Positions 1 to 43,261 of a stretch of DNA of 43,261 nt are shown piece after piece. Position numbers and translations under genes: made by a program. Every line of letters starts with the position of its first letter. Within the stretch, counting starts at the first letter, position 1. The notes under the pieces were generated by a model. That model did no database searches and was not told the origin of the DNA. It saw nothing but the letters and a program-made list of their open reading frames with translations. Source of the DNA: an uncultured Burkholderiales bacterium (GTDB lineage Bacteria > Pseudomonadota > Gammaproteobacteria > Burkholderiales > Burkholderiaceae_C); NCBI GenBank assembly GCA_902825995.1, contig CADEDE010000018.1:1-43261 (forward strand). Reading direction: 5' to 3'.

Positions 1-93
1 GGCTCGGCTTGTGATTTGATCGTTCCCGAGAGGGACAAGGGGGGACGATGCGACTTGTTCCGCCTTTCGCATTTGGTGGAGACAGACGCATAA
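1..93 (+). CDS. Possible 3' end of an upstream gene (partial)
   Basis: Reading frame 1 is open from the window edge to a TAA at 91-93, about 30 codons, overlapping the start of the next gene by 46 bp. Short overlaps between co-transcribed genes are common, so this could be the tail of the preceding operon member. If the downstream operon is an aldehyde oxidoreductase operon, a catalytic or iron-sulfur subunit would be expected here. The peptide shows no motif I recognise, and so short an open frame can occur by chance in GC-rich DNA. Confidence 0.2.
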   Translation, partial: GSACDLIVPERDKGGRCDLFRLSHLVETDA

Positions 94-1457
94 GACGGAT
101 CATCCTGGGAGCCGGCCCGGCAAGCATCATCGCGGCCGAAACGATCCGCAAGCATGCGCCCTACGACAGCATCACCGTCGTCGCCGACGAACCCGACCCG
201 CCGTACTCGCGCATGGCGATTCCCTACCTGCTGGTGGGCAACGTCAAGGAAAGCGGCACCTACCTGCGGCGCGATCCCGACCAGTGCGTCAAGCTGAACA
301 TCCAGCTGCTGCAACGGCGTGCGACGGCGGTCGATGCGGCGCGCCGCACGGTGACCCTGGACAACGGCAGCATCCTCGGCTTCGACAAGCTGCTGATCGC
401 CACCGGCTCGCAACCCGTGCGGCCGCCGATCCCCGGCATGGACCTGCCCGGCGTGCACCCGTGCTGGACGCTGGAGAACGCGCGCCACATCGAGCAGCTG
501 GCCAGGCCCGGCGCGAAGGTCCTGCAGATGGGCGCCGGCTTCATCGGCTGCATCATCATGGAGGCGCTGGCGGTGCGCGGCGTCAAGCTGTCGGTCGTCG
601 AGATGGGCGACCGCATGGTGCCGCGCATGATGGGGCCGACCGCAGGCGGCATGATCAAGGATTGGTGCGAGAAGAAGGGCGTGCGCGTGTTCACCGGCAC
701 GCGTGTCGAGGCGATCGAGAGCGGCGCTGCACCGGCTGCGCCAGCGCCCAGCGAAGGCTTGTTGTCGCGCCTGGCGCACGCGGTTGGGTTGGGGCACCCG
801 GAGGCGCCGGCGGCAGCAGCGACGAGCGGCGCGCCGCTGAAAGTGCGCCTGTCCAACGGCCAGGCCCTCGAAGCCGACCTCGTCATCAGCGCCACCGGCG
901 TCAAGCCGAACATCGGCTTTCTCGAGAACAGCGGCGTCAAGTGCCTGCTCGGTGTGTTGACCGACGAGCACCTGCAGACCAACGTGCCCGGCGTCTACGC
1001 GGCGGGCGATTGCGCCGAAGCTTTCGACAAGGTGAGCGGCAAGACCATCGTCAGCGCGATCCAGCCCAACGCTGCGGAACAAGCACGCGTTGCCGCGCTC
1101 AACATGGTCGGCCGTCAAACAGAGCTGCGCGGCGTGACGCAGATCAACGTGCTCGACACGCTGGGCCTGATTTCCACCAGCTTCGGCGACTGGCAGGGTG
1201 TACCCGGGGGCGAGCATGTCGAACTCACCGACCGCGCGGCGAATCGCCACCTGAGCCTGCAATTCAGCGGCGATCGATTGGTGGGCTCCAACAGCGTCGG
1301 CTGGACCGACCATGTCGGCGCGATGCGCGGCCTGGTCGAAGGGCAGATCCGGCTCGGCGCGTGGAAGCGGCGCTTGCTCGACGACCCGACGCGGTTGATG
1401 GCCGCTTATCTCGCCACGGCGCAGGCGCAGGAACACAAGGCGCTGGTGAAAGCATGA
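48..1457 (+). CDS. FAD/NAD(P)-dependent oxidoreductase, AorC-like
   Basis: Pyridine-nucleotide-disulfide-type flavoprotein of 469 residues. The N-terminal dinucleotide fold carries GAGPAS (about residues 22-27) for FAD. An ATGS motif follows near residue 120, then a second fold with GAGFIG for NAD(P)H, then ATGVKPN and a GVYAAGDCAE motif typical of FAD binding near the end of this family. A low-complexity Ala/Pro insert at about residues 225-262 is unusual. A strong GGGGGG-type Shine-Dalgarno lies just before ATG 48. The next gene is MoaD-like, 10 bp downstream. This pairing is seen in tungsten aldehyde oxidoreductase operons (aorABCDE of Aromatoleum), where AorC passes electrons between the AOR complex and NAD. 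That role is inferred because the catalytic subunit is outside the window. A ferredoxin or rubredoxin reductase is the alternative. Confidence 0.75.
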   Translation: MRLVPPFAFGGDRRIRRIILGAGPASIIAAETIRKHAPYDSITVVADEPDPPYSRMAIPYLLVGNVKESGTYLRRDPDQCVKLNIQLLQRRATAVDAARRTVTLDNGSILGFDKLLIATGSQPVRPPIPGMDLPGVHPCWTLENARHIEQLARPGAKVLQMGAGFIGCIIMEALAVRGVKLSVVEMGDRMVPRMMGPTAGGMIKDWCEKKGVRVFTGTRVEAIESGAAPAAPAPSEGLLSRLAHAVGLGHPEAPAAAATSGAPLKVRLSNGQALEADLVISATGVKPNIGFLENSGVKCLLGVLTDEHLQTNVPGVYAAGDCAEAFDKVSGKTIVSAIQPNAAEQARVAALNMVGRQTELRGVTQINVLDTLGLISTSFGDWQGVPGGEHVELTDRAANRHLSLQFSGDRLVGSNSVGWTDHVGAMRGLVEGQIRLGAWKRRLLDDPTRLMAAYLATAQAQEHKALVKA

Positions 1458-1467
1458 TCGGTGCTTC

Positions 1468-1722
1468 ATGCGCATCACGCTTAAGCTCTACGCCAGCCTG
1501 ACCCAGCACTTGCCCGCCGACGCCCGGCGCAGCAACCAGATCCCGCTCGAAGTGGCCGACGGCGCATCGATTGCACAGATCATCCAACCCTTCGGCATGC
1601 CGAAGGGTCTGGTGCACCTGGTGCTGGTCAACGGGGTGTATGTGCCACCCGAGCAGCGCCTGGGCTTCGTGCCCAAGGAGGGCGACGTGCTGGCGATCTG
1701 GCCACCGATCGCCGGCGGCTAG
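1468..1722 (+). CDS. MoaD/ThiS-family sulfur-carrier protein
   Basis: Small ubiquitin-like protein of 84 residues ending in Gly-Gly, the C-terminus that is adenylated and thiocarboxylated in MoaD and ThiS proteins. The beta-grasp pattern is visible: a hydrophobic first strand (RITLKLYASL), a conserved VNGVYV strand, and the EGDVLAIWPPIAGG tail. MoaD supplies the dithiolene sulfur of molybdopterin. Its position directly behind an AorC-like reductase suggests a paralogue dedicated to the tungsten or molybdenum cofactor of the neighbouring enzyme (AorD role) rather than the housekeeping copy, but that is inferred from context. Confidence 0.8.
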   Translation: MRITLKLYASLTQHLPADARRSNQIPLEVADGASIAQIIQPFGMPKGLVHLVLVNGVYVPPEQRLGFVPKEGDVLAIWPPIAGG

Positions 1723-1731
1723 GGCGGCGTT

Positions 1732-2031
1732 TTGCAGGCGCACTACGCCTTCGCGTTCGAGCGCGAGATGGGCTGCACCGCGAACGAGTTGCGTGGCTGG
1801 CTGCCGGGCGCGAGCGGACAGCGCACGATTGTCTGGCGTGAGCAAAGCGCTGAAATCGCCATCGACAACGGCCGCCTGACCATCGCCTGGCGTGTACTCC
1901 AGCCCCGGCGCATTGCGCTGCTCGTTTTGCCGCGTTTGCAGGTGCGCTTTGAGGTGCACGCTGTCGAAGCGGCGGTGTGGCAGCGCTTTATGCGCCACTT
2001 CGATCTCTACACGCAGCGCGGCGGTGGATGA
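1732..2031 (+). CDS. Small conserved protein of unknown function, AorE position
   Basis: This reads as 99 residues from a TTG start at 1732, preceded by a reasonable Shine-Dalgarno (AGGGCGG, 1721-1727). It begins 9 bp after the MoaD-like gene, so the three genes probably form one transcript. It has Arg-rich and hydrophobic strands and a C-terminal HFDLYTQRGGG, with no cysteine cluster beyond a single Cys, no signal peptide and no membrane segment. I do not recognise a domain. A small third gene occupies the same place in aor operons, where it is thought to help cofactor maturation, but I cannot confirm homology. Confidence 0.55.
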   Translation: MQAHYAFAFEREMGCTANELRGWLPGASGQRTIVWREQSAEIAIDNGRLTIAWRVLQPRRIALLVLPRLQVRFEVHAVEAAVWQRFMRHFDLYTQRGGG

Positions 2032-2160
2032 ACCGGCGAAACGGGTCGGCGTGTCGGTCATCCGGCCATCCTGCCGCAGCCATCGGGCAAAGGCAATTGG
2101 CGTGAAAACCTCTGCGGCACAATCGCGCGCGCTGCGGCGCTCTGAAAAGGCTTGCAAGAC

Positions 2161-2979
2161 GTGAATGAACTGTTCGTGACCTTGGGCATCGAGTCCTGGA
2201 AGCCGGTGCTCAGCAGCCTGTTGCTGCCGCCCGTGCCGCTGCTGTTGTTGGCGCTGGTCGGTGCTCGCATGTTGCTGTGGCGGCGTGGCTGGGGCTGGCT
2301 GCTGGTCTTGATGGCCAGCAGCGGCATCTGGCTCAGCGCCTGCAGTTCGGTGGGCGAGTGGCTGCAACGCTGGCTGTTATCGCCGCCACCGGCGCTGTCG
2401 GCCGATCGAATCTCAGCGCTCAGGAAGACCATCGTGGCCCGGCCAACGGTGGCCATCGTGGTGCTCGGCGGCGGTCGCGAGTCGAATGCGCCGGAGTACG
2501 GTGTCGCCAGCCTGAGCCCGCTGGCGTTGGAGCGCCTGCGCTACGGCGTTTGGCTTGGGCGCCAGACCCATGCGCCGTTGATGTTCAGTGGCGGCCTGGG
2601 CCACGCGGCCGAGGTCGGCGCCTCGGAGGCCGATGTGGCGGCCGAGATTGCCGCGCGCGAGTTCGGCCGACCGCTGCGTTGGACCGAGGCGCGCTCGCGC
2701 GACACGCGCGAAAATGCGCGCTACGCGGCGACGCTGCTGCGCGAGAACAAAATCGAGCAGGTGGTGCTGGTCACGCACGGCTGGCACATGCCGCGGGCGC
2801 TGCGCGCTTTTCAGGCCGCCTGTGAACAGATCGGCGCGAAGTGGGAGATCGTGCCCGCCCCGATGGGCCTGGCGACGCGCGTCGAGCGGCCCGTGCTGCG
2901 CTGGATTCCGTCGTCGGAAGGCTTCTTGCTGGTGCGCGCCGCGGTGCGCGAAAAAATCGGCTGGTGGCTCGGCGCCTGA
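2161..2979 (+). CDS. YdcF-family (DUF218) membrane protein
   Basis: Protein of 272 residues from GTG 2161. An in-frame TTG at 2152 is possible, but the GAAAAGG ribosome site at 2144-2150 fits only the GTG. Two N-terminal membrane segments (about residues 15-36 and 43-60) precede a DUF218 domain that begins at the AIVVLGGG strand and includes LVTHGWHMPRAL, the family's usual 'S/T-x-x-H-M-x-R' region. Family members such as SanA, ElyC and YdcF act at the inner membrane and are linked to envelope integrity or lipid-carrier metabolism, but the exact reaction is not established. It converges with ubiD. Confidence 0.85.
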   Translation: MNELFVTLGIESWKPVLSSLLLPPVPLLLLALVGARMLLWRRGWGWLLVLMASSGIWLSACSSVGEWLQRWLLSPPPALSADRISALRKTIVARPTVAIVVLGGGRESNAPEYGVASLSPLALERLRYGVWLGRQTHAPLMFSGGLGHAAEVGASEADVAAEIAAREFGRPLRWTEARSRDTRENARYAATLLRENKIEQVVLVTHGWHMPRALRAFQAACEQIGAKWEIVPAPMGLATRVERPVLRWIPSSEGFLLVRAAVREKIGWWLGA

Positions 2980-2987
2980 AAAAGCGA

Positions 2988-3066
2988 AACCCCTCCACGC
3001 CGAGGCGGGAGGGGCGGGTGGCTGACGCCACCTTTCGGGGCTCGGGAGTAACTGAGTCCCGGGCTC
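2988..3066. terminator. Hairpin cluster between convergent genes
   Basis: Three consecutive inverted repeats lie between the ydcF-like and ubiD stop codons. The first is a 7-bp stem CCCCTCC/GGAGGGG (2990-2996 with 3008-3014). The second is GGTGGC/GCCACC with a 4-nt loop (3017-3032). The third is GCTCGGGA/TCCCGGGC with one wobble pair (3040-3064). None is followed by a clear U-run, so bidirectional intrinsic termination is possible but unproven. Confidence 0.3.
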
Positions 3067-3209
3067 CTTGGGCGCAGTGACTGCACCACTGGTTGCGCCT
3101 GCCTGGGCAGGCGAAGCCACGATAAGGCAGCGGCCGGGCAGCGGGCAAGACAATCGCGGCAATCGCCGCAGCGCCGGTCATTGCGATTGACATTCGGCGC
3201 TGCCTTTCG

Positions 3210-4769
3210 TCAACGCCGCGGCGACATGATGGCGTCGAACAGCGCCGATACCTTTTGCGTCACCTCGGCCGGCATGCCGATCGTGCGGCCCCATTCGCGG
3301 CTTGTCTCGCCGGGCCACTTGTTCGTGGCGTCCAGGCCCATCTTGCCGCCCAGACCGCTCACCGGCGAGGCGAAGTCGAGGTAATCGATGGGTGTGTTTT
3401 CGACCAGCGTGGTGTCGCGCACCGGATCGACCCGCGTGGTCAGAGCCCAGACCACCTCCTTCCAGTCGCGGATGTTCACGTCGTCGTCGGTGACGACGAT
3501 AAATTTGGTGTACATGAACTGGCGCAGGAAGCTCCACAGGCCGAACATCACGCGCTTGGCGTGGCCCGGGTAGGCCTTCTTGATCGAGATCACGGCCATG
3601 CGGTAGCTGCAACCCTCGGGCGGCAGGTAGAAGTCAGTGATTTCGGGAAACTGCTTCTGCAGGATCGGCACGAACACTTCGTTCAATGCCACGCCCAGAA
3701 TCGCCGGCTCGTCGGGCGGCTTGCCGGTATAGGTCGAGTGGTAGATCGGGTCGTGGCGGTGCGTGATGCGGTCGATGCGAAAGACCGGGAACCAGTCCTG
3801 CTCGTTGTAGTAGCCGGTGTGGTCGCCGAAGGGGCCCTCCAGAGCATGCAGGTAGCCGCCGCGCTCGGCCATTCGCACGCCGTGTTCGCTTTCACCGCAG
3901 AAGCCGGGCGCTGCGTTCGGTATGTGGCCCTCGAGCACGAACTCGGCGTTGGCCGGCGCCTGGAGCTTCAGCGCGCCATCGCCGACACGGGTATCGACGA
4001 CCTCGGTGCGGCTGCCGCGCAGCAAGCCGGCGAACTGGTATTCCGACAGCGTATCGGGTACGGGCGTCACCGCGCCCAGGATCGTGGCCGGGTCGGCGCC
4101 CAGTGCGACAACGAGCGGAAAGGGCTGACCGGGCTTGGCGCGCGCGAAGTCGCGGAAGTCGAGCGCGCCGCCGCGGTGGGCCAGCCAGCGCATGATCAGC
4201 TCGCGGCGGCCAATCACCTGCTGGCGGTAGATGCCCAGGTTCTGGCGCAGCCGCGGCGAAGGCCCGCTCTGCGGACCGCGGGTGATGGTCAGGCCCCAGG
4301 TGATCAGCGGGCCGGCGTCGTCCGGCCAGCAGGTTTGCACCGGCAACCGGGTCAGGTCCACATCCTGGTCCGCCAGCACTACTTCCTGGCATGGCGCGCT
4401 TCGAACCGGCGAAGGCTTCATGTCCCACAGCGCCTTGACCATTTGCAGCAGACGGCCGGCGTCCTTCAGGCCGCGCGGCGGTTCCGGTTCCTTCAGGCTG
4501 GCGAGTACACGGCCCACGTCGCGCAAACCGTCCAGGCTTTCAGCGCCCATGCCGAAGGCCACCCGCTTCGGGGTGCCGAACAGGTTGATCAGTGCCGGAA
4601 TTTTGTAACCCACTGGATGTTCAACCAGCACTGCCGGGCCGCCTGCGCGCAGTACGCGGTCAGCGAGTGCTGTCATTTCGAGCCGCGCCGATACAGGCTC
4701 CGCAACGCGCCGCAGTTCACCGATAGCCTCCATCTGACGCAAGAAATCACGCAGATCACGGTATTTCAT
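3210..4769 (-). CDS. ubiD: UbiD-family decarboxylase (3-octaprenyl-4-hydroxybenzoate carboxy-lyase)
   Basis: Protein of 519 residues, a little longer than E. coli UbiD. It starts [10 protein letters not shown] and shows UbiD landmarks: RGPQSG, the [14 protein letters not shown] stretch with the NxGxYR-type prenyl-FMN/metal region, and [11 protein letters not shown] containing the conserved catalytic acid region. UbiD uses prenylated FMN from UbiX to decarboxylate the aromatic ring during ubiquinone synthesis. ubiX is not in the window. Because UbiD paralogues act on other aromatic acids, the ubiquinone role is the likeliest but not certain. The gene is transcribed away from the lytic transglycosylase gene. 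Confidence 0.9.
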
Positions 4770-4996
4770 ATACGTTTTCGCAGCTTGTTTGTAGAAACAA
4801 AATACTTGACCGGTTATTACGAGGCTTCCTAGAATTCGCTGACTTTCTGATTTTCACAGGGTTTACCAGTATTTTTGGCGCCTTACTACACAAGGCGCAG
4901 CGGTTTGCAAGCCAGGGCCTGGGTAGCTTCGCAAACGATTATCCCTGCCGCCTACAGCGCGTTGCGTCGCGGGCAGGCAGTACGAAGGGAAATGAC
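4770..4996. promoter_or_regulatory. Divergent promoter region with an inverted repeat
   Basis: This relatively AT-rich region separates ubiD (minus) and the transglycosylase gene (plus). For the plus strand, TTGACC (4806-4811) and TAGAAT (4830-4835) are 18 bp apart, a credible sigma-70 promoter that would give a leader of roughly 155 nt. An inverted repeat TTGTTT-GTAG-AAACAA (4785-4800) lies between this promoter and the ubiD start and could be an operator or a small hairpin. No clear minus-strand promoter was picked out. Confidence 0.4.
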
Positions 4997-5893
4997 GTGA
5001 CAGCACTTCGATGGCTTCGCTCGACCCGCGCCGCGTGTGGCGTGTTCGTGCGCGATGTCGCCAACGGCCTGCTCGAGGTCAGCCACAATGGCCTGGCCTT
5101 CCTCGGCCTGGTCGTCCTGACCGGCTTGGTATTCGTTGCGGGCCGGCCCGACATTCGCCAAGGCGCGGAAAAATATGCCCTGGGGTGGTTGCAGGAGCGC
5201 CATGAGGCCCGCGCCGAACTCGATGGCAATCTGCTGCCGGCGATGGCCGAGCCCGATGCCGTGAACCGTGCCACGGCCACCGACCCGCGCGAACTCAATC
5301 GCCAGCAAGCGGCCGTGGCGCAGTGGCTTGCCCGTCGCTACAAGGTGGCGCCGGAACCCGTCAGTCGTTTGGTGCAGGAGGCCTGGGCCGTGGGGCAGCG
5401 GGCTCGACTCGACCCGACCCTGATCCTGGCCATCATGGCGGTCGAATCCAGCTTCAACCCCTTTGCCCAAAGCGCGGTGGGCGCGCAGGGCCTGATGCAG
5501 GTGATGACGCGCATCCACGACGAGAAGTACGTGGCCTTCGGCGGCAGCCACGCCGCCTTCGACCCGCTGACCAACTTGCGCGTGGGGGTGCAGGTGCTGA
5601 AGGAGTGCATTGCCCGCGCCGGCAGCCTGGAAGAGGGTTTGCGTTATTACGTCGGCGCGGCCAACCTGCCCGACGACGGCGGCTACGCCAGCAAGGTGCT
5701 GAGCGAACAAGCCCATCTGCGCCACGTGGCCGCCGGGAAGAACGTGGCAGTCACCGTGCCGCAGTCGGGCGTTGTGCTGCCGGCGCGGGCCGTGACGCTG
5801 CCTGGCGAGACTCCGGCGGCCGCTTCCACGCCGGCCGAACGGCCAGCGCCAGCCGCCGCCAGCGAGCAACTGGCCCTGCTGCGCCCGCACTGA
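4997..5893 (+). CDS. Membrane-anchored lytic transglycosylase (SLT domain)
   Basis: Protein of 298 residues starting at GTG 4997 behind GAAGGGA. An ATG at 4992 is closed by a stop after one codon. It has a cytoplasmic N-terminus, one membrane segment at about residues 32-48, then a periplasmic SLT goose-lysozyme-like domain at about 125-235. The catalytic Glu is E150 in AVESSFNPFA, followed by AQGLMQVM. The C-terminus is Ala/Pro-rich. Such enzymes cleave the MurNAc-GlcNAc bond with 1,6-anhydro product formation. No partner genes are adjacent, so whether it serves general wall turnover or an envelope-spanning machine is open. Confidence 0.85.
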   Translation: MTALRWLRSTRAACGVFVRDVANGLLEVSHNGLAFLGLVVLTGLVFVAGRPDIRQGAEKYALGWLQERHEARAELDGNLLPAMAEPDAVNRATATDPRELNRQQAAVAQWLARRYKVAPEPVSRLVQEAWAVGQRARLDPTLILAIMAVESSFNPFAQSAVGAQGLMQVMTRIHDEKYVAFGGSHAAFDPLTNLRVGVQVLKECIARAGSLEEGLRYYVGAANLPDDGGYASKVLSEQAHLRHVAAGKNVAVTVPQSGVVLPARAVTLPGETPAAASTPAERPAPAAASEQLALLRPH

Positions 5894-5950
5894 CGGTCTC
5901 CCCTGACGCCCTGGCGTCATCCCCGCGGGGAGCTTCGAGGCCGCAACCGC

Positions 5951-5956
5951 TACACT
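5951..5956 (+). promoter_or_regulatory. Putative -10 box for glyA
   Basis: TACACT at 5951-5956 would start transcription near 5963, almost exactly at the 5' edge of the ZTP aptamer, which is the geometry expected for a riboswitch leader. A good -35 is not evident. Confidence 0.35.
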
Positions 5957-5960
5957 GCAG

Positions 5961-6058
5961 GCCTGCGCAACTGGCGATAGGGCGGCGCTCGCCGCCCGAG
6001 GTGGCCTACCACCGGGAAGCGCGGGCGGCTTGCGGCGCATGAGCGAAATGTGCGAGCC
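5961..6058 (+). ncRNA. ZTP (pfl) riboswitch controlling glyA
   Basis: The aptamer at 5961-6026 matches the ZTP/ZMP riboswitch architecture. Helix P1 pairs GCCTGCGC (5961-5968) with GCGCGGGC (6019-6026) with one G-U pair. The conserved AACTGGCGA internal segment follows at 5969-5977. A variable GGCGGC/GCCGCC hairpin lies at 5981-5996. GGTGG-CCTA-CCACC forms the next hairpin at 6000-6013, ending in the conserved CCGGGaAGCG junction. Downstream, GGCT/AGCC and GCGCAT/ATGTGC (6027-6058) form a hairpin that may belong to the expression platform. This class senses the purine intermediate ZMP/ZTP, which builds up when 10-formyl-THF is short, and turns on one-carbon genes such as glyA, the next gene here. 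About 90 nt lie between it and the start codon, so translational or transcriptional control cannot be settled by eye. Confidence 0.85.
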
Positions 6059-6149
6059 GTGTCAGCCGTTCGCCTGGGCAGCCCTCCGTTCGACCCGCTG
6101 CGCCGGGTCACCGCGATGGCCCTTCACCCTGAAGAGGACTGCCAGCACC

Positions 6150-7400
6150 ATGTTCGACCGTACCCAGCACACCCTTGCCCAAATCGATCCCGACATCTGG
6201 GCCGCGATCCAGGCCGAAAACCGGCGCCAGGAAGAGCATATCGAGCTGATCGCCAGCGAGAACTACACCTCGCCCGCGGTGATGGCCGCGCAGGGCTCGC
6301 AGCTGACCAACAAATACGCCGAGGGCTATCCCGGCAAGCGCTATTACGGCGGCTGCGAGAACGTCGATGTGGTCGAGCAATTGGCCATCGACCGCCTGAA
6401 ACGACTTTTCGGCGCCAACTTCGCCAATGTGCAGGCCAACTCCGGCTCGCAAGCCAACCAGGCGGTCTTCTTCGGCCTGCTGCAGCCCGGCGACACGATC
6501 ATGGGCATGAGCCTGGCCGAAGGCGGCCACCTCACGCACGGCATGGCGCTGAACATGAGCGGCAAATGGTTCAAGGTGGTGAGCTACGGGCTGGATGCGA
6601 ATGAAGCCATCGACTACGACGCGATGGAGCGCCAGGCCCACGAAGCCAAGCCCAAGCTGATCATCGCCGGCGCTTCGGCCTACAGCCTGCGCATTGATTT
6701 CGAGCGCTTCGCCAAGGTGGCCAAGGCGGTCGGTGCGATCTTCATGGTCGATATGGCGCATTACGCCGGCTTGATCGCGGCCGGGGTCTATCCGAACCCG
6801 GTACCGCACGCCGATGTGGTCACCTCGACCACGCACAAGAGCCTGCGCGGTCCGCGCGGCGGCATCGTGGTGATGAACGACGAGGCCATCGCCAAGAAGA
6901 TCAACAGCGCGATCTTCCCCGGCATCCAGGGCGGCCCGCTGATGCACGTGATTGCCGGCAAGGCGGTGGCCTTCAAGGAAGCGCTGGAGCCGGCCTTCAA
7001 GGCCTATCAGCAGCAGGTGCTGACCAATGCCCGCGTGCTGGCCGAGACGCTCACCGAGCGCGGCCTGCGCATCGTCAGCGGCCGCACCGAAAGCCATGTG
7101 ATGCTGGTCGATTTGCGGCCCAAGGGCCTGACCGGCAAGGAGGCCGAAGCGGTGCTCGGCCAAGCGCACATGACCTGCAACAAGAACGGCATCCCGAACG
7201 ACCCGCAAAAGCCGATGATCACCAGCGGCATCCGCCTGGGTTCACCGGCCTTCACCACGCGCGGCTTCATGGAAGGCGAAGCGCGGCAGACGGCGCACCT
7301 GATCGCCGATGTGCTCGACAAGCCGCACGACGAGGCCAACCTGGCCGCCGTGCGCGCCAAGGTCGCCGCACTGACGCGCGAGTTCCCGGTGTACCGGTAG
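6150..7400 (+). CDS. glyA: Serine hydroxymethyltransferase
   Basis: Protein of 416 residues, the usual length, starting at ATG 6150 ([10 protein letters not shown]) behind GAAGAGGA. The longer open frame from 6030 would run through the riboswitch and is not used. The PLP lysine is K230 in the [13 protein letters not shown] motif. [10 protein letters not shown] and the [15 protein letters not shown] substrate and cofactor loops are intact. It interconverts serine plus THF with glycine plus 5,10-methylene-THF, the main cytosolic source of one-carbon units. A ZTP riboswitch precedes it. nrdR follows after 3 bp, so the two are probably co-transcribed, linking one-carbon supply with control of deoxynucleotide synthesis. 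Confidence 0.97.
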
Positions 7401-7403
7401 GCG

Positions 7404-7847
7404 ATGCGCTGCCCTTTTTGCAGCCACGAAGAAACCCAGGTCGTCGAGACCCGGGAGTCCGATGAAGGCGACGTCATCCGGCGCCGCCGCCGCTGCCTGA
7501 AATGCGACAAGCGCTTCACCACCTACGAACGCCCCGAAATCGCTTTGCCCACGGTGGTGAAGAAGGACGGCGGCCGTGCCGAGTTCGACCGCGCCAAGAT
7601 CCGCGCTTCGATGCTGCTCGCGCTGCGCAAGCGCCCGGTGAGCGTGGAGCAGCTCGATGCCGCGCTCGAGCGCATCGAAGACAAGCTGCTCACCAGCGGC
7701 GCGCGCGAGGTGGCCTCCACGCGCCTGGGCGAATTGGTGATGCGCGAGTTGAAGCGCATCGACAAGGTCGCCTACGTGCGCTTCGCCTCGGTCTATCGCA
7801 GCTTTGAAGATGTCGATGAATTCCGGCAGTTGATCCGCGACATCTGA
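7404..7847 (+). CDS. nrdR: Transcriptional repressor NrdR
   Basis: Protein of 147 residues, typical for NrdR. A zinc ribbon is formed by C3-x2-C6 and C31-x2-C34, followed by an ATP-cone domain at about residues 49-139 ([16 protein letters not shown]). NrdR binds NrdR boxes at ribonucleotide reductase promoters and responds to ATP/dATP through the cone. The gene lies 3 bp behind glyA, a common arrangement in betaproteobacteria. No NrdR target gene lies in this window. Confidence 0.96.
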
Positions 7848-7867
7848 ATTCGCCGCACCAAAGCCGT

Positions 7868-7912
7868 GCGACTCCCACCAATGGGTGTGCCCCCCTTAAG
7901 GGGGAAGTCATT
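7868..7912. repeat. Palindromic intergenic element downstream of nrdR
   Basis: The segment contains a perfect palindrome CCCCCTTAAGGGGG (7891-7904) next to a CCCA...TGGG hairpin (about 7874-7885). Both are enclosed by GACT and AGTC. It could end nrdR transcription, or be a copy of a dispersed extragenic palindrome. Only one copy is present in this window. Confidence 0.4.
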
Positions 7913-7960
7913 CGATCGCGCGCTGTCTAAAGTCATCTCCATCCACCCGAGGAGATCGAC

Positions 7961-8503
7961 ATGCAAACCAGGAGCTTCCCTACCGCCCAGCGCGGTTTGA
8001 GCTTGATCGAGGGCTGCGTGACGCTGGCGATCGTCGGCATCCTGGCGGGGACGGCGGCGCCGTCTTTGGATGGTCTGCTGAAGTCGCGCCATCGCGACGG
8101 CACGGCGGCGGAACTCGGGGTCGACCTGCATCACGCGCGCACCGAAGCGATTGCACGCAACGAGGGCGTGCGCATCAGTTTTCATGGCGCCGCCGCGGGC
8201 ACCTGTGCGGTGATCCACACCGGGGCCGCCGCTGATTGCACGTGCGACGGCAATGGCACCCCCTGGTGCCTGAACGGAGCCACGGCCCTGAAGGCGACGC
8301 TCTATTCGTCCAGTCGAGGGGCTTCGGTCTATGCCAATGTCGCATCGATGCGTTTCGACCCGGGCAATGGCACCGTCACGCCTGCTGCAACGGTGCGCGT
8401 CGCCGGAGCCGACGGGCGGGCCATCCATCACATTGTCAACATCATGGGGCGGGTGCGCTCCTGCTCATCGGGTGGGGCCATTGCCGGCGTCAGGCCGTGC
8501 TGA
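7961..8503 (+). CDS. Type IV pilus minor pilin, FimT/GspH family
   Basis: Protein of 180 residues with GAGGAG ahead of ATG 7961. The prepilin peptidase site is QRG-LSLIEG, with Gly at -1 and Glu at +5, followed by a hydrophobic N-terminal helix. The C-terminal half resembles the GspH/FimT domain and ends in a cysteine-rich stretch (two Cys pairs, CTCDGNGTPWC) that could be disulfide-bonded. Minor pilins prime pilus assembly or modify its tip, and FimT-type proteins have been linked to DNA uptake. It heads a run of six pilin-like genes on the same strand. Confidence 0.85.
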   Translation: MQTRSFPTAQRGLSLIEGCVTLAIVGILAGTAAPSLDGLLKSRHRDGTAAELGVDLHHARTEAIARNEGVRISFHGAAAGTCAVIHTGAAADCTCDGNGTPWCLNGATALKATLYSSSRGASVYANVASMRFDPGNGTVTPAATVRVAGADGRAIHHIVNIMGRVRSCSSGGAIAGVRPC

Positions 8504-8604
8504 ACACGCGGTACGGCCGGAGTCCGCAATCGCCAGCCTGACAGGCGGCGTGGGCGATGCGATAGCCGGCGCCTCGAGTGGCGGTGCCGCTGGGGCTGGC
8601 GTTA

Positions 8605-8610
8605 AATAAT
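8605..8610 (+). promoter_or_regulatory. Putative -10 box, PilE-like gene
   Basis: AATAAT at 8605-8610 (within TAAATAAT) ends seven bases before GTG 8617, so predicted transcription starts on the start codon itself. No Shine-Dalgarno is seen, consistent with a leaderless message. Confidence 0.35.
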
Positions 8611-8616
8611 CACGGC

Positions 8617-9099
8617 GTGATCAGCAGCCGGCGCCCACCCCGTTCCTTGCCGCGCCCCAACGACTGGGGCTTCACCCTGATCGAGTTGATGATTGTGGTG
8701 GTCATCGTCGCAGTGATTGCGATGGTCGCCTTGCCGGCCTTCCAGGGCCAGATTCGCAAATCGCGGCGCTCCGAGGCGGTCGCTGCCACGGCGCAGATTC
8801 AGCAGGCGCAGGAGCGTTGGCGTGCAACCTGCCCGCAGTACGCAACGGCGATTCCGACAGCGAATGCCGGCGACTGTAATGTGGCCACAAGCGGCTTGGC
8901 CATTGCCGCCCCGGCCGGTGCTCGCTACACCTATGCACTCGCGGCGGTGACGCCAACCGGCTATACGTTGACCGCGACGGCAATTGTCGGCTCGAGCCAG
9001 AACGCCGATACGGCCGCGGGGGCTCCCTGCAACGTGCTGACGGTCACCGTCACCAATGGCTCGGCGGCGCAGACCCCGTTGGCTTGCTGGAGCAAATGA
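8617..9099 (+). CDS. Type IV pilin, PilE-like minor pilin
   Basis: Protein of 160 residues from GTG 8617. An upstream in-frame GTG at 8578 would add 13 unlikely residues. The cleavage motif DWG-FTLIELMIVV has Gly at -1 and Glu at +5. The globular domain carries Cys residues near the middle and end (ATCPQ, GDCNV, APCNV, LACWSK) consistent with the D-region disulfide of PilE-type minor pilins. It shares a stop/start region with the following FimT gene. Major pilin is less likely because it sits in a minor-pilin cluster. Confidence 0.82.
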   Translation: MISSRRPPRSLPRPNDWGFTLIELMIVVVIVAVIAMVALPAFQGQIRKSRRSEAVAATAQIQQAQERWRATCPQYATAIPTANAGDCNVATSGLAIAAPAGARYTYALAAVTPTGYTLTATAIVGSSQNADTAAGAPCNVLTVTVTNGSAAQTPLACWSK

Positions 9100-9101
9100 C
9101 C

Positions 9102-9575
9102 ATGCGACGTCAGCGCGCCTTTACGCTCATCGAACTGCTGGTGGTCATGGTTCTGCTCGCGATCGTTGCCGCACTGGCGGCGCCTTCGTTCACAGACCAG
9201 TTTGCACGGCGGCGGCTGGAGGGGGTTGCCACCGATCTCAGCATCGATTTGCAGTTTGCGCGCACGCAGGCGGTGGATGACCGTATCGATGTCCGCCTGC
9301 GCACGGAAGCCGCAGGCACGCAATACAGGATTGTGAAAAATTCCGGTTTGGGGGCCGTGGTCAAGACGGTCGTGTTTCCCGCTGGCATCACGGCCACAGA
9401 CGGGGTGGTGATCGACTATGAAGCGCTGCGCGGTACAGCCACGGCTGCAAACGGCCAGATCACTCTGGCAAGCATCCACACGGCAGCCACGATGAAGGTT
9501 GGCGTGAACGTGACGGGGCGGGTCACCCTGTGCAGTCCTGCCGCTACATATCTTTTGGGGTATCCGCGATGCTGA
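9102..9575 (+). CDS. Second FimT/GspH-family minor pilin, Ala at -1
   Basis: Protein of 157 residues from ATG 9102, with GGAG (9089-9092) well placed. ATG 9096, overlapping the previous stop as ATGA, is an alternative. The N-terminal signature is RRQRA-FTLIELLVVM. Glu +5 is present, but the residue before the cleavage point is Ala instead of the usual Gly, which may slow processing by PilD. The C-terminal region (VTGRVTLCSP, YPRC) matches the family's last strands. The stop overlaps the start of pilW. Confidence 0.85.
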   Translation: MRRQRAFTLIELLVVMVLLAIVAALAAPSFTDQFARRRLEGVATDLSIDLQFARTQAVDDRIDVRLRTEAAGTQYRIVKNSGLGAVVKTVVFPAGITATDGVVIDYEALRGTATAANGQITLASIHTAATMKVGVNVTGRVTLCSPAATYLLGYPRC

Positions 9576-10309
9576 TGACATTTGCGCGCAGGCCTGGACG
9601 GGTTCACTCACAACGGGGTTTGTCGATCGTTGAACTGATGGTCGGCATCGCATTGGGTCTGTTCCTGGTGGCCGGCGCAGTGACGCTGTTCGTCAGCCAC
9701 CTTGGCAATAGCCGCCGTCTGCTCCAGGAGGCGCGGATCAACCAGGACTTGCGCGCTGCGGCCGACATGATTGCGCGCGACCTGCGGCGCGCAGGCCACT
9801 GGGGCAACGCGATTGCCGGCACGATCGTCACAGCGCCTGCAACGACGGCCACGCCCAATCCCTACAGCACGGTGACAGGCGACGCCGGCACATCGACGAT
9901 CGAGTACGCCTACTCACGCGATACGGTCGAGAACGGAGCGATCGACGCCAATGAATTCGGCGGCATTCGCCGCAACGGCAACCGCATACAGATGAAAATC
10001 GGCAATGCGTGGCAGGATCTGACGGATCCGGGCACCGTCAACGTCACTGCGCTGACGCTCGTGCCGAGCGAAACGCCGGTCGATGCCCGCGATTCCTGCG
10101 CAGTCGCATGCTGCAGCGATGCCGACGTCACGGCAGGCGCCTGCGCCGTGCGCAATATCGCTGCGGGTGCCCGCTGCCCCGAGGTCACCGTGCGGCGGTA
10201 CCAACTGACGCTCACCGGCAATTCGGCGACCGATACGACTGTAAAGCGCACGCTGACGACCAGCGTGCGCGTTCGCAACGATGAACAGACGGGTGTCTGC
10301 CCTGCCTGA
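9569..10309 (+). CDS. pilW: Type IV pilus assembly protein PilW
   Basis: Protein of 246 residues beginning at ATG 9569, which overlaps the previous stop (ATGCTGA). The prepilin site is SQRG-LSIVELMVGIALG with Glu +5, followed by the PilW pattern QEARINQDLRAAADMIARDLRRAGHWGN shared with GspJ/PilW proteins. It has a Cys-rich middle (SCAVACC). PilW forms part of the minor-pilin complex that initiates the fibre with PilV, PilX and PilE, and usually with PilY1. The latter is not seen here. Confidence 0.85.
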   Translation: MLMTFARRPGRVHSQRGLSIVELMVGIALGLFLVAGAVTLFVSHLGNSRRLLQEARINQDLRAAADMIARDLRRAGHWGNAIAGTIVTAPATTATPNPYSTVTGDAGTSTIEYAYSRDTVENGAIDANEFGGIRRNGNRIQMKIGNAWQDLTDPGTVNVTALTLVPSETPVDARDSCAVACCSDADVTAGACAVRNIAAGARCPEVTVRRYQLTLTGNSATDTTVKRTLTTSVRVRNDEQTGVCPA

Positions 10310-10329
10310 TGCCGCGGAGTTTCTACACC

Positions 10330-11646
10330 ATGGACAAGCGCAACTTCCTACGCCGGCCGGCCACCGTGCAGCGTGGTGCCGCCGCGCTCGTCGTGACGAT
10401 GCTGCTGTTGTTCGGCTCTTCGATCATCGTCTTCTATCTCAACCGCGGACTGATCTTCGAGCAAAAGACATCGGCCAACCAGTTGCGCTCGACGATCGCA
10501 TTCGAGACCGCCGAGGCTGGCATCGAGTGGGCGATCGGGATGCTCAACACCGACAGCAAGATCACTACGGACTGTGATTTCGGGGCCACGACGACATCGA
10601 CGTTTCGCAACAAGTACGTCCTGAGGGCGGGCAATGCTGCTGCGTCGGCGCCGACGAATACGTTCCCTGGGTGCAAGCTCAACGGTGCCGGACTGACCTG
10701 TAGTTGTCCGGATGTTGCTGGCGTCGGCGCCGAAGCGGTCGCCGACCTCAGCGCCGTGGTGCCCGCGGTGCTGCCCAGCTTCACAGTCGCGTTCGCCAAT
10801 ACGGCGGATCCGACATCCGTGCGTGTGACGGCCACCGGATGCACGGCGCAGGCAGGCGCTTGCAAGCCCGCGACAACGACGGTGGCCACGACGGCGGCAT
10901 CCGATGCCTGGGCCCAGGTGAGCGTTGTCCTGAAGCTGCGGCCGCTGCTGCGCGCGGCGCCGTCGGCGGCACTGACCTGTGGCATGTCTTGCAACGTCGG
11001 CGGCTCTTACCATATCGCCAACACCGAAGTGGCGTCCAACGGCTACCTGGTCAATGCCGGTACGACGATCACCCGCGACCCGGGCACGACCTACCAGACG
11101 ATACCTGGACAGCCGCTCCAGAACGCGATGATTGCCGCAGATGCTTCGTTGAACGCGCTGGCCAGCGCCGACCTCACATGCTCGGCCTCGTCGATGTTCA
11201 GGACTTACTTCGGCGTCACCTTGGCCGAGTACGCCGCGTCGCCACAGGTCAGGACCATTACCTGTCCCGCCAATTGCACCAGTGCCATAACGGCTGCGCT
11301 GGATGAGGGCTGGAAGAGCTTTTATTTCCCAAGCGGATTCAGCTACCAAGGCAATGGCACGATAGGAGCGCCGGGCGCCGGTAATGGTGTCAATCTCGTC
11401 TCCGCAGGTGAGATCAACATCAACGGCGCCGCCACTGTGTATGGCCTGGTGTTCTCGAACAGAGTCGTTCTCAACGACCTGGGTTCAGGCAACTCGACCA
11501 TCAATGGCGCCGTGATCGCCTGTGCCGATCAAACCAGCAACGGCAATGGCACGATCGCCTACGACTCGAACGCCCTGGGTGGCCAGAACTGGCGGCCCGG
11601 CCCCTTGGTTCGTGTGCCGGGCAGCTGGCGCGACTTCACACCTTGA
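10330..11646 (+). CDS. PilX-like pilus assembly protein, enlarged
   Basis: Protein of 438 residues from ATG 10330 with GGAG at 10316-10319. ATG 10309, overlapping the pilW stop, would add 7 residues. The leader ends VQRG and is followed by AAALVVTMLLLF. As in PilX/GspK proteins, the +5 Glu is absent. AFETAEAGIEWAIG matches the conserved PilX helix. Most PilX proteins are near 200 residues. The extra roughly 250 residues here contain paired cysteines and a repetitive Asn/Gly-rich stretch (SAGEININGAATVYG) suggestive of a beta-solenoid. That region may act as a tip or adhesion domain. Confidence 0.75.
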   Translation: MDKRNFLRRPATVQRGAAALVVTMLLLFGSSIIVFYLNRGLIFEQKTSANQLRSTIAFETAEAGIEWAIGMLNTDSKITTDCDFGATTTSTFRNKYVLRAGNAAASAPTNTFPGCKLNGAGLTCSCPDVAGVGAEAVADLSAVVPAVLPSFTVAFANTADPTSVRVTATGCTAQAGACKPATTTVATTAASDAWAQVSVVLKLRPLLRAAPSAALTCGMSCNVGGSYHIANTEVASNGYLVNAGTTITRDPGTTYQTIPGQPLQNAMIAADASLNALASADLTCSASSMFRTYFGVTLAEYAASPQVRTITCPANCTSAITAALDEGWKSFYFPSGFSYQGNGTIGAPGAGNGVNLVSAGEININGAATVYGLVFSNRVVLNDLGSGNSTINGAVIACADQTSNGNGTIAYDSNALGGQNWRPGPLVRVPGSWRDFTP

Positions 11647-11664
11647 ATTGAGGAAGCACGAACC

Positions 11665-12897
11665 ATGAAGACAACATTGCAGGTTCGGGGGTCGCGGGCG
11701 CAGCGAGGCTTCTCCCTCATCGAGGCGATGATCTCGCTGCTGGTGATGTCTGTCGGCATGTTGGCGCTGTCGGGCATGCAACTGGGCCTGTCGCGCAATG
11801 CCGACGTCGCCAAGCAGCGCAGCGAGGCGACGCGTATTGCCGAGGAGCGTATCGAGCAGGCGCGCTCATACACCAGCCTCGTGGCGGCCGGGGCCATCGA
11901 CTGGGCCAACCTCGCTGCCGATGTCGCTGCGCCCGCCACGGTGACGACCAACACGACTTACAACGTCGCGGTGACTGCCGGGGGTGTCGTGACCGACGCA
12001 GCGCGTACGCTGCGGGTGCTGGTCACATGGACCGATCGGGCGGGCGCTGCGCAAAGCGTCAGCCTCGTCACCGTGGTCTCGCGCAATGACCCGAAGGATC
12101 CGGGGTTCCTGGCCAACCCCTTGCCCTTGAATACGGTCCTCAAGCGGCCGAAGAATCGCAACATCAATATTCCGATTCCAGCGCTCGATTTGGGCGGGGG
12201 GCGGAGCTCGACGCAGTTCAGTCCCGACTACGTCATCGTTTACAGCAACATCGACGCCGGTGTCGTAAAGATCTGCGACCCGGTGACGGCTGGCACGACG
12301 GCGACGATCGCAGAGATCAACGATGCGATTGCCGGCACCTACGGCAGCTGCATCGACGTCGCTGGCTATATCGTGGCCGGCTATATTGGTCGCGCGAACG
12401 CGTCCGTGGCTTTTCCGACCGGCATCTATCACGCCGCCATCGTCCGCAACACGGCACATCCCACGCAGAATATCCGCTGCCTGTTTTCCGACGCCACCGA
12501 CCAGAGCGACGGCACGCTGATAACAGCCGACAACGGCTTCAAGTACTACGTTTGCGTCGTGCCGCTGGAAACGCCGTTCACTTGGGGTGGGACCGTGCGC
12601 CTGGGCTTTGCGTCGCCGGCGAGCGATCTATTGGTTTGCCGCTACCAGTACACGCAAACTACTATCACCGCCAACGAGCGCAATGTCCAGCCCTATGTCG
12701 GCGTCGGCCTGTCGATGGACGAGCAGAACTACAAGGTCGTCAGCAGCACCGACACCACCGCGGGCAGCATCACGGGCTCCACGACGGCTTGCCCTGCCGC
12801 GATGACGGTGCCCGGCGTGTCGGTCGGCGTGGTGCACCAGGATTGCCGCGCATTGAATCTCGCCCGGACCACCGAGTGCCCGGAGCCTACGCCCTGA
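11665..12897 (+). CDS. PilV-like minor pilin, enlarged
   Basis: Protein of 410 residues with GAGG before ATG 11665. The cleavage motif is AQRG-FSLIEAMISLLVMSVGMLALSGMQ, the PilV signature, with Glu +5. The next segment (ARTLRVLVTWTDRAG) is the usual PilV core. PilV is normally about 180 residues, and the C-terminal extension of about 230 residues with at least six Cys has no domain I recognise. As last gene of the pilin run it abuts ribD by one base. The large PilX and PilV and the absence of pilY1 suggest a divergent pilus tip. Confidence 0.78.
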   Translation: MKTTLQVRGSRAQRGFSLIEAMISLLVMSVGMLALSGMQLGLSRNADVAKQRSEATRIAEERIEQARSYTSLVAAGAIDWANLAADVAAPATVTTNTTYNVAVTAGGVVTDAARTLRVLVTWTDRAGAAQSVSLVTVVSRNDPKDPGFLANPLPLNTVLKRPKNRNINIPIPALDLGGGRSSTQFSPDYVIVYSNIDAGVVKICDPVTAGTTATIAEINDAIAGTYGSCIDVAGYIVAGYIGRANASVAFPTGIYHAAIVRNTAHPTQNIRCLFSDATDQSDGTLITADNGFKYYVCVVPLETPFTWGGTVRLGFASPASDLLVCRYQYTQTTITANERNVQPYVGVGLSMDEQNYKVVSSTDTTAGSITGSTTACPAAMTVPGVSVGVVHQDCRALNLARTTECPEPTP

Positions 12898-12898
12898 C

Positions 12899-14029
12899 GT
12901 GACTGCCACGCCCACTGGCGACCGATCGAGTTCCCTGGCCGCCTGCCGCGCGCTCGCCGGCCAAGTGGTCGGCGTCTGCGACCCCAACCCGCGCGTCGGG
13001 TGCGTCATCACTCGCGAAAACGGCGAGTTGATCGCCACCGGCCAGACCCAACAAGCCGGCCGCCTCCACGCCGAAATAATGGCCCTGCGCGCCGCCCGCG
13101 ATGCCGGCCACGACGTCCGCGGCGCCACCGCCTACGTCACGCTCGAGCCCTGCTCGCATCACGGCCGCACGCCGCCCTGCTGCGATGCCCTGATCGAGGC
13201 CGGCATCGCCAAGGTGGTGGTGGCGATCGTTGACCCGAACCCCTTGGTCGCCGGCCGCGGCATCGCGCGCTTGCGCGCGGTGGGCATCGAGGTTGAAGTC
13301 GTCGGCGGTGAATGGGGCGCGGCCTCGCGCGAGCTGAATATCGGCTTTTTCTCGCGCATGATCCGCGGCCGGCCCTGGGTGCGGATGAAGATTGCGGCGT
13401 CGCTGGATGGCCGTACCGCGCTCGACAACGGCGCCAGCCAGTGGATCACCGGCGACGCTGCTCGCGCCGATGGCCATGCCTGGCGCAAGCGCGCGAGCGC
13501 GGTGCTCACGGGGATCGGCACCGTGCGCGAGGACGATCCGCGCCTCGATGTGCGCCTGGTGCCGACCGAGCAGCAGCCGCTGCGCGTGATCGTTGACTCC
13601 AGGCTCGAGATCGCCGCCGCCGCGCGCGTCTTGCAGCCGCCGGGCAGGGCCATGATCTATACCGCGAGCGACGACGCCGCGCGCATCGCGGCCTTCGCGG
13701 CGCCGCATGTCGAAGTCGCACGCCTGCCCGCCAATGCGCACCGCAAGACCGATCTGGCGGCGATGCTCGTCGATCTGGCGCGGCGCGAAGTCAACGAGCT
13801 GCATATCGAGGCCGGCGAAAAACTCAACGGCTCGCTGCTGCGCGAAGGCCTGGTCGATGAGTTGCTGCTGTATATCGCGCCACGCTTGCTCGGCGCGGGG
13901 CGCGGCATCGCGGCAATCGGGCCATTGGCTTCGTTGGCCGAGAGCCTGGATTTCGAGTTTGTCGATGTCGAGCGAATCGGGCCCGACCTGCGCTTGCGCC
14001 TGCGGCCCCCGGGGCGCGCGAACTTCTGA
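12899..14029 (+). CDS. ribD: Bifunctional riboflavin deaminase/reductase
   Basis: Protein of 376 residues from GTG 12899, one base after the pilV-like stop. The N-terminal deaminase domain has zinc ligands H58-A-E60, C85 and C94 (LEPCSHHGRTPPC). The C-terminal reductase domain starts near RPWVRMKIAASLDGRTA and includes GIGTVREDDPRLDVR. It catalyses the second and third steps of riboflavin synthesis: deamination then reduction of the ribosyl side chain. The N-terminus is short, beginning directly before the first helix, so an unrecognised start is possible. ribB follows in the same direction. Confidence 0.94.
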   Translation: MTATPTGDRSSSLAACRALAGQVVGVCDPNPRVGCVITRENGELIATGQTQQAGRLHAEIMALRAARDAGHDVRGATAYVTLEPCSHHGRTPPCCDALIEAGIAKVVVAIVDPNPLVAGRGIARLRAVGIEVEVVGGEWGAASRELNIGFFSRMIRGRPWVRMKIAASLDGRTALDNGASQWITGDAARADGHAWRKRASAVLTGIGTVREDDPRLDVRLVPTEQQPLRVIVDSRLEIAAAARVLQPPGRAMIYTASDDAARIAAFAAPHVEVARLPANAHRKTDLAAMLVDLARREVNELHIEAGEKLNGSLLREGLVDELLLYIAPRLLGAGRGIAAIGPLASLAESLDFEFVDVERIGPDLRLRLRPPGRANF

Positions 14030-14067
14030 ATCCGGCGTGCGTGCGCTGTGGCGCGATGGCGGCCACC

Positions 14068-14073
14068 TACAAT
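14068..14073 (+). promoter_or_regulatory. Putative -10 box for ribB
   Basis: TACAAT at 14068-14073 ends exactly seven bases before ATG 14080, so transcription would begin at the A of the start codon. There is no Shine-Dalgarno between them, suggesting a leaderless ribB message independent of ribD read-through. No clear -35 was found. Confidence 0.4.
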
Positions 14074-14079
14074 TCCCCG

Positions 14080-15189
14080 ATGCCGATTTCCCCCGTTCCC
14101 GAACTGGTTGCCGAGCTCGCCGCCGGCCGCATGGTCGTGCTGGTCGATGAAGAAGATCGCGAAAACGAAGGCGATCTGGTGCTGGCGGCCGACCATGTCT
14201 CGCCTGCGGCCATCAACTTCATGGCCAAGCATGGCCGTGGCCTGATCTGCCTGACGCTCACGCGCGAGCGTTGCGAGCGCCTGCAACTGCCGCCAATGGC
14301 CCGCCGCAACGGCACGCGGCATGGCACCGCGTTCACGGTCTCGATCGAAGCCGCCGCCGGCGTCTCCACCGGCATCTCCGCCGCCGACCGCTCGCGCACG
14401 GTGCAGGCCGCGGTGGCGCGCGACGCCGGCCCGGGCGATCTGGTGCAGCCCGGCCATATCTTTCCCTTGCAGGCGCAGGACGGCGGCGTGCTGATGCGCG
14501 CCGGCCATACCGAAGCCGGCTGCGACCTGGCCGGCATGGCCGGTTTGACGCCGGCGGCGGTGATCTGCGAAATCATGAACGACGACGGCACGATGGCGCG
14601 CCTGCCCGAGCTCGAAGTCTTCGCCAGCGCGCATGGCCTGAAGATCGGCACGATCGCCGCGCTGATCCAGCACCGCAGCCACAACGAGTCGCTGATCGAG
14701 GCCCTCGGTGGACGCGAGATTCGCACCGCGCAGGGCCTGTTCCACGGCACGGTCTTTCGCGACCGCAGCTGTGGCGGCCTGCATCTGGCGCTGACCGTTG
14801 GCCACTGGTCGGCCGCTGACGAAGTGCTCGTGCGGGTGCACGAGCCGCTGTCGGTGATGGACCTGCTCGACACCGGCGACGTTGCGCATTCCTGGCCGCT
14901 GCCCGCGGCGCTGGCGGCATTGCAGCAGGGTGGCCGTGGCGCGGCGCTGCTGCTCAATGCCGGCAACGACGCGGCGGCCCTGCTCGGCTGCGTGCTGCCG
15001 GCCACACGGCAGGCCGCGCCGCCGGCAGCTTTGCAGGTGGATCTGCGCATCTATGGTGTCGGCGCCCAGATCCTGCGCCACCTCGGCGTGCGCCGCATGA
15101 AGCTGCTCGGCAACCCGCGTCGCATGCCCAGCATGACCGGCTACGGCCTCGAAGTCACCGGCTTCGTCGCCGCATCTCGGAACGATTGA
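14080..15189 (+). CDS. ribB: 3,4-dihydroxy-2-butanone 4-phosphate synthase with degenerate GTP cyclohydrolase II domain (RibBX type)
   Basis: Protein of 369 residues from ATG 14080. Residues about 5-205 are a complete DHBP synthase, with [11 protein letters not shown] acidic loop, [19 protein letters not shown] and [13 protein letters not shown]. It makes the four-carbon unit of riboflavin from ribulose 5-phosphate. The C-terminal 160 residues align in layout with GTP cyclohydrolase II, but the zinc cysteine cluster is missing (the region reads [14 protein letters not shown]) and the RQEGRGIGL motif has decayed to QQGGRGAAL. It therefore should not hydrolyse GTP. This matches the RibBX form described in proteobacteria. 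A true ribA must lie elsewhere. Confidence 0.92.
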
Positions 15190-15194
15190 CCCCG

Positions 15195-15659
15195 ATGCAA
15201 GGAGCCGACAACAGCGCCGACGTAGCCCTGGACGGCGACGGCCTGCGCATCGCCATCGTGCGCGCGCGCTTCAACGACACCCTCACCAGGCAGCTCGAAG
15301 CAGCCTGCCTGGCCGAGCTGGCCGCGCTCGGCGTCGCGGCCAAGCACATCAAGCAGATCAGCGTGCCCGGTGCGCTGGAGATCCCGGTGGTGCTGAAGGC
15401 GCTGGCCGAGAGCGAAGAGTACGAGGCCTTGATTGCGCTGGGCTGCGTCATCCGCGGCGAAACCTACCACTTCGAGCTGGTGGCCAACGAAAGCGGCGCC
15501 GGCGTCGCGCGCGTGGCGCTCGACCACCAGCTGCCGATCGCCAACGCCATCCTCACGGTCGAGAACGAGGCCCAGGCCTGGGCTCGCGTGGACGACAAGG
15601 GCCGTGACGCGGCGCGCGTGGCGGTCGAGATGGCCAACCTGATGGAAGACCTGCTGTGA
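15195..15659 (+). CDS. ribH: 6,7-dimethyl-8-ribityllumazine synthase
   Basis: Protein of 154 residues from ATG 15195. A TTG at 15186 overlapping ribB is an alternative. It has [10 protein letters not shown] at the start, [33 protein letters not shown] with the catalytic-loop His region, and ANAILTVEN, all family landmarks. It condenses the RibB and RibD products to lumazine. The stop overlaps the nusB start (GTGA), a conserved ribH-nusB pairing. Confidence 0.96.
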
Positions 15660-16141
15660 TCACCACAGCGACAAAAAAGCCGGCCCGGCGCACGCCGGCC
15701 AAATCCCAGCGCCGCCGCTCGCGCGAGTTGGCGCTGCAAGGGCTGTACGAATGGCTGCTGTCGGGCGGCGACGTGGCCAGCATCGACGCCCACATCCGCG
15801 AGCACGACGGCTTCGACAAATGCGACAGCGTGCATTTCGACGCCCTGCTGCAGGGTTGCATCGCCGAAGCGGCCGGGCTCGATGCCGCGCTGGCACGCCA
15901 CGTCGATCGCCAGACCGCCGCACTGTCGCCGGTGGAGCATGGCGTGCTGCTGATCGGTGTCTATGAGTTGAAGCACTGCCTCGACATTCCGTACAAGGTG
16001 GCGATCAACGAGGCCGTCGAACTGGCCAAGGCCTTCGGTGGTACCGACGGCCACAAATACGTCAACGGCGTGCTCGACAAGGCGGCGGGCGAGTTGCGGC
16101 CGGCCGAAGTGCAGGCCATGCGCGCGGCCCGGGCGCTGTGA
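15656..16141 (+). CDS. nusB: Transcription antitermination factor NusB
   Basis: Protein of 161 residues starting at GTG 15656, overlapping the ribH stop. A basic N-terminal extension ([17 protein letters not shown]) precedes the helical NusB fold, with [46 protein letters not shown] and [10 protein letters not shown]. NusB binds the boxA RNA with S10 for rRNA antitermination. It ends the rib operon, and about 118 bp separate it from the kinase gene. Confidence 0.95.
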
Positions 16142-16259
16142 GCTATTCGACGACGGGGCGGCGATCTGGTGACAAAGCGTTAGTCCTGCGACCGCCGACA
16201 CGAAATCGCGGCACTTTGCCTGGGCTGCGAATGCGGCTCGCCGATAAGCTCGCACCGTC

Positions 16260-17882
16260 ATGACCGCCATGACCTCCAATCGCCCGCGCGCCGCCGCCGC
16301 CGACAACGACGGCAGCTTTGCCGCCACGGTCGTCGAAGAACTGCCCGATACCGACGATCCCGAAGCCCTGCCCGGCGCCCTGCCGGTCGATGATCGGTCG
16401 CTGCACGCGCTGCCGACGATCGGCCACATCGGCCGCTATACCCTGAAGTACCAGCTCGGCGCCGGGGGCCTGGGCACGGTGTATGCCGCGCTCGACCCGC
16501 TGCTGTCGCGGCCGATCGCCGTCAAGACCCTGCACGTCGATGCCGCCGCGGCGCAGCGCGAGGCGCTCGAATCGCAACTGCTGGCCGAAGCCCGCGCGGC
16601 GGCCGGCCTGAACCACCCGCACATCGTCACGGTCTATGACGCCGGACTGGCCGAGCAGGGCGTCTATATCGCCATGGAGCGCCTGCAAGGACGCGACCTG
16701 CGCGATCTGCTGGCCGATGGCTGGCGGCCCGAGCCGGTGCAGGCCGCGCGCATCGCCAAACGCATTGCCGACGCGCTGGCCTACGCGCATGGCCACGGCG
16801 TGATCCATTGCGATATCAAGCCGGCCAACATCTACATGATCGGCCGCACCCAGCCCAAGCTGCTCGATTTCGGCATCGCCCGCGTGGCGCAGCAGCAGGG
16901 CCAGCCCGACGTCGTGGCCGGCCACGACGTCGATAGCCCCGCCGGTGCCAGCGTGCCGCCGGCCGAACTCGGCTCGCCGTACTACGTTGCGCCCGAGCAG
17001 TTGCGTGGCGAAAACCTCGACCTGCGTTGCGACGTGTATGGCGTGGGCGTCGTGCTCTATGAATTGCTGACCGGGCGGCGGGCTTTTGAAGGCCGCTCGC
17101 TCGACAGCATCCGCCACGCTGTGCTCGAAGCCAGGGTGCCGCCGGCGCACAGCGTCAACCGCAACGTCAATGCTGCGCTGTCGGACATCGTGGCCCGTGC
17201 GATGGCGCGCAACCCGGCGCAGCGCTACCGCTCGGCGCGCCAGCTGGCGCGCGCGCTGCGCAACTGGCTCGAAGACGAAGCCAGCCAGCAGGCGGCCGCG
17301 CCGCTGGGCCGAACGAACGGAGCCTGGACCGCATTCGCCGGCCTGGGGCTCGCGGCGTCGGCGGCGTTCTGGGTCGTCGGTACCGGCAACAATAACGCGC
17401 AGCCGCCGGCCGAGGTGCGTCATGCGGCACCATCGACGGCCAACGTGGCGCCCGCTACGCCGGTCGCCCAGCCGGCGCTTGCGGCGCCGAGCGTGGCGCC
17501 TGTGTCCTTGTCAACCAGCGCAGACGCGACGGCGAGGCCTGCCAGCGCTGCGCTGCCGCTCAAAGTCGCCAAGGCCGATGCGTCCGAAGCCACCCGGGTG
17601 CGCGAGCGCCGCCTGGCGCGTGAAGTCGCCGCCGCCGCAGCACCGGTCGTTGCCGCGGCGCCGGTGGTGACGCAGGGCATCGTGCAGCTCGCTGTCAGCC
17701 CCTGGGGCCAGGTCGAAGTCGATGGCGTTGCGGCCGGCGCCACGCCGCCGTTGTCGCGCCTGACATTGCCGGCCGGCAAGCACCAGATCGTCGTGCGCAA
17801 CGACGATTTCCCGCCCTTCACCACGACGGTGACGGTGGCTGGCGACAAGCCGGTGACGCTGCGCTACCGCTTCGGATCGTGA
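16260..17882 (+). CDS. Hanks-type Ser/Thr protein kinase with C-terminal PEGA domain
   Basis: Protein of 540 residues. A disordered N-terminus (1-55) is followed by a kinase domain at about 60-345. It has a Gly loop GAGGLGTVY, VAIK-type Lys K89 (IAVKTL), catalytic HCDIKPAN with D185, DFG at 203-205 and APE in YYVAPEQ. The HRD Arg is replaced by Cys, so this is a non-RD kinase and may not need activation-loop phosphorylation. One membrane helix lies at about 356-373, then an Ala-rich linker and a PEGA-like beta domain (QVEVDGVAAGATPP) outside the membrane. It overlaps the next lipoprotein gene. The pairing suggests envelope sensing. In some betaproteobacteria such kinases associate with type VI secretion, but no tss gene is here. 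Confidence 0.9.
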   Translation: MTAMTSNRPRAAAADNDGSFAATVVEELPDTDDPEALPGALPVDDRSLHALPTIGHIGRYTLKYQLGAGGLGTVYAALDPLLSRPIAVKTLHVDAAAAQREALESQLLAEARAAAGLNHPHIVTVYDAGLAEQGVYIAMERLQGRDLRDLLADGWRPEPVQAARIAKRIADALAYAHGHGVIHCDIKPANIYMIGRTQPKLLDFGIARVAQQQGQPDVVAGHDVDSPAGASVPPAELGSPYYVAPEQLRGENLDLRCDVYGVGVVLYELLTGRRAFEGRSLDSIRHAVLEARVPPAHSVNRNVNAALSDIVARAMARNPAQRYRSARQLARALRNWLEDEASQQAAAPLGRTNGAWTAFAGLGLAASAAFWVVGTGNNNAQPPAEVRHAAPSTANVAPATPVAQPALAAPSVAPVSLSTSADATARPASAALPLKVAKADASEATRVRERRLAREVAAAAAPVVAAAPVVTQGIVQLAVSPWGQVEVDGVAAGATPPLSRLTLPAGKHQIVVRNDDFPPFTTTVTVAGDKPVTLRYRFGS

Positions 17883-17887
17883 GCCGC

Positions 17888-18286
17888 ATGACCCTGTTCC
17901 GGTTGGGTTGTACCGCCACCGTGGCGCTGTGCGCGCTGCTCGGCGCCTGCGCCGTCGCGCCCGAGGGCGGCCTGTCGGAAGTGCTGCAGCGCCCAGCCGA
18001 GCGGGCCTTGCTGGCCGGCCTGCGCGCCTACGACGACGGCCAGTACCCCGATGCCGAGCGCGAACTGAACCAGGCGCTCACGACCGGCCTGGTCAGCGCC
18101 AAGGACCGCGCCAGCGCGCACAAGCACCTGGCCTTCGTTTATTGCACCAGCCGGCGCATCGAAGCTTGCGCCGAGGCCTTTCGCGCTGCGCGTGCGGCCG
18201 ACGCCGCGTTCGCGCTGTCGCGCGCCGAGGCTGGCCACCCGCTGTGGGGGCCGGTGTACAAGCGCGTCGCGGCTGCGCTACCGTAG
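17888..18286 (+). CDS. TssQ-like lipoprotein with TPR-like helices
   Basis: Protein of 132 residues from ATG 17888. GTG 17879, overlapping the kinase stop, is an alternative. The signal peptide ends in a lipobox (LLGAC), so the protein is probably lipid-anchored. The mature part is helical: ALLAGLRAYDDGQYPDAERELNQAL and AHKHLAFVYCTSRRIEACAEAFRAA resemble paired TPR repeats, with two Cys, and end with GHPLWGPVYKR. This matches small lipoproteins annotated as TssQ in type VI secretion loci. No other T6SS gene is in the window, so it may work with the kinase alone. Confidence 0.7.
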   Translation: MTLFRLGCTATVALCALLGACAVAPEGGLSEVLQRPAERALLAGLRAYDDGQYPDAERELNQALTTGLVSAKDRASAHKHLAFVYCTSRRIEACAEAFRAARAADAAFALSRAEAGHPLWGPVYKRVAAALP

Positions 18287-18302
18287 CCGGTGCGCGCGGC
18301 GA

Positions 18303-18308
18303 CATAAT
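18303..18308 (+). promoter_or_regulatory. Putative -10 box for ybgC-tol genes
   Basis: CATAAT at 18303-18308 predicts a transcription start near 18315, four bases before ATG 18319. It overlaps the alternative ATG 18307, which argues for the downstream start. No strong -35 is seen. Confidence 0.35.
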
Positions 18309-18318
18309 GCCGCGCAGG

Positions 18319-18744
18319 ATGACGACCGCAGCACGCTCCTTCTCGCACCCTGTGCGCATCTACTGGGAAGATACCGACGCCGGCGGCGTGGTGTTCTACG
18401 CCAACTACCTGAAGTTCTTTGAGCGCGCGCGCACTGAGTGGCTGCGTGCGCTCGGTTTCGGCCAGCAGCAGATGCGCAACGAGCGGGGCCTGATATTCGT
18501 CGTGACCGACAGCGCCGTTCGTTACCTGGAACCGGCGCGGCTGGACGATGAACTGACCGTCACGGTGACGCTGGCCGGCGCGGCGCGCGCCACACTCAGC
18601 TTGGCGCAGGCGGCGTTGCGAGGCTCCAGCGTGCTGGCCGAGAGCCGTATCACGCTGGCCTGCGTCGAGGCCGCATCGTTCCGGCCCAAACGCCTGCCGC
18701 AATCGATTCTCGACGCACTGGCGTCAACAGCCCTGCAAAAATGA
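18319..18744 (+). CDS. ybgC: Tol-Pal associated acyl-CoA thioesterase YbgC
   Basis: Hotdog-fold thioesterase of 141 residues from ATG 18319. ATG 18307 would add four residues but lies on the likely -10 box. The active-site segment YWEDTDAGGVVFYANYLKFFERARTEW carries the catalytic Asp (D in EDTDAGG) and the family Tyr. YbgC hydrolyses short-chain acyl-CoA and is almost always the first gene of the tol-pal cluster. Its stop overlaps the tolQ start (ATGA), so it is co-translated with tolQ. Confidence 0.93.
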   Translation: MTTAARSFSHPVRIYWEDTDAGGVVFYANYLKFFERARTEWLRALGFGQQQMRNERGLIFVVTDSAVRYLEPARLDDELTVTVTLAGAARATLSLAQAALRGSSVLAESRITLACVEAASFRPKRLPQSILDALASTALQK

Positions 18745-19421
18745 CCCAAGACATGTCGATCTTCTCGCTCGTGCTGCACGCGAGCTTCGTGGTCCAGCTG
18801 GTGATGGCCGGCCTGATGGTCGTGTCGCTGATCAGCTGGACGGTGATCTTCGGCAAGGTCTTCGGCCTGAAGCAGGTGCGCGTTCGCAACGACGAATTCG
18901 AGCGCGATTTCTGGTCCGGCCGCAACCTTTCCGAGCTGTACCAGGCGGCCAGCGGCAAGCCCTCCACCCAGCGTTCGGCGCCGATCGAGCGCATCTTCGC
19001 CAGCGGCATGCGCGAGTTCCTGAAGCTGCGCGAGAAAAGGCTCGACGCCGGCGCCCAGCTCGACGGCGCACGGCGTGCCATGCGGGCGAGCTTTCAGCGC
19101 GAGCTGGATGTCATCGAGAGCCACCTGAGTTTTCTCGGCTCGGTCGGTTCGGTCAGCCCCTATGTGGGCCTGTTCGGCACCGTGTGGGGCATCATGCACG
19201 CCTTCGTCGGCCTGGCCAATCTGCAGCAGGTGACTTTGGCCACCGTGGCGCCGGGCATCGCCGAAGCCCTGGTGGCCACGGCCATCGGCCTCTTCGCGGC
19301 GATCCCGGCGGTCATCGCCTACAACCGCTTCGCGCGCGACATCGATCGCATCGCGATCCAGCTGGAGACCTTCATCGAGGAGTTCTCCAATATCCTGCAG
19401 CGCAACGCAGCGCAAAACTAG
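18741..19421 (+). CDS. tolQ: Tol-Pal system protein TolQ
   Basis: Protein of 226 residues with three membrane segments (about 10-35, 130-155 and 172-192) and a large cytoplasmic loop between the first two. SVGSVSPYVGLFGTVWGIMHAF and the TVAPGIAEALVATAIGLFAAIPAV motif are TolQ/ExbB signatures. TolQ and TolR form the proton-driven stator that energises TolA. The gene is 1 bp from tolR. Confidence 0.96.
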   Translation: MTQDMSIFSLVLHASFVVQLVMAGLMVVSLISWTVIFGKVFGLKQVRVRNDEFERDFWSGRNLSELYQAASGKPSTQRSAPIERIFASGMREFLKLREKRLDAGAQLDGARRAMRASFQRELDVIESHLSFLGSVGSVSPYVGLFGTVWGIMHAFVGLANLQQVTLATVAPGIAEALVATAIGLFAAIPAVIAYNRFARDIDRIAIQLETFIEEFSNILQRNAAQN

Positions 19422-19422
19422 C

Positions 19423-19853
<431 letters not shown>

Positions 19854-19854
<1 letters not shown>

Positions 19855-20636
19855 TGCTTCGCGCCGCCGCCGGCCGAGGCCGCGACCCCTTGCGCCCGCA
19901 GCGTCCCGCCGGCCTGGGGCGCGGCGCGATGTTGGCGCTGCTGGTCCACGGCGGCCTGCTGCTGGCGCTGGCGCTGGGGGTGAGCTGGCGCGCCAGCGAA
20001 CCGACGGGCGCAAGCGCCGAGCTGTGGGCCGCGGTGCCGGAATTCGCCGCGCCGGCGCCCGTGGTTCCCGCCGTGCCGCCGCCGCAACCGGTGGCCAAGC
20101 CCGAGCCGAAGGTCGATGAGCCGGCCCTGCGCGACGCCGAGATCGCCGTCGAAAAGGTGCGGCGCGAGCGTGAAGCCAGGGCCGAAGCCGAAGCCGAAGC
20201 CGAGAAGCAACGCAAACAGGCGCAGCAGGAAGAGCAGCGCAAGAAGCTCGCCGCGAAAGCCGAACAGGAGCGCCTGGAGAAACAGCGCGACGACAACCTC
20301 AAGCGCATCGCCGGCCAGGCCGGCGCCACCGGGGGGCCGACGTCAACCGGCAGCGCGGCGCGCGATGCGGGGCCGTCGGCGAGCTACGCGGGCCGCATCA
20401 TCGCCCGCGTCAAGCCCAATATCGTGCTCACCGAAACCGTGAGCGGCAGCCCGCGCGCCGAAGTCGAAGTGCGCGCCGCGCCCGACGGCACGATCATCGC
20501 CCGGCGCCTGGTCAAGAGCAGCGGCAACAAGGACTGGGACGATGCCGTGCTGCGCGCACTCGACCGCACCGAAATCCTGCCGCGCGATACCGACGGCCGC
20601 GTGCCGTCGCCGATGACGATCGGCTTTACGCCCTGA
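19854..20636 (+). CDS. tolA: Tol-Pal system protein TolA
   Basis: Protein of 260 residues from ATG 19854. The membrane anchor is at about 24-43. A Pro-rich stretch is followed by a charged coiled-coil rod (about 95-155, Glu/Ala/Lys/Gln-rich). The C-terminal domain (about 180-260) has RIIARVKPNIVL, AEVEVRAAPDGTIIARRLVKSSG and WDDAVLRALDRTEILP, typical of TonB/TolA-like partners. TolA transmits force from TolQR to Pal and TolB at the outer membrane. The rod is shorter than in E. coli. The stop codon abuts the stop of the convergent peroxidase-like gene without a single intervening base. Confidence 0.92.
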
Positions 20637-21227
20637 CTATGTTTTCTCGCGCGGCCAGCGCCCGAGAAAATAGAACTCGTCATTCGGCCGCAGCGAGATC
20701 AAATTCGCCATCCGGTTCGACAGACCGAACAGCGCGGTGATGGCGCCGATATCCCAGATATCTTCGTCGGAGAAGCCGTACCCGCGCAGCGCCGCGAAGT
20801 CGGCTTCGACGATATTCGCCGAGTCCTGGCTGACCTTCAGCGCGAAGGCCAGCATCGCGCGCTGGCGCTCGCCGATATCGGCCTTCAAATAATTCGTCGC
20901 CACCTGATCGGCGACTTGCCGCTGCCTGGCATGAACGCGCAGGATCGCGCCATGTGCGACCACGCAGTACAGGCAATGGTTGGCGCCCGAGGTGGCGACG
21001 ACGATCATCTCGCGCTCGGCTTTGCTCAGGCCGCTGTCCTCCTTCAACAGCAATGCGTCGTGCCAGGCGAAGAAGGCTCGCGCTTCCTCGGGCCGGTGCG
21101 CGAAGGCGAGAAAGACATTCGGCACGAAGCCGGCCTTGGCCTGCATATCGAGGATGCGCGCGCGAAAATCTTCGGGCAGGTCTTTCAGCTCGGGCGCCGG
21201 CCAGCGCGAAATCGGCTGAGGGTTCAT
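20637..21227 (-). CDS. Peroxidase-related enzyme (AhpD/carboxymuconolactone decarboxylase-like)
   Basis: Protein of 196 residues starting MNPQPISRWPAPEL at 21227. A further 13 codons upstream would overlap msbA. The AhpD-like CxxC site appears as HCLYCVVAHG, with a conserved Glu upstream (EREMIVVATSG) that forms the proton relay in this fold. DIWDIGAITALFGLSNRMANL is typical of the 'peroxidase-related enzyme' family. The reaction is probably thiol-dependent hydroperoxide reduction, but the substrate and electron donor are unknown. It lies 4 bp downstream of the msbA-like gene and is likely co-transcribed with it. Confidence 0.85.
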   Translation of the reverse strand: MNPQPISRWPAPELKDLPEDFRARILDMQAKAGFVPNVFLAFAHRPEEARAFFAWHDALLLKEDSGLSKAEREMIVVATSGANHCLYCVVAHGAILRVHARQRQVADQVATNYLKADIGERQRAMLAFALKVSQDSANIVEADFAALRGYGFSDEDIWDIGAITALFGLSNRMANLISLRPNDEFYFLGRWPREKT

Positions 21228-21231
21228 GTCA

Positions 21232-22995
21232 TCAACTCCGGAATTGCATGGCGTGCAGGCGCGCATACAGCCCGCCTCGGCTCAGCAACTCGGCCGGGCT
21301 GCCCTGCTCGACGATGCGGCCCTGGTCCATCGCCACCACGCGGTCGGCATGTTCGATGGTCGAGAGCCGGTGCGCGATGACCAGGGTCGTGCGGCCGCGC
21401 ATCAGCACCTCCAGGGCATCCTGCACCGCGCGCTCGCTTTCGCTGTCCAGCGCGGAAGTGGCTTCGTCGAGGATCAGCACCGGCGCATCCTTGTAGATCG
21501 CGCGGGCGATCGCCAGGCGCTGGCGCTGGCCGCCGGAAAGCTGGTTGGCGTTGTGGCCGAGCACGGTGTCCAGGCCCTGCGGCAGCGCGAGGACAAATTC
21601 GAGCAGGTGCGCACTCCTTAGGGCGGCCAGCACGCGCTCGCGATCGATCGCTGTACCTTCGACCTGACCGAGCGCGACGTTGGCCGTCACCGTATCGTTG
21701 AACAACACCACATCCTGGCTGACCAGCGCGAATTGGCGTCGCAGCGCGTCGATGCGCCATTCGCGCAGCGGAACACCGTCCAGACAAAGCTCTCCCTGCG
21801 TGGGTTCCAGAAAGCGCGGCAGCAGGTTCACCAGCGAGGTCTTGCCCGCGCCCGAAGGCCCGACCAGTGCCACCGTTTCACCGGCGGCGATCGTCAGGTT
21901 CAGATCGCTCAAGGCGGGGGCGGCGTCGTTGCGGTAGGAAAGAGCCACGGCGCGCAATTCGATGGCGCCTCGCACACGCTCGCTCGGCACGAAGCCGCCG
22001 CCTTGCTCTTGCGGGCTGCGCTCGACCAGGTCGATGCCGCGCTCGAGCGCGGCCAGGCCGCGCGTCAGCGGCCCCGTGCTGTCCGACAGGTGCTTGAGCG
22101 GCGCCACCAGCATCAGCATCGCGGCGATGAACGCCGCGAAGCCGCCGACCGTCGTCGCGGCTCCGTTGGCGCCGCCATCACCGCTCTGCCATAGCGCCAT
22201 CACCACCACGCATGACAGGGCGATGGCGGCGATCAATTGCGTGACCGGCGAACTGGTGGCCGCCGCCGCGGCCGACTTGACCATCAAGCGGCGCAGCCGC
22301 TGGCTGTGCGTATTGAAACGCTGGCTCTGCACCGGCGCCGCACCGTGCAGGCGCACGATGCGCCAGGCCAGCACGTTCTCTTCGACCACGTAGGCCAGCT
22401 CGTCGGTGGCAGCCTGGTGCGCGCGCGTGAGCCGGTCCAGGCGCCGCGACACCACGCGCATCACCAGCGCCACCGCGGGCGCGAGCAGGGCGACGAACAA
22501 GGTCAGCTTCCAGTTCAGCCACAACAGGTAGCCGAACAGGGCCACGATGGTCAACGCGTCGCGCACGATCACCAGCAGCGCCTGCACCAGCCAGGTCGCC
22601 CCGGCCTGGACTTCATAGACCAGGGTGTTGGTCAGGCTGCTGGCGCTGTGCTGCGTGAACAGGGCCGGCGCGGCATCGAGCAGGCGCGCGAACATCGTGT
22701 CGCGCAGCGACAGCACGCCGCGATTCGCGGCCCAGGCCAGCGCGTACTGGGCCAGAAAGGCGGCCAGCCCGCGCAACACGTACAGGCCGATGATGACCAC
22801 CGGCACCAGCCACAGCGGGAAGCTGCGGGCGGCGCCGAAGCCCCTGTCGAGCAGTGTTTTCAACAACGCCGGCAGCATCGGCTCGGTGGCGGCTGCCGTC
22901 GCCGCTGCGGCGATGGCCACCACGAAGCCCAGGCGGCTGGCGCGAAAGTAGGGCGCGATGCGCTTCAGGCGGTCCTGCAAGGGGGGGGTCGGCAT
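21232..22995 (-). CDS. msbA: MsbA-like ABC transporter (permease-ATPase fusion)
   Basis: Half-transporter of 587 residues from ATG 22995. ATG 23043 would give 603. Six membrane helices span about 20-310, and the ATPase domain occupies about 345-587. It has Walker A GPSGAGKTS, signature LSGGQRQRLAIARA, Walker B VLILDEATSALD and H-loop VIAHRLST. EENVLAWRIVRLHGA is like the MsbA intracellular loop. Such proteins flip lipid A-core to the outer leaflet. Other lipid or peptide exporters share the layout, and no lpxK or waaA is nearby. The N-terminus contains an uninterrupted run of eight C residues (codons 3-5). It is divergent from tolB. Confidence 0.85.
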   Translation of the reverse strand: MPTPPLQDRLKRIAPYFRASRLGFVVAIAAAATAAATEPMLPALLKTLLDRGFGAARSFPLWLVPVVIIGLYVLRGLAAFLAQYALAWAANRGVLSLRDTMFARLLDAAPALFTQHSASSLTNTLVYEVQAGATWLVQALLVIVRDALTIVALFGYLLWLNWKLTLFVALLAPAVALVMRVVSRRLDRLTRAHQAATDELAYVVEENVLAWRIVRLHGAAPVQSQRFNTHSQRLRRLMVKSAAAAATSSPVTQLIAAIALSCVVVMALWQSGDGGANGAATTVGGFAAFIAAMLMLVAPLKHLSDSTGPLTRGLAALERGIDLVERSPQEQGGGFVPSERVRGAIELRAVALSYRNDAAPALSDLNLTIAAGETVALVGPSGAGKTSLVNLLPRFLEPTQGELCLDGVPLREWRIDALRRQFALVSQDVVLFNDTVTANVALGQVEGTAIDRERVLAALRSAHLLEFVLALPQGLDTVLGHNANQLSGGQRQRLAIARAIYKDAPVLILDEATSALDSESERAVQDALEVLMRGRTTLVIAHRLSTIEHADRVVAMDQGRIVEQGSPAELLSRGGLYARLHAMQFRS

Positions 22996-23084
22996 GGGTG
23001 TTGGGGCGGCTGCGGTGCGCCCTCGCGTCACAGCCGGGCACATTATCGGGGTGTCGTTCGACAGGGCGGTGGCGCTGGCCTGCC

Positions 23085-23090
23085 TACAAT
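23085..23090 (+). promoter_or_regulatory. Putative -10 box for tolB
   Basis: TACAAT at 23085-23090 lies 36 bp before ATG 23127 and would give a leader of about 30 nt. Because the tolA-tolB link is broken by an inverted gene pair, tolB-pal-cpoB needs its own promoter, and this is the best candidate. The -35 is not obvious. Confidence 0.4.
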
Positions 23091-23126
23091 GCCCGCGACT
23101 TCACCGCTGCCGCGTCCATTTCCCAG

Positions 23127-24419
23127 ATGCCCCTGTCGCCGACCCTTGCCACCCGCCGCCGTTGGTGCGCCAGCCTGGCGGCGTTTGGCGCCTTGCCCGT
23201 CTGGGCCCAGTTCCGTGTCGAGATCAGCGGCGTCGGCGCTACGCAGTTGCCGGTGGCGATCGCGCGTTTTCGCGATGAGGACAAGGCCGGGCCCCATGCC
23301 GCCATCGGCGCCATCGTCCGTGCCGACCTCGAGCGCAGCGGGCAGTTTCGCAATCTCGATGTCAACGCCACGCTCGACGAGACGTCCCGGCCTTCGATGA
23401 GCGAATGGCGCGGCCGCGGCGCCGATGCGCTCGCGGCTGGATCGGTGAGCCGCCTGGCCGACGGCCGCTGGGATGTGCGCTACAAACTGTGGGACGTGGT
23501 CAAGGGCCAGGATCTCGGCGGCCAGAGCCTGGCCGTCGTGACCGCCGACCTGCGCCTGGCCGCCCACCGCATCGCCGATGCAATCTACGAGCGCCTGACC
23601 GGCGACAAGGGTGTCTTCGCCACGCGCATCGCCTACGTCACGCGCGCCGCCAACCGCTTCACGCTGCGCATCACCGATGCCGACGGCGAGGGCGGCCAGG
23701 TGGCGCTGACCAGCGTCGAGCCGATCATTTCACCGGTCTGGTCGCCCGACGGACGCGGGCTGGCCTATGTCTCGTTCGAGTCGCAGAAGGCGGTGGTCTG
23801 GATCCAGGACGTGGTCAGCGGCCAGCGTCGTGCGCTGGCCAATTTCCGCGGTACCAACAGTGCGCCGGCCTGGTCGCCCGACGGCCGCCAGCTCGTGCTC
23901 TCGCTGTCGCGCGACGGTGGCACGCAACTGTTCTCGATGGGCCGCGATGGCGCTGGGCTGAAGCGCCTGACGCAAAGCGGCGCCATCGACACCGAAGCGA
24001 CATTCGCACCCGATGGCCGCACGCTGTTTTTCGTCAGCGACCGCGGCGGCGGCCCGCAGGTCTATCGCATGCCGGCGGCCGGCGGCAACGCCGAGCGGGT
24101 GACCTTTGCCGGCGCCTACAACATCAGCCCTGCGCTCTCGCCCGACGGTCGCCTGCTGGCCTACATCTCGCGCCTGGGCGGCGCTACGTTTCGTTTGCAC
24201 ACGATGGACCTGGCCAGCGGGAACTTTCAGGCCCTGACCGATACCCATGATGACGAAAGCCCCAGTTTCGCGCCGAATGGCAAGCTGATCATCTACGCCT
24301 CGCGTGCCGAGGGCCGCGACGTGCTGATGACGAGCACGCTCGACGGCCGCATCAAGACCCGCTTGCTGTCGTCGGGCCTGGATGTGCGCGAACCGGTGTG
24401 GGGTCCATTCAACCGTTGA
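23127..24419 (+). CDS. tolB: Tol-Pal system beta-propeller protein TolB
   Basis: Periplasmic protein of 430 residues, the same length as E. coli TolB, from ATG 23127. The signal peptide ends near LPVWA-QF. The N-terminal domain (about 30-160) precedes six beta-propeller blades marked by repeated SPVWSPDG, APAWSPDG, TFAPDGRT, ALSPDGR and SFAPNGK motifs. TolB docks on Pal and is released by TolA. The open frame extends back to 22854, but that part overlaps msbA and lacks a signal peptide. Confidence 0.95.
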   Translation: MPLSPTLATRRRWCASLAAFGALPVWAQFRVEISGVGATQLPVAIARFRDEDKAGPHAAIGAIVRADLERSGQFRNLDVNATLDETSRPSMSEWRGRGADALAAGSVSRLADGRWDVRYKLWDVVKGQDLGGQSLAVVTADLRLAAHRIADAIYERLTGDKGVFATRIAYVTRAANRFTLRITDADGEGGQVALTSVEPIISPVWSPDGRGLAYVSFESQKAVVWIQDVVSGQRRALANFRGTNSAPAWSPDGRQLVLSLSRDGGTQLFSMGRDGAGLKRLTQSGAIDTEATFAPDGRTLFFVSDRGGGPQVYRMPAAGGNAERVTFAGAYNISPALSPDGRLLAYISRLGGATFRLHTMDLASGNFQALTDTHDDESPSFAPNGKLIIYASRAEGRDVLMTSTLDGRIKTRLLSSGLDVREPVWGPFNR

Positions 24420-24441
24420 TTCACTACCAGGAGAAGAAGCC

Positions 24442-24978
24442 ATGCAGCGCATCCACCTCGCCCTCAGTGCACTTGCGACAGCCGCATTCCTTGCCGCTTG
24501 CAGCTCGCCGGTCAAGCTCGAAGACAAGACCGACGTGCCGGTCGAATCGCGCACACCGTCACCGGCCGGTGGTGCCGGCGCGGCAGCGACCGGACCGGGC
24601 GGTCAATCGCAGGTGACGACGGTCAACGTTGACAAGGGCGCCGTGAGCGGCGCGGCGCGCATCGTCTATTTCGATTTCGACAGCTTCGTCGTCAAGGACG
24701 AATTCCGCCCCTTGATCGAGGCCCACGCCAAGCGCATGGCCGCCCACAAGAGCCAGCGCGCTACCATCGAAGGCCATACCGACGAGCGCGGCGGCCGCGA
24801 GTACAACCTGGCCCTGGGCCAGAAGCGCGCCGAAGCCGTGCAACGTTCGATGACCCTGCTGGGCGTCGCCGACAGCCAGCTCGAGGCGGTGAGCTTCGGC
24901 AAGGAACGCCCGGCGGCGCAGGGCAGCGACGAGGCGGCCTGGGCCAAAAACCGTCGTGCCGAGTTGAAGGACAAGTGA
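24442..24978 (+). CDS. pal: Peptidoglycan-associated lipoprotein Pal
   Basis: Protein of 178 residues with AGGAGAAG before ATG 24442. The lipobox FLAAC puts the lipidated Cys at 20. A flexible linker precedes the OmpA-like domain (about 70-178), with VYFDFDSFVVKDEFRPL, IEGHTDERGGREYNLALGQKRAEAV and the conserved Asp/Arg pair that binds diaminopimelate in the peptidoglycan. The gene follows tolB by 22 bp. Confidence 0.96.
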   Translation: MQRIHLALSALATAAFLAACSSPVKLEDKTDVPVESRTPSPAGGAGAAATGPGGQSQVTTVNVDKGAVSGAARIVYFDFDSFVVKDEFRPLIEAHAKRMAAHKSQRATIEGHTDERGGREYNLALGQKRAEAVQRSMTLLGVADSQLEAVSFGKERPAAQGSDEAAWAKNRRAELKDK

Positions 24979-24979
24979 A

Positions 24980-25759
24980 GTGAACATCGCGCGCAGGGCG
25001 ACCGCGGCGCTGCTGATGCTGCTTGCAGCGTCGGCGCAGGCCCAGCTTTTTCCCGACAACGAAGCGCGCAAGGCCATCATCGAGCTGCGCGCCAGCGATG
25101 AGCAAACGGCCAAGCGCCTGGCCGAACTCGCGGCGGCCAACAAGGCGTTGCTGGAACAGGTGCAGCAATTGCTGCCCTTGCGCGGCAGCCTGCTCGATCT
25201 GAACAACCAGCTCGAAGCGCTGCGTGCCGACCTGGCGCGCCAGCGCGGCAGCAACGAACAACTCGCGCGCGACGTGGCCGAGTTGCAGCGCCGGCAGAAA
25301 GATATCGCACAGGGCGTCGATGACCGCATCCGCAAACTCGAGCCACAGAAGGTGGCCGTCGATGGCAAGGAGTTTCTCGCCGACGCCGACGAGAAGCGCC
25401 AGTACGACGAGGCTTTTGCCCTCATCCGCAGCGCCGACTTCGCGGGCGCGGTGAGCGCGTTCAACAACTTCAGCCGCCGCTATCCGGCCAGCGGCTACCT
25501 CGACTCAGTGCGCTTCTGGGCCGGCAACGCGCTGTACGGCAAGCGCGACTACAAGGACGCGATCGTCAGCTTCCGCGCCTTCATGGCCGGCGCGCCGAAC
25601 CATGCGCGCGTGCCCGAGGCCCTGCTCGCGGTGGCTAACTGCCAGGCCGAGATGAAGGACAACAAGGGCGCCCGGGCAACCCTGGCCGACTTGCTGAAAA
25701 AGCACCCGCAATCCGAAGCCGCGCATGCCGGCAAAGAGCGTCTGGCCGGGTTGAAGTAA
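24980..25759 (+). CDS. cpoB: Cell division coordinator CpoB (YbgF)
   Basis: Protein of 259 residues starting at GTG 24980, one base after the pal stop. A signal peptide ends at AQA-QLF. An N-terminal coiled coil (about 45-115) trimerises the family, and a C-terminal TPR domain (about 135-259) contains YDEAFALIRSADFAGAVSAF, DSVRFWAGNALYGKRDYKDAIVSF and KHPQSEAAHAGKERLAGLK. CpoB couples Tol-Pal to PBP1B-dependent septal wall synthesis. It ends the tolB-pal-cpoB unit. Confidence 0.92.
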   Translation: MNIARRATAALLMLLAASAQAQLFPDNEARKAIIELRASDEQTAKRLAELAAANKALLEQVQQLLPLRGSLLDLNNQLEALRADLARQRGSNEQLARDVAELQRRQKDIAQGVDDRIRKLEPQKVAVDGKEFLADADEKRQYDEAFALIRSADFAGAVSAFNNFSRRYPASGYLDSVRFWAGNALYGKRDYKDAIVSFRAFMAGAPNHARVPEALLAVANCQAEMKDNKGARATLADLLKKHPQSEAAHAGKERLAGLK

Positions 25760-25768
25760 AGCCAGCCC

Positions 25769-25774
25769 TAAAAT
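25769..25774 (+). promoter_or_regulatory. Putative -10 box for the YedE-like gene
   Basis: TAAAAT at 25769-25774 ends seven bases before ATG 25781, so transcription should start on the start codon. There is no Shine-Dalgarno, which suggests a leaderless message. Confidence 0.4.
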
Positions 25775-25780
25775 CGCCCC

Positions 25781-26896
25781 ATGCAAAATATCGACATGGG
25801 GGCGGTGGCCTCGCAGGTGCTGTGGGCCGCGTTCGGCCTGTCGGCGTTGTTCGGCGCCATCGCCCAACGCACGCAGTTCTGCACCATGGGCGCGGTGGCC
25901 GATATCGTCAACATCGGCGATTGGTCGCGCATGCGCATGTGGGTTCTGGCCATCGGCGTGGCCATGCTCGGCTTCAATGCGATGGTCGCGGCTGGCTGGA
26001 TCGATGCCGGCAAGACCATTTACGCCGCGCCGCGCCTGACCTGGCTGTCGGCCGTCGTCGGTGGGCTGATGTTCGGCTTCGGCATGGTGCTGGCATCGGG
26101 CTGCGGCAGCAAGACCCTGGTGCGCATCGGTGGCGGCAATCTCAAGTCGCTGGTGGTCTTCATCGTGCTCGGAATCGCTGCGTTCGCGACCCTGCGCGGC
26201 ATCACGGCGGTGGCGCGCGTGGCCACGCTCGATCGTGTCGGCGTCGAGTTGGCTGGCGGGCAGGATTTACCGACCCTGGCCGCCGCGGCCTTCGGCCTGG
26301 CCAAGGCGCAGGCTGCGCTGGCGCTCGGTACCTTGGTCGGCGGTGCACTGATCGTGTGGGCGCTGGCGCGCGCGGAAGGCCGCAGCGCCGAGGTGCTGCT
26401 CGGCGGCGCCGGCATCGGCGCGGTGGTCGCCGCGATGTGGTGGGTGTCGGGCCGGCTCGGCTACGTCGCTGAAGACCCCAACACGCTGCAGGAGGCCTTT
26501 GTCGCCACCAACTCGCAGCGCATGGAATCGCTGTCCTTCGTGGCGCCGATCGCCTACACGATCGACTGGCTGATCTTCTTCAGCGACAAGAGCAAGCTGC
26601 TGACGCTGGGCATCGCCAGCACCGCCGGCGTCATCGTCGGCTCGGCGCTGTGGTCGCTGGTCAGTCGCAGTTTTCGCTGGGAAGGATTCGCCAACACCGA
26701 AGACACCGCCAACCATCTCGTCGGTGCGGTGCTGATGGGGGTGGGCGGGGTCACCGCGCTGGGCTGTACCGTCGGGCAGGGCCTGTCGGGGGTTTCGACC
26801 CTGGCCATCGGCAGCTTTATCGCGCTGGCCTCGATCGTCGGCGGCGCGGTGCTGGCGCTGCGCTACCAGATTTGGCGCATCGAGCGCATGGTGTGA
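25781..26896 (+). CDS. YeeE/YedE-family sulfur transporter
   Basis: Integral membrane protein of 371 residues with about nine helices. Three conserved cysteine motifs characterise the YeeE/TsuA fold: QRTQFCTMGA near residue 34, LASGCGSKTL near 107 and ALGCTVGQGLSG near 327. In TsuA these cysteines pass thiosulfate through the membrane. Other members are proposed to move sulfur species or selenium, so the exact substrate is open. The stop overlaps the next start (GTGTGA). Confidence 0.87.
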   Translation: MQNIDMGAVASQVLWAAFGLSALFGAIAQRTQFCTMGAVADIVNIGDWSRMRMWVLAIGVAMLGFNAMVAAGWIDAGKTIYAAPRLTWLSAVVGGLMFGFGMVLASGCGSKTLVRIGGGNLKSLVVFIVLGIAAFATLRGITAVARVATLDRVGVELAGGQDLPTLAAAAFGLAKAQAALALGTLVGGALIVWALARAEGRSAEVLLGGAGIGAVVAAMWWVSGRLGYVAEDPNTLQEAFVATNSQRMESLSFVAPIAYTIDWLIFFSDKSKLLTLGIASTAGVIVGSALWSLVSRSFRWEGFANTEDTANHLVGAVLMGVGGVTALGCTVGQGLSGVSTLAIGSFIALASIVGGAVLALRYQIWRIERMV

Positions 26897-27699
26897 CAGC
26901 GGATTTCGCACCGGACCTCGAGCGCCGCTTCGGCGGCCTGCGCCGCCTGTATGGCCACCCAGCCTATGCCCGCCTGCGCGCGGCGCGGGTCGCCGTGGTC
27001 GGCCTTGGCGGCGTGGGCTCGTGGGCCGTCGAAGCCCTGGCGCGCAGCGGCGTGGCCGAGTTGACGCTGATCGACTTCGACCACATCGCCGAGTCCAACA
27101 TCAACCGCCAGGTGCAGGCGCTCGGGGCCACGCTCGGCCAGGCCAAGGCACAGGCCCTGGCCGCGCGCGTGGCCGATATCCACCCCGGCTGTATCGTGCA
27201 TGTCGTCGAAGAATTCGCCACCGCCGACAACTGGCCGGCACTGCTGCCGCACGCCGTCGATGCAGTCATCGACGCCTGCGACCAGATGCGCGCCAAGCAG
27301 GCGCTCGCTGCCTGGGCCATCGGCCAACAAATCGGCGAGCGCCTCGCCTTTGTCTGCGTTGGCGCGGCCGGCGGTAAACAGCTCGCGCACCAGGTCGAGG
27401 TCGATGACCTCGCTGCGGCCACGCACGACCCGCTGCTCGCCGCGCTGCGCCAGCGCTTGCGCCAGCAGGAGAGCGCAGCGCGCAGAGGCAACATCGGCGT
27501 TCGTTGCGTGTTCTCGAGCGAGAGCGTGCGCAGGCCCATTGGACCCGAAGGCGAGTGCGAAATCCAAGGCAAGCTCAACTGCCACGGCTACGGTTCGAGT
27601 GTCACCGTCACGGCCAGCTTCGGCTTCGCGGCGGCCGGCGATGCGATCCAGCAGTTGCTGTCAGCGCCGCGCTTCTTGACCAGGAATCTGCCTCTATAA
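26893..27699 (+). CDS. tcdA: tRNA threonylcarbamoyladenosine dehydratase TcdA-like (ThiF/MoeB fold)
   Basis: Protein of 268 residues from GTG 26893. E1-like nucleotide site: VVGLGGVGSWAVEALARSG, then LIDFDHIAESNINRQ and AVIDACDQMRAK. The extended C-terminus with GNIGVRCVFSSE and GYGSSVTVTASFGFAAAGDAI matches TcdA (CsdL), which cyclises t6A37 in ANN-decoding tRNAs. Those include tRNA-Lys, whose genes follow immediately. MoeB/ThiF members are shorter at the C-terminus. The stop TAA overlaps a TATAAT that probably drives the tRNAs. Confidence 0.9.
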   Translation: MTADFAPDLERRFGGLRRLYGHPAYARLRAARVAVVGLGGVGSWAVEALARSGVAELTLIDFDHIAESNINRQVQALGATLGQAKAQALAARVADIHPGCIVHVVEEFATADNWPALLPHAVDAVIDACDQMRAKQALAAWAIGQQIGERLAFVCVGAAGGKQLAHQVEVDDLAAATHDPLLAALRQRLRQQESAARRGNIGVRCVFSSESVRRPIGPEGECEIQGKLNCHGYGSSVTVTASFGFAAAGDAIQQLLSAPRFLTRNLPL

Positions 27700-27700
27700 T
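27695..27700 (+). promoter_or_regulatory. Putative -10 box for the tRNA-Lys genes
   Basis: A consensus TATAAT spans 27695-27700, overlapping the tcdA stop codon, 17 bases before the first tRNA. A GC-rich discriminator follows, as in stable-RNA promoters. The closest -35 (TTGACC, 27676-27681) is only 13 bp away, so its use is doubtful. Confidence 0.5.
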
Positions 27701-27716
27701 GCCGCCCTCTGCGGAC

Positions 27717-27792
27717 GGGTTGTTAGCTCAGTCGGTAGAGCAGCGGACTTTTAATCCGTTGGTCGCAGGTTCGAATCCTGCACAACCCACCA
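27717..27792 (+). tRNA. tRNA-Lys (anticodon UUU)
   Basis: This is a 76-nt gene including an encoded CCA. The acceptor stem is GGGTTGT/ACAACCC. A TAGCTCAGTCGGTAGAGCA D arm is followed by an anticodon stem GCGGA/TCCGT with loop CTTTTAA, giving anticodon UUU, and a GGTTCGAATCC T arm. It is a substrate for the t6A modification completed by the TcdA protein encoded just upstream. Confidence 0.97.
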
Positions 27793-27807
27793 CTCGATTT
27801 AATCGAG
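27793..27807. repeat. Short inverted repeat between tRNA genes
   Basis: CTCGAT-TTA-ATCGAG is a perfect 6-bp stem with a 3-nt loop filling the 16-bp spacer between the two tRNAs. It is probably a processing spacer hairpin rather than a terminator, since no T-run follows. Confidence 0.45.
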
Positions 27808-27808
27808 C

Positions 27809-27884
27809 GGGTCCTTAGCTCAGTTGGTAGAGCAGCGGACTCTTAATCCGTTGGTCGAAGGTTCGAATCCTTCAGGGCCCACCA
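27809..27884 (+). tRNA. tRNA-Lys (anticodon CUU)
   Basis: This is a 76-nt gene with an encoded CCA. The acceptor GGGTCCT pairs with AGGGCCC with one U-G pair. The body is almost identical to the preceding tRNA, but the anticodon loop CTCTTAA gives CUU, reading AAG. The pair looks like a tandem duplication with one anticodon change. Its 3' end is the boundary between core genes and the accessory-looking DNA that follows, so it is a candidate integration site. Confidence 0.95.
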
Positions 27885-28357
27885 AATTCTCTCGTATAAA
27901 CAAGCACTTAGCGATCTGACGCTTCAATAGCAGTTTCGGGCCGCTGTGCCGTTGCCAGATCGTTGCCAGATTCTTGGGGCATGGAAGCTGCCTGCGCAGG
28001 GCGAGTAGGTCGTTGCGTGACTGGTAGTCAAGCGCCGAGTGGCATGCTCGAGGCGGGCGGGGAGTTCCGCTGACGAGCGTGCATCGAGTCGAGTACGCAA
28101 ACTTGTTCTCCTCGATGTTGCGGGGCGTTCCGTAGTCGTGCATGCCGAGCCGGCACCTCATCTCCTGAGTCGCGGAGTTGCCACGCGCATCACGGATGCT
28201 GGCGATGGGTGGCGCTGATCGCCGTTCGAAGGAAATGTGCGTGCGGCCGACGAGCATCTGGCGCACGTCCATGATGACGTTCGCAGCCGGAGAGCTGTCC
28301 GCCAGCGGCCCGCGGACCGGTGGCGGCGGACCGGTGAGCGTCGGCTGCGGACGCGGC
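27885..28357. other. Gene-poor stretch after the tRNAs
   Basis: I see no supportable gene here. The only sizeable minus-strand frame (to 28272) reads through the antisense of the tRNA and is a known artefact type. A short tandem repeat CGTTGCCAGAT occurs twice at about 27949-27970. The location beside a tRNA fits eroded mobile-element DNA, but no integrase motif is visible. Confidence 0.4.
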
Positions 28358-28693
28358 TCAGTGCGCGCGCACGCGCGACGACACCCAGCTTTCGATCTCG
28401 GACTGAAGCCAGGCGACTGCGCGCTTGGACAACTTTATCGGCACCGGGAACTGGTTCTGCGAGATGAGCTTGTAGATCGTTGACCTGGCCAGCCCGGTGA
28501 TCCGCATGACCATCGGCAAACGCAGCAGGATGGGTTGCGCGTCCATGATCTGGGCTGCCGCTTCTCGGGCTTGTGGGGGACCGCTGGGCGCCAGGCTGGC
28601 GGCGGCGAGGCCGGTACGGACGTGCGCCTTCGGTGCGACCTGGTGGGTCTCGAACGTCGGATCGGCAGTTTGGGTTGCGGGCTTGGCGGACAT
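28358..28693 (-). CDS. AlpA-family regulator (mobile element)
   Basis: Protein of 111 residues from ATG 28693. Further upstream in-frame starts exist but give an unstructured N-terminus. The C-terminal 50 residues are an AlpA/MerR-like helix-turn-helix: LLRLPMVMRITGLARSTIYK, then QNQFPVPIKLSKRAVAWLQSEIESWV. AlpA proteins regulate integrase or excision genes of P4-like prophages and integrative elements. Its presence next to a tRNA but without an integrase suggests a decayed element. The N-terminal Ala/Pro-rich 55 residues have no clear role. Confidence 0.8.
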   Translation of the reverse strand: MSAKPATQTADPTFETHQVAPKAHVRTGLAAASLAPSGPPQAREAAAQIMDAQPILLRLPMVMRITGLARSTIYKLISQNQFPVPIKLSKRAVAWLQSEIESWVSSRVRAH

Positions 28694-29358
28694 GGCTGAA
28701 GGCTCGTTCGGGCGTTGGCGCTTGAGCCGCAGCGCGCCCTGAGCGCTGCAACCGGTGGAGGTCCTTTCCTCGGCCGACACGCTGACCTCCGCGCGTGGGG
28801 GCTGAATTGGCTGTTCATCGGTGCGAGTCCGATCGGAGGTCCGAGCGGGTTCGCAGTTCATGCTCGACGCGATCGGATTCGTGTCGCGGGCACATTTCCG
28901 ACAGGCGAGGGTCGCCGTCGACACACGTCGAAGACTCATGGACGAAGCCGAGGAGTCAATCGGTCCATGTCGCGCCGAGCGGGCGCCGAGGGAATCCTAC
29001 GCAACCAGCGGTTGCGCGAGTGCTTGGAAGGTGATCCGGAGAACGGATCGAGATCAGATGCAGACTCTGCCGTCCTGGACGGCGTTGACCGACGGCGTCG
29101 GTTCGATCTGAGGGAGGGTCACGACCTCGAACGGCTGCTCTGGCCCGAAGCGGGTAGCGGTGACAGCACCGGCCTGCCAGAACTTCGCCATCGATGGCAG
29201 GCGCATTGCGACGGTCGAACCCATTAAATCGGCGCCGTCGCGCCTCGTCAAGCACGGCAGATCATCGGACCAGCATCGGCAAGATGAGCGTGCGACACCA
29301 CCGGTGCGAAGGTGGGACGGCAACGGCGCCGCTTGCGAACCGCCCGAGAAGAAAGCGA
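28694..29358. other. Degenerate stretch with one weak ORF
   Basis: Frames on both strands are short and look like mutual shadows. The only one I would keep, weakly, is a minus-strand frame at 29054-29224, listed separately. This may be eroded DNA of the same element as the helicase fragment. Confidence 0.35.
29054..29224 (-). CDS. Possible small hypothetical protein
   Basis: A 56-residue frame beginning MGSTVAMRLPSMAKFWQAGA and ending VQDGRVCI. It lies downstream of, and on the same strand as, the helicase fragment. Its composition looks protein-like, but there is no clear ribosome site and no family I recognise. It could equally be a remnant. Confidence 0.22.
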   Translation of the reverse strand: MGSTVAMRLPSMAKFWQAGAVTATRFGPEQPFEVVTLPQIEPTPSVNAVQDGRVCI

Positions 29359-29380
29359 CCCCACCGCAGATGCGGTGGGG
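29359..29380 (-). terminator. Intrinsic terminator after the helicase fragment
   Basis: A perfect 9-bp stem, CCCCACCGC with GCGGTGGGG around a 4-nt loop, is followed on the minus strand by GTCGCTTTCTTCTC, a T-rich tail. It lies 14 bp past the stop codon of the minus-strand fragment, exactly where that gene should terminate. Confidence 0.65.
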
Positions 29381-29394
29381 CCCCAACGACAGCG

Positions 29395-29550
29395 TCAGGC
29401 TGCCATGGATTCTTCGGATGCTTCGAGTCCCTGCGTCCCTGCCTCGTCCTTGTCGAGGTCCAACTCGCGGACCAACTCGCGCTGTCGCGCCAGGAGCGTT
29501 GTCAGGCGCTCCTCGTACTCGAACGGCTTGCCCAGTTCCGCGTCCATGTC
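29395..29550 (-). pseudogene. C-terminal remnant of a mobile-element helicase/methylase
   Basis: About 50 codons, MDAELGKPFEYEERLTTLLA followed by RQRELVRELDLDKDEAGTQG and ending SMAA, resemble the extreme C-terminus of the very large Strawberry-notch/SNF2-type helicase-methylase proteins carried by conjugative plasmids and integrative elements. There is no room for the rest: the secreted-protein gene begins 23 bp upstream on the same strand. The gene is therefore truncated, but its terminator is still present. It marks the rearranged edge of a former element. Confidence 0.6.
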
Positions 29551-29572
29551 ACTGAACCGGTTCGATGCGAAC

Positions 29573-30430
29573 CTATCGCGTTGCCACCCAAACGCCGTCC
29601 GCACGCCGGCAGGCCACCGCGGGCTGCTTCTGCCAGCCCGATGGAGTGCGCACCTCGGCCACGTAGTTGCGGCAGTAGCGGCCGTCACTCTGGCGAACCG
29701 GCTTGCCGGGCACCACGGCGTACTGCTGGGAACCATGCCCGGTCCACGTGACACGGTGGCCAACCGGCGCCACTTCCAGTGCCTGACCGATGCACGCCTG
29801 GTCGTTCGAGTCGATGCGGCGGCCGATCTCGCCGCCGATCAGCACGCCGGCGATGGCACCGCCAGCGGTCGCAACGGCACGGCCGCTGCCACTGCCGATC
29901 TGGTTGCCCACCGCTGCGCCGACGATGCCACCGAGGATGCGGCCCACGGTGTCGCTGTTGCAGTGAGAGGCCGACGGGACCTTCTGCACTGGTGGCGGCT
30001 CGTAGCCCGGGCGGTACACCGGGGCCCGACCTTCCACGACGATCCATGGCGGATAGGCGACGACGGGCGCCGGCACGACCACCGCTTCGCGGTGCTCAGG
30101 GCGGTGGCCATCCTCGCACTTGCGCTCCTCCTTGTAGTCGCCGTTCTTCTTCCACTCGCGTTCGATCCTGCAACGGCCCTCCCAGAACTCGGCCTTGCGC
30201 TCCCGGAAGTGATCGGCGCTGCCTTGGCACTTGCGCTCTTCCTTGTAGTCACCGTTCCGCTTCAGTTCTCGCTCGACCTTGCAGGGGCCGTCCCAGAACT
30301 CTTCCTTGAACTCGCGCTTACCGCGGTGGCCATAGCCGCGCTCGTCATCGTCGTCGGCCAGCGCGAGCGACGAGAAGGACAGGCAGAAGGAAGAGGCCGC
30401 GATCGCGGCAATGGACTTCTTCGTGAACAT
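29573..30430 (-). CDS. Secreted glycine-zipper protein with duplicated Cys module
   Basis: Protein of 285 residues. A signal peptide ends at LALA-DDDD. Two near-identical 26-residue modules lie at about 44-69 and 80-105, each containing EFWxGxCxxERExKxNGDYKEERKC with two Cys and many charged residues. They are followed by a Pro-rich linker and a glycine zipper (about 160-205, RILGGIVGAAVGNQIGSGSG) of the 17-kDa/RT0821-like surface-antigen type. The tail SGWQKQPAVACRRADGVW is typical of this group. It is probably periplasmic or outer-membrane associated, with unknown function. It directly abuts the helicase remnant. Confidence 0.8.
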   Translation of the reverse strand: MFTKKSIAAIAASSFCLSFSSLALADDDDERGYGHRGKREFKEEFWDGPCKVERELKRNGDYKEERKCQGSADHFRERKAEFWEGRCRIEREWKKNGDYKEERKCEDGHRPEHREAVVVPAPVVAYPPWIVVEGRAPVYRPGYEPPPVQKVPSASHCNSDTVGRILGGIVGAAVGNQIGSGSGRAVATAGGAIAGVLIGGEIGRRIDSNDQACIGQALEVAPVGHRVTWTGHGSQQYAVVPGKPVRQSDGRYCRNYVAEVRTPSGWQKQPAVACRRADGVWVATR

Positions 30431-30758
30431 CGGTGCTCCAGTGACGTACGCGGATTGTCACTGGCTCCACAACGCCAGGGCGCCAGTGGTTGATGACGTT
30501 TCGCACACGCCGTTTGTAAGGCGGGCGTAACGGCCGGGCGGCCGGCCTCAGTCGTCCTTCTCCTCATCGGGAGCTACTCGTCGAGAACCACCGTGTGTGC
30601 GTCCGCCGCACGATGCGATTGGCCTTCGATGCGGCGTCGATCCTTGCTTGCTTCGGAGATCGCGTACGCACCACACGACATGCTGCGCGTTGAGCTATCG
30701 CAACGTTGGGCGTTCATCCAGGAGTACCGTGCCATTCATTCGGGTGTGGAGAAGCGCC
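30431..30758. other. Intergenic region between divergent genes
   Basis: This 328-bp stretch separates the secreted-protein gene (minus) from the membrane-protein gene (plus). I see no convincing gene. GGCCGGGCGGCCGGCC (about 30,531-30,546) is a GC-rich inverted repeat that could stop transcription. No strong promoter was picked out by eye. Confidence 0.3.
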
Positions 30759-31412
30759 ATGCAGTTGCCCTTTACCCACGAGCAATTCATTGACGTCTTC
30801 GCTCGCTACAACGGGGCGGTCTGGCCAGCGTGGGCGGTGGCCTACTTGTTGGCGGCCGGATTGCCCTTCTTGCTGAGAAGGCCTGACAGCCGAACGGGCC
30901 CACTGATCGGCGGCGGCTTGGCCGCGATGTGGCTGTTCACGGGCATCGCCTATCACTGGGCGTACTTCACCAGCATCAACAGGGCCGCCTGGGCGTTCGG
31001 GCTCTTGTTCGTGTTGCAGGGATTGGTCCTGATCTACGTTGCCGTCGTCAGGCGGCACCTCGAGTTCGGGCCGAGTGACAGGCTGTCCCAGTCCCTCGGC
31101 TGGGCGTTCGTGGTCTACGCGACAGTGATCTATCCGCTGATCGGGTTCGCGACGGGCAGCGAGTATCCAGCGATGCCGATGTTTGGCATCGCACCTTGCC
31201 CGGTCACCATCTTCACCTTCGGTGTTCTGCTGTTGGCGCGCGGGCATGTCCCTCGTTGGCTGCTGGTGATCCCGGTGACCTGGTCGCTGATCGGCGGCAG
31301 TGCTGCGTTCCTGCTGCGTGTGCCGCAGGATTGGTTCCTGCTGGTCAGCGGTCTGGCGAGCATGCCCGTGCTGCTGATGCGCGAACGTGCACGCCATCCG
31401 GTGCTGGCGTGA
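30759..31412 (+). CDS. DUF6064-like integral membrane protein
   Basis: Protein of 217 residues from ATG 30759 behind GGAGAAG. Earlier in-frame starts lack a ribosome site. It has about seven hydrophobic helices, beginning QLPFTHEQFIDVFARYNGAVWPA and including GGGLAAMWLFTGIAYHWAYF and MFGIAPCPVTIFTFGVLLL, as in the DUF6064 family. Function is unknown. It precedes the nitroreductase-like gene by 35 bp, and the two may be co-transcribed. Confidence 0.7.
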   Translation: MQLPFTHEQFIDVFARYNGAVWPAWAVAYLLAAGLPFLLRRPDSRTGPLIGGGLAAMWLFTGIAYHWAYFTSINRAAWAFGLLFVLQGLVLIYVAVVRRHLEFGPSDRLSQSLGWAFVVYATVIYPLIGFATGSEYPAMPMFGIAPCPVTIFTFGVLLLARGHVPRWLLVIPVTWSLIGGSAAFLLRVPQDWFLLVSGLASMPVLLMRERARHPVLA

Positions 31413-31447
31413 CGCCGTCCTACCAGTCACGATCGCTGGACGCCACC

Positions 31448-32506
31448 ATGCGTGGTGCACACGACCCACCGAACGGCACGAGATTGGGCGCACAAAGCTA
31501 CGAAGCCGTCGCCGCGCGAACGTGGCGCCTTGGCGCTTTGCGGGGCCTCGAGGGCACCGCGCTGCTTATGGAGTTGGTGCGTTATGCAACGCTGGCACCG
31601 TCGAGCCACAACACGCAGTGCTGGAAGTTCGGGTTCGAGGACCAGGCCATCGTCATCGCTCCGGACCCCTCGCGCCGGTGCCCGGTCGTCGACCCCGATG
31701 ACCATCACGTGTTCATCTCGCTCGGCTGCGCCGCGGAGAACCTCTTGCAGGCGGCGCTGGCCCATGGCTTCAAGGGAGAAGCGATTTTCGACTCCGCGCG
31801 TGACGCGTTGCGCATCGCGTTGACACCCACGGTCGCTGCGCGATCGCCATTGTTCGACGCGATCCCCCAACGCCAATGCACGCGCGCTGAGTACGACGGC
31901 AAGCCGCTCACGGGCGAGGAGTTGCGTCTGCTCGAAAAGGCGAGCAGCGGCACCGGCGTGCAGCTCTTGCTGCTGACCGACAAGACCGCGATGGAGAAGG
32001 TGCTCGAGTTCGTCGTTCAAGGCAACACCGCGCAGTTGAACGATCCCGCCTTCATCAGCGAACTGAAGTCGTGGATCCGGTTCAATGCCCGTGATGCGGT
32101 GCGGCTGGGTGATGGGCTGTCCGCGGCCTCCTCGGGCAATCCGTCGGTGCCGGCGTGGCTGGGCCGGATGGTCCTGGGCTTCCTCGTCACGCCCAAGGCC
32201 GAGAACGACAAGGTCACGCGTCACGTGCGCAGCTCCGCGGGCATCGCGGTGCTCGTCGGGCCCGCCGCCGACAAGGCGAGCTGGATCGAGGTCGGCCGCG
32301 CCTACGAGCGCTTCGCGCTTCAAGCCGCGGCCCTGGGCATTCGCCATGCGCATCTCAACCAGCCGGTGGAGGTGGCGTCGCTGCGGTCGTCGTTCGCCAA
32401 CTTCCTCGGCATGCCCGGGCGCCGCCCCGACCTGGTACTGCGCTTCGGTCGCGGACCGACACTGCCGCCCTCGCTGCGTCGACCCGTCGAAACGGTGCTG
32501 ATCTGA
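31448..32506 (+). CDS. Acg-like nitroreductase-family FMN oxidoreductase
   Basis: Protein of 352 residues from ATG 31448. The motif LVRYATLAPSSHNTQCWKF is the FMN-binding start of Acg-type nitroreductases, and SLGCAAENLLQAALAHGF and FALQAAALGIRHAHLNQPVE are further hallmarks. Acg proteins are flavin-binding but often lack the residues for nitro reduction, and some sequester FMN. Usual members carry a Tat signal, and none is visible here. Substrate unknown. The gene ends 19 bp before the hydrolase fusion gene and is probably in its operon. Confidence 0.75.
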   Translation: MRGAHDPPNGTRLGAQSYEAVAARTWRLGALRGLEGTALLMELVRYATLAPSSHNTQCWKFGFEDQAIVIAPDPSRRCPVVDPDDHHVFISLGCAAENLLQAALAHGFKGEAIFDSARDALRIALTPTVAARSPLFDAIPQRQCTRAEYDGKPLTGEELRLLEKASSGTGVQLLLLTDKTAMEKVLEFVVQGNTAQLNDPAFISELKSWIRFNARDAVRLGDGLSAASSGNPSVPAWLGRMVLGFLVTPKAENDKVTRHVRSSAGIAVLVGPAADKASWIEVGRAYERFALQAAALGIRHAHLNQPVEVASLRSSFANFLGMPGRRPDLVLRFGRGPTLPPSLRRPVETVLI

Positions 32507-32525
32507 GGCGCTGCGCGGCCTAACG

Positions 32526-34958
32526 ATGCCGGCCGGTCGCGTCATCGCAACTCTGGCGCTGTGCCTCTCAGCAGTGCACGCGTTGGCGGCAGAGCCGCTG
32601 GACCCACGCTTGGCCGAACGCATCGACAGCTTCGTCGCTGGTGAGGTCGAGGCATCCGGCATCCCGGGCGTGGCGATCGCGGTGCTGCAAGGCGGTCGCG
32701 CGCCGCATGTGCGCGGCTTCGGTCATGACGGGCGCGGCAAGGCGATCAGCGGCGACACGCCGTTTCCGATCGGCTCGCTGACCAAGTCCTTTACCGCATT
32801 GCTCGTGCGCCAGGCAATCGAAGCTGGTCGGCTGGACGCCGACGCGCCAGTGCAGCGCTATCTGCCGTGGTTTCGCGTCGCCGATGCCGAGGCCTCGTCG
32901 CGCATCACGCTGCGCCACCTGCTGAACCAGACGAGCGGCTTGTCACGCGCCGACGGCATCGCGCCGCTCCTGCAGGGCAGCCGGGCGAGCGTCGAAGAAC
33001 TCGCGCGCGGCATGAGCACCATCTCGTTGAATCGCGCGGTGGGGGAGCGCTTCGAGTACAGCAACTTGAACTATGTGCTGCTTGGCGCTGTGGTGCAGGC
33101 CGTGACAGGGGAATCGTGGGACGCACTGGTGCATGAACGCGTGCTGCGGCCGCTGGCGACGACGCACAGCCACACCGACCACGACAGCGCGCGGCGCGAC
33201 GGCATGACCGCGCTGCACCGCATGTGGTTCGGCGTGCCGGTGGCGCAGCAGACACAGCTGCTGCCGGGTTTCGCGCCGACCGGCAGCCTGGTGGCCAGCG
33301 CGAACGACATGGCGCGCTACCTGCAGATGCTGCTGGCCGGCGGCGACGCACCCGCGGGCCGCGTGCTCTCGGCGCAAGGCGTTGCGCAACTGCTCGCGCC
33401 CGGCTCGCCAGCGGCCCGCTCGACGCTGCTGTCGGCCGAATTCGCCTTCCGCTACGGCGAAGGCTGGTTCGTCGGCCCGTTCGGTGCCGCGGCCGATGCG
33501 CGCTGGCACCTCGGCAACCTGGCCTCGTTTGCCGCGTGGATGGTGCTGTTGCCCGAGTCGAAGCAGGCGGTCGTGATGCTGATCAATGCCAACACCGAGT
33601 TGCCGCTCGGCGAGGTCAACGCGGTGATGAGCCGCCTGCCGATCGGCGTGGTGAACCTGTTGCGCGAGCAAGCCGCGCCGCACGGACCGAGCCTGCGCGA
33701 GGCGTACCGGCGCTTCAATACCGTCGTGGCCGCTGCGCTGGTGGCGCTGGCGGCGCTGGCGTGGTGGGCCTGGCGTGCGCGGGCTGCATGGCCGGGTGTG
33801 TCGCTGGCGGTCGTGGCCGCGGCCTTGCTCGCGGCGCTGTACGCGACGGGCCTGAGGCCTGCGCTGCTTGCCGCCTTCGCGCCGGATCTGAGCTTGGGGT
33901 TGGCCGCGGCGGCGGCATTGCTGTGCTGGCCACTCGCATGGCGCATGGCGCGATCGGTGATCCGTGATCCGTCGCGCGGCACCGCCATGAAGCGCTCGCA
34001 CGGCGTCGTACTCGCGACCGTTGCCGCGTTGGGGGTGGCAACCGCGGTGATCCACGCACGGTTCAGGAGCGACCTCGCGCGCGCCGCCGAGCGCGCCGCG
34101 CAAGGCAGTGTCGTGCTGACCACGCGCTGCGGCCCGATCGAGTACCAGGAGTCGGGCCAAGGAATTCCGCTGCTGATGATCCACGGCAGCGGCGGCGGCC
34201 ACGACCAGGGCATGGCGTTTGCGCGTCCGCTCACGCAACACGGCATCCGCGTGATCGCGATGTCGCGCTTCGGCTACCTGCGCACGCCGCGGCCCGCCGA
34301 TGCGTCGCCCGAAGCGCAGGCCGATGCGCATGCATGCCTGCTCGATGCGCTGGGCATTGGCAAGGCGGTCGTGATGGGTGGCTCCGCAGGCGGCCCGTCG
34401 ACGCTGCAAACGGCGATCCGCCATCCCGACCGCGTCCGCGCGCTGGTGCTCGTCGTGCCGATCGCCTACAGGCCGCGCACGGTGGCCGATTCCGCGCCGC
34501 CAGTGTCGGACCGAAGCGACGCGATGCTGATGCGCTTGCTCGGATCGGACTTCCTGTTCTGGGCCGGCCTGCAGCTGGCGCGCGACCAGGTCGTCCGTTA
34601 CGTGCTGGCCACACCGCCCGAACGGGTCGCCGCGGCGAGCGCACAGGAACGCGCACGCGTGAATGCCATGGCCGACGGCATCTTGCCGGTGTCCACGCGC
34701 GTCGCGGGGCTGCGCGACGATACGGGGCTGGGCAAACGCCTCGGGCCCTACGCGCTGACAACGATCCGCGCGCCGACGCTCGTGATCAGCGCGCGCGACG
34801 ACGGCTTCGGCACCTACGCAGGTGCCGAGTACACGGCGAGCCAGATCGCCGGCGCGAAGTTCGTCGGCTTCGAGCGCGGCGGCCACCTGTGGGTGGGGCA
34901 CGACGATGAAGTGCGTGCCGAGATCGTCGATCTGATCAAACGATCGACCCCGCGATGA
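32526..34958 (+). CDS. Fusion of beta-lactamase-like serine hydrolase and alpha/beta hydrolase
   Basis: Protein of 810 residues with a signal peptide ending at LAA-EP. The first part (about 25-390) is a class C beta-lactamase/penicillin-binding fold, with S84-x-x-K87 in GSLTKS, Y178-S-N180 and a later HLGN in the KTG position. Two or three membrane helices follow (about 400-470). Residue 488 is an internal Met beginning a second membrane helix and an alpha/beta hydrolase domain (about 535-808). This has the oxyanion HGSGGG, nucleophile S620 in GGSAGGPS, Asp in SARDDGF and His in GGHLWVGH. Both halves keep their catalytic residues. It looks like two neighbouring genes fused by loss of a stop. 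The start of snoaL-like overlaps its stop. Confidence 0.85.
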   Translation: MPAGRVIATLALCLSAVHALAAEPLDPRLAERIDSFVAGEVEASGIPGVAIAVLQGGRAPHVRGFGHDGRGKAISGDTPFPIGSLTKSFTALLVRQAIEAGRLDADAPVQRYLPWFRVADAEASSRITLRHLLNQTSGLSRADGIAPLLQGSRASVEELARGMSTISLNRAVGERFEYSNLNYVLLGAVVQAVTGESWDALVHERVLRPLATTHSHTDHDSARRDGMTALHRMWFGVPVAQQTQLLPGFAPTGSLVASANDMARYLQMLLAGGDAPAGRVLSAQGVAQLLAPGSPAARSTLLSAEFAFRYGEGWFVGPFGAAADARWHLGNLASFAAWMVLLPESKQAVVMLINANTELPLGEVNAVMSRLPIGVVNLLREQAAPHGPSLREAYRRFNTVVAAALVALAALAWWAWRARAAWPGVSLAVVAAALLAALYATGLRPALLAAFAPDLSLGLAAAAALLCWPLAWRMARSVIRDPSRGTAMKRSHGVVLATVAALGVATAVIHARFRSDLARAAERAAQGSVVLTTRCGPIEYQESGQGIPLLMIHGSGGGHDQGMAFARPLTQHGIRVIAMSRFGYLRTPRPADASPEAQADAHACLLDALGIGKAVVMGGSAGGPSTLQTAIRHPDRVRALVLVVPIAYRPRTVADSAPPVSDRSDAMLMRLLGSDFLFWAGLQLARDQVVRYVLATPPERVAAASAQERARVNAMADGILPVSTRVAGLRDDTGLGKRLGPYALTTIRAPTLVISARDDGFGTYAGAEYTASQIAGAKFVGFERGGHLWVGHDDEVRAEIVDLIKRSTPR

Positions 34959-35473
34959 ACACGATCGATGCGTCCTTCGCGCGCCAGTTCCTGCAGCGCC
35001 TGCATGCAGCGGTGAACGCGCATGACGCACCGGCCATCGCGGCGCTGTGCTGCGACGGCGTCGTCTGGGAAGATCCCGCGGCGCCCGAAACGCTGCACGG
35101 CCGCGACGCCGTGCTGCGCTTTCACCGCGACGTCATGTTTCCGGCACTGCCCGATGTGCGGGTCGAACTGATCGACGGCCCGTACCTGTCGCTCGACGGC
35201 GCGAGCGTGGCGGCGCGCCTGCGCATCAGCGGCACGATGACCGGGCCGCTCACGCCGCCGGGCTTCGCGCCCACCGGTGGCCACCTGACGTTCGAGACCG
35301 CTGAGTTCTCTCGATTCAACGAGGGACTTCTGGCTCGCCACACGGTGGTCCTGAACATGCTCGACCTGGCCCGGCAGATCGGCGCGGTTCCACGGGCCGA
35401 TACGTTCGGCGCGCGCGTTGGAATCTGGATGCAGCATGTCGCCGCCTACCGGGCACGTGCACGGAACGAGTGA
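34955..35473 (+). CDS. SnoaL-like nuclear transport factor 2-family protein
   Basis: Protein of 172 residues whose ATG overlaps the previous stop (ATGA), so translation is coupled to the hydrolase fusion. It has FLQRLHAAVNAHDAPAIAAL at the start, VVWEDPAAPETLHGRDAVLRFHRDV, and a beta-rich remainder, typical of SnoaL/NTF2 cone folds. These bind small hydrophobic molecules or act as isomerases or hydrolases. The actual ligand is unknown. Its pairing with two hydrolase domains suggests one metabolic task. Confidence 0.78.
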   Translation: MNTIDASFARQFLQRLHAAVNAHDAPAIAALCCDGVVWEDPAAPETLHGRDAVLRFHRDVMFPALPDVRVELIDGPYLSLDGASVAARLRISGTMTGPLTPPGFAPTGGHLTFETAEFSRFNEGLLARHTVVLNMLDLARQIGAVPRADTFGARVGIWMQHVAAYRARARNE

Positions 35474-35809
35474 TTCGCCACAATCGAGGTCGGACGAAGC
35501 TGTCAACTGAAAGCCGCGATTGCCGCCCGCAGATGCGACCTTGATCGCGAACTCTCGACCCTCTGCTGCCCTTCAGCGCCGCGCCGCCGATGTCAGCAGT
35601 GAAGCTGTTGCGGCAGTTCGTAGCGAGCCCTTCAGGTTAGGTGCTTCCGACGTACGCCGCCTTAGCAGGCAAATCGCAAGCGGACGGTCACAAGAGCATC
35701 TGGCAACTGCACTCTCAAGCGGCATCAATGAGCACTCCCTCCGGCAGCCCGACGGCGCCTGCCATGTACGATTGGCGGAACAAGAGCTCGTCTTCGCGAA
35801 GGGGGCAGG
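35474..35809. other. Intergenic stretch before the ATPase-HNH pair
   Basis: About 336 bp without a supportable gene. Small frames here are shadows or read into the ATPase in another frame. The segment has no strong hairpin or promoter that I can point to. It could be the seam where the ATPase-HNH unit was inserted. Confidence 0.3.
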
Positions 35810-37495
35810 GTGAGGGTCTGCTATCTGGGACGACGGAGCGGTCGGCAAATGCCAGCGCCACAGGGGGCGGGCGATGTCATCGAGCTCCTTTGGGACAACT
35901 GGGACGACTTCGGCTACAAAACGAGTTTCGCGACCACCTGCCGCATCGGCGGCGAGCTCGTGGACATCGGTGCGATCCGCCTTCTTGTTGGCGGTCACTC
36001 GACGTCCGCCACTGCGCTCGACAAACTGCGTGAGAGCGGCTGGAACGGCACGTTCCCGCCACCCGGCCTTGATTACATCTCCGTGCCGCTGGAGATCACC
36101 TTCTACCAGCAGGTGAAGGCGCACCTCGGCGTCGCGATAGCCATTGAAGTCGCTCATGCACTGCGGGACGCCAGTCTGTTGGTCCGCAGCCTGGACGAGC
36201 CCGCCCAAAAGCTGGTCGGCACGAAGGGCTTCAAAGACTCCCTGCAACGCGAGCGCGGGAGCGTGACTGCCTACCTTGACGGTTGGAAAGTTCTTGAGGA
36301 CTTGGCGATCGCCGTCCAGGACTTTGATTTCACTTTCCAAGACGTATTCGACGCGACATCGACACTAACGCTGAATTTCGACGCCGATGCCCTGCTGCCG
36401 CACGACATCAATGTGCTGATCGGGCCCAACGGGGTCGGCAAGTCCCGTGTGCTCCATCAAATGGTTCAGTCTTGGATCAAACCAGATGAAGAGGCAGCAG
36501 TCGGTTTCGCCGAACAGCCGAACCTCAGCCAAGTTGTGGTGGTCTCGTACAGTCCGTTCGAGCACTTCCCGGTCGACATGGAGGGCCTCAAGGTCCGGGA
36601 TAAGGATGTCTACCGCTACTTTGGCTTCAGAGGCCGCTCGGGCGAAGCACGGCGAATTCGGATCTCGCACGAATTCCCCAAGACAAATGCGGCGCAATCC
36701 CTCATCGCTTGCCTAGCAGATGACCAGAAGTACGCGGCGATCGAGGACTGGGCTCGCAAGGTCGGCACCGTCGAGACAGTGCTACGCGCCGCGTTTCAGT
36801 TCGACTTCGCGGCCGTGGAGATCGAATCCGGCAAGCACGTACGGTCTCTGTACATCAACATGGATGACGTGGCGGGTCCCGCCTACATTCAAGTAGCTGA
36901 CCGTCGCTACGTACCGGTTGCGACCCACACGATGAATCACGCGAACCCCCAACGCCTACTCGCTGCCTGCGTGGCCAAGTCGGGCGTGGCGTTCATCAGG
37001 GATGGAGAACCGATCGAGCTCAGCTCGGGCCAACGGCTCTTCGCGTACATCGTGATCGACTTACTCGGCGCTATTCGACGCAACAGCCTGGTGTTGATCG
37101 ACGAGCCTGAGCTGTTCCTCCATCCCACGTTGGAGATTCAATTCCTTGAGATGCTCAAAGAGATCCTTGCCAGCTTCAACTCAAAGGCCTTGCTGGCAAC
37201 TCACTCTGAGGTCATCGTCCGCGAGGTTCCGGCCGACTGCGTACACGTGTTTGAGCGCACCGACGACGGGTTGGTGATCAAGCACCCCCCTTTCCAGACG
37301 TTCGGTGGCGACATCCAGCGAATCTCGTCGTACGTCTTCGGCGACAACGCCGTGTCCAAGCCCTTCGAGAAATGGTTGAGGCTGCAACTGAAGGAACACG
37401 GTTCAGCCAAAGCCCTCATCAAAGCGATGGGCGACAACCTCAACGAAGAACTTCTTGTGCAGATCAAGTCCATGGACGATGACAACGCATGGTGA
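35810..37495 (+). CDS. AAA/ABC-like ATPase of a putative Septu-like defence system
   Basis: Protein of 561 residues from GTG 35810, well placed behind AAGGGGGCAGG. ATG 35849 is an alternative. Residues about 20-180 form an N-terminal region (WDNWDDFGYKTSF and IGAIRLLVGG) that I do not recognise. The ATPase shows Walker A GPNGVGKS (about 205-212), ABC signature ELSSGQR, Walker B LVLIDEPELFLHP (D431/E432) and H-loop LATHSE (H465), the pattern of SMC/AAA_15-type ATPases such as PtuA. No TOPRIM nuclease domain is evident at the C-terminus. It overlaps the HNH gene by 7 bp, so both are co-translated. The pair is likely an anti-phage module of Septu kind, although Septu was defined on other families. 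Confidence 0.8.
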   Translation: MRVCYLGRRSGRQMPAPQGAGDVIELLWDNWDDFGYKTSFATTCRIGGELVDIGAIRLLVGGHSTSATALDKLRESGWNGTFPPPGLDYISVPLEITFYQQVKAHLGVAIAIEVAHALRDASLLVRSLDEPAQKLVGTKGFKDSLQRERGSVTAYLDGWKVLEDLAIAVQDFDFTFQDVFDATSTLTLNFDADALLPHDINVLIGPNGVGKSRVLHQMVQSWIKPDEEAAVGFAEQPNLSQVVVVSYSPFEHFPVDMEGLKVRDKDVYRYFGFRGRSGEARRIRISHEFPKTNAAQSLIACLADDQKYAAIEDWARKVGTVETVLRAAFQFDFAAVEIESGKHVRSLYINMDDVAGPAYIQVADRRYVPVATHTMNHANPQRLLAACVAKSGVAFIRDGEPIELSSGQRLFAYIVIDLLGAIRRNSLVLIDEPELFLHPTLEIQFLEMLKEILASFNSKALLATHSEVIVREVPADCVHVFERTDDGLVIKHPPFQTFGGDIQRISSYVFGDNAVSKPFEKWLRLQLKEHGSAKALIKAMGDNLNEELLVQIKSMDDDNAW

Positions 37496-38328
37496 TGAAG
37501 CTGCCGATGCCGGCGTTTGACAGCGTTCAGCTTGTCGGGGACGTGGTCGCGGAGCGAGCCGGAGGTGTCAACGCCGAGTTCTTCAAGGGTATCAAGAAGG
37601 AGTGGGCCATACGCGTCCAGCAATACATCGACTCCGCCGGTGCGCCGCCGACGGTTAGCACATGGCCAGGAATCAAGGTCAGGGCGAAGTCCTTCCTGAA
37701 TCTCTACTTGTCTCCCGCCGCGGACTCAGTGCAGTTGCCGATCCTCAAAGCGATGCGGCAGCACGAATTGACGGTGTGTCCCGCCTGCGGTGAGCTCGGC
37801 CGGCCGAACACGCTGGACCACTATCTTCCCAAGGGCACGTATCCACACTTTTGCATCACGCCGGTCAACCTTTTCCCCATGTGTGACGCGTGCCAGCTCG
37901 CCAAGGGGACGAAGGTGGGCGATGCAGCGTCGCCGCGCTTCTTTCTCCATCCGTACTTCGACGCATTCGTTGGCGAGGAAGTGCTTCGTCTAGAGATAAG
38001 GCCGCCCTTCGACGCGCCATCCTTCTCGCTCGACATCGCCGCGGGCTTGGAACTCGAACAGGAAGATCTCGTCCGTACCCATGTGCGGGAGCTCGACATA
38101 GAACGGCGCTATGCGGCCTTCTTTCGCAGTCAGCATCGTCGGTTGCTCCGTTTGGTCAGCGGGATGCGAGCTAGCGGCCAGAACGTCGAGCAGACATTGG
38201 CGATCTTCAAGCAAGGCGTCGCCGATCCTTCTCCGAACACCTGGGAGCACGTGTTCTACGCCGCAGTGCTGGCCAGTCCCAGTCTCGTCGACTACTTAGC
38301 TAACAAGCCCCTGCCAAAGTACCTGTAG
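37489..38328 (+). CDS. HNH endonuclease of the ATPase-HNH pair (PtuB-like)
   Basis: Protein of 279 residues from ATG 37489. The HNH/zinc core lies at about 97-140: C97-x2-C100, D110-H111 in TLDHYLPKG, then N127 in PVNLFP and C132-x2-C135 followed by QLAKG. This is the layout of HNH nucleases with a treble-clef zinc. The remaining residues are helical without a known domain. PtuB partners have a similar HNH fold. The IS256 element begins 31 bp beyond the stop, so the gene itself appears intact. Confidence 0.82.
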   Translation: MVMKLPMPAFDSVQLVGDVVAERAGGVNAEFFKGIKKEWAIRVQQYIDSAGAPPTVSTWPGIKVRAKSFLNLYLSPAADSVQLPILKAMRQHELTVCPACGELGRPNTLDHYLPKGTYPHFCITPVNLFPMCDACQLAKGTKVGDAASPRFFLHPYFDAFVGEEVLRLEIRPPFDAPSFSLDIAAGLELEQEDLVRTHVRELDIERRYAAFFRSQHRRLLRLVSGMRASGQNVEQTLAIFKQGVADPSPNTWEHVFYAAVLASPSLVDYLANKPLPKYL

Positions 38329-38349
38329 GGAGGTCTGGCAGTAGGTGGC

Positions 38350-38358
38350 GGCTGCGGA
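38350..38358 (+). repeat. Target-site duplication, left copy
   Basis: GGCTGCGGA (38350-38358) is repeated exactly at 39805-39813, flanking the IS256-family element. Nine bases is within the 8-9 bp usual for this family. Confidence 0.8.
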
Positions 38359-39804
38359 GGTGATGTCCCAGGCGTAGTTGGAACGTGAAGGCGGCGGTTT
38401 CCAGGTGAGTTCGACAGAATCGAGCTTGCCAACCTGAAACCATCGACGAGGAAACCGCCATGAAGGATCGTAAGACAAAGACAGTCTTGAGGGCCGTGCA
38501 TCGCAACGACCGAGCGCAGATCAAGCGGGTGCTGGCGGGCAGCGGCCAAGCGCTGTTGCCGATGTTGGAGCTGCTTGAAGGGGCGCAAGCGAGCATCGAC
38601 GAACTGATGCACGAGACCGCGGTGGCGGTGGTCGAGCAGTTGCTGGTGCTGTCGGCGCAGGAGCTTGCCGGGGCTAAGCAGCGCGGGCGCGACGGCGGGG
38701 ACGTGCTGTGGCACGGCGCCCAACGCGGCGTGGTGGCGCTGGCCGAGCGGCAGTTGCGCGTGCAGCGTCCGAGGCTGCGCGACAAGAGCGGGCACGAGGT
38801 GCAGGTGCCGGCCTACGAGCGGCTGCGCGATGACGCCAACATCGGCGCGCGCGTGCGCGACATCATGGTCGCGGGCGTGTCCACGCGGCGCTACGCGCAG
38901 GTGCTGCCCGAAGCGGCGGGCACGGTGGGGGTGTCCAAGAGCACCGTGTCGCGGCGCTTCATCGAGGCCAGCGCCGCGCAGTTGGCCGCGCTCAACGAGC
39001 GCAGCCTGGCCGAGTTGGCGGTGCTGGTGATCTACATCGACGGCATCGTCGTGGACGGCCACCACATCATCGCTGCCGTCGGCGTGGACGAGGCCGGCGA
39101 CAAGCACATGCTGGGTCTGGCGCTGGGTGCCAGCGAGAACGCGCAGGTGGTCAAGGATCTGCTGCGCCGGCTGATCGAGCGCGGGCTCGACGCCGACGTG
39201 TCGTACCTGTTCGTGATTGACGGCTCCACCGCGCTGCGCAGCGCGATCGACGAGATGTTCGGCCAGCGCGCGCACGTCCAACGTTGCCGTACGCACAAGC
39301 TGCGCAACGTCCTGGAGCGGCTGCCCAAGACCGAGGCGGCGCAGACCAAGGCGGTGATGATGGCCGCCTACAAGCTCGATCCCAAGCAGGGCATGGCCAA
39401 GATGAACAAGCAGGCCCAATGGCTCGAGCGCGAGCACGCGGATGCGGCGGCCTCGCTGCGCGAAGGGCTGCACGAGACCTTCACCGTCAATGCATTGGGT
39501 CTGCCGCCCATGCTGACGCGGTGCCTGTGCACCACCAACATCATCGAGAACCCCAACGGCATCGTCAGGCGCACGGGTCGGCGCGTCACGCGCTATCGCG
39601 ATGCCGACATGGCGATGCGCTGGACGGCAGCCGGGTTCATCGAAGCACAGAAGTCGTTCCGCAAGATCCAGGGCATCAAGGACCTCTGGATACTCAAAGC
39701 TGCATTGGGCCGGCCTGACAAGCAAGCTCACGTTGACGAGGCGAAGTTGGCCGCGTAACGTGTCCCGCACCGCCGCCGGTTGCAACTACCAGTGGGACAT
39801 CGCC
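38359..39804 (+). mobile_element. IS256-family insertion sequence, complete
   Basis: An element of about 1446 bp. The left end begins GGTGATGTCCCA and the right end, read inward on the other strand, GGCGATGTCCCA. Both continue with GTAGTTG-AAC and then CGGCGGT, so the imperfect inverted repeats extend over about 35 bp. A 9-bp direct repeat flanks it, and the transposase frame is uninterrupted. These facts point to a relatively recent insertion. It landed just behind the HNH gene stop without breaking a recognisable gene. Confidence 0.9.
38460..39758 (+). CDS. IS256-family (Mutator) transposase
   Basis: Full-length 432-residue transposase from ATG 38460 behind GAGGAAACC. DDE residues appear in VIYIDGIVVDGHH, FVIDGSTALR and the TTNIIENPNG region. 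QRCRTHKLRNVLERLPK is the family's characteristic CxxHxxRN-like stretch. Both inverted repeats lie outside the frame, so it is likely functional. Confidence 0.95.
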   Translation: MKDRKTKTVLRAVHRNDRAQIKRVLAGSGQALLPMLELLEGAQASIDELMHETAVAVVEQLLVLSAQELAGAKQRGRDGGDVLWHGAQRGVVALAERQLRVQRPRLRDKSGHEVQVPAYERLRDDANIGARVRDIMVAGVSTRRYAQVLPEAAGTVGVSKSTVSRRFIEASAAQLAALNERSLAELAVLVIYIDGIVVDGHHIIAAVGVDEAGDKHMLGLALGASENAQVVKDLLRRLIERGLDADVSYLFVIDGSTALRSAIDEMFGQRAHVQRCRTHKLRNVLERLPKTEAAQTKAVMMAAYKLDPKQGMAKMNKQAQWLEREHADAAASLREGLHETFTVNALGLPPMLTRCLCTTNIIENPNGIVRRTGRRVTRYRDADMAMRWTAAGFIEAQKSFRKIQGIKDLWILKAALGRPDKQAHVDEAKLAA

Positions 39805-39813
39805 GGCTGCGGA
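39805..39813 (+). repeat. Target-site duplication, right copy
   Basis: An exact second copy of GGCTGCGGA, directly abutting the right inverted repeat of the insertion sequence. Confidence 0.8.
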
Positions 39814-40131
39814 TGGGGTATTTGCAAGCCAATTCAGCACAAGGTCCGGTCTCGTCCTCTGGGTGCCAACCTTTGCCGGCGGCAACGCGGCAGCGCACTC
39901 ATATCAGCAGTCGTTCGATTGCCGACCTCCAACGACAGCAGATGGCCGGTTTGACGCGTTCGTCAATGGCCGCTTCTTCAACACTGCGAGAAGCAAACTG
40001 TCGCGGACGCACCAACGCGACTGGGGCTGACGGCTCAACGGGCTCAACAGGCCCTACATCGAGAGACTCAACGCACAGTTCGCCGGAGTAACTCATGACC
40101 GGTGACACCGCCCGCTCGAGGCGAAAAAAGG
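39814..40131. other. Gene-poor stretch between IS and helicase gene
   Basis: About 318 bp with no supportable gene. GGTGAC at 40101-40106 and GTCACC at 40131-40136 form a wide inverted repeat enclosing an A6 run (T6 on the minus strand), placed just past the minus-strand helicase stop. It may help terminate that gene. Confidence 0.35.
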
Positions 40132-42216
40132 TCACCGCCACATCGACCTGACCCGCTCCCGCAGATCCAGCGCCGGCAGTGTTTCCTCAGGCACGATCGC
40201 CTGCGATCCACGCGTCGTCGGCGCGACCCTGTCGAACGCGAGTGCCACCGGCGGCGGGATGAAGCGCGTCAGTGACGCGTACATGTGCTGGTCTGCGAAG
40301 CGCCCCTGCTGCGTCACGTAGAAGCGCTGCGGCACCAGCAAGTGCAGGTGCTGCTTGGCCCGCGTCATCGCGACGTAGAGCAGCCGGCGCTCTTCCTCGA
40401 TCTGGGCGGCCGACCCGGTGGCCATGTCCCCCGGAATGCACCCGTCGACCACGTTCAGGACATGGACCGACTGCCACTCCTGCCCCTTCGCCGAGTGAAT
40501 CGTCGACAGGATCAGGTAGTCCTCGTCGAGGTGGGGTGTGCCGGCTTCGTCGCTCGTCGACTGCGGCGGATCGAGTGCCAGCTCCGTCAGGAAGCGCTCC
40601 CGGCTTGCGTAGCCCCCGGCGATCTGCGCGAGCTGCGACAGGTCGGCCTGACGCACCCGCGCATCGTCGTAGAGCCGCTCCAGTTGAGGTTGGTACCAGG
40701 CATGTACCTGCTTCATCTCGGCCGGCCACGCCGACTCGGCTCGAAGCGCCTGCAGGAGATCCGTCAGCGCACGCCACTCCTCGCGTGCGGCGGGCGGCGG
40801 CCGGAACGACAGCAGGACCTCGCGCGGCTGCGCCGCCGCGTCCATCGCATCCAGCAGGCGCCGTGCACTTGCCGGGCCGATGCCCGCAACGAGCAACGCC
40901 ACCCTGAACCCCGCCAGACGGTGGCGCGGGTTCTCCGCCCAGCGCAGCACGGACAACACGTCCTTGACGTGCGCCGCTTCCAGGAACTTCAAGCCGCCGA
41001 ACTTCACGAACGGGATGTTCCGCCGCGCCAACTCCAATTCGAGCGTCGCGCTGTGATGCGATGCCCTGAAGAGCACGGCCTGGCTCTTCAGGCGCAAACC
41101 CTGCTCCCGGTGCGCGAGGATGCGCTCGGCCACCCAGCGGGCCTGCGCCGCGTCGTCCTCGACCGTCACCAACTGCGGCTTGTGCGACGACACACGGTCG
41201 CTCCACAAGTCCTTCGTGAAGCGCTCGGCCGCCTCGGCCATCACCGCGTTCGATGCGGCGAGGATCGGCTGTGTCGAGCGGTAGTTGCGTTCGAGCGTGA
41301 CGACCCGTGCCGGCACCGGGAACTGGTGCGGAAACGCCAGGATGTTGCGCACGTCGGCAGCACGGAACGAGTAGATCGACTGCGCGTCGTCGCCGACGAC
41401 GGTCACGCCGCGGCCATCGGGCTTGAGCGCCTTCAGGATCGCGGCCTGGAGGCGATTGGTGTCCTGGTACTCGTCGACCAGGACATGGTCGAAGCGACTT
41501 CCGACATGGCTCGCCAATGCGGGCTCGGCCATCATGCCCGCCCAGTAGAGCAGGAGGTCGTCGTAGTCGAGCACCTGCTGCCGCTGCTTCTCGGCGGTGT
41601 AGGCGGCGAAGAGCCGCCCGAGCTCGTCGAGCCAGTCGGCACACCAGGGATAGCTGCTCGTCAGGACCTCCTGCAGGTCCGCCCGGCTGTTCACTGCGCG
41701 TGAGTAGATCGCCAGGCACGTGCCCTTCATCGGAAAGCGCTTCGCGGCGGCGGCCAGGCCGCACTCCTGCCGCACCAGCGCCATCAGGTCCTCGGCATCG
41801 CCGCGGTCGAGGATGCTGAACGACTCGCTCAGCCCGATCCGGGCGGCGTACTGACGCAGCAGCCGCGCGCCGATGCCGTGGAACGTGCCGGCCCACGGCA
41901 GCACGGGTGGCGTGCTGCCGGCGGGCAGGCCGAGCGCGATCTGCAGCAGCCCGCCGGCGCGCGCGACCATCTCGGCCGCGGCGCGCCGCGAGAAGGTGAG
42001 CAGCAGCAGGCGCTGCGGATCGGCACCGGCGCAGACGAGGCGCGCGACCCGCGCCGCGAGGGTCTTGGTCTTGCCGCTGCCGGCCCCCGCGATCACCAGC
42101 AGCGGCGCCGCGTGTTCCGCGTCATCCAGGCCATGCTCGACCGCGTCGCGCTGGGCGTCGTTGAGCTCCGCGAACGGGTCTCGGACAGGTACAGGCACAG
42201 GCACGGGCGCGGTCAT
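40132..42216 (-). CDS. UvrD/Rep-family ATP-dependent DNA helicase
   Basis: Superfamily 1A helicase of 694 residues from ATG 42216. Upstream in-frame sequence to 42777 overlaps the DUF72 gene and is not used. Motifs: LNDAQRDAVEHG (Q motif), AGAGSGKTKTLAARV (Walker A), VLVDEYQDTN (DEXQ box), GDDAQSIYSFRAAD, LERNYRSTQPIL, and STIHSAKGQEWQSVHVLNV with VAMTRAKQHLHLL. UvrD unwinds 3' to 5' in repair, and accessory copies often sit in mobile DNA. It begins by overlapping the DUF72 stop (ATGA) and is co-transcribed with it. Confidence 0.92.
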   Translation of the reverse strand: MTAPVPVPVPVRDPFAELNDAQRDAVEHGLDDAEHAAPLLVIAGAGSGKTKTLAARVARLVCAGADPQRLLLLTFSRRAAAEMVARAGGLLQIALGLPAGSTPPVLPWAGTFHGIGARLLRQYAARIGLSESFSILDRGDAEDLMALVRQECGLAAAAKRFPMKGTCLAIYSRAVNSRADLQEVLTSSYPWCADWLDELGRLFAAYTAEKQRQQVLDYDDLLLYWAGMMAEPALASHVGSRFDHVLVDEYQDTNRLQAAILKALKPDGRGVTVVGDDAQSIYSFRAADVRNILAFPHQFPVPARVVTLERNYRSTQPILAASNAVMAEAAERFTKDLWSDRVSSHKPQLVTVEDDAAQARWVAERILAHREQGLRLKSQAVLFRASHHSATLELELARRNIPFVKFGGLKFLEAAHVKDVLSVLRWAENPRHRLAGFRVALLVAGIGPASARRLLDAMDAAAQPREVLLSFRPPPAAREEWRALTDLLQALRAESAWPAEMKQVHAWYQPQLERLYDDARVRQADLSQLAQIAGGYASRERFLTELALDPPQSTSDEAGTPHLDEDYLILSTIHSAKGQEWQSVHVLNVVDGCIPGDMATGSAAQIEEERRLLYVAMTRAKQHLHLLVPQRFYVTQQGRFADQHMYASLTRFIPPPVALAFDRVAPTTRGSQAIVPEETLPALDLRERVRSMWR

Positions 42217-43193
42217 GGCGACCCGAGCTGGCCAAGAAGTTGCCGCTGCTTGCGCTCGAGCGCCCGCGCGGCGCGCACACCCTGGTCCTCGTGGTTGACG
42301 TTGAGCAGCACGACGACATCGAACGCTTTGTCGACGAGCCCGTCGATGCCGCGGCTGAGATCTTCCAGCTCGGCATCCGTGTACTCGTAGTTGAACCGGT
42401 CCGACGAGGCAGCCAGCCCCTTGGCGTCCCAGGTCTCGGCGTTGCGGCCATGCAGGCGCACCAGCGCGAGCTGCGGATGGGTGACCTCCCAGACGCCGTG
42501 CGCGTAGTTGCCCACACCCTGCGGTTCGTCGACGATGGTGTGCACGACACGCATCGCGCGCAGCCAGGCGAGTGTCTCGGCAGCCCGGTCCGCGCCGAAC
42601 CAGGTGGCGTTGCGGAACTCGATCGCCACGAGGTGGCCAGCCATGCGCTGCACGCACGCCTCGACGTGCGCACGCCAGGTCGCCGTGTTGGTCACCCACG
42701 GCGCGAACTGGAAGTGCACGGCGAGGAGCTTGCCGGCGTCCTTCAGCGGCGCGACGGCCAGGATGAACTGCCGCCACACCTCATCGAGGATCTCCTCGGG
42801 CAGGTCGGCGTAGTAGTGGTTGCGCCTGCCCGCCTTCAACCGCGGCAATGCGGCGGCGATGTCGGGCGGAAAGACCTGCGGCGGCGTCTGGTGCCCGGTC
42901 AGCAGGCGGAACGCCTTGATGCTGAACCTGAAGTTGGCCGGCGTGCGCTCGACCCAGCGCACCGCGTTCGCCGGGTCGGGCATCGCGTAGAAGCTGCTGT
43001 CGACCTCCACGACCGGGAAGCTCTGCGCGTAGAAGCGCAGGCGGCCTTCGGGCGTGCCGGTGCCGCGCGGGTAGAAGGCCTTGCTCCTGATGAGCGACGG
43101 ATCGCTCCAGCTGCACAGGCCGATGCGCACGTTGCCGCGCCGGCCGACGGGCTGCGGGGAGGTGACTTCACCGAGCAGGTCGTCGCTCGCCAT
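42213..43193 (-). CDS. DUF72-family protein
   Basis: Protein of 326 residues beginning MASDDLLGEV at 43193. A TIM-barrel-like DUF72 fold is indicated by IGLCSWSDPSLI, YAQSFPVVEVDSSFYAMPDP, FRFSIKAFRLLTGH, VAIEFRNATWF and LALVRLHGRNAETWD, all family landmarks. Function is not established. It is often associated with DNA repair genes, and here it is translationally coupled to a UvrD-like helicase. No clear Shine-Dalgarno precedes the start. TATAT at about 43217 could be part of a -10 box. Confidence 0.87.
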   Translation of the reverse strand: MASDDLLGEVTSPQPVGRRGNVRIGLCSWSDPSLIRSKAFYPRGTGTPEGRLRFYAQSFPVVEVDSSFYAMPDPANAVRWVERTPANFRFSIKAFRLLTGHQTPPQVFPPDIAAALPRLKAGRRNHYYADLPEEILDEVWRQFILAVAPLKDAGKLLAVHFQFAPWVTNTATWRAHVEACVQRMAGHLVAIEFRNATWFGADRAAETLAWLRAMRVVHTIVDEPQGVGNYAHGVWEVTHPQLALVRLHGRNAETWDAKGLAASSDRFNYEYTDAELEDLSRGIDGLVDKAFDVVVLLNVNHEDQGVRAARALERKQRQLLGQLGSP

Positions 43194-43261
43194 GTTGAGT
43201 TCAGGGCTGGATGGATATAAGGGGTATCCTGTTAGCTCCAGCGACGCCGGAACTACTGGAT

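Follow-up and report, generated by a model that had tools for sequence, protein, structure and literature searches.

What kind of system is encoded by the two overlapping genes at positions 35,810 to 38,328 of a contig from an uncultured Burkholderiales bacterium (CADEDE010000018.1; the whole stretch of 43,261 nucleotides analysed here is called the window), and what is the long N-terminal region of the first gene product? The original prediction, made from the sequence alone, had likened the pair to Septu (PtuA/PtuB) and considered the N-terminal region unrecognised and foreign to PtuA. We show that this is a real, intact candidate defence locus of the PDC-M01/Septu-like kind, and that this kind is known rather than new. 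Judged by the structure and motifs of the two genes, the family they are assigned to, their constant pairing, the ranking of their folds, and the mobile and defence context of its relatives, it is very probably a two-gene PtuAB-type anti-phage system in the family of phage lambda Ea59-Ea31, with an HNH nuclease as its effector.

The ATPase and HNH genes are present as claimed, on the same strand and with an overlap of 7 bp (37489-37495; Table 1). The GTG start of the ATPase fits its nearest annotated relative, encoded by the Rhizobium leguminosarum plasmid pRL31b3 (59.2% identity across 99% of the ATPase), which begins at the same alignment column; the ATPase and HNH genes of pRL31b3 also overlap by 7 bp. 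The assertion that the pair sits in accessory DNA agrees with its G+C content (0.595, versus 0.667 for the whole window) and with a profile search in which the HNH family had no match in four same-genus genomes that are 61-97% complete. This family is uncommon among near relatives, with matches in 6 of 60 genomes, the window's own counted, one of which is weak (7e-5) and contains an internal stop.

The sequence motifs attributed to both proteins could be located by residue (Table 1). The key ATPase residues are invariant in an alignment of 70 proteins, comprising the window ATPase and 69 of 91 fetched loci hand-picked as near full length, as are L437-P439 (including H438) and F510. The predicted CxxC-DH-N-CxxC core of the partner is likewise preserved, in an alignment of the window HNH protein with 59 loci hand-picked in the same way. 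Its H111 and N127 are 16 residues apart, the same spacing as that of H75 and N91 in PtuB of Septu EcB88, both reported to be essential (PMC13096335).

Table 1. Positions of the gene pair, its domains and motifs, and the adjacent insertion element in the window
Feature	Window positions	Strand	Residues	Basis and remarks
ATPase gene (PDC-M01A; PtuA-like; Ea59 family)	35810-37495	+	561 aa	ORF call; GTG start
N-terminal domain	35810-36304	+	1-165 (~165)	Model secondary structure, alignment
Walker A GPNGVGKS	36422-36445	+	205-212	Sequence; N207, G210, K211 invariant 70/70
ABC signature LSSGQ	37019-37033	+	404-408	Sequence; S405, G407 invariant 70/70
Walker B LVLIDEPE	37088-37111	+	427-434	Sequence; D431-E434 invariant 70/70
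H-loop THS	37199-37207	+	464-466 (H465)	Sequence; T464-S466 invariant 70/70
HNH nuclease gene (PDC-M01B; PtuB-like; Ea31 family)	37489-38328	+	279 aa	ORF call; ATG start
HNH core	37777-37893	+	C97-C100, D110-H111, N127, C132-C135	Seven residues invariant 60/60
IS element, not part of the system	38359-39804	+		Inverted arms 38359-38384 / 39779-39804; outer ends may extend slightly

Profile searches, which had been put forward as a check, gave both genes a name. In PADLOC, the ATPase matches PDC-M01A (PDLC04238; E = 5.1e-236, residues 2-558) and the adjoining HNH protein matches PDC-M01B (PDLC04270; E = 7.9e-110, residues 1-278), full-length matches at E-values that exclude chance for the pair. 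The pair is therefore not new, as the candidate defence system PDC-M01 is already catalogued by PADLOC. In Pfam, the ATPase passed the cut-off with AAA_15 and AAA_21 only, whilst the HNH protein had no match; among the NCBIfam matches listed, nothing was above the cut-off, and the HNH protein had one match at chance level. PADLOC keeps PDC-M01 separate from Septu. In the accessible text of the PADLOC paper, Septu is named and the term 'PDC' does not occur (PMC8565338), and a survey is reported to call the PDC-x systems unpublished candidates (PMC11811056). The likeness to Septu is borne out by the architecture, by the ATPase profile and by the fold ranking described below, but PDC-M01 is the better name.

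The ATPase also matches the Septu PtuA1 model PDLC00282, although more weakly (E = 1.2e-46), and one could argue that the pair is simply canonical Septu, its N-terminal region being a small addition that has no function of its own. The same model matches lambda Ea59 at 5.4e-184 and an E. coli relative at 2e-239, an HNH relative from Vibrio matches PtuB1 at 2.6e-7, and the survey mentioned above reportedly dropped the PDC-M01 calls that coincided with Septu calls and kept the latter (PMC11811056). Against this reading, no PtuB model is found among the 25 of 41 PADLOC matches listed for the window HNH protein, and the ATPase carries an N-terminal domain with invariant residues of its own, which displaces Walker A. 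The Walker A lysine, at position 211 in the window, lies between positions 195 and 250 (median 206) in all 70 aligned ATPases, whereas it is K43 in the PtuA of Septu EcB88 (PMC13096335), a protein that therefore has no room for a domain of about 165 residues. The window ATPase thus departs from a Septu layout in which Walker A is close to the N-terminus, the comparison being with one Septu PtuA, that of EcB88; in the PtuA of retron Ec78, a profile alignment places Walker A within residues 84-111. Taken together, we find it doubtful, though far from negligible, that the pair is canonical Septu.

Structural models point in the same direction as the family assignment. Structure prediction, run on each whole protein, gave confident AlphaFold2 models (pLDDT 90.2 and pTM 0.88 for the ATPase; 95.5 and 0.90 for the HNH protein), whose best-ranked folds are Septu and retron PtuAB. 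In a Foldseek search of the PDB with the ATPase model, all 50 matches listed, out of 117 at E<=0.001, were Septu or retron PtuA entries (E from 5.4e-11 to 1.2e-5), though the TM-scores to PtuA are low (query-normalised 0.28-0.39, rmsd 7.4-15.6 Å). For the HNH model, the first five matches were PtuAB complexes of retron Ec78/Eco7 and E. coli Septu at E-values of 0.0027-0.095, and none in the PDB, PtuB included, reached E 0.001. A profile search of solved structures identified 9vh1_F and 9nnb_J as HNH/PtuB chains, and the chain length of 8eea_G suggests that it is another. That search placed retron PtuA first for the ATPase; for the HNH protein it placed retron PtuB first (1.6e-4), with generic HNH nucleases not far behind (6.1e-4). 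A fold search in BFVD returned generic ATPases and was set aside; Ea59 does not occur among the matches listed (50 of 616).

Most of these nearest solved structures are PtuA and PtuB of retrons Eco7/Ec78 and Ec83, which raises the question of whether the pair could be the effector of a type I-A retron whose reverse transcriptase has been lost or is located elsewhere. Retrons use msDNA and a reverse transcriptase. A Pfam scan of ten window ORFs found no reverse transcriptase, nor was there one in the 25 commonest of the 112 Pfam families matched by 117 neighbouring ORFs of 20 relatives, and a search of the PDB with the N-terminal profile retrieved no retron PtuA chain among its five matches. 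We therefore regard a retron origin as very improbable indeed, and return to the reading of a PtuAB-type system in its own right.

The N-terminal domain was described by the original prediction as unrecognised, and this holds in so far as Pfam and the PDB offer no credible match: the five PDB matches of the N-terminal profile (the best being protein A constructs at E 0.0038, with SarX at about 0.1) and the 15 Pfam families matched by 61 such domains, each by one member and with a best E of 0.0084, were judged to be due to chance. The domain is, nevertheless, covered by the PADLOC PDC-M01A models. At E 0.001, the N-terminal domains matched these models, PtuA1 PDLC00282 (61/61), PDC-S34 (31/61) and ZorA (one domain). 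The related claim that the region is not a PtuA feature stands for the layout of EcB88 PtuA, but the domain is shared across the PDC-M01/Ea59 clade and is no oddity of the window. Within it, W31, D33, Y99, D120 and R147 are conserved in 69-70 of the 70 aligned ATPases, with D33, Y99 and R147 among the fully invariant residues, and conservation extends as far as lambda Ea59. This conservation, together with coverage by the PDC-M01A models, makes the domain a feature of the clade. It may act as an infection sensor or as a regulator of the complex, and with its conserved residues it offers a clear starting point for structural studies and mutagenesis.

When used alone as a query, the N-terminal domain was found within the window's phylum in 7 of 398 genomes and within the phylum of a second genome (G078) in 2 of 398, the centre genome being included in each count. 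Frames carrying it were 495-587 aa long, except for one of 104 aa, and no other architecture with the domain was seen in these two phylum searches. A plasmid search with one such domain gave 44 records, of which the 20 listed were AAA family ATPases or unannotated. The match to PDC-S34 (best E 3.6e-11), a single-gene candidate system in PADLOC, hints that the domain might be reused on another enzyme. The PDC-S34 model PDLC05000 is matched in 31 of 274 genomes of the window's class and, within the phylum of G078, in 15 of 398. In one genome (G797), the N-terminus of an Ea59-type ATPase matches model positions 310-416, and the other listed matches all end at or before position 351. These others hit the first part of the model and lie on proteins that we take to have a phosphatase-like start with a HAD-type motif. 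In the PDLC05000 loci searched (20 of 32 matches from the class, 10 of 15 from the phylum of G078), the N-terminal domain was not found at E<0.001, the best value being 0.0067, so these loci gave no actual fusion of the phosphatase and the N-terminal domain.

Relatives of the pair were collected by scanning genome contigs with a nine-row alignment, keeping the best 80 of 303 confirmed candidates. The same alignment found 11 loci in viral contigs, where the window ATPase as a lone query had no match. An HNH partner lies directly downstream of the ATPase in 80/80 kept genome loci and in 8/11 viral loci (87 of the 91 loci by ORF search, with one, L079, added by a frame search); the three viral loci without a partner (L105-L107) are weak matches, with E-values of 4e-8 to 3e-5.

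The original prediction had named, as grounds for dismissing it, homologues that never occur near defence genes or mobile elements. At 1e-10, 421 PADLOC families were matched among 117 neighbouring ORFs of 20 relatives, compared with 46 among 118 control ORFs, figures that count matched profile families rather than proteins, restriction systems owning many profiles. The 20 loci were not random but chosen from the 39 of the 80 genome loci that had a genome handle, their contigs having room for a control; control stretches were placed by hand, not at random, on the same contigs, gene calling simply took the longest ORFs, and 118 of 120 control ORFs were used, the two left out each being the largest of its locus. 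Among the first 25 families listed for the neighbours are models of the R, M and S subunits of type I restriction (3-4 members each), Old and AriA (four each, possibly the same ATPases) and GajA (three); a single ATPase can be hit by the models for Old, AriA and GajA alike. The 25 commonest of the 112 Pfam families include HamA and phage integrase, with two members each. Control ORFs also matched mad3 and mad8 (two members each) and a GajB-like helicase, RTasHel and others (one each).

Members of the family occur in lambda, in viral contigs, on plasmids and in a prophage remnant, and toxin-antitoxin genes lie near some of them. These observations could suit a module that stabilises mobile elements or acts like a toxin-antitoxin pair, with no part in anti-phage defence. 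We consider such a module improbable, given that defence families, restriction and Gabija among them, are enriched around chromosomal members and that the close kin PtuAB are reported to protect against phage (PMC13096335, PMC11555353). An anti-phage function thus remains the preferred interpretation.

The suggestion that the pair belongs to a mobile defence cassette is accordingly upheld by its relatives, with their defence neighbours and mobile sites, but not by the flanks of the window itself, as the ten flanking ORFs scanned with Pfam include no defence genes. SnoaL-like and serine-hydrolase genes lie upstream; downstream are an IS element, a UvrD-type helicase gene and a DUF72 gene. The IS element begins within about 30 bp past the HNH stop codon, leaving the pair intact, and encodes a Mutator-family transposase (38460-39758; Pfam Transposase_mut, 2.6e-38). 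When the assembly was searched with positions 38346-39816, no further complete copy turned up, but repeats may be collapsed in its 140 contigs. Since the SnoaL gene is present in 0/4 other genomes of the genus and the helicase has distant matches only in these, a comparison with a clean empty site was out of reach.

A tblastn search of phages led to lambda Ea59. In the lambda record, ea31 lies directly downstream of ea59 and overlaps it; in addition to the PtuA1 match given above, Ea59 matches PDC-M01A at 3.9e-201, and Ea31 matches PDC-M01B at 5.8e-113. Judged by sequence, Ea59-Ea31 is a clear member of the PDC-M01 family, and these PADLOC matches imply a link between lambda and Septu. We know of no clear role for lambda ea59-ea31, and within the reach of our searches the literature offered no connection of these genes with Septu or defence. 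In a CRISPRi screen of lambda, both genes are reported as non-essential (PMC10695390).

Lambda's pair was detected in 91 of 5426 complete E. coli genomes, 68 of which have at least 80% of the pair in one place, and an Ea59-like pair in 90 of 5426, with 94.1-100% identity among the matches listed. One E. coli copy is flanked by icd and a frameshifted intE, in a prophage remnant, and icd adjoins the pair in both records examined at that site; another copy belongs to an island beside tRNA-Thr that also carries trb genes and a gene for a DUF4297 protein. The pairs at these unrelated sites are 94% identical. DE3 phage records retain the start of ea59, and in BLR(DE3) and BL21(DE3), the two DE3 strains among the matches listed, the match is confined to the first 870 of 2465 bases. 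Because lambda ea59-ea31 and the icd-adjoining E. coli pair belong to the family, laboratory strains offer a way to put the PDC-M01 hypothesis to the test. It is tempting to go further and to see in Ea59/PDC-M01 a separate third branch of PtuAB defence, whose possibly modular N-terminal domain, absent from canonical Septu, would sense infection. On this reading, the apparently intact Ea59-Ea31 of lambda would equip its lysogens with a PtuAB-type defence. We think this extended reading somewhat unlikely and put it forward tentatively.

How might such a system work? Septu EcB88 and retron-Eco7 PtuAB are reported to cleave tRNA-Tyr (PMC13096335, PMC11555353), with Walker and HNH residues being needed in EcB88 (PMC13096335), and another Septu is reported to act on DNA (cited in PMC11555353). 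A Septu PtuAB complex is also known, as judged from PDB titles and from a title in the reference list of PMC13096335. By analogy with Septu and retron-Eco7 PtuAB, we infer an ATPase-controlled HNH nuclease that is released upon infection. The ATPase, in which an N-terminal domain of some 165 residues precedes an ABC-type core, would probably bind the HNH protein in a complex and keep it under control. The trigger would be an infection cue, perhaps sensed through the N-terminal domain or through the nucleotide state. The HNH nuclease would then be set free to cut nucleic acid, which could be host tRNA or phage DNA, and the infection would presumably abort.

Compared with known systems, the window locus adds one member to the catalogued candidate PDC-M01, from which we found no difference: both genes match over their full length, are adjacent and overlap. 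With Septu, the pair has in common an ABC ATPase of the PtuA type (Walker A and B, signature and H-loop), an HNH nuclease, the PtuA1 profile match and the best-ranked folds. However, its HNH protein is tied to PtuB by fold ranking and HNH core only, and EcB88 PtuA does not have the N-terminal domain (PMC13096335). Type I-A retrons (Eco7/Ec78, Ec83) provide the top Foldseek matches for both proteins, but the window locus does not have their adjacent reverse transcriptase among the ten ORFs scanned with Pfam. While the system itself is ordinary, its N-terminal domain and the membership of lambda are what stays of interest: Ea59-Ea31, which is phage-borne and lies beside int and recombination-site features, shares about 23-24% identity with the window proteins and yet has the same gene order, N-terminal domain, Walker, signature and H-loop motifs, and HNH core residues.

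In the window, the tandem tRNA-Lys genes and the AlpA-like regulator gene may together mark a mobile-element integration site. In the fused hydrolase reading frame, residues 34-362 form a serine hydrolase domain of the beta-lactamase type and residues 548-788 an alpha/beta hydrolase domain. Immediately downstream of the HNH nuclease gene, no more than about 30 bp 3' of its stop codon, begins a Mutator-family element, of which no second full copy was found in the assembly, where repeats may be collapsed across 140 contigs.

Coordinates of the features discussed
Feature	Location	Description
Tandem tRNA-Lys genes (two; anticodons TTT, CTT), then AlpA-like regulator gene on other strand	window 27717-28939	
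ORF, 810 aa	window 32526-34958	two hydrolase domains fused in one frame
Mutator-family (IS256-like) insertion element	window 38359-39804	imperfect inverted arms
PDC-S34 (PDLC05000) match, model positions 310-416	G797:C7:77506-77862	PADLOC profile
Phage lambda ea59-ea31 pair	lambda record (L016) 2488-4952	2465 bases

PDLC05000 is a PADLOC model for a single-gene candidate system. Its end matches the N-terminal domain of Ea59, and the start of the model has its match in a phosphatase-like protein. These two-part matches hint that the domain may have been reused on another protein; no protein fusing the two parts was found among the PDLC05000 matches listed.

In E. coli PSS-13 (L141:972-12344), an Ea59-like pair resides in an island adjoining tRNA-Thr. 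This island also carries a DUF4297 gene and trb genes for conjugation.

Both lambda proteins belong, over their full length, to the PADLOC candidate-system families: Ea59 to PDC-M01A, that of the ATPase, and Ea31 to PDC-M01B, that of its HNH partner. Sequence comparison found the motif residues present in both. Among the matches listed, those of BLR(DE3) and BL21(DE3) to the lambda pair are limited to its first 870 of 2465 bases.
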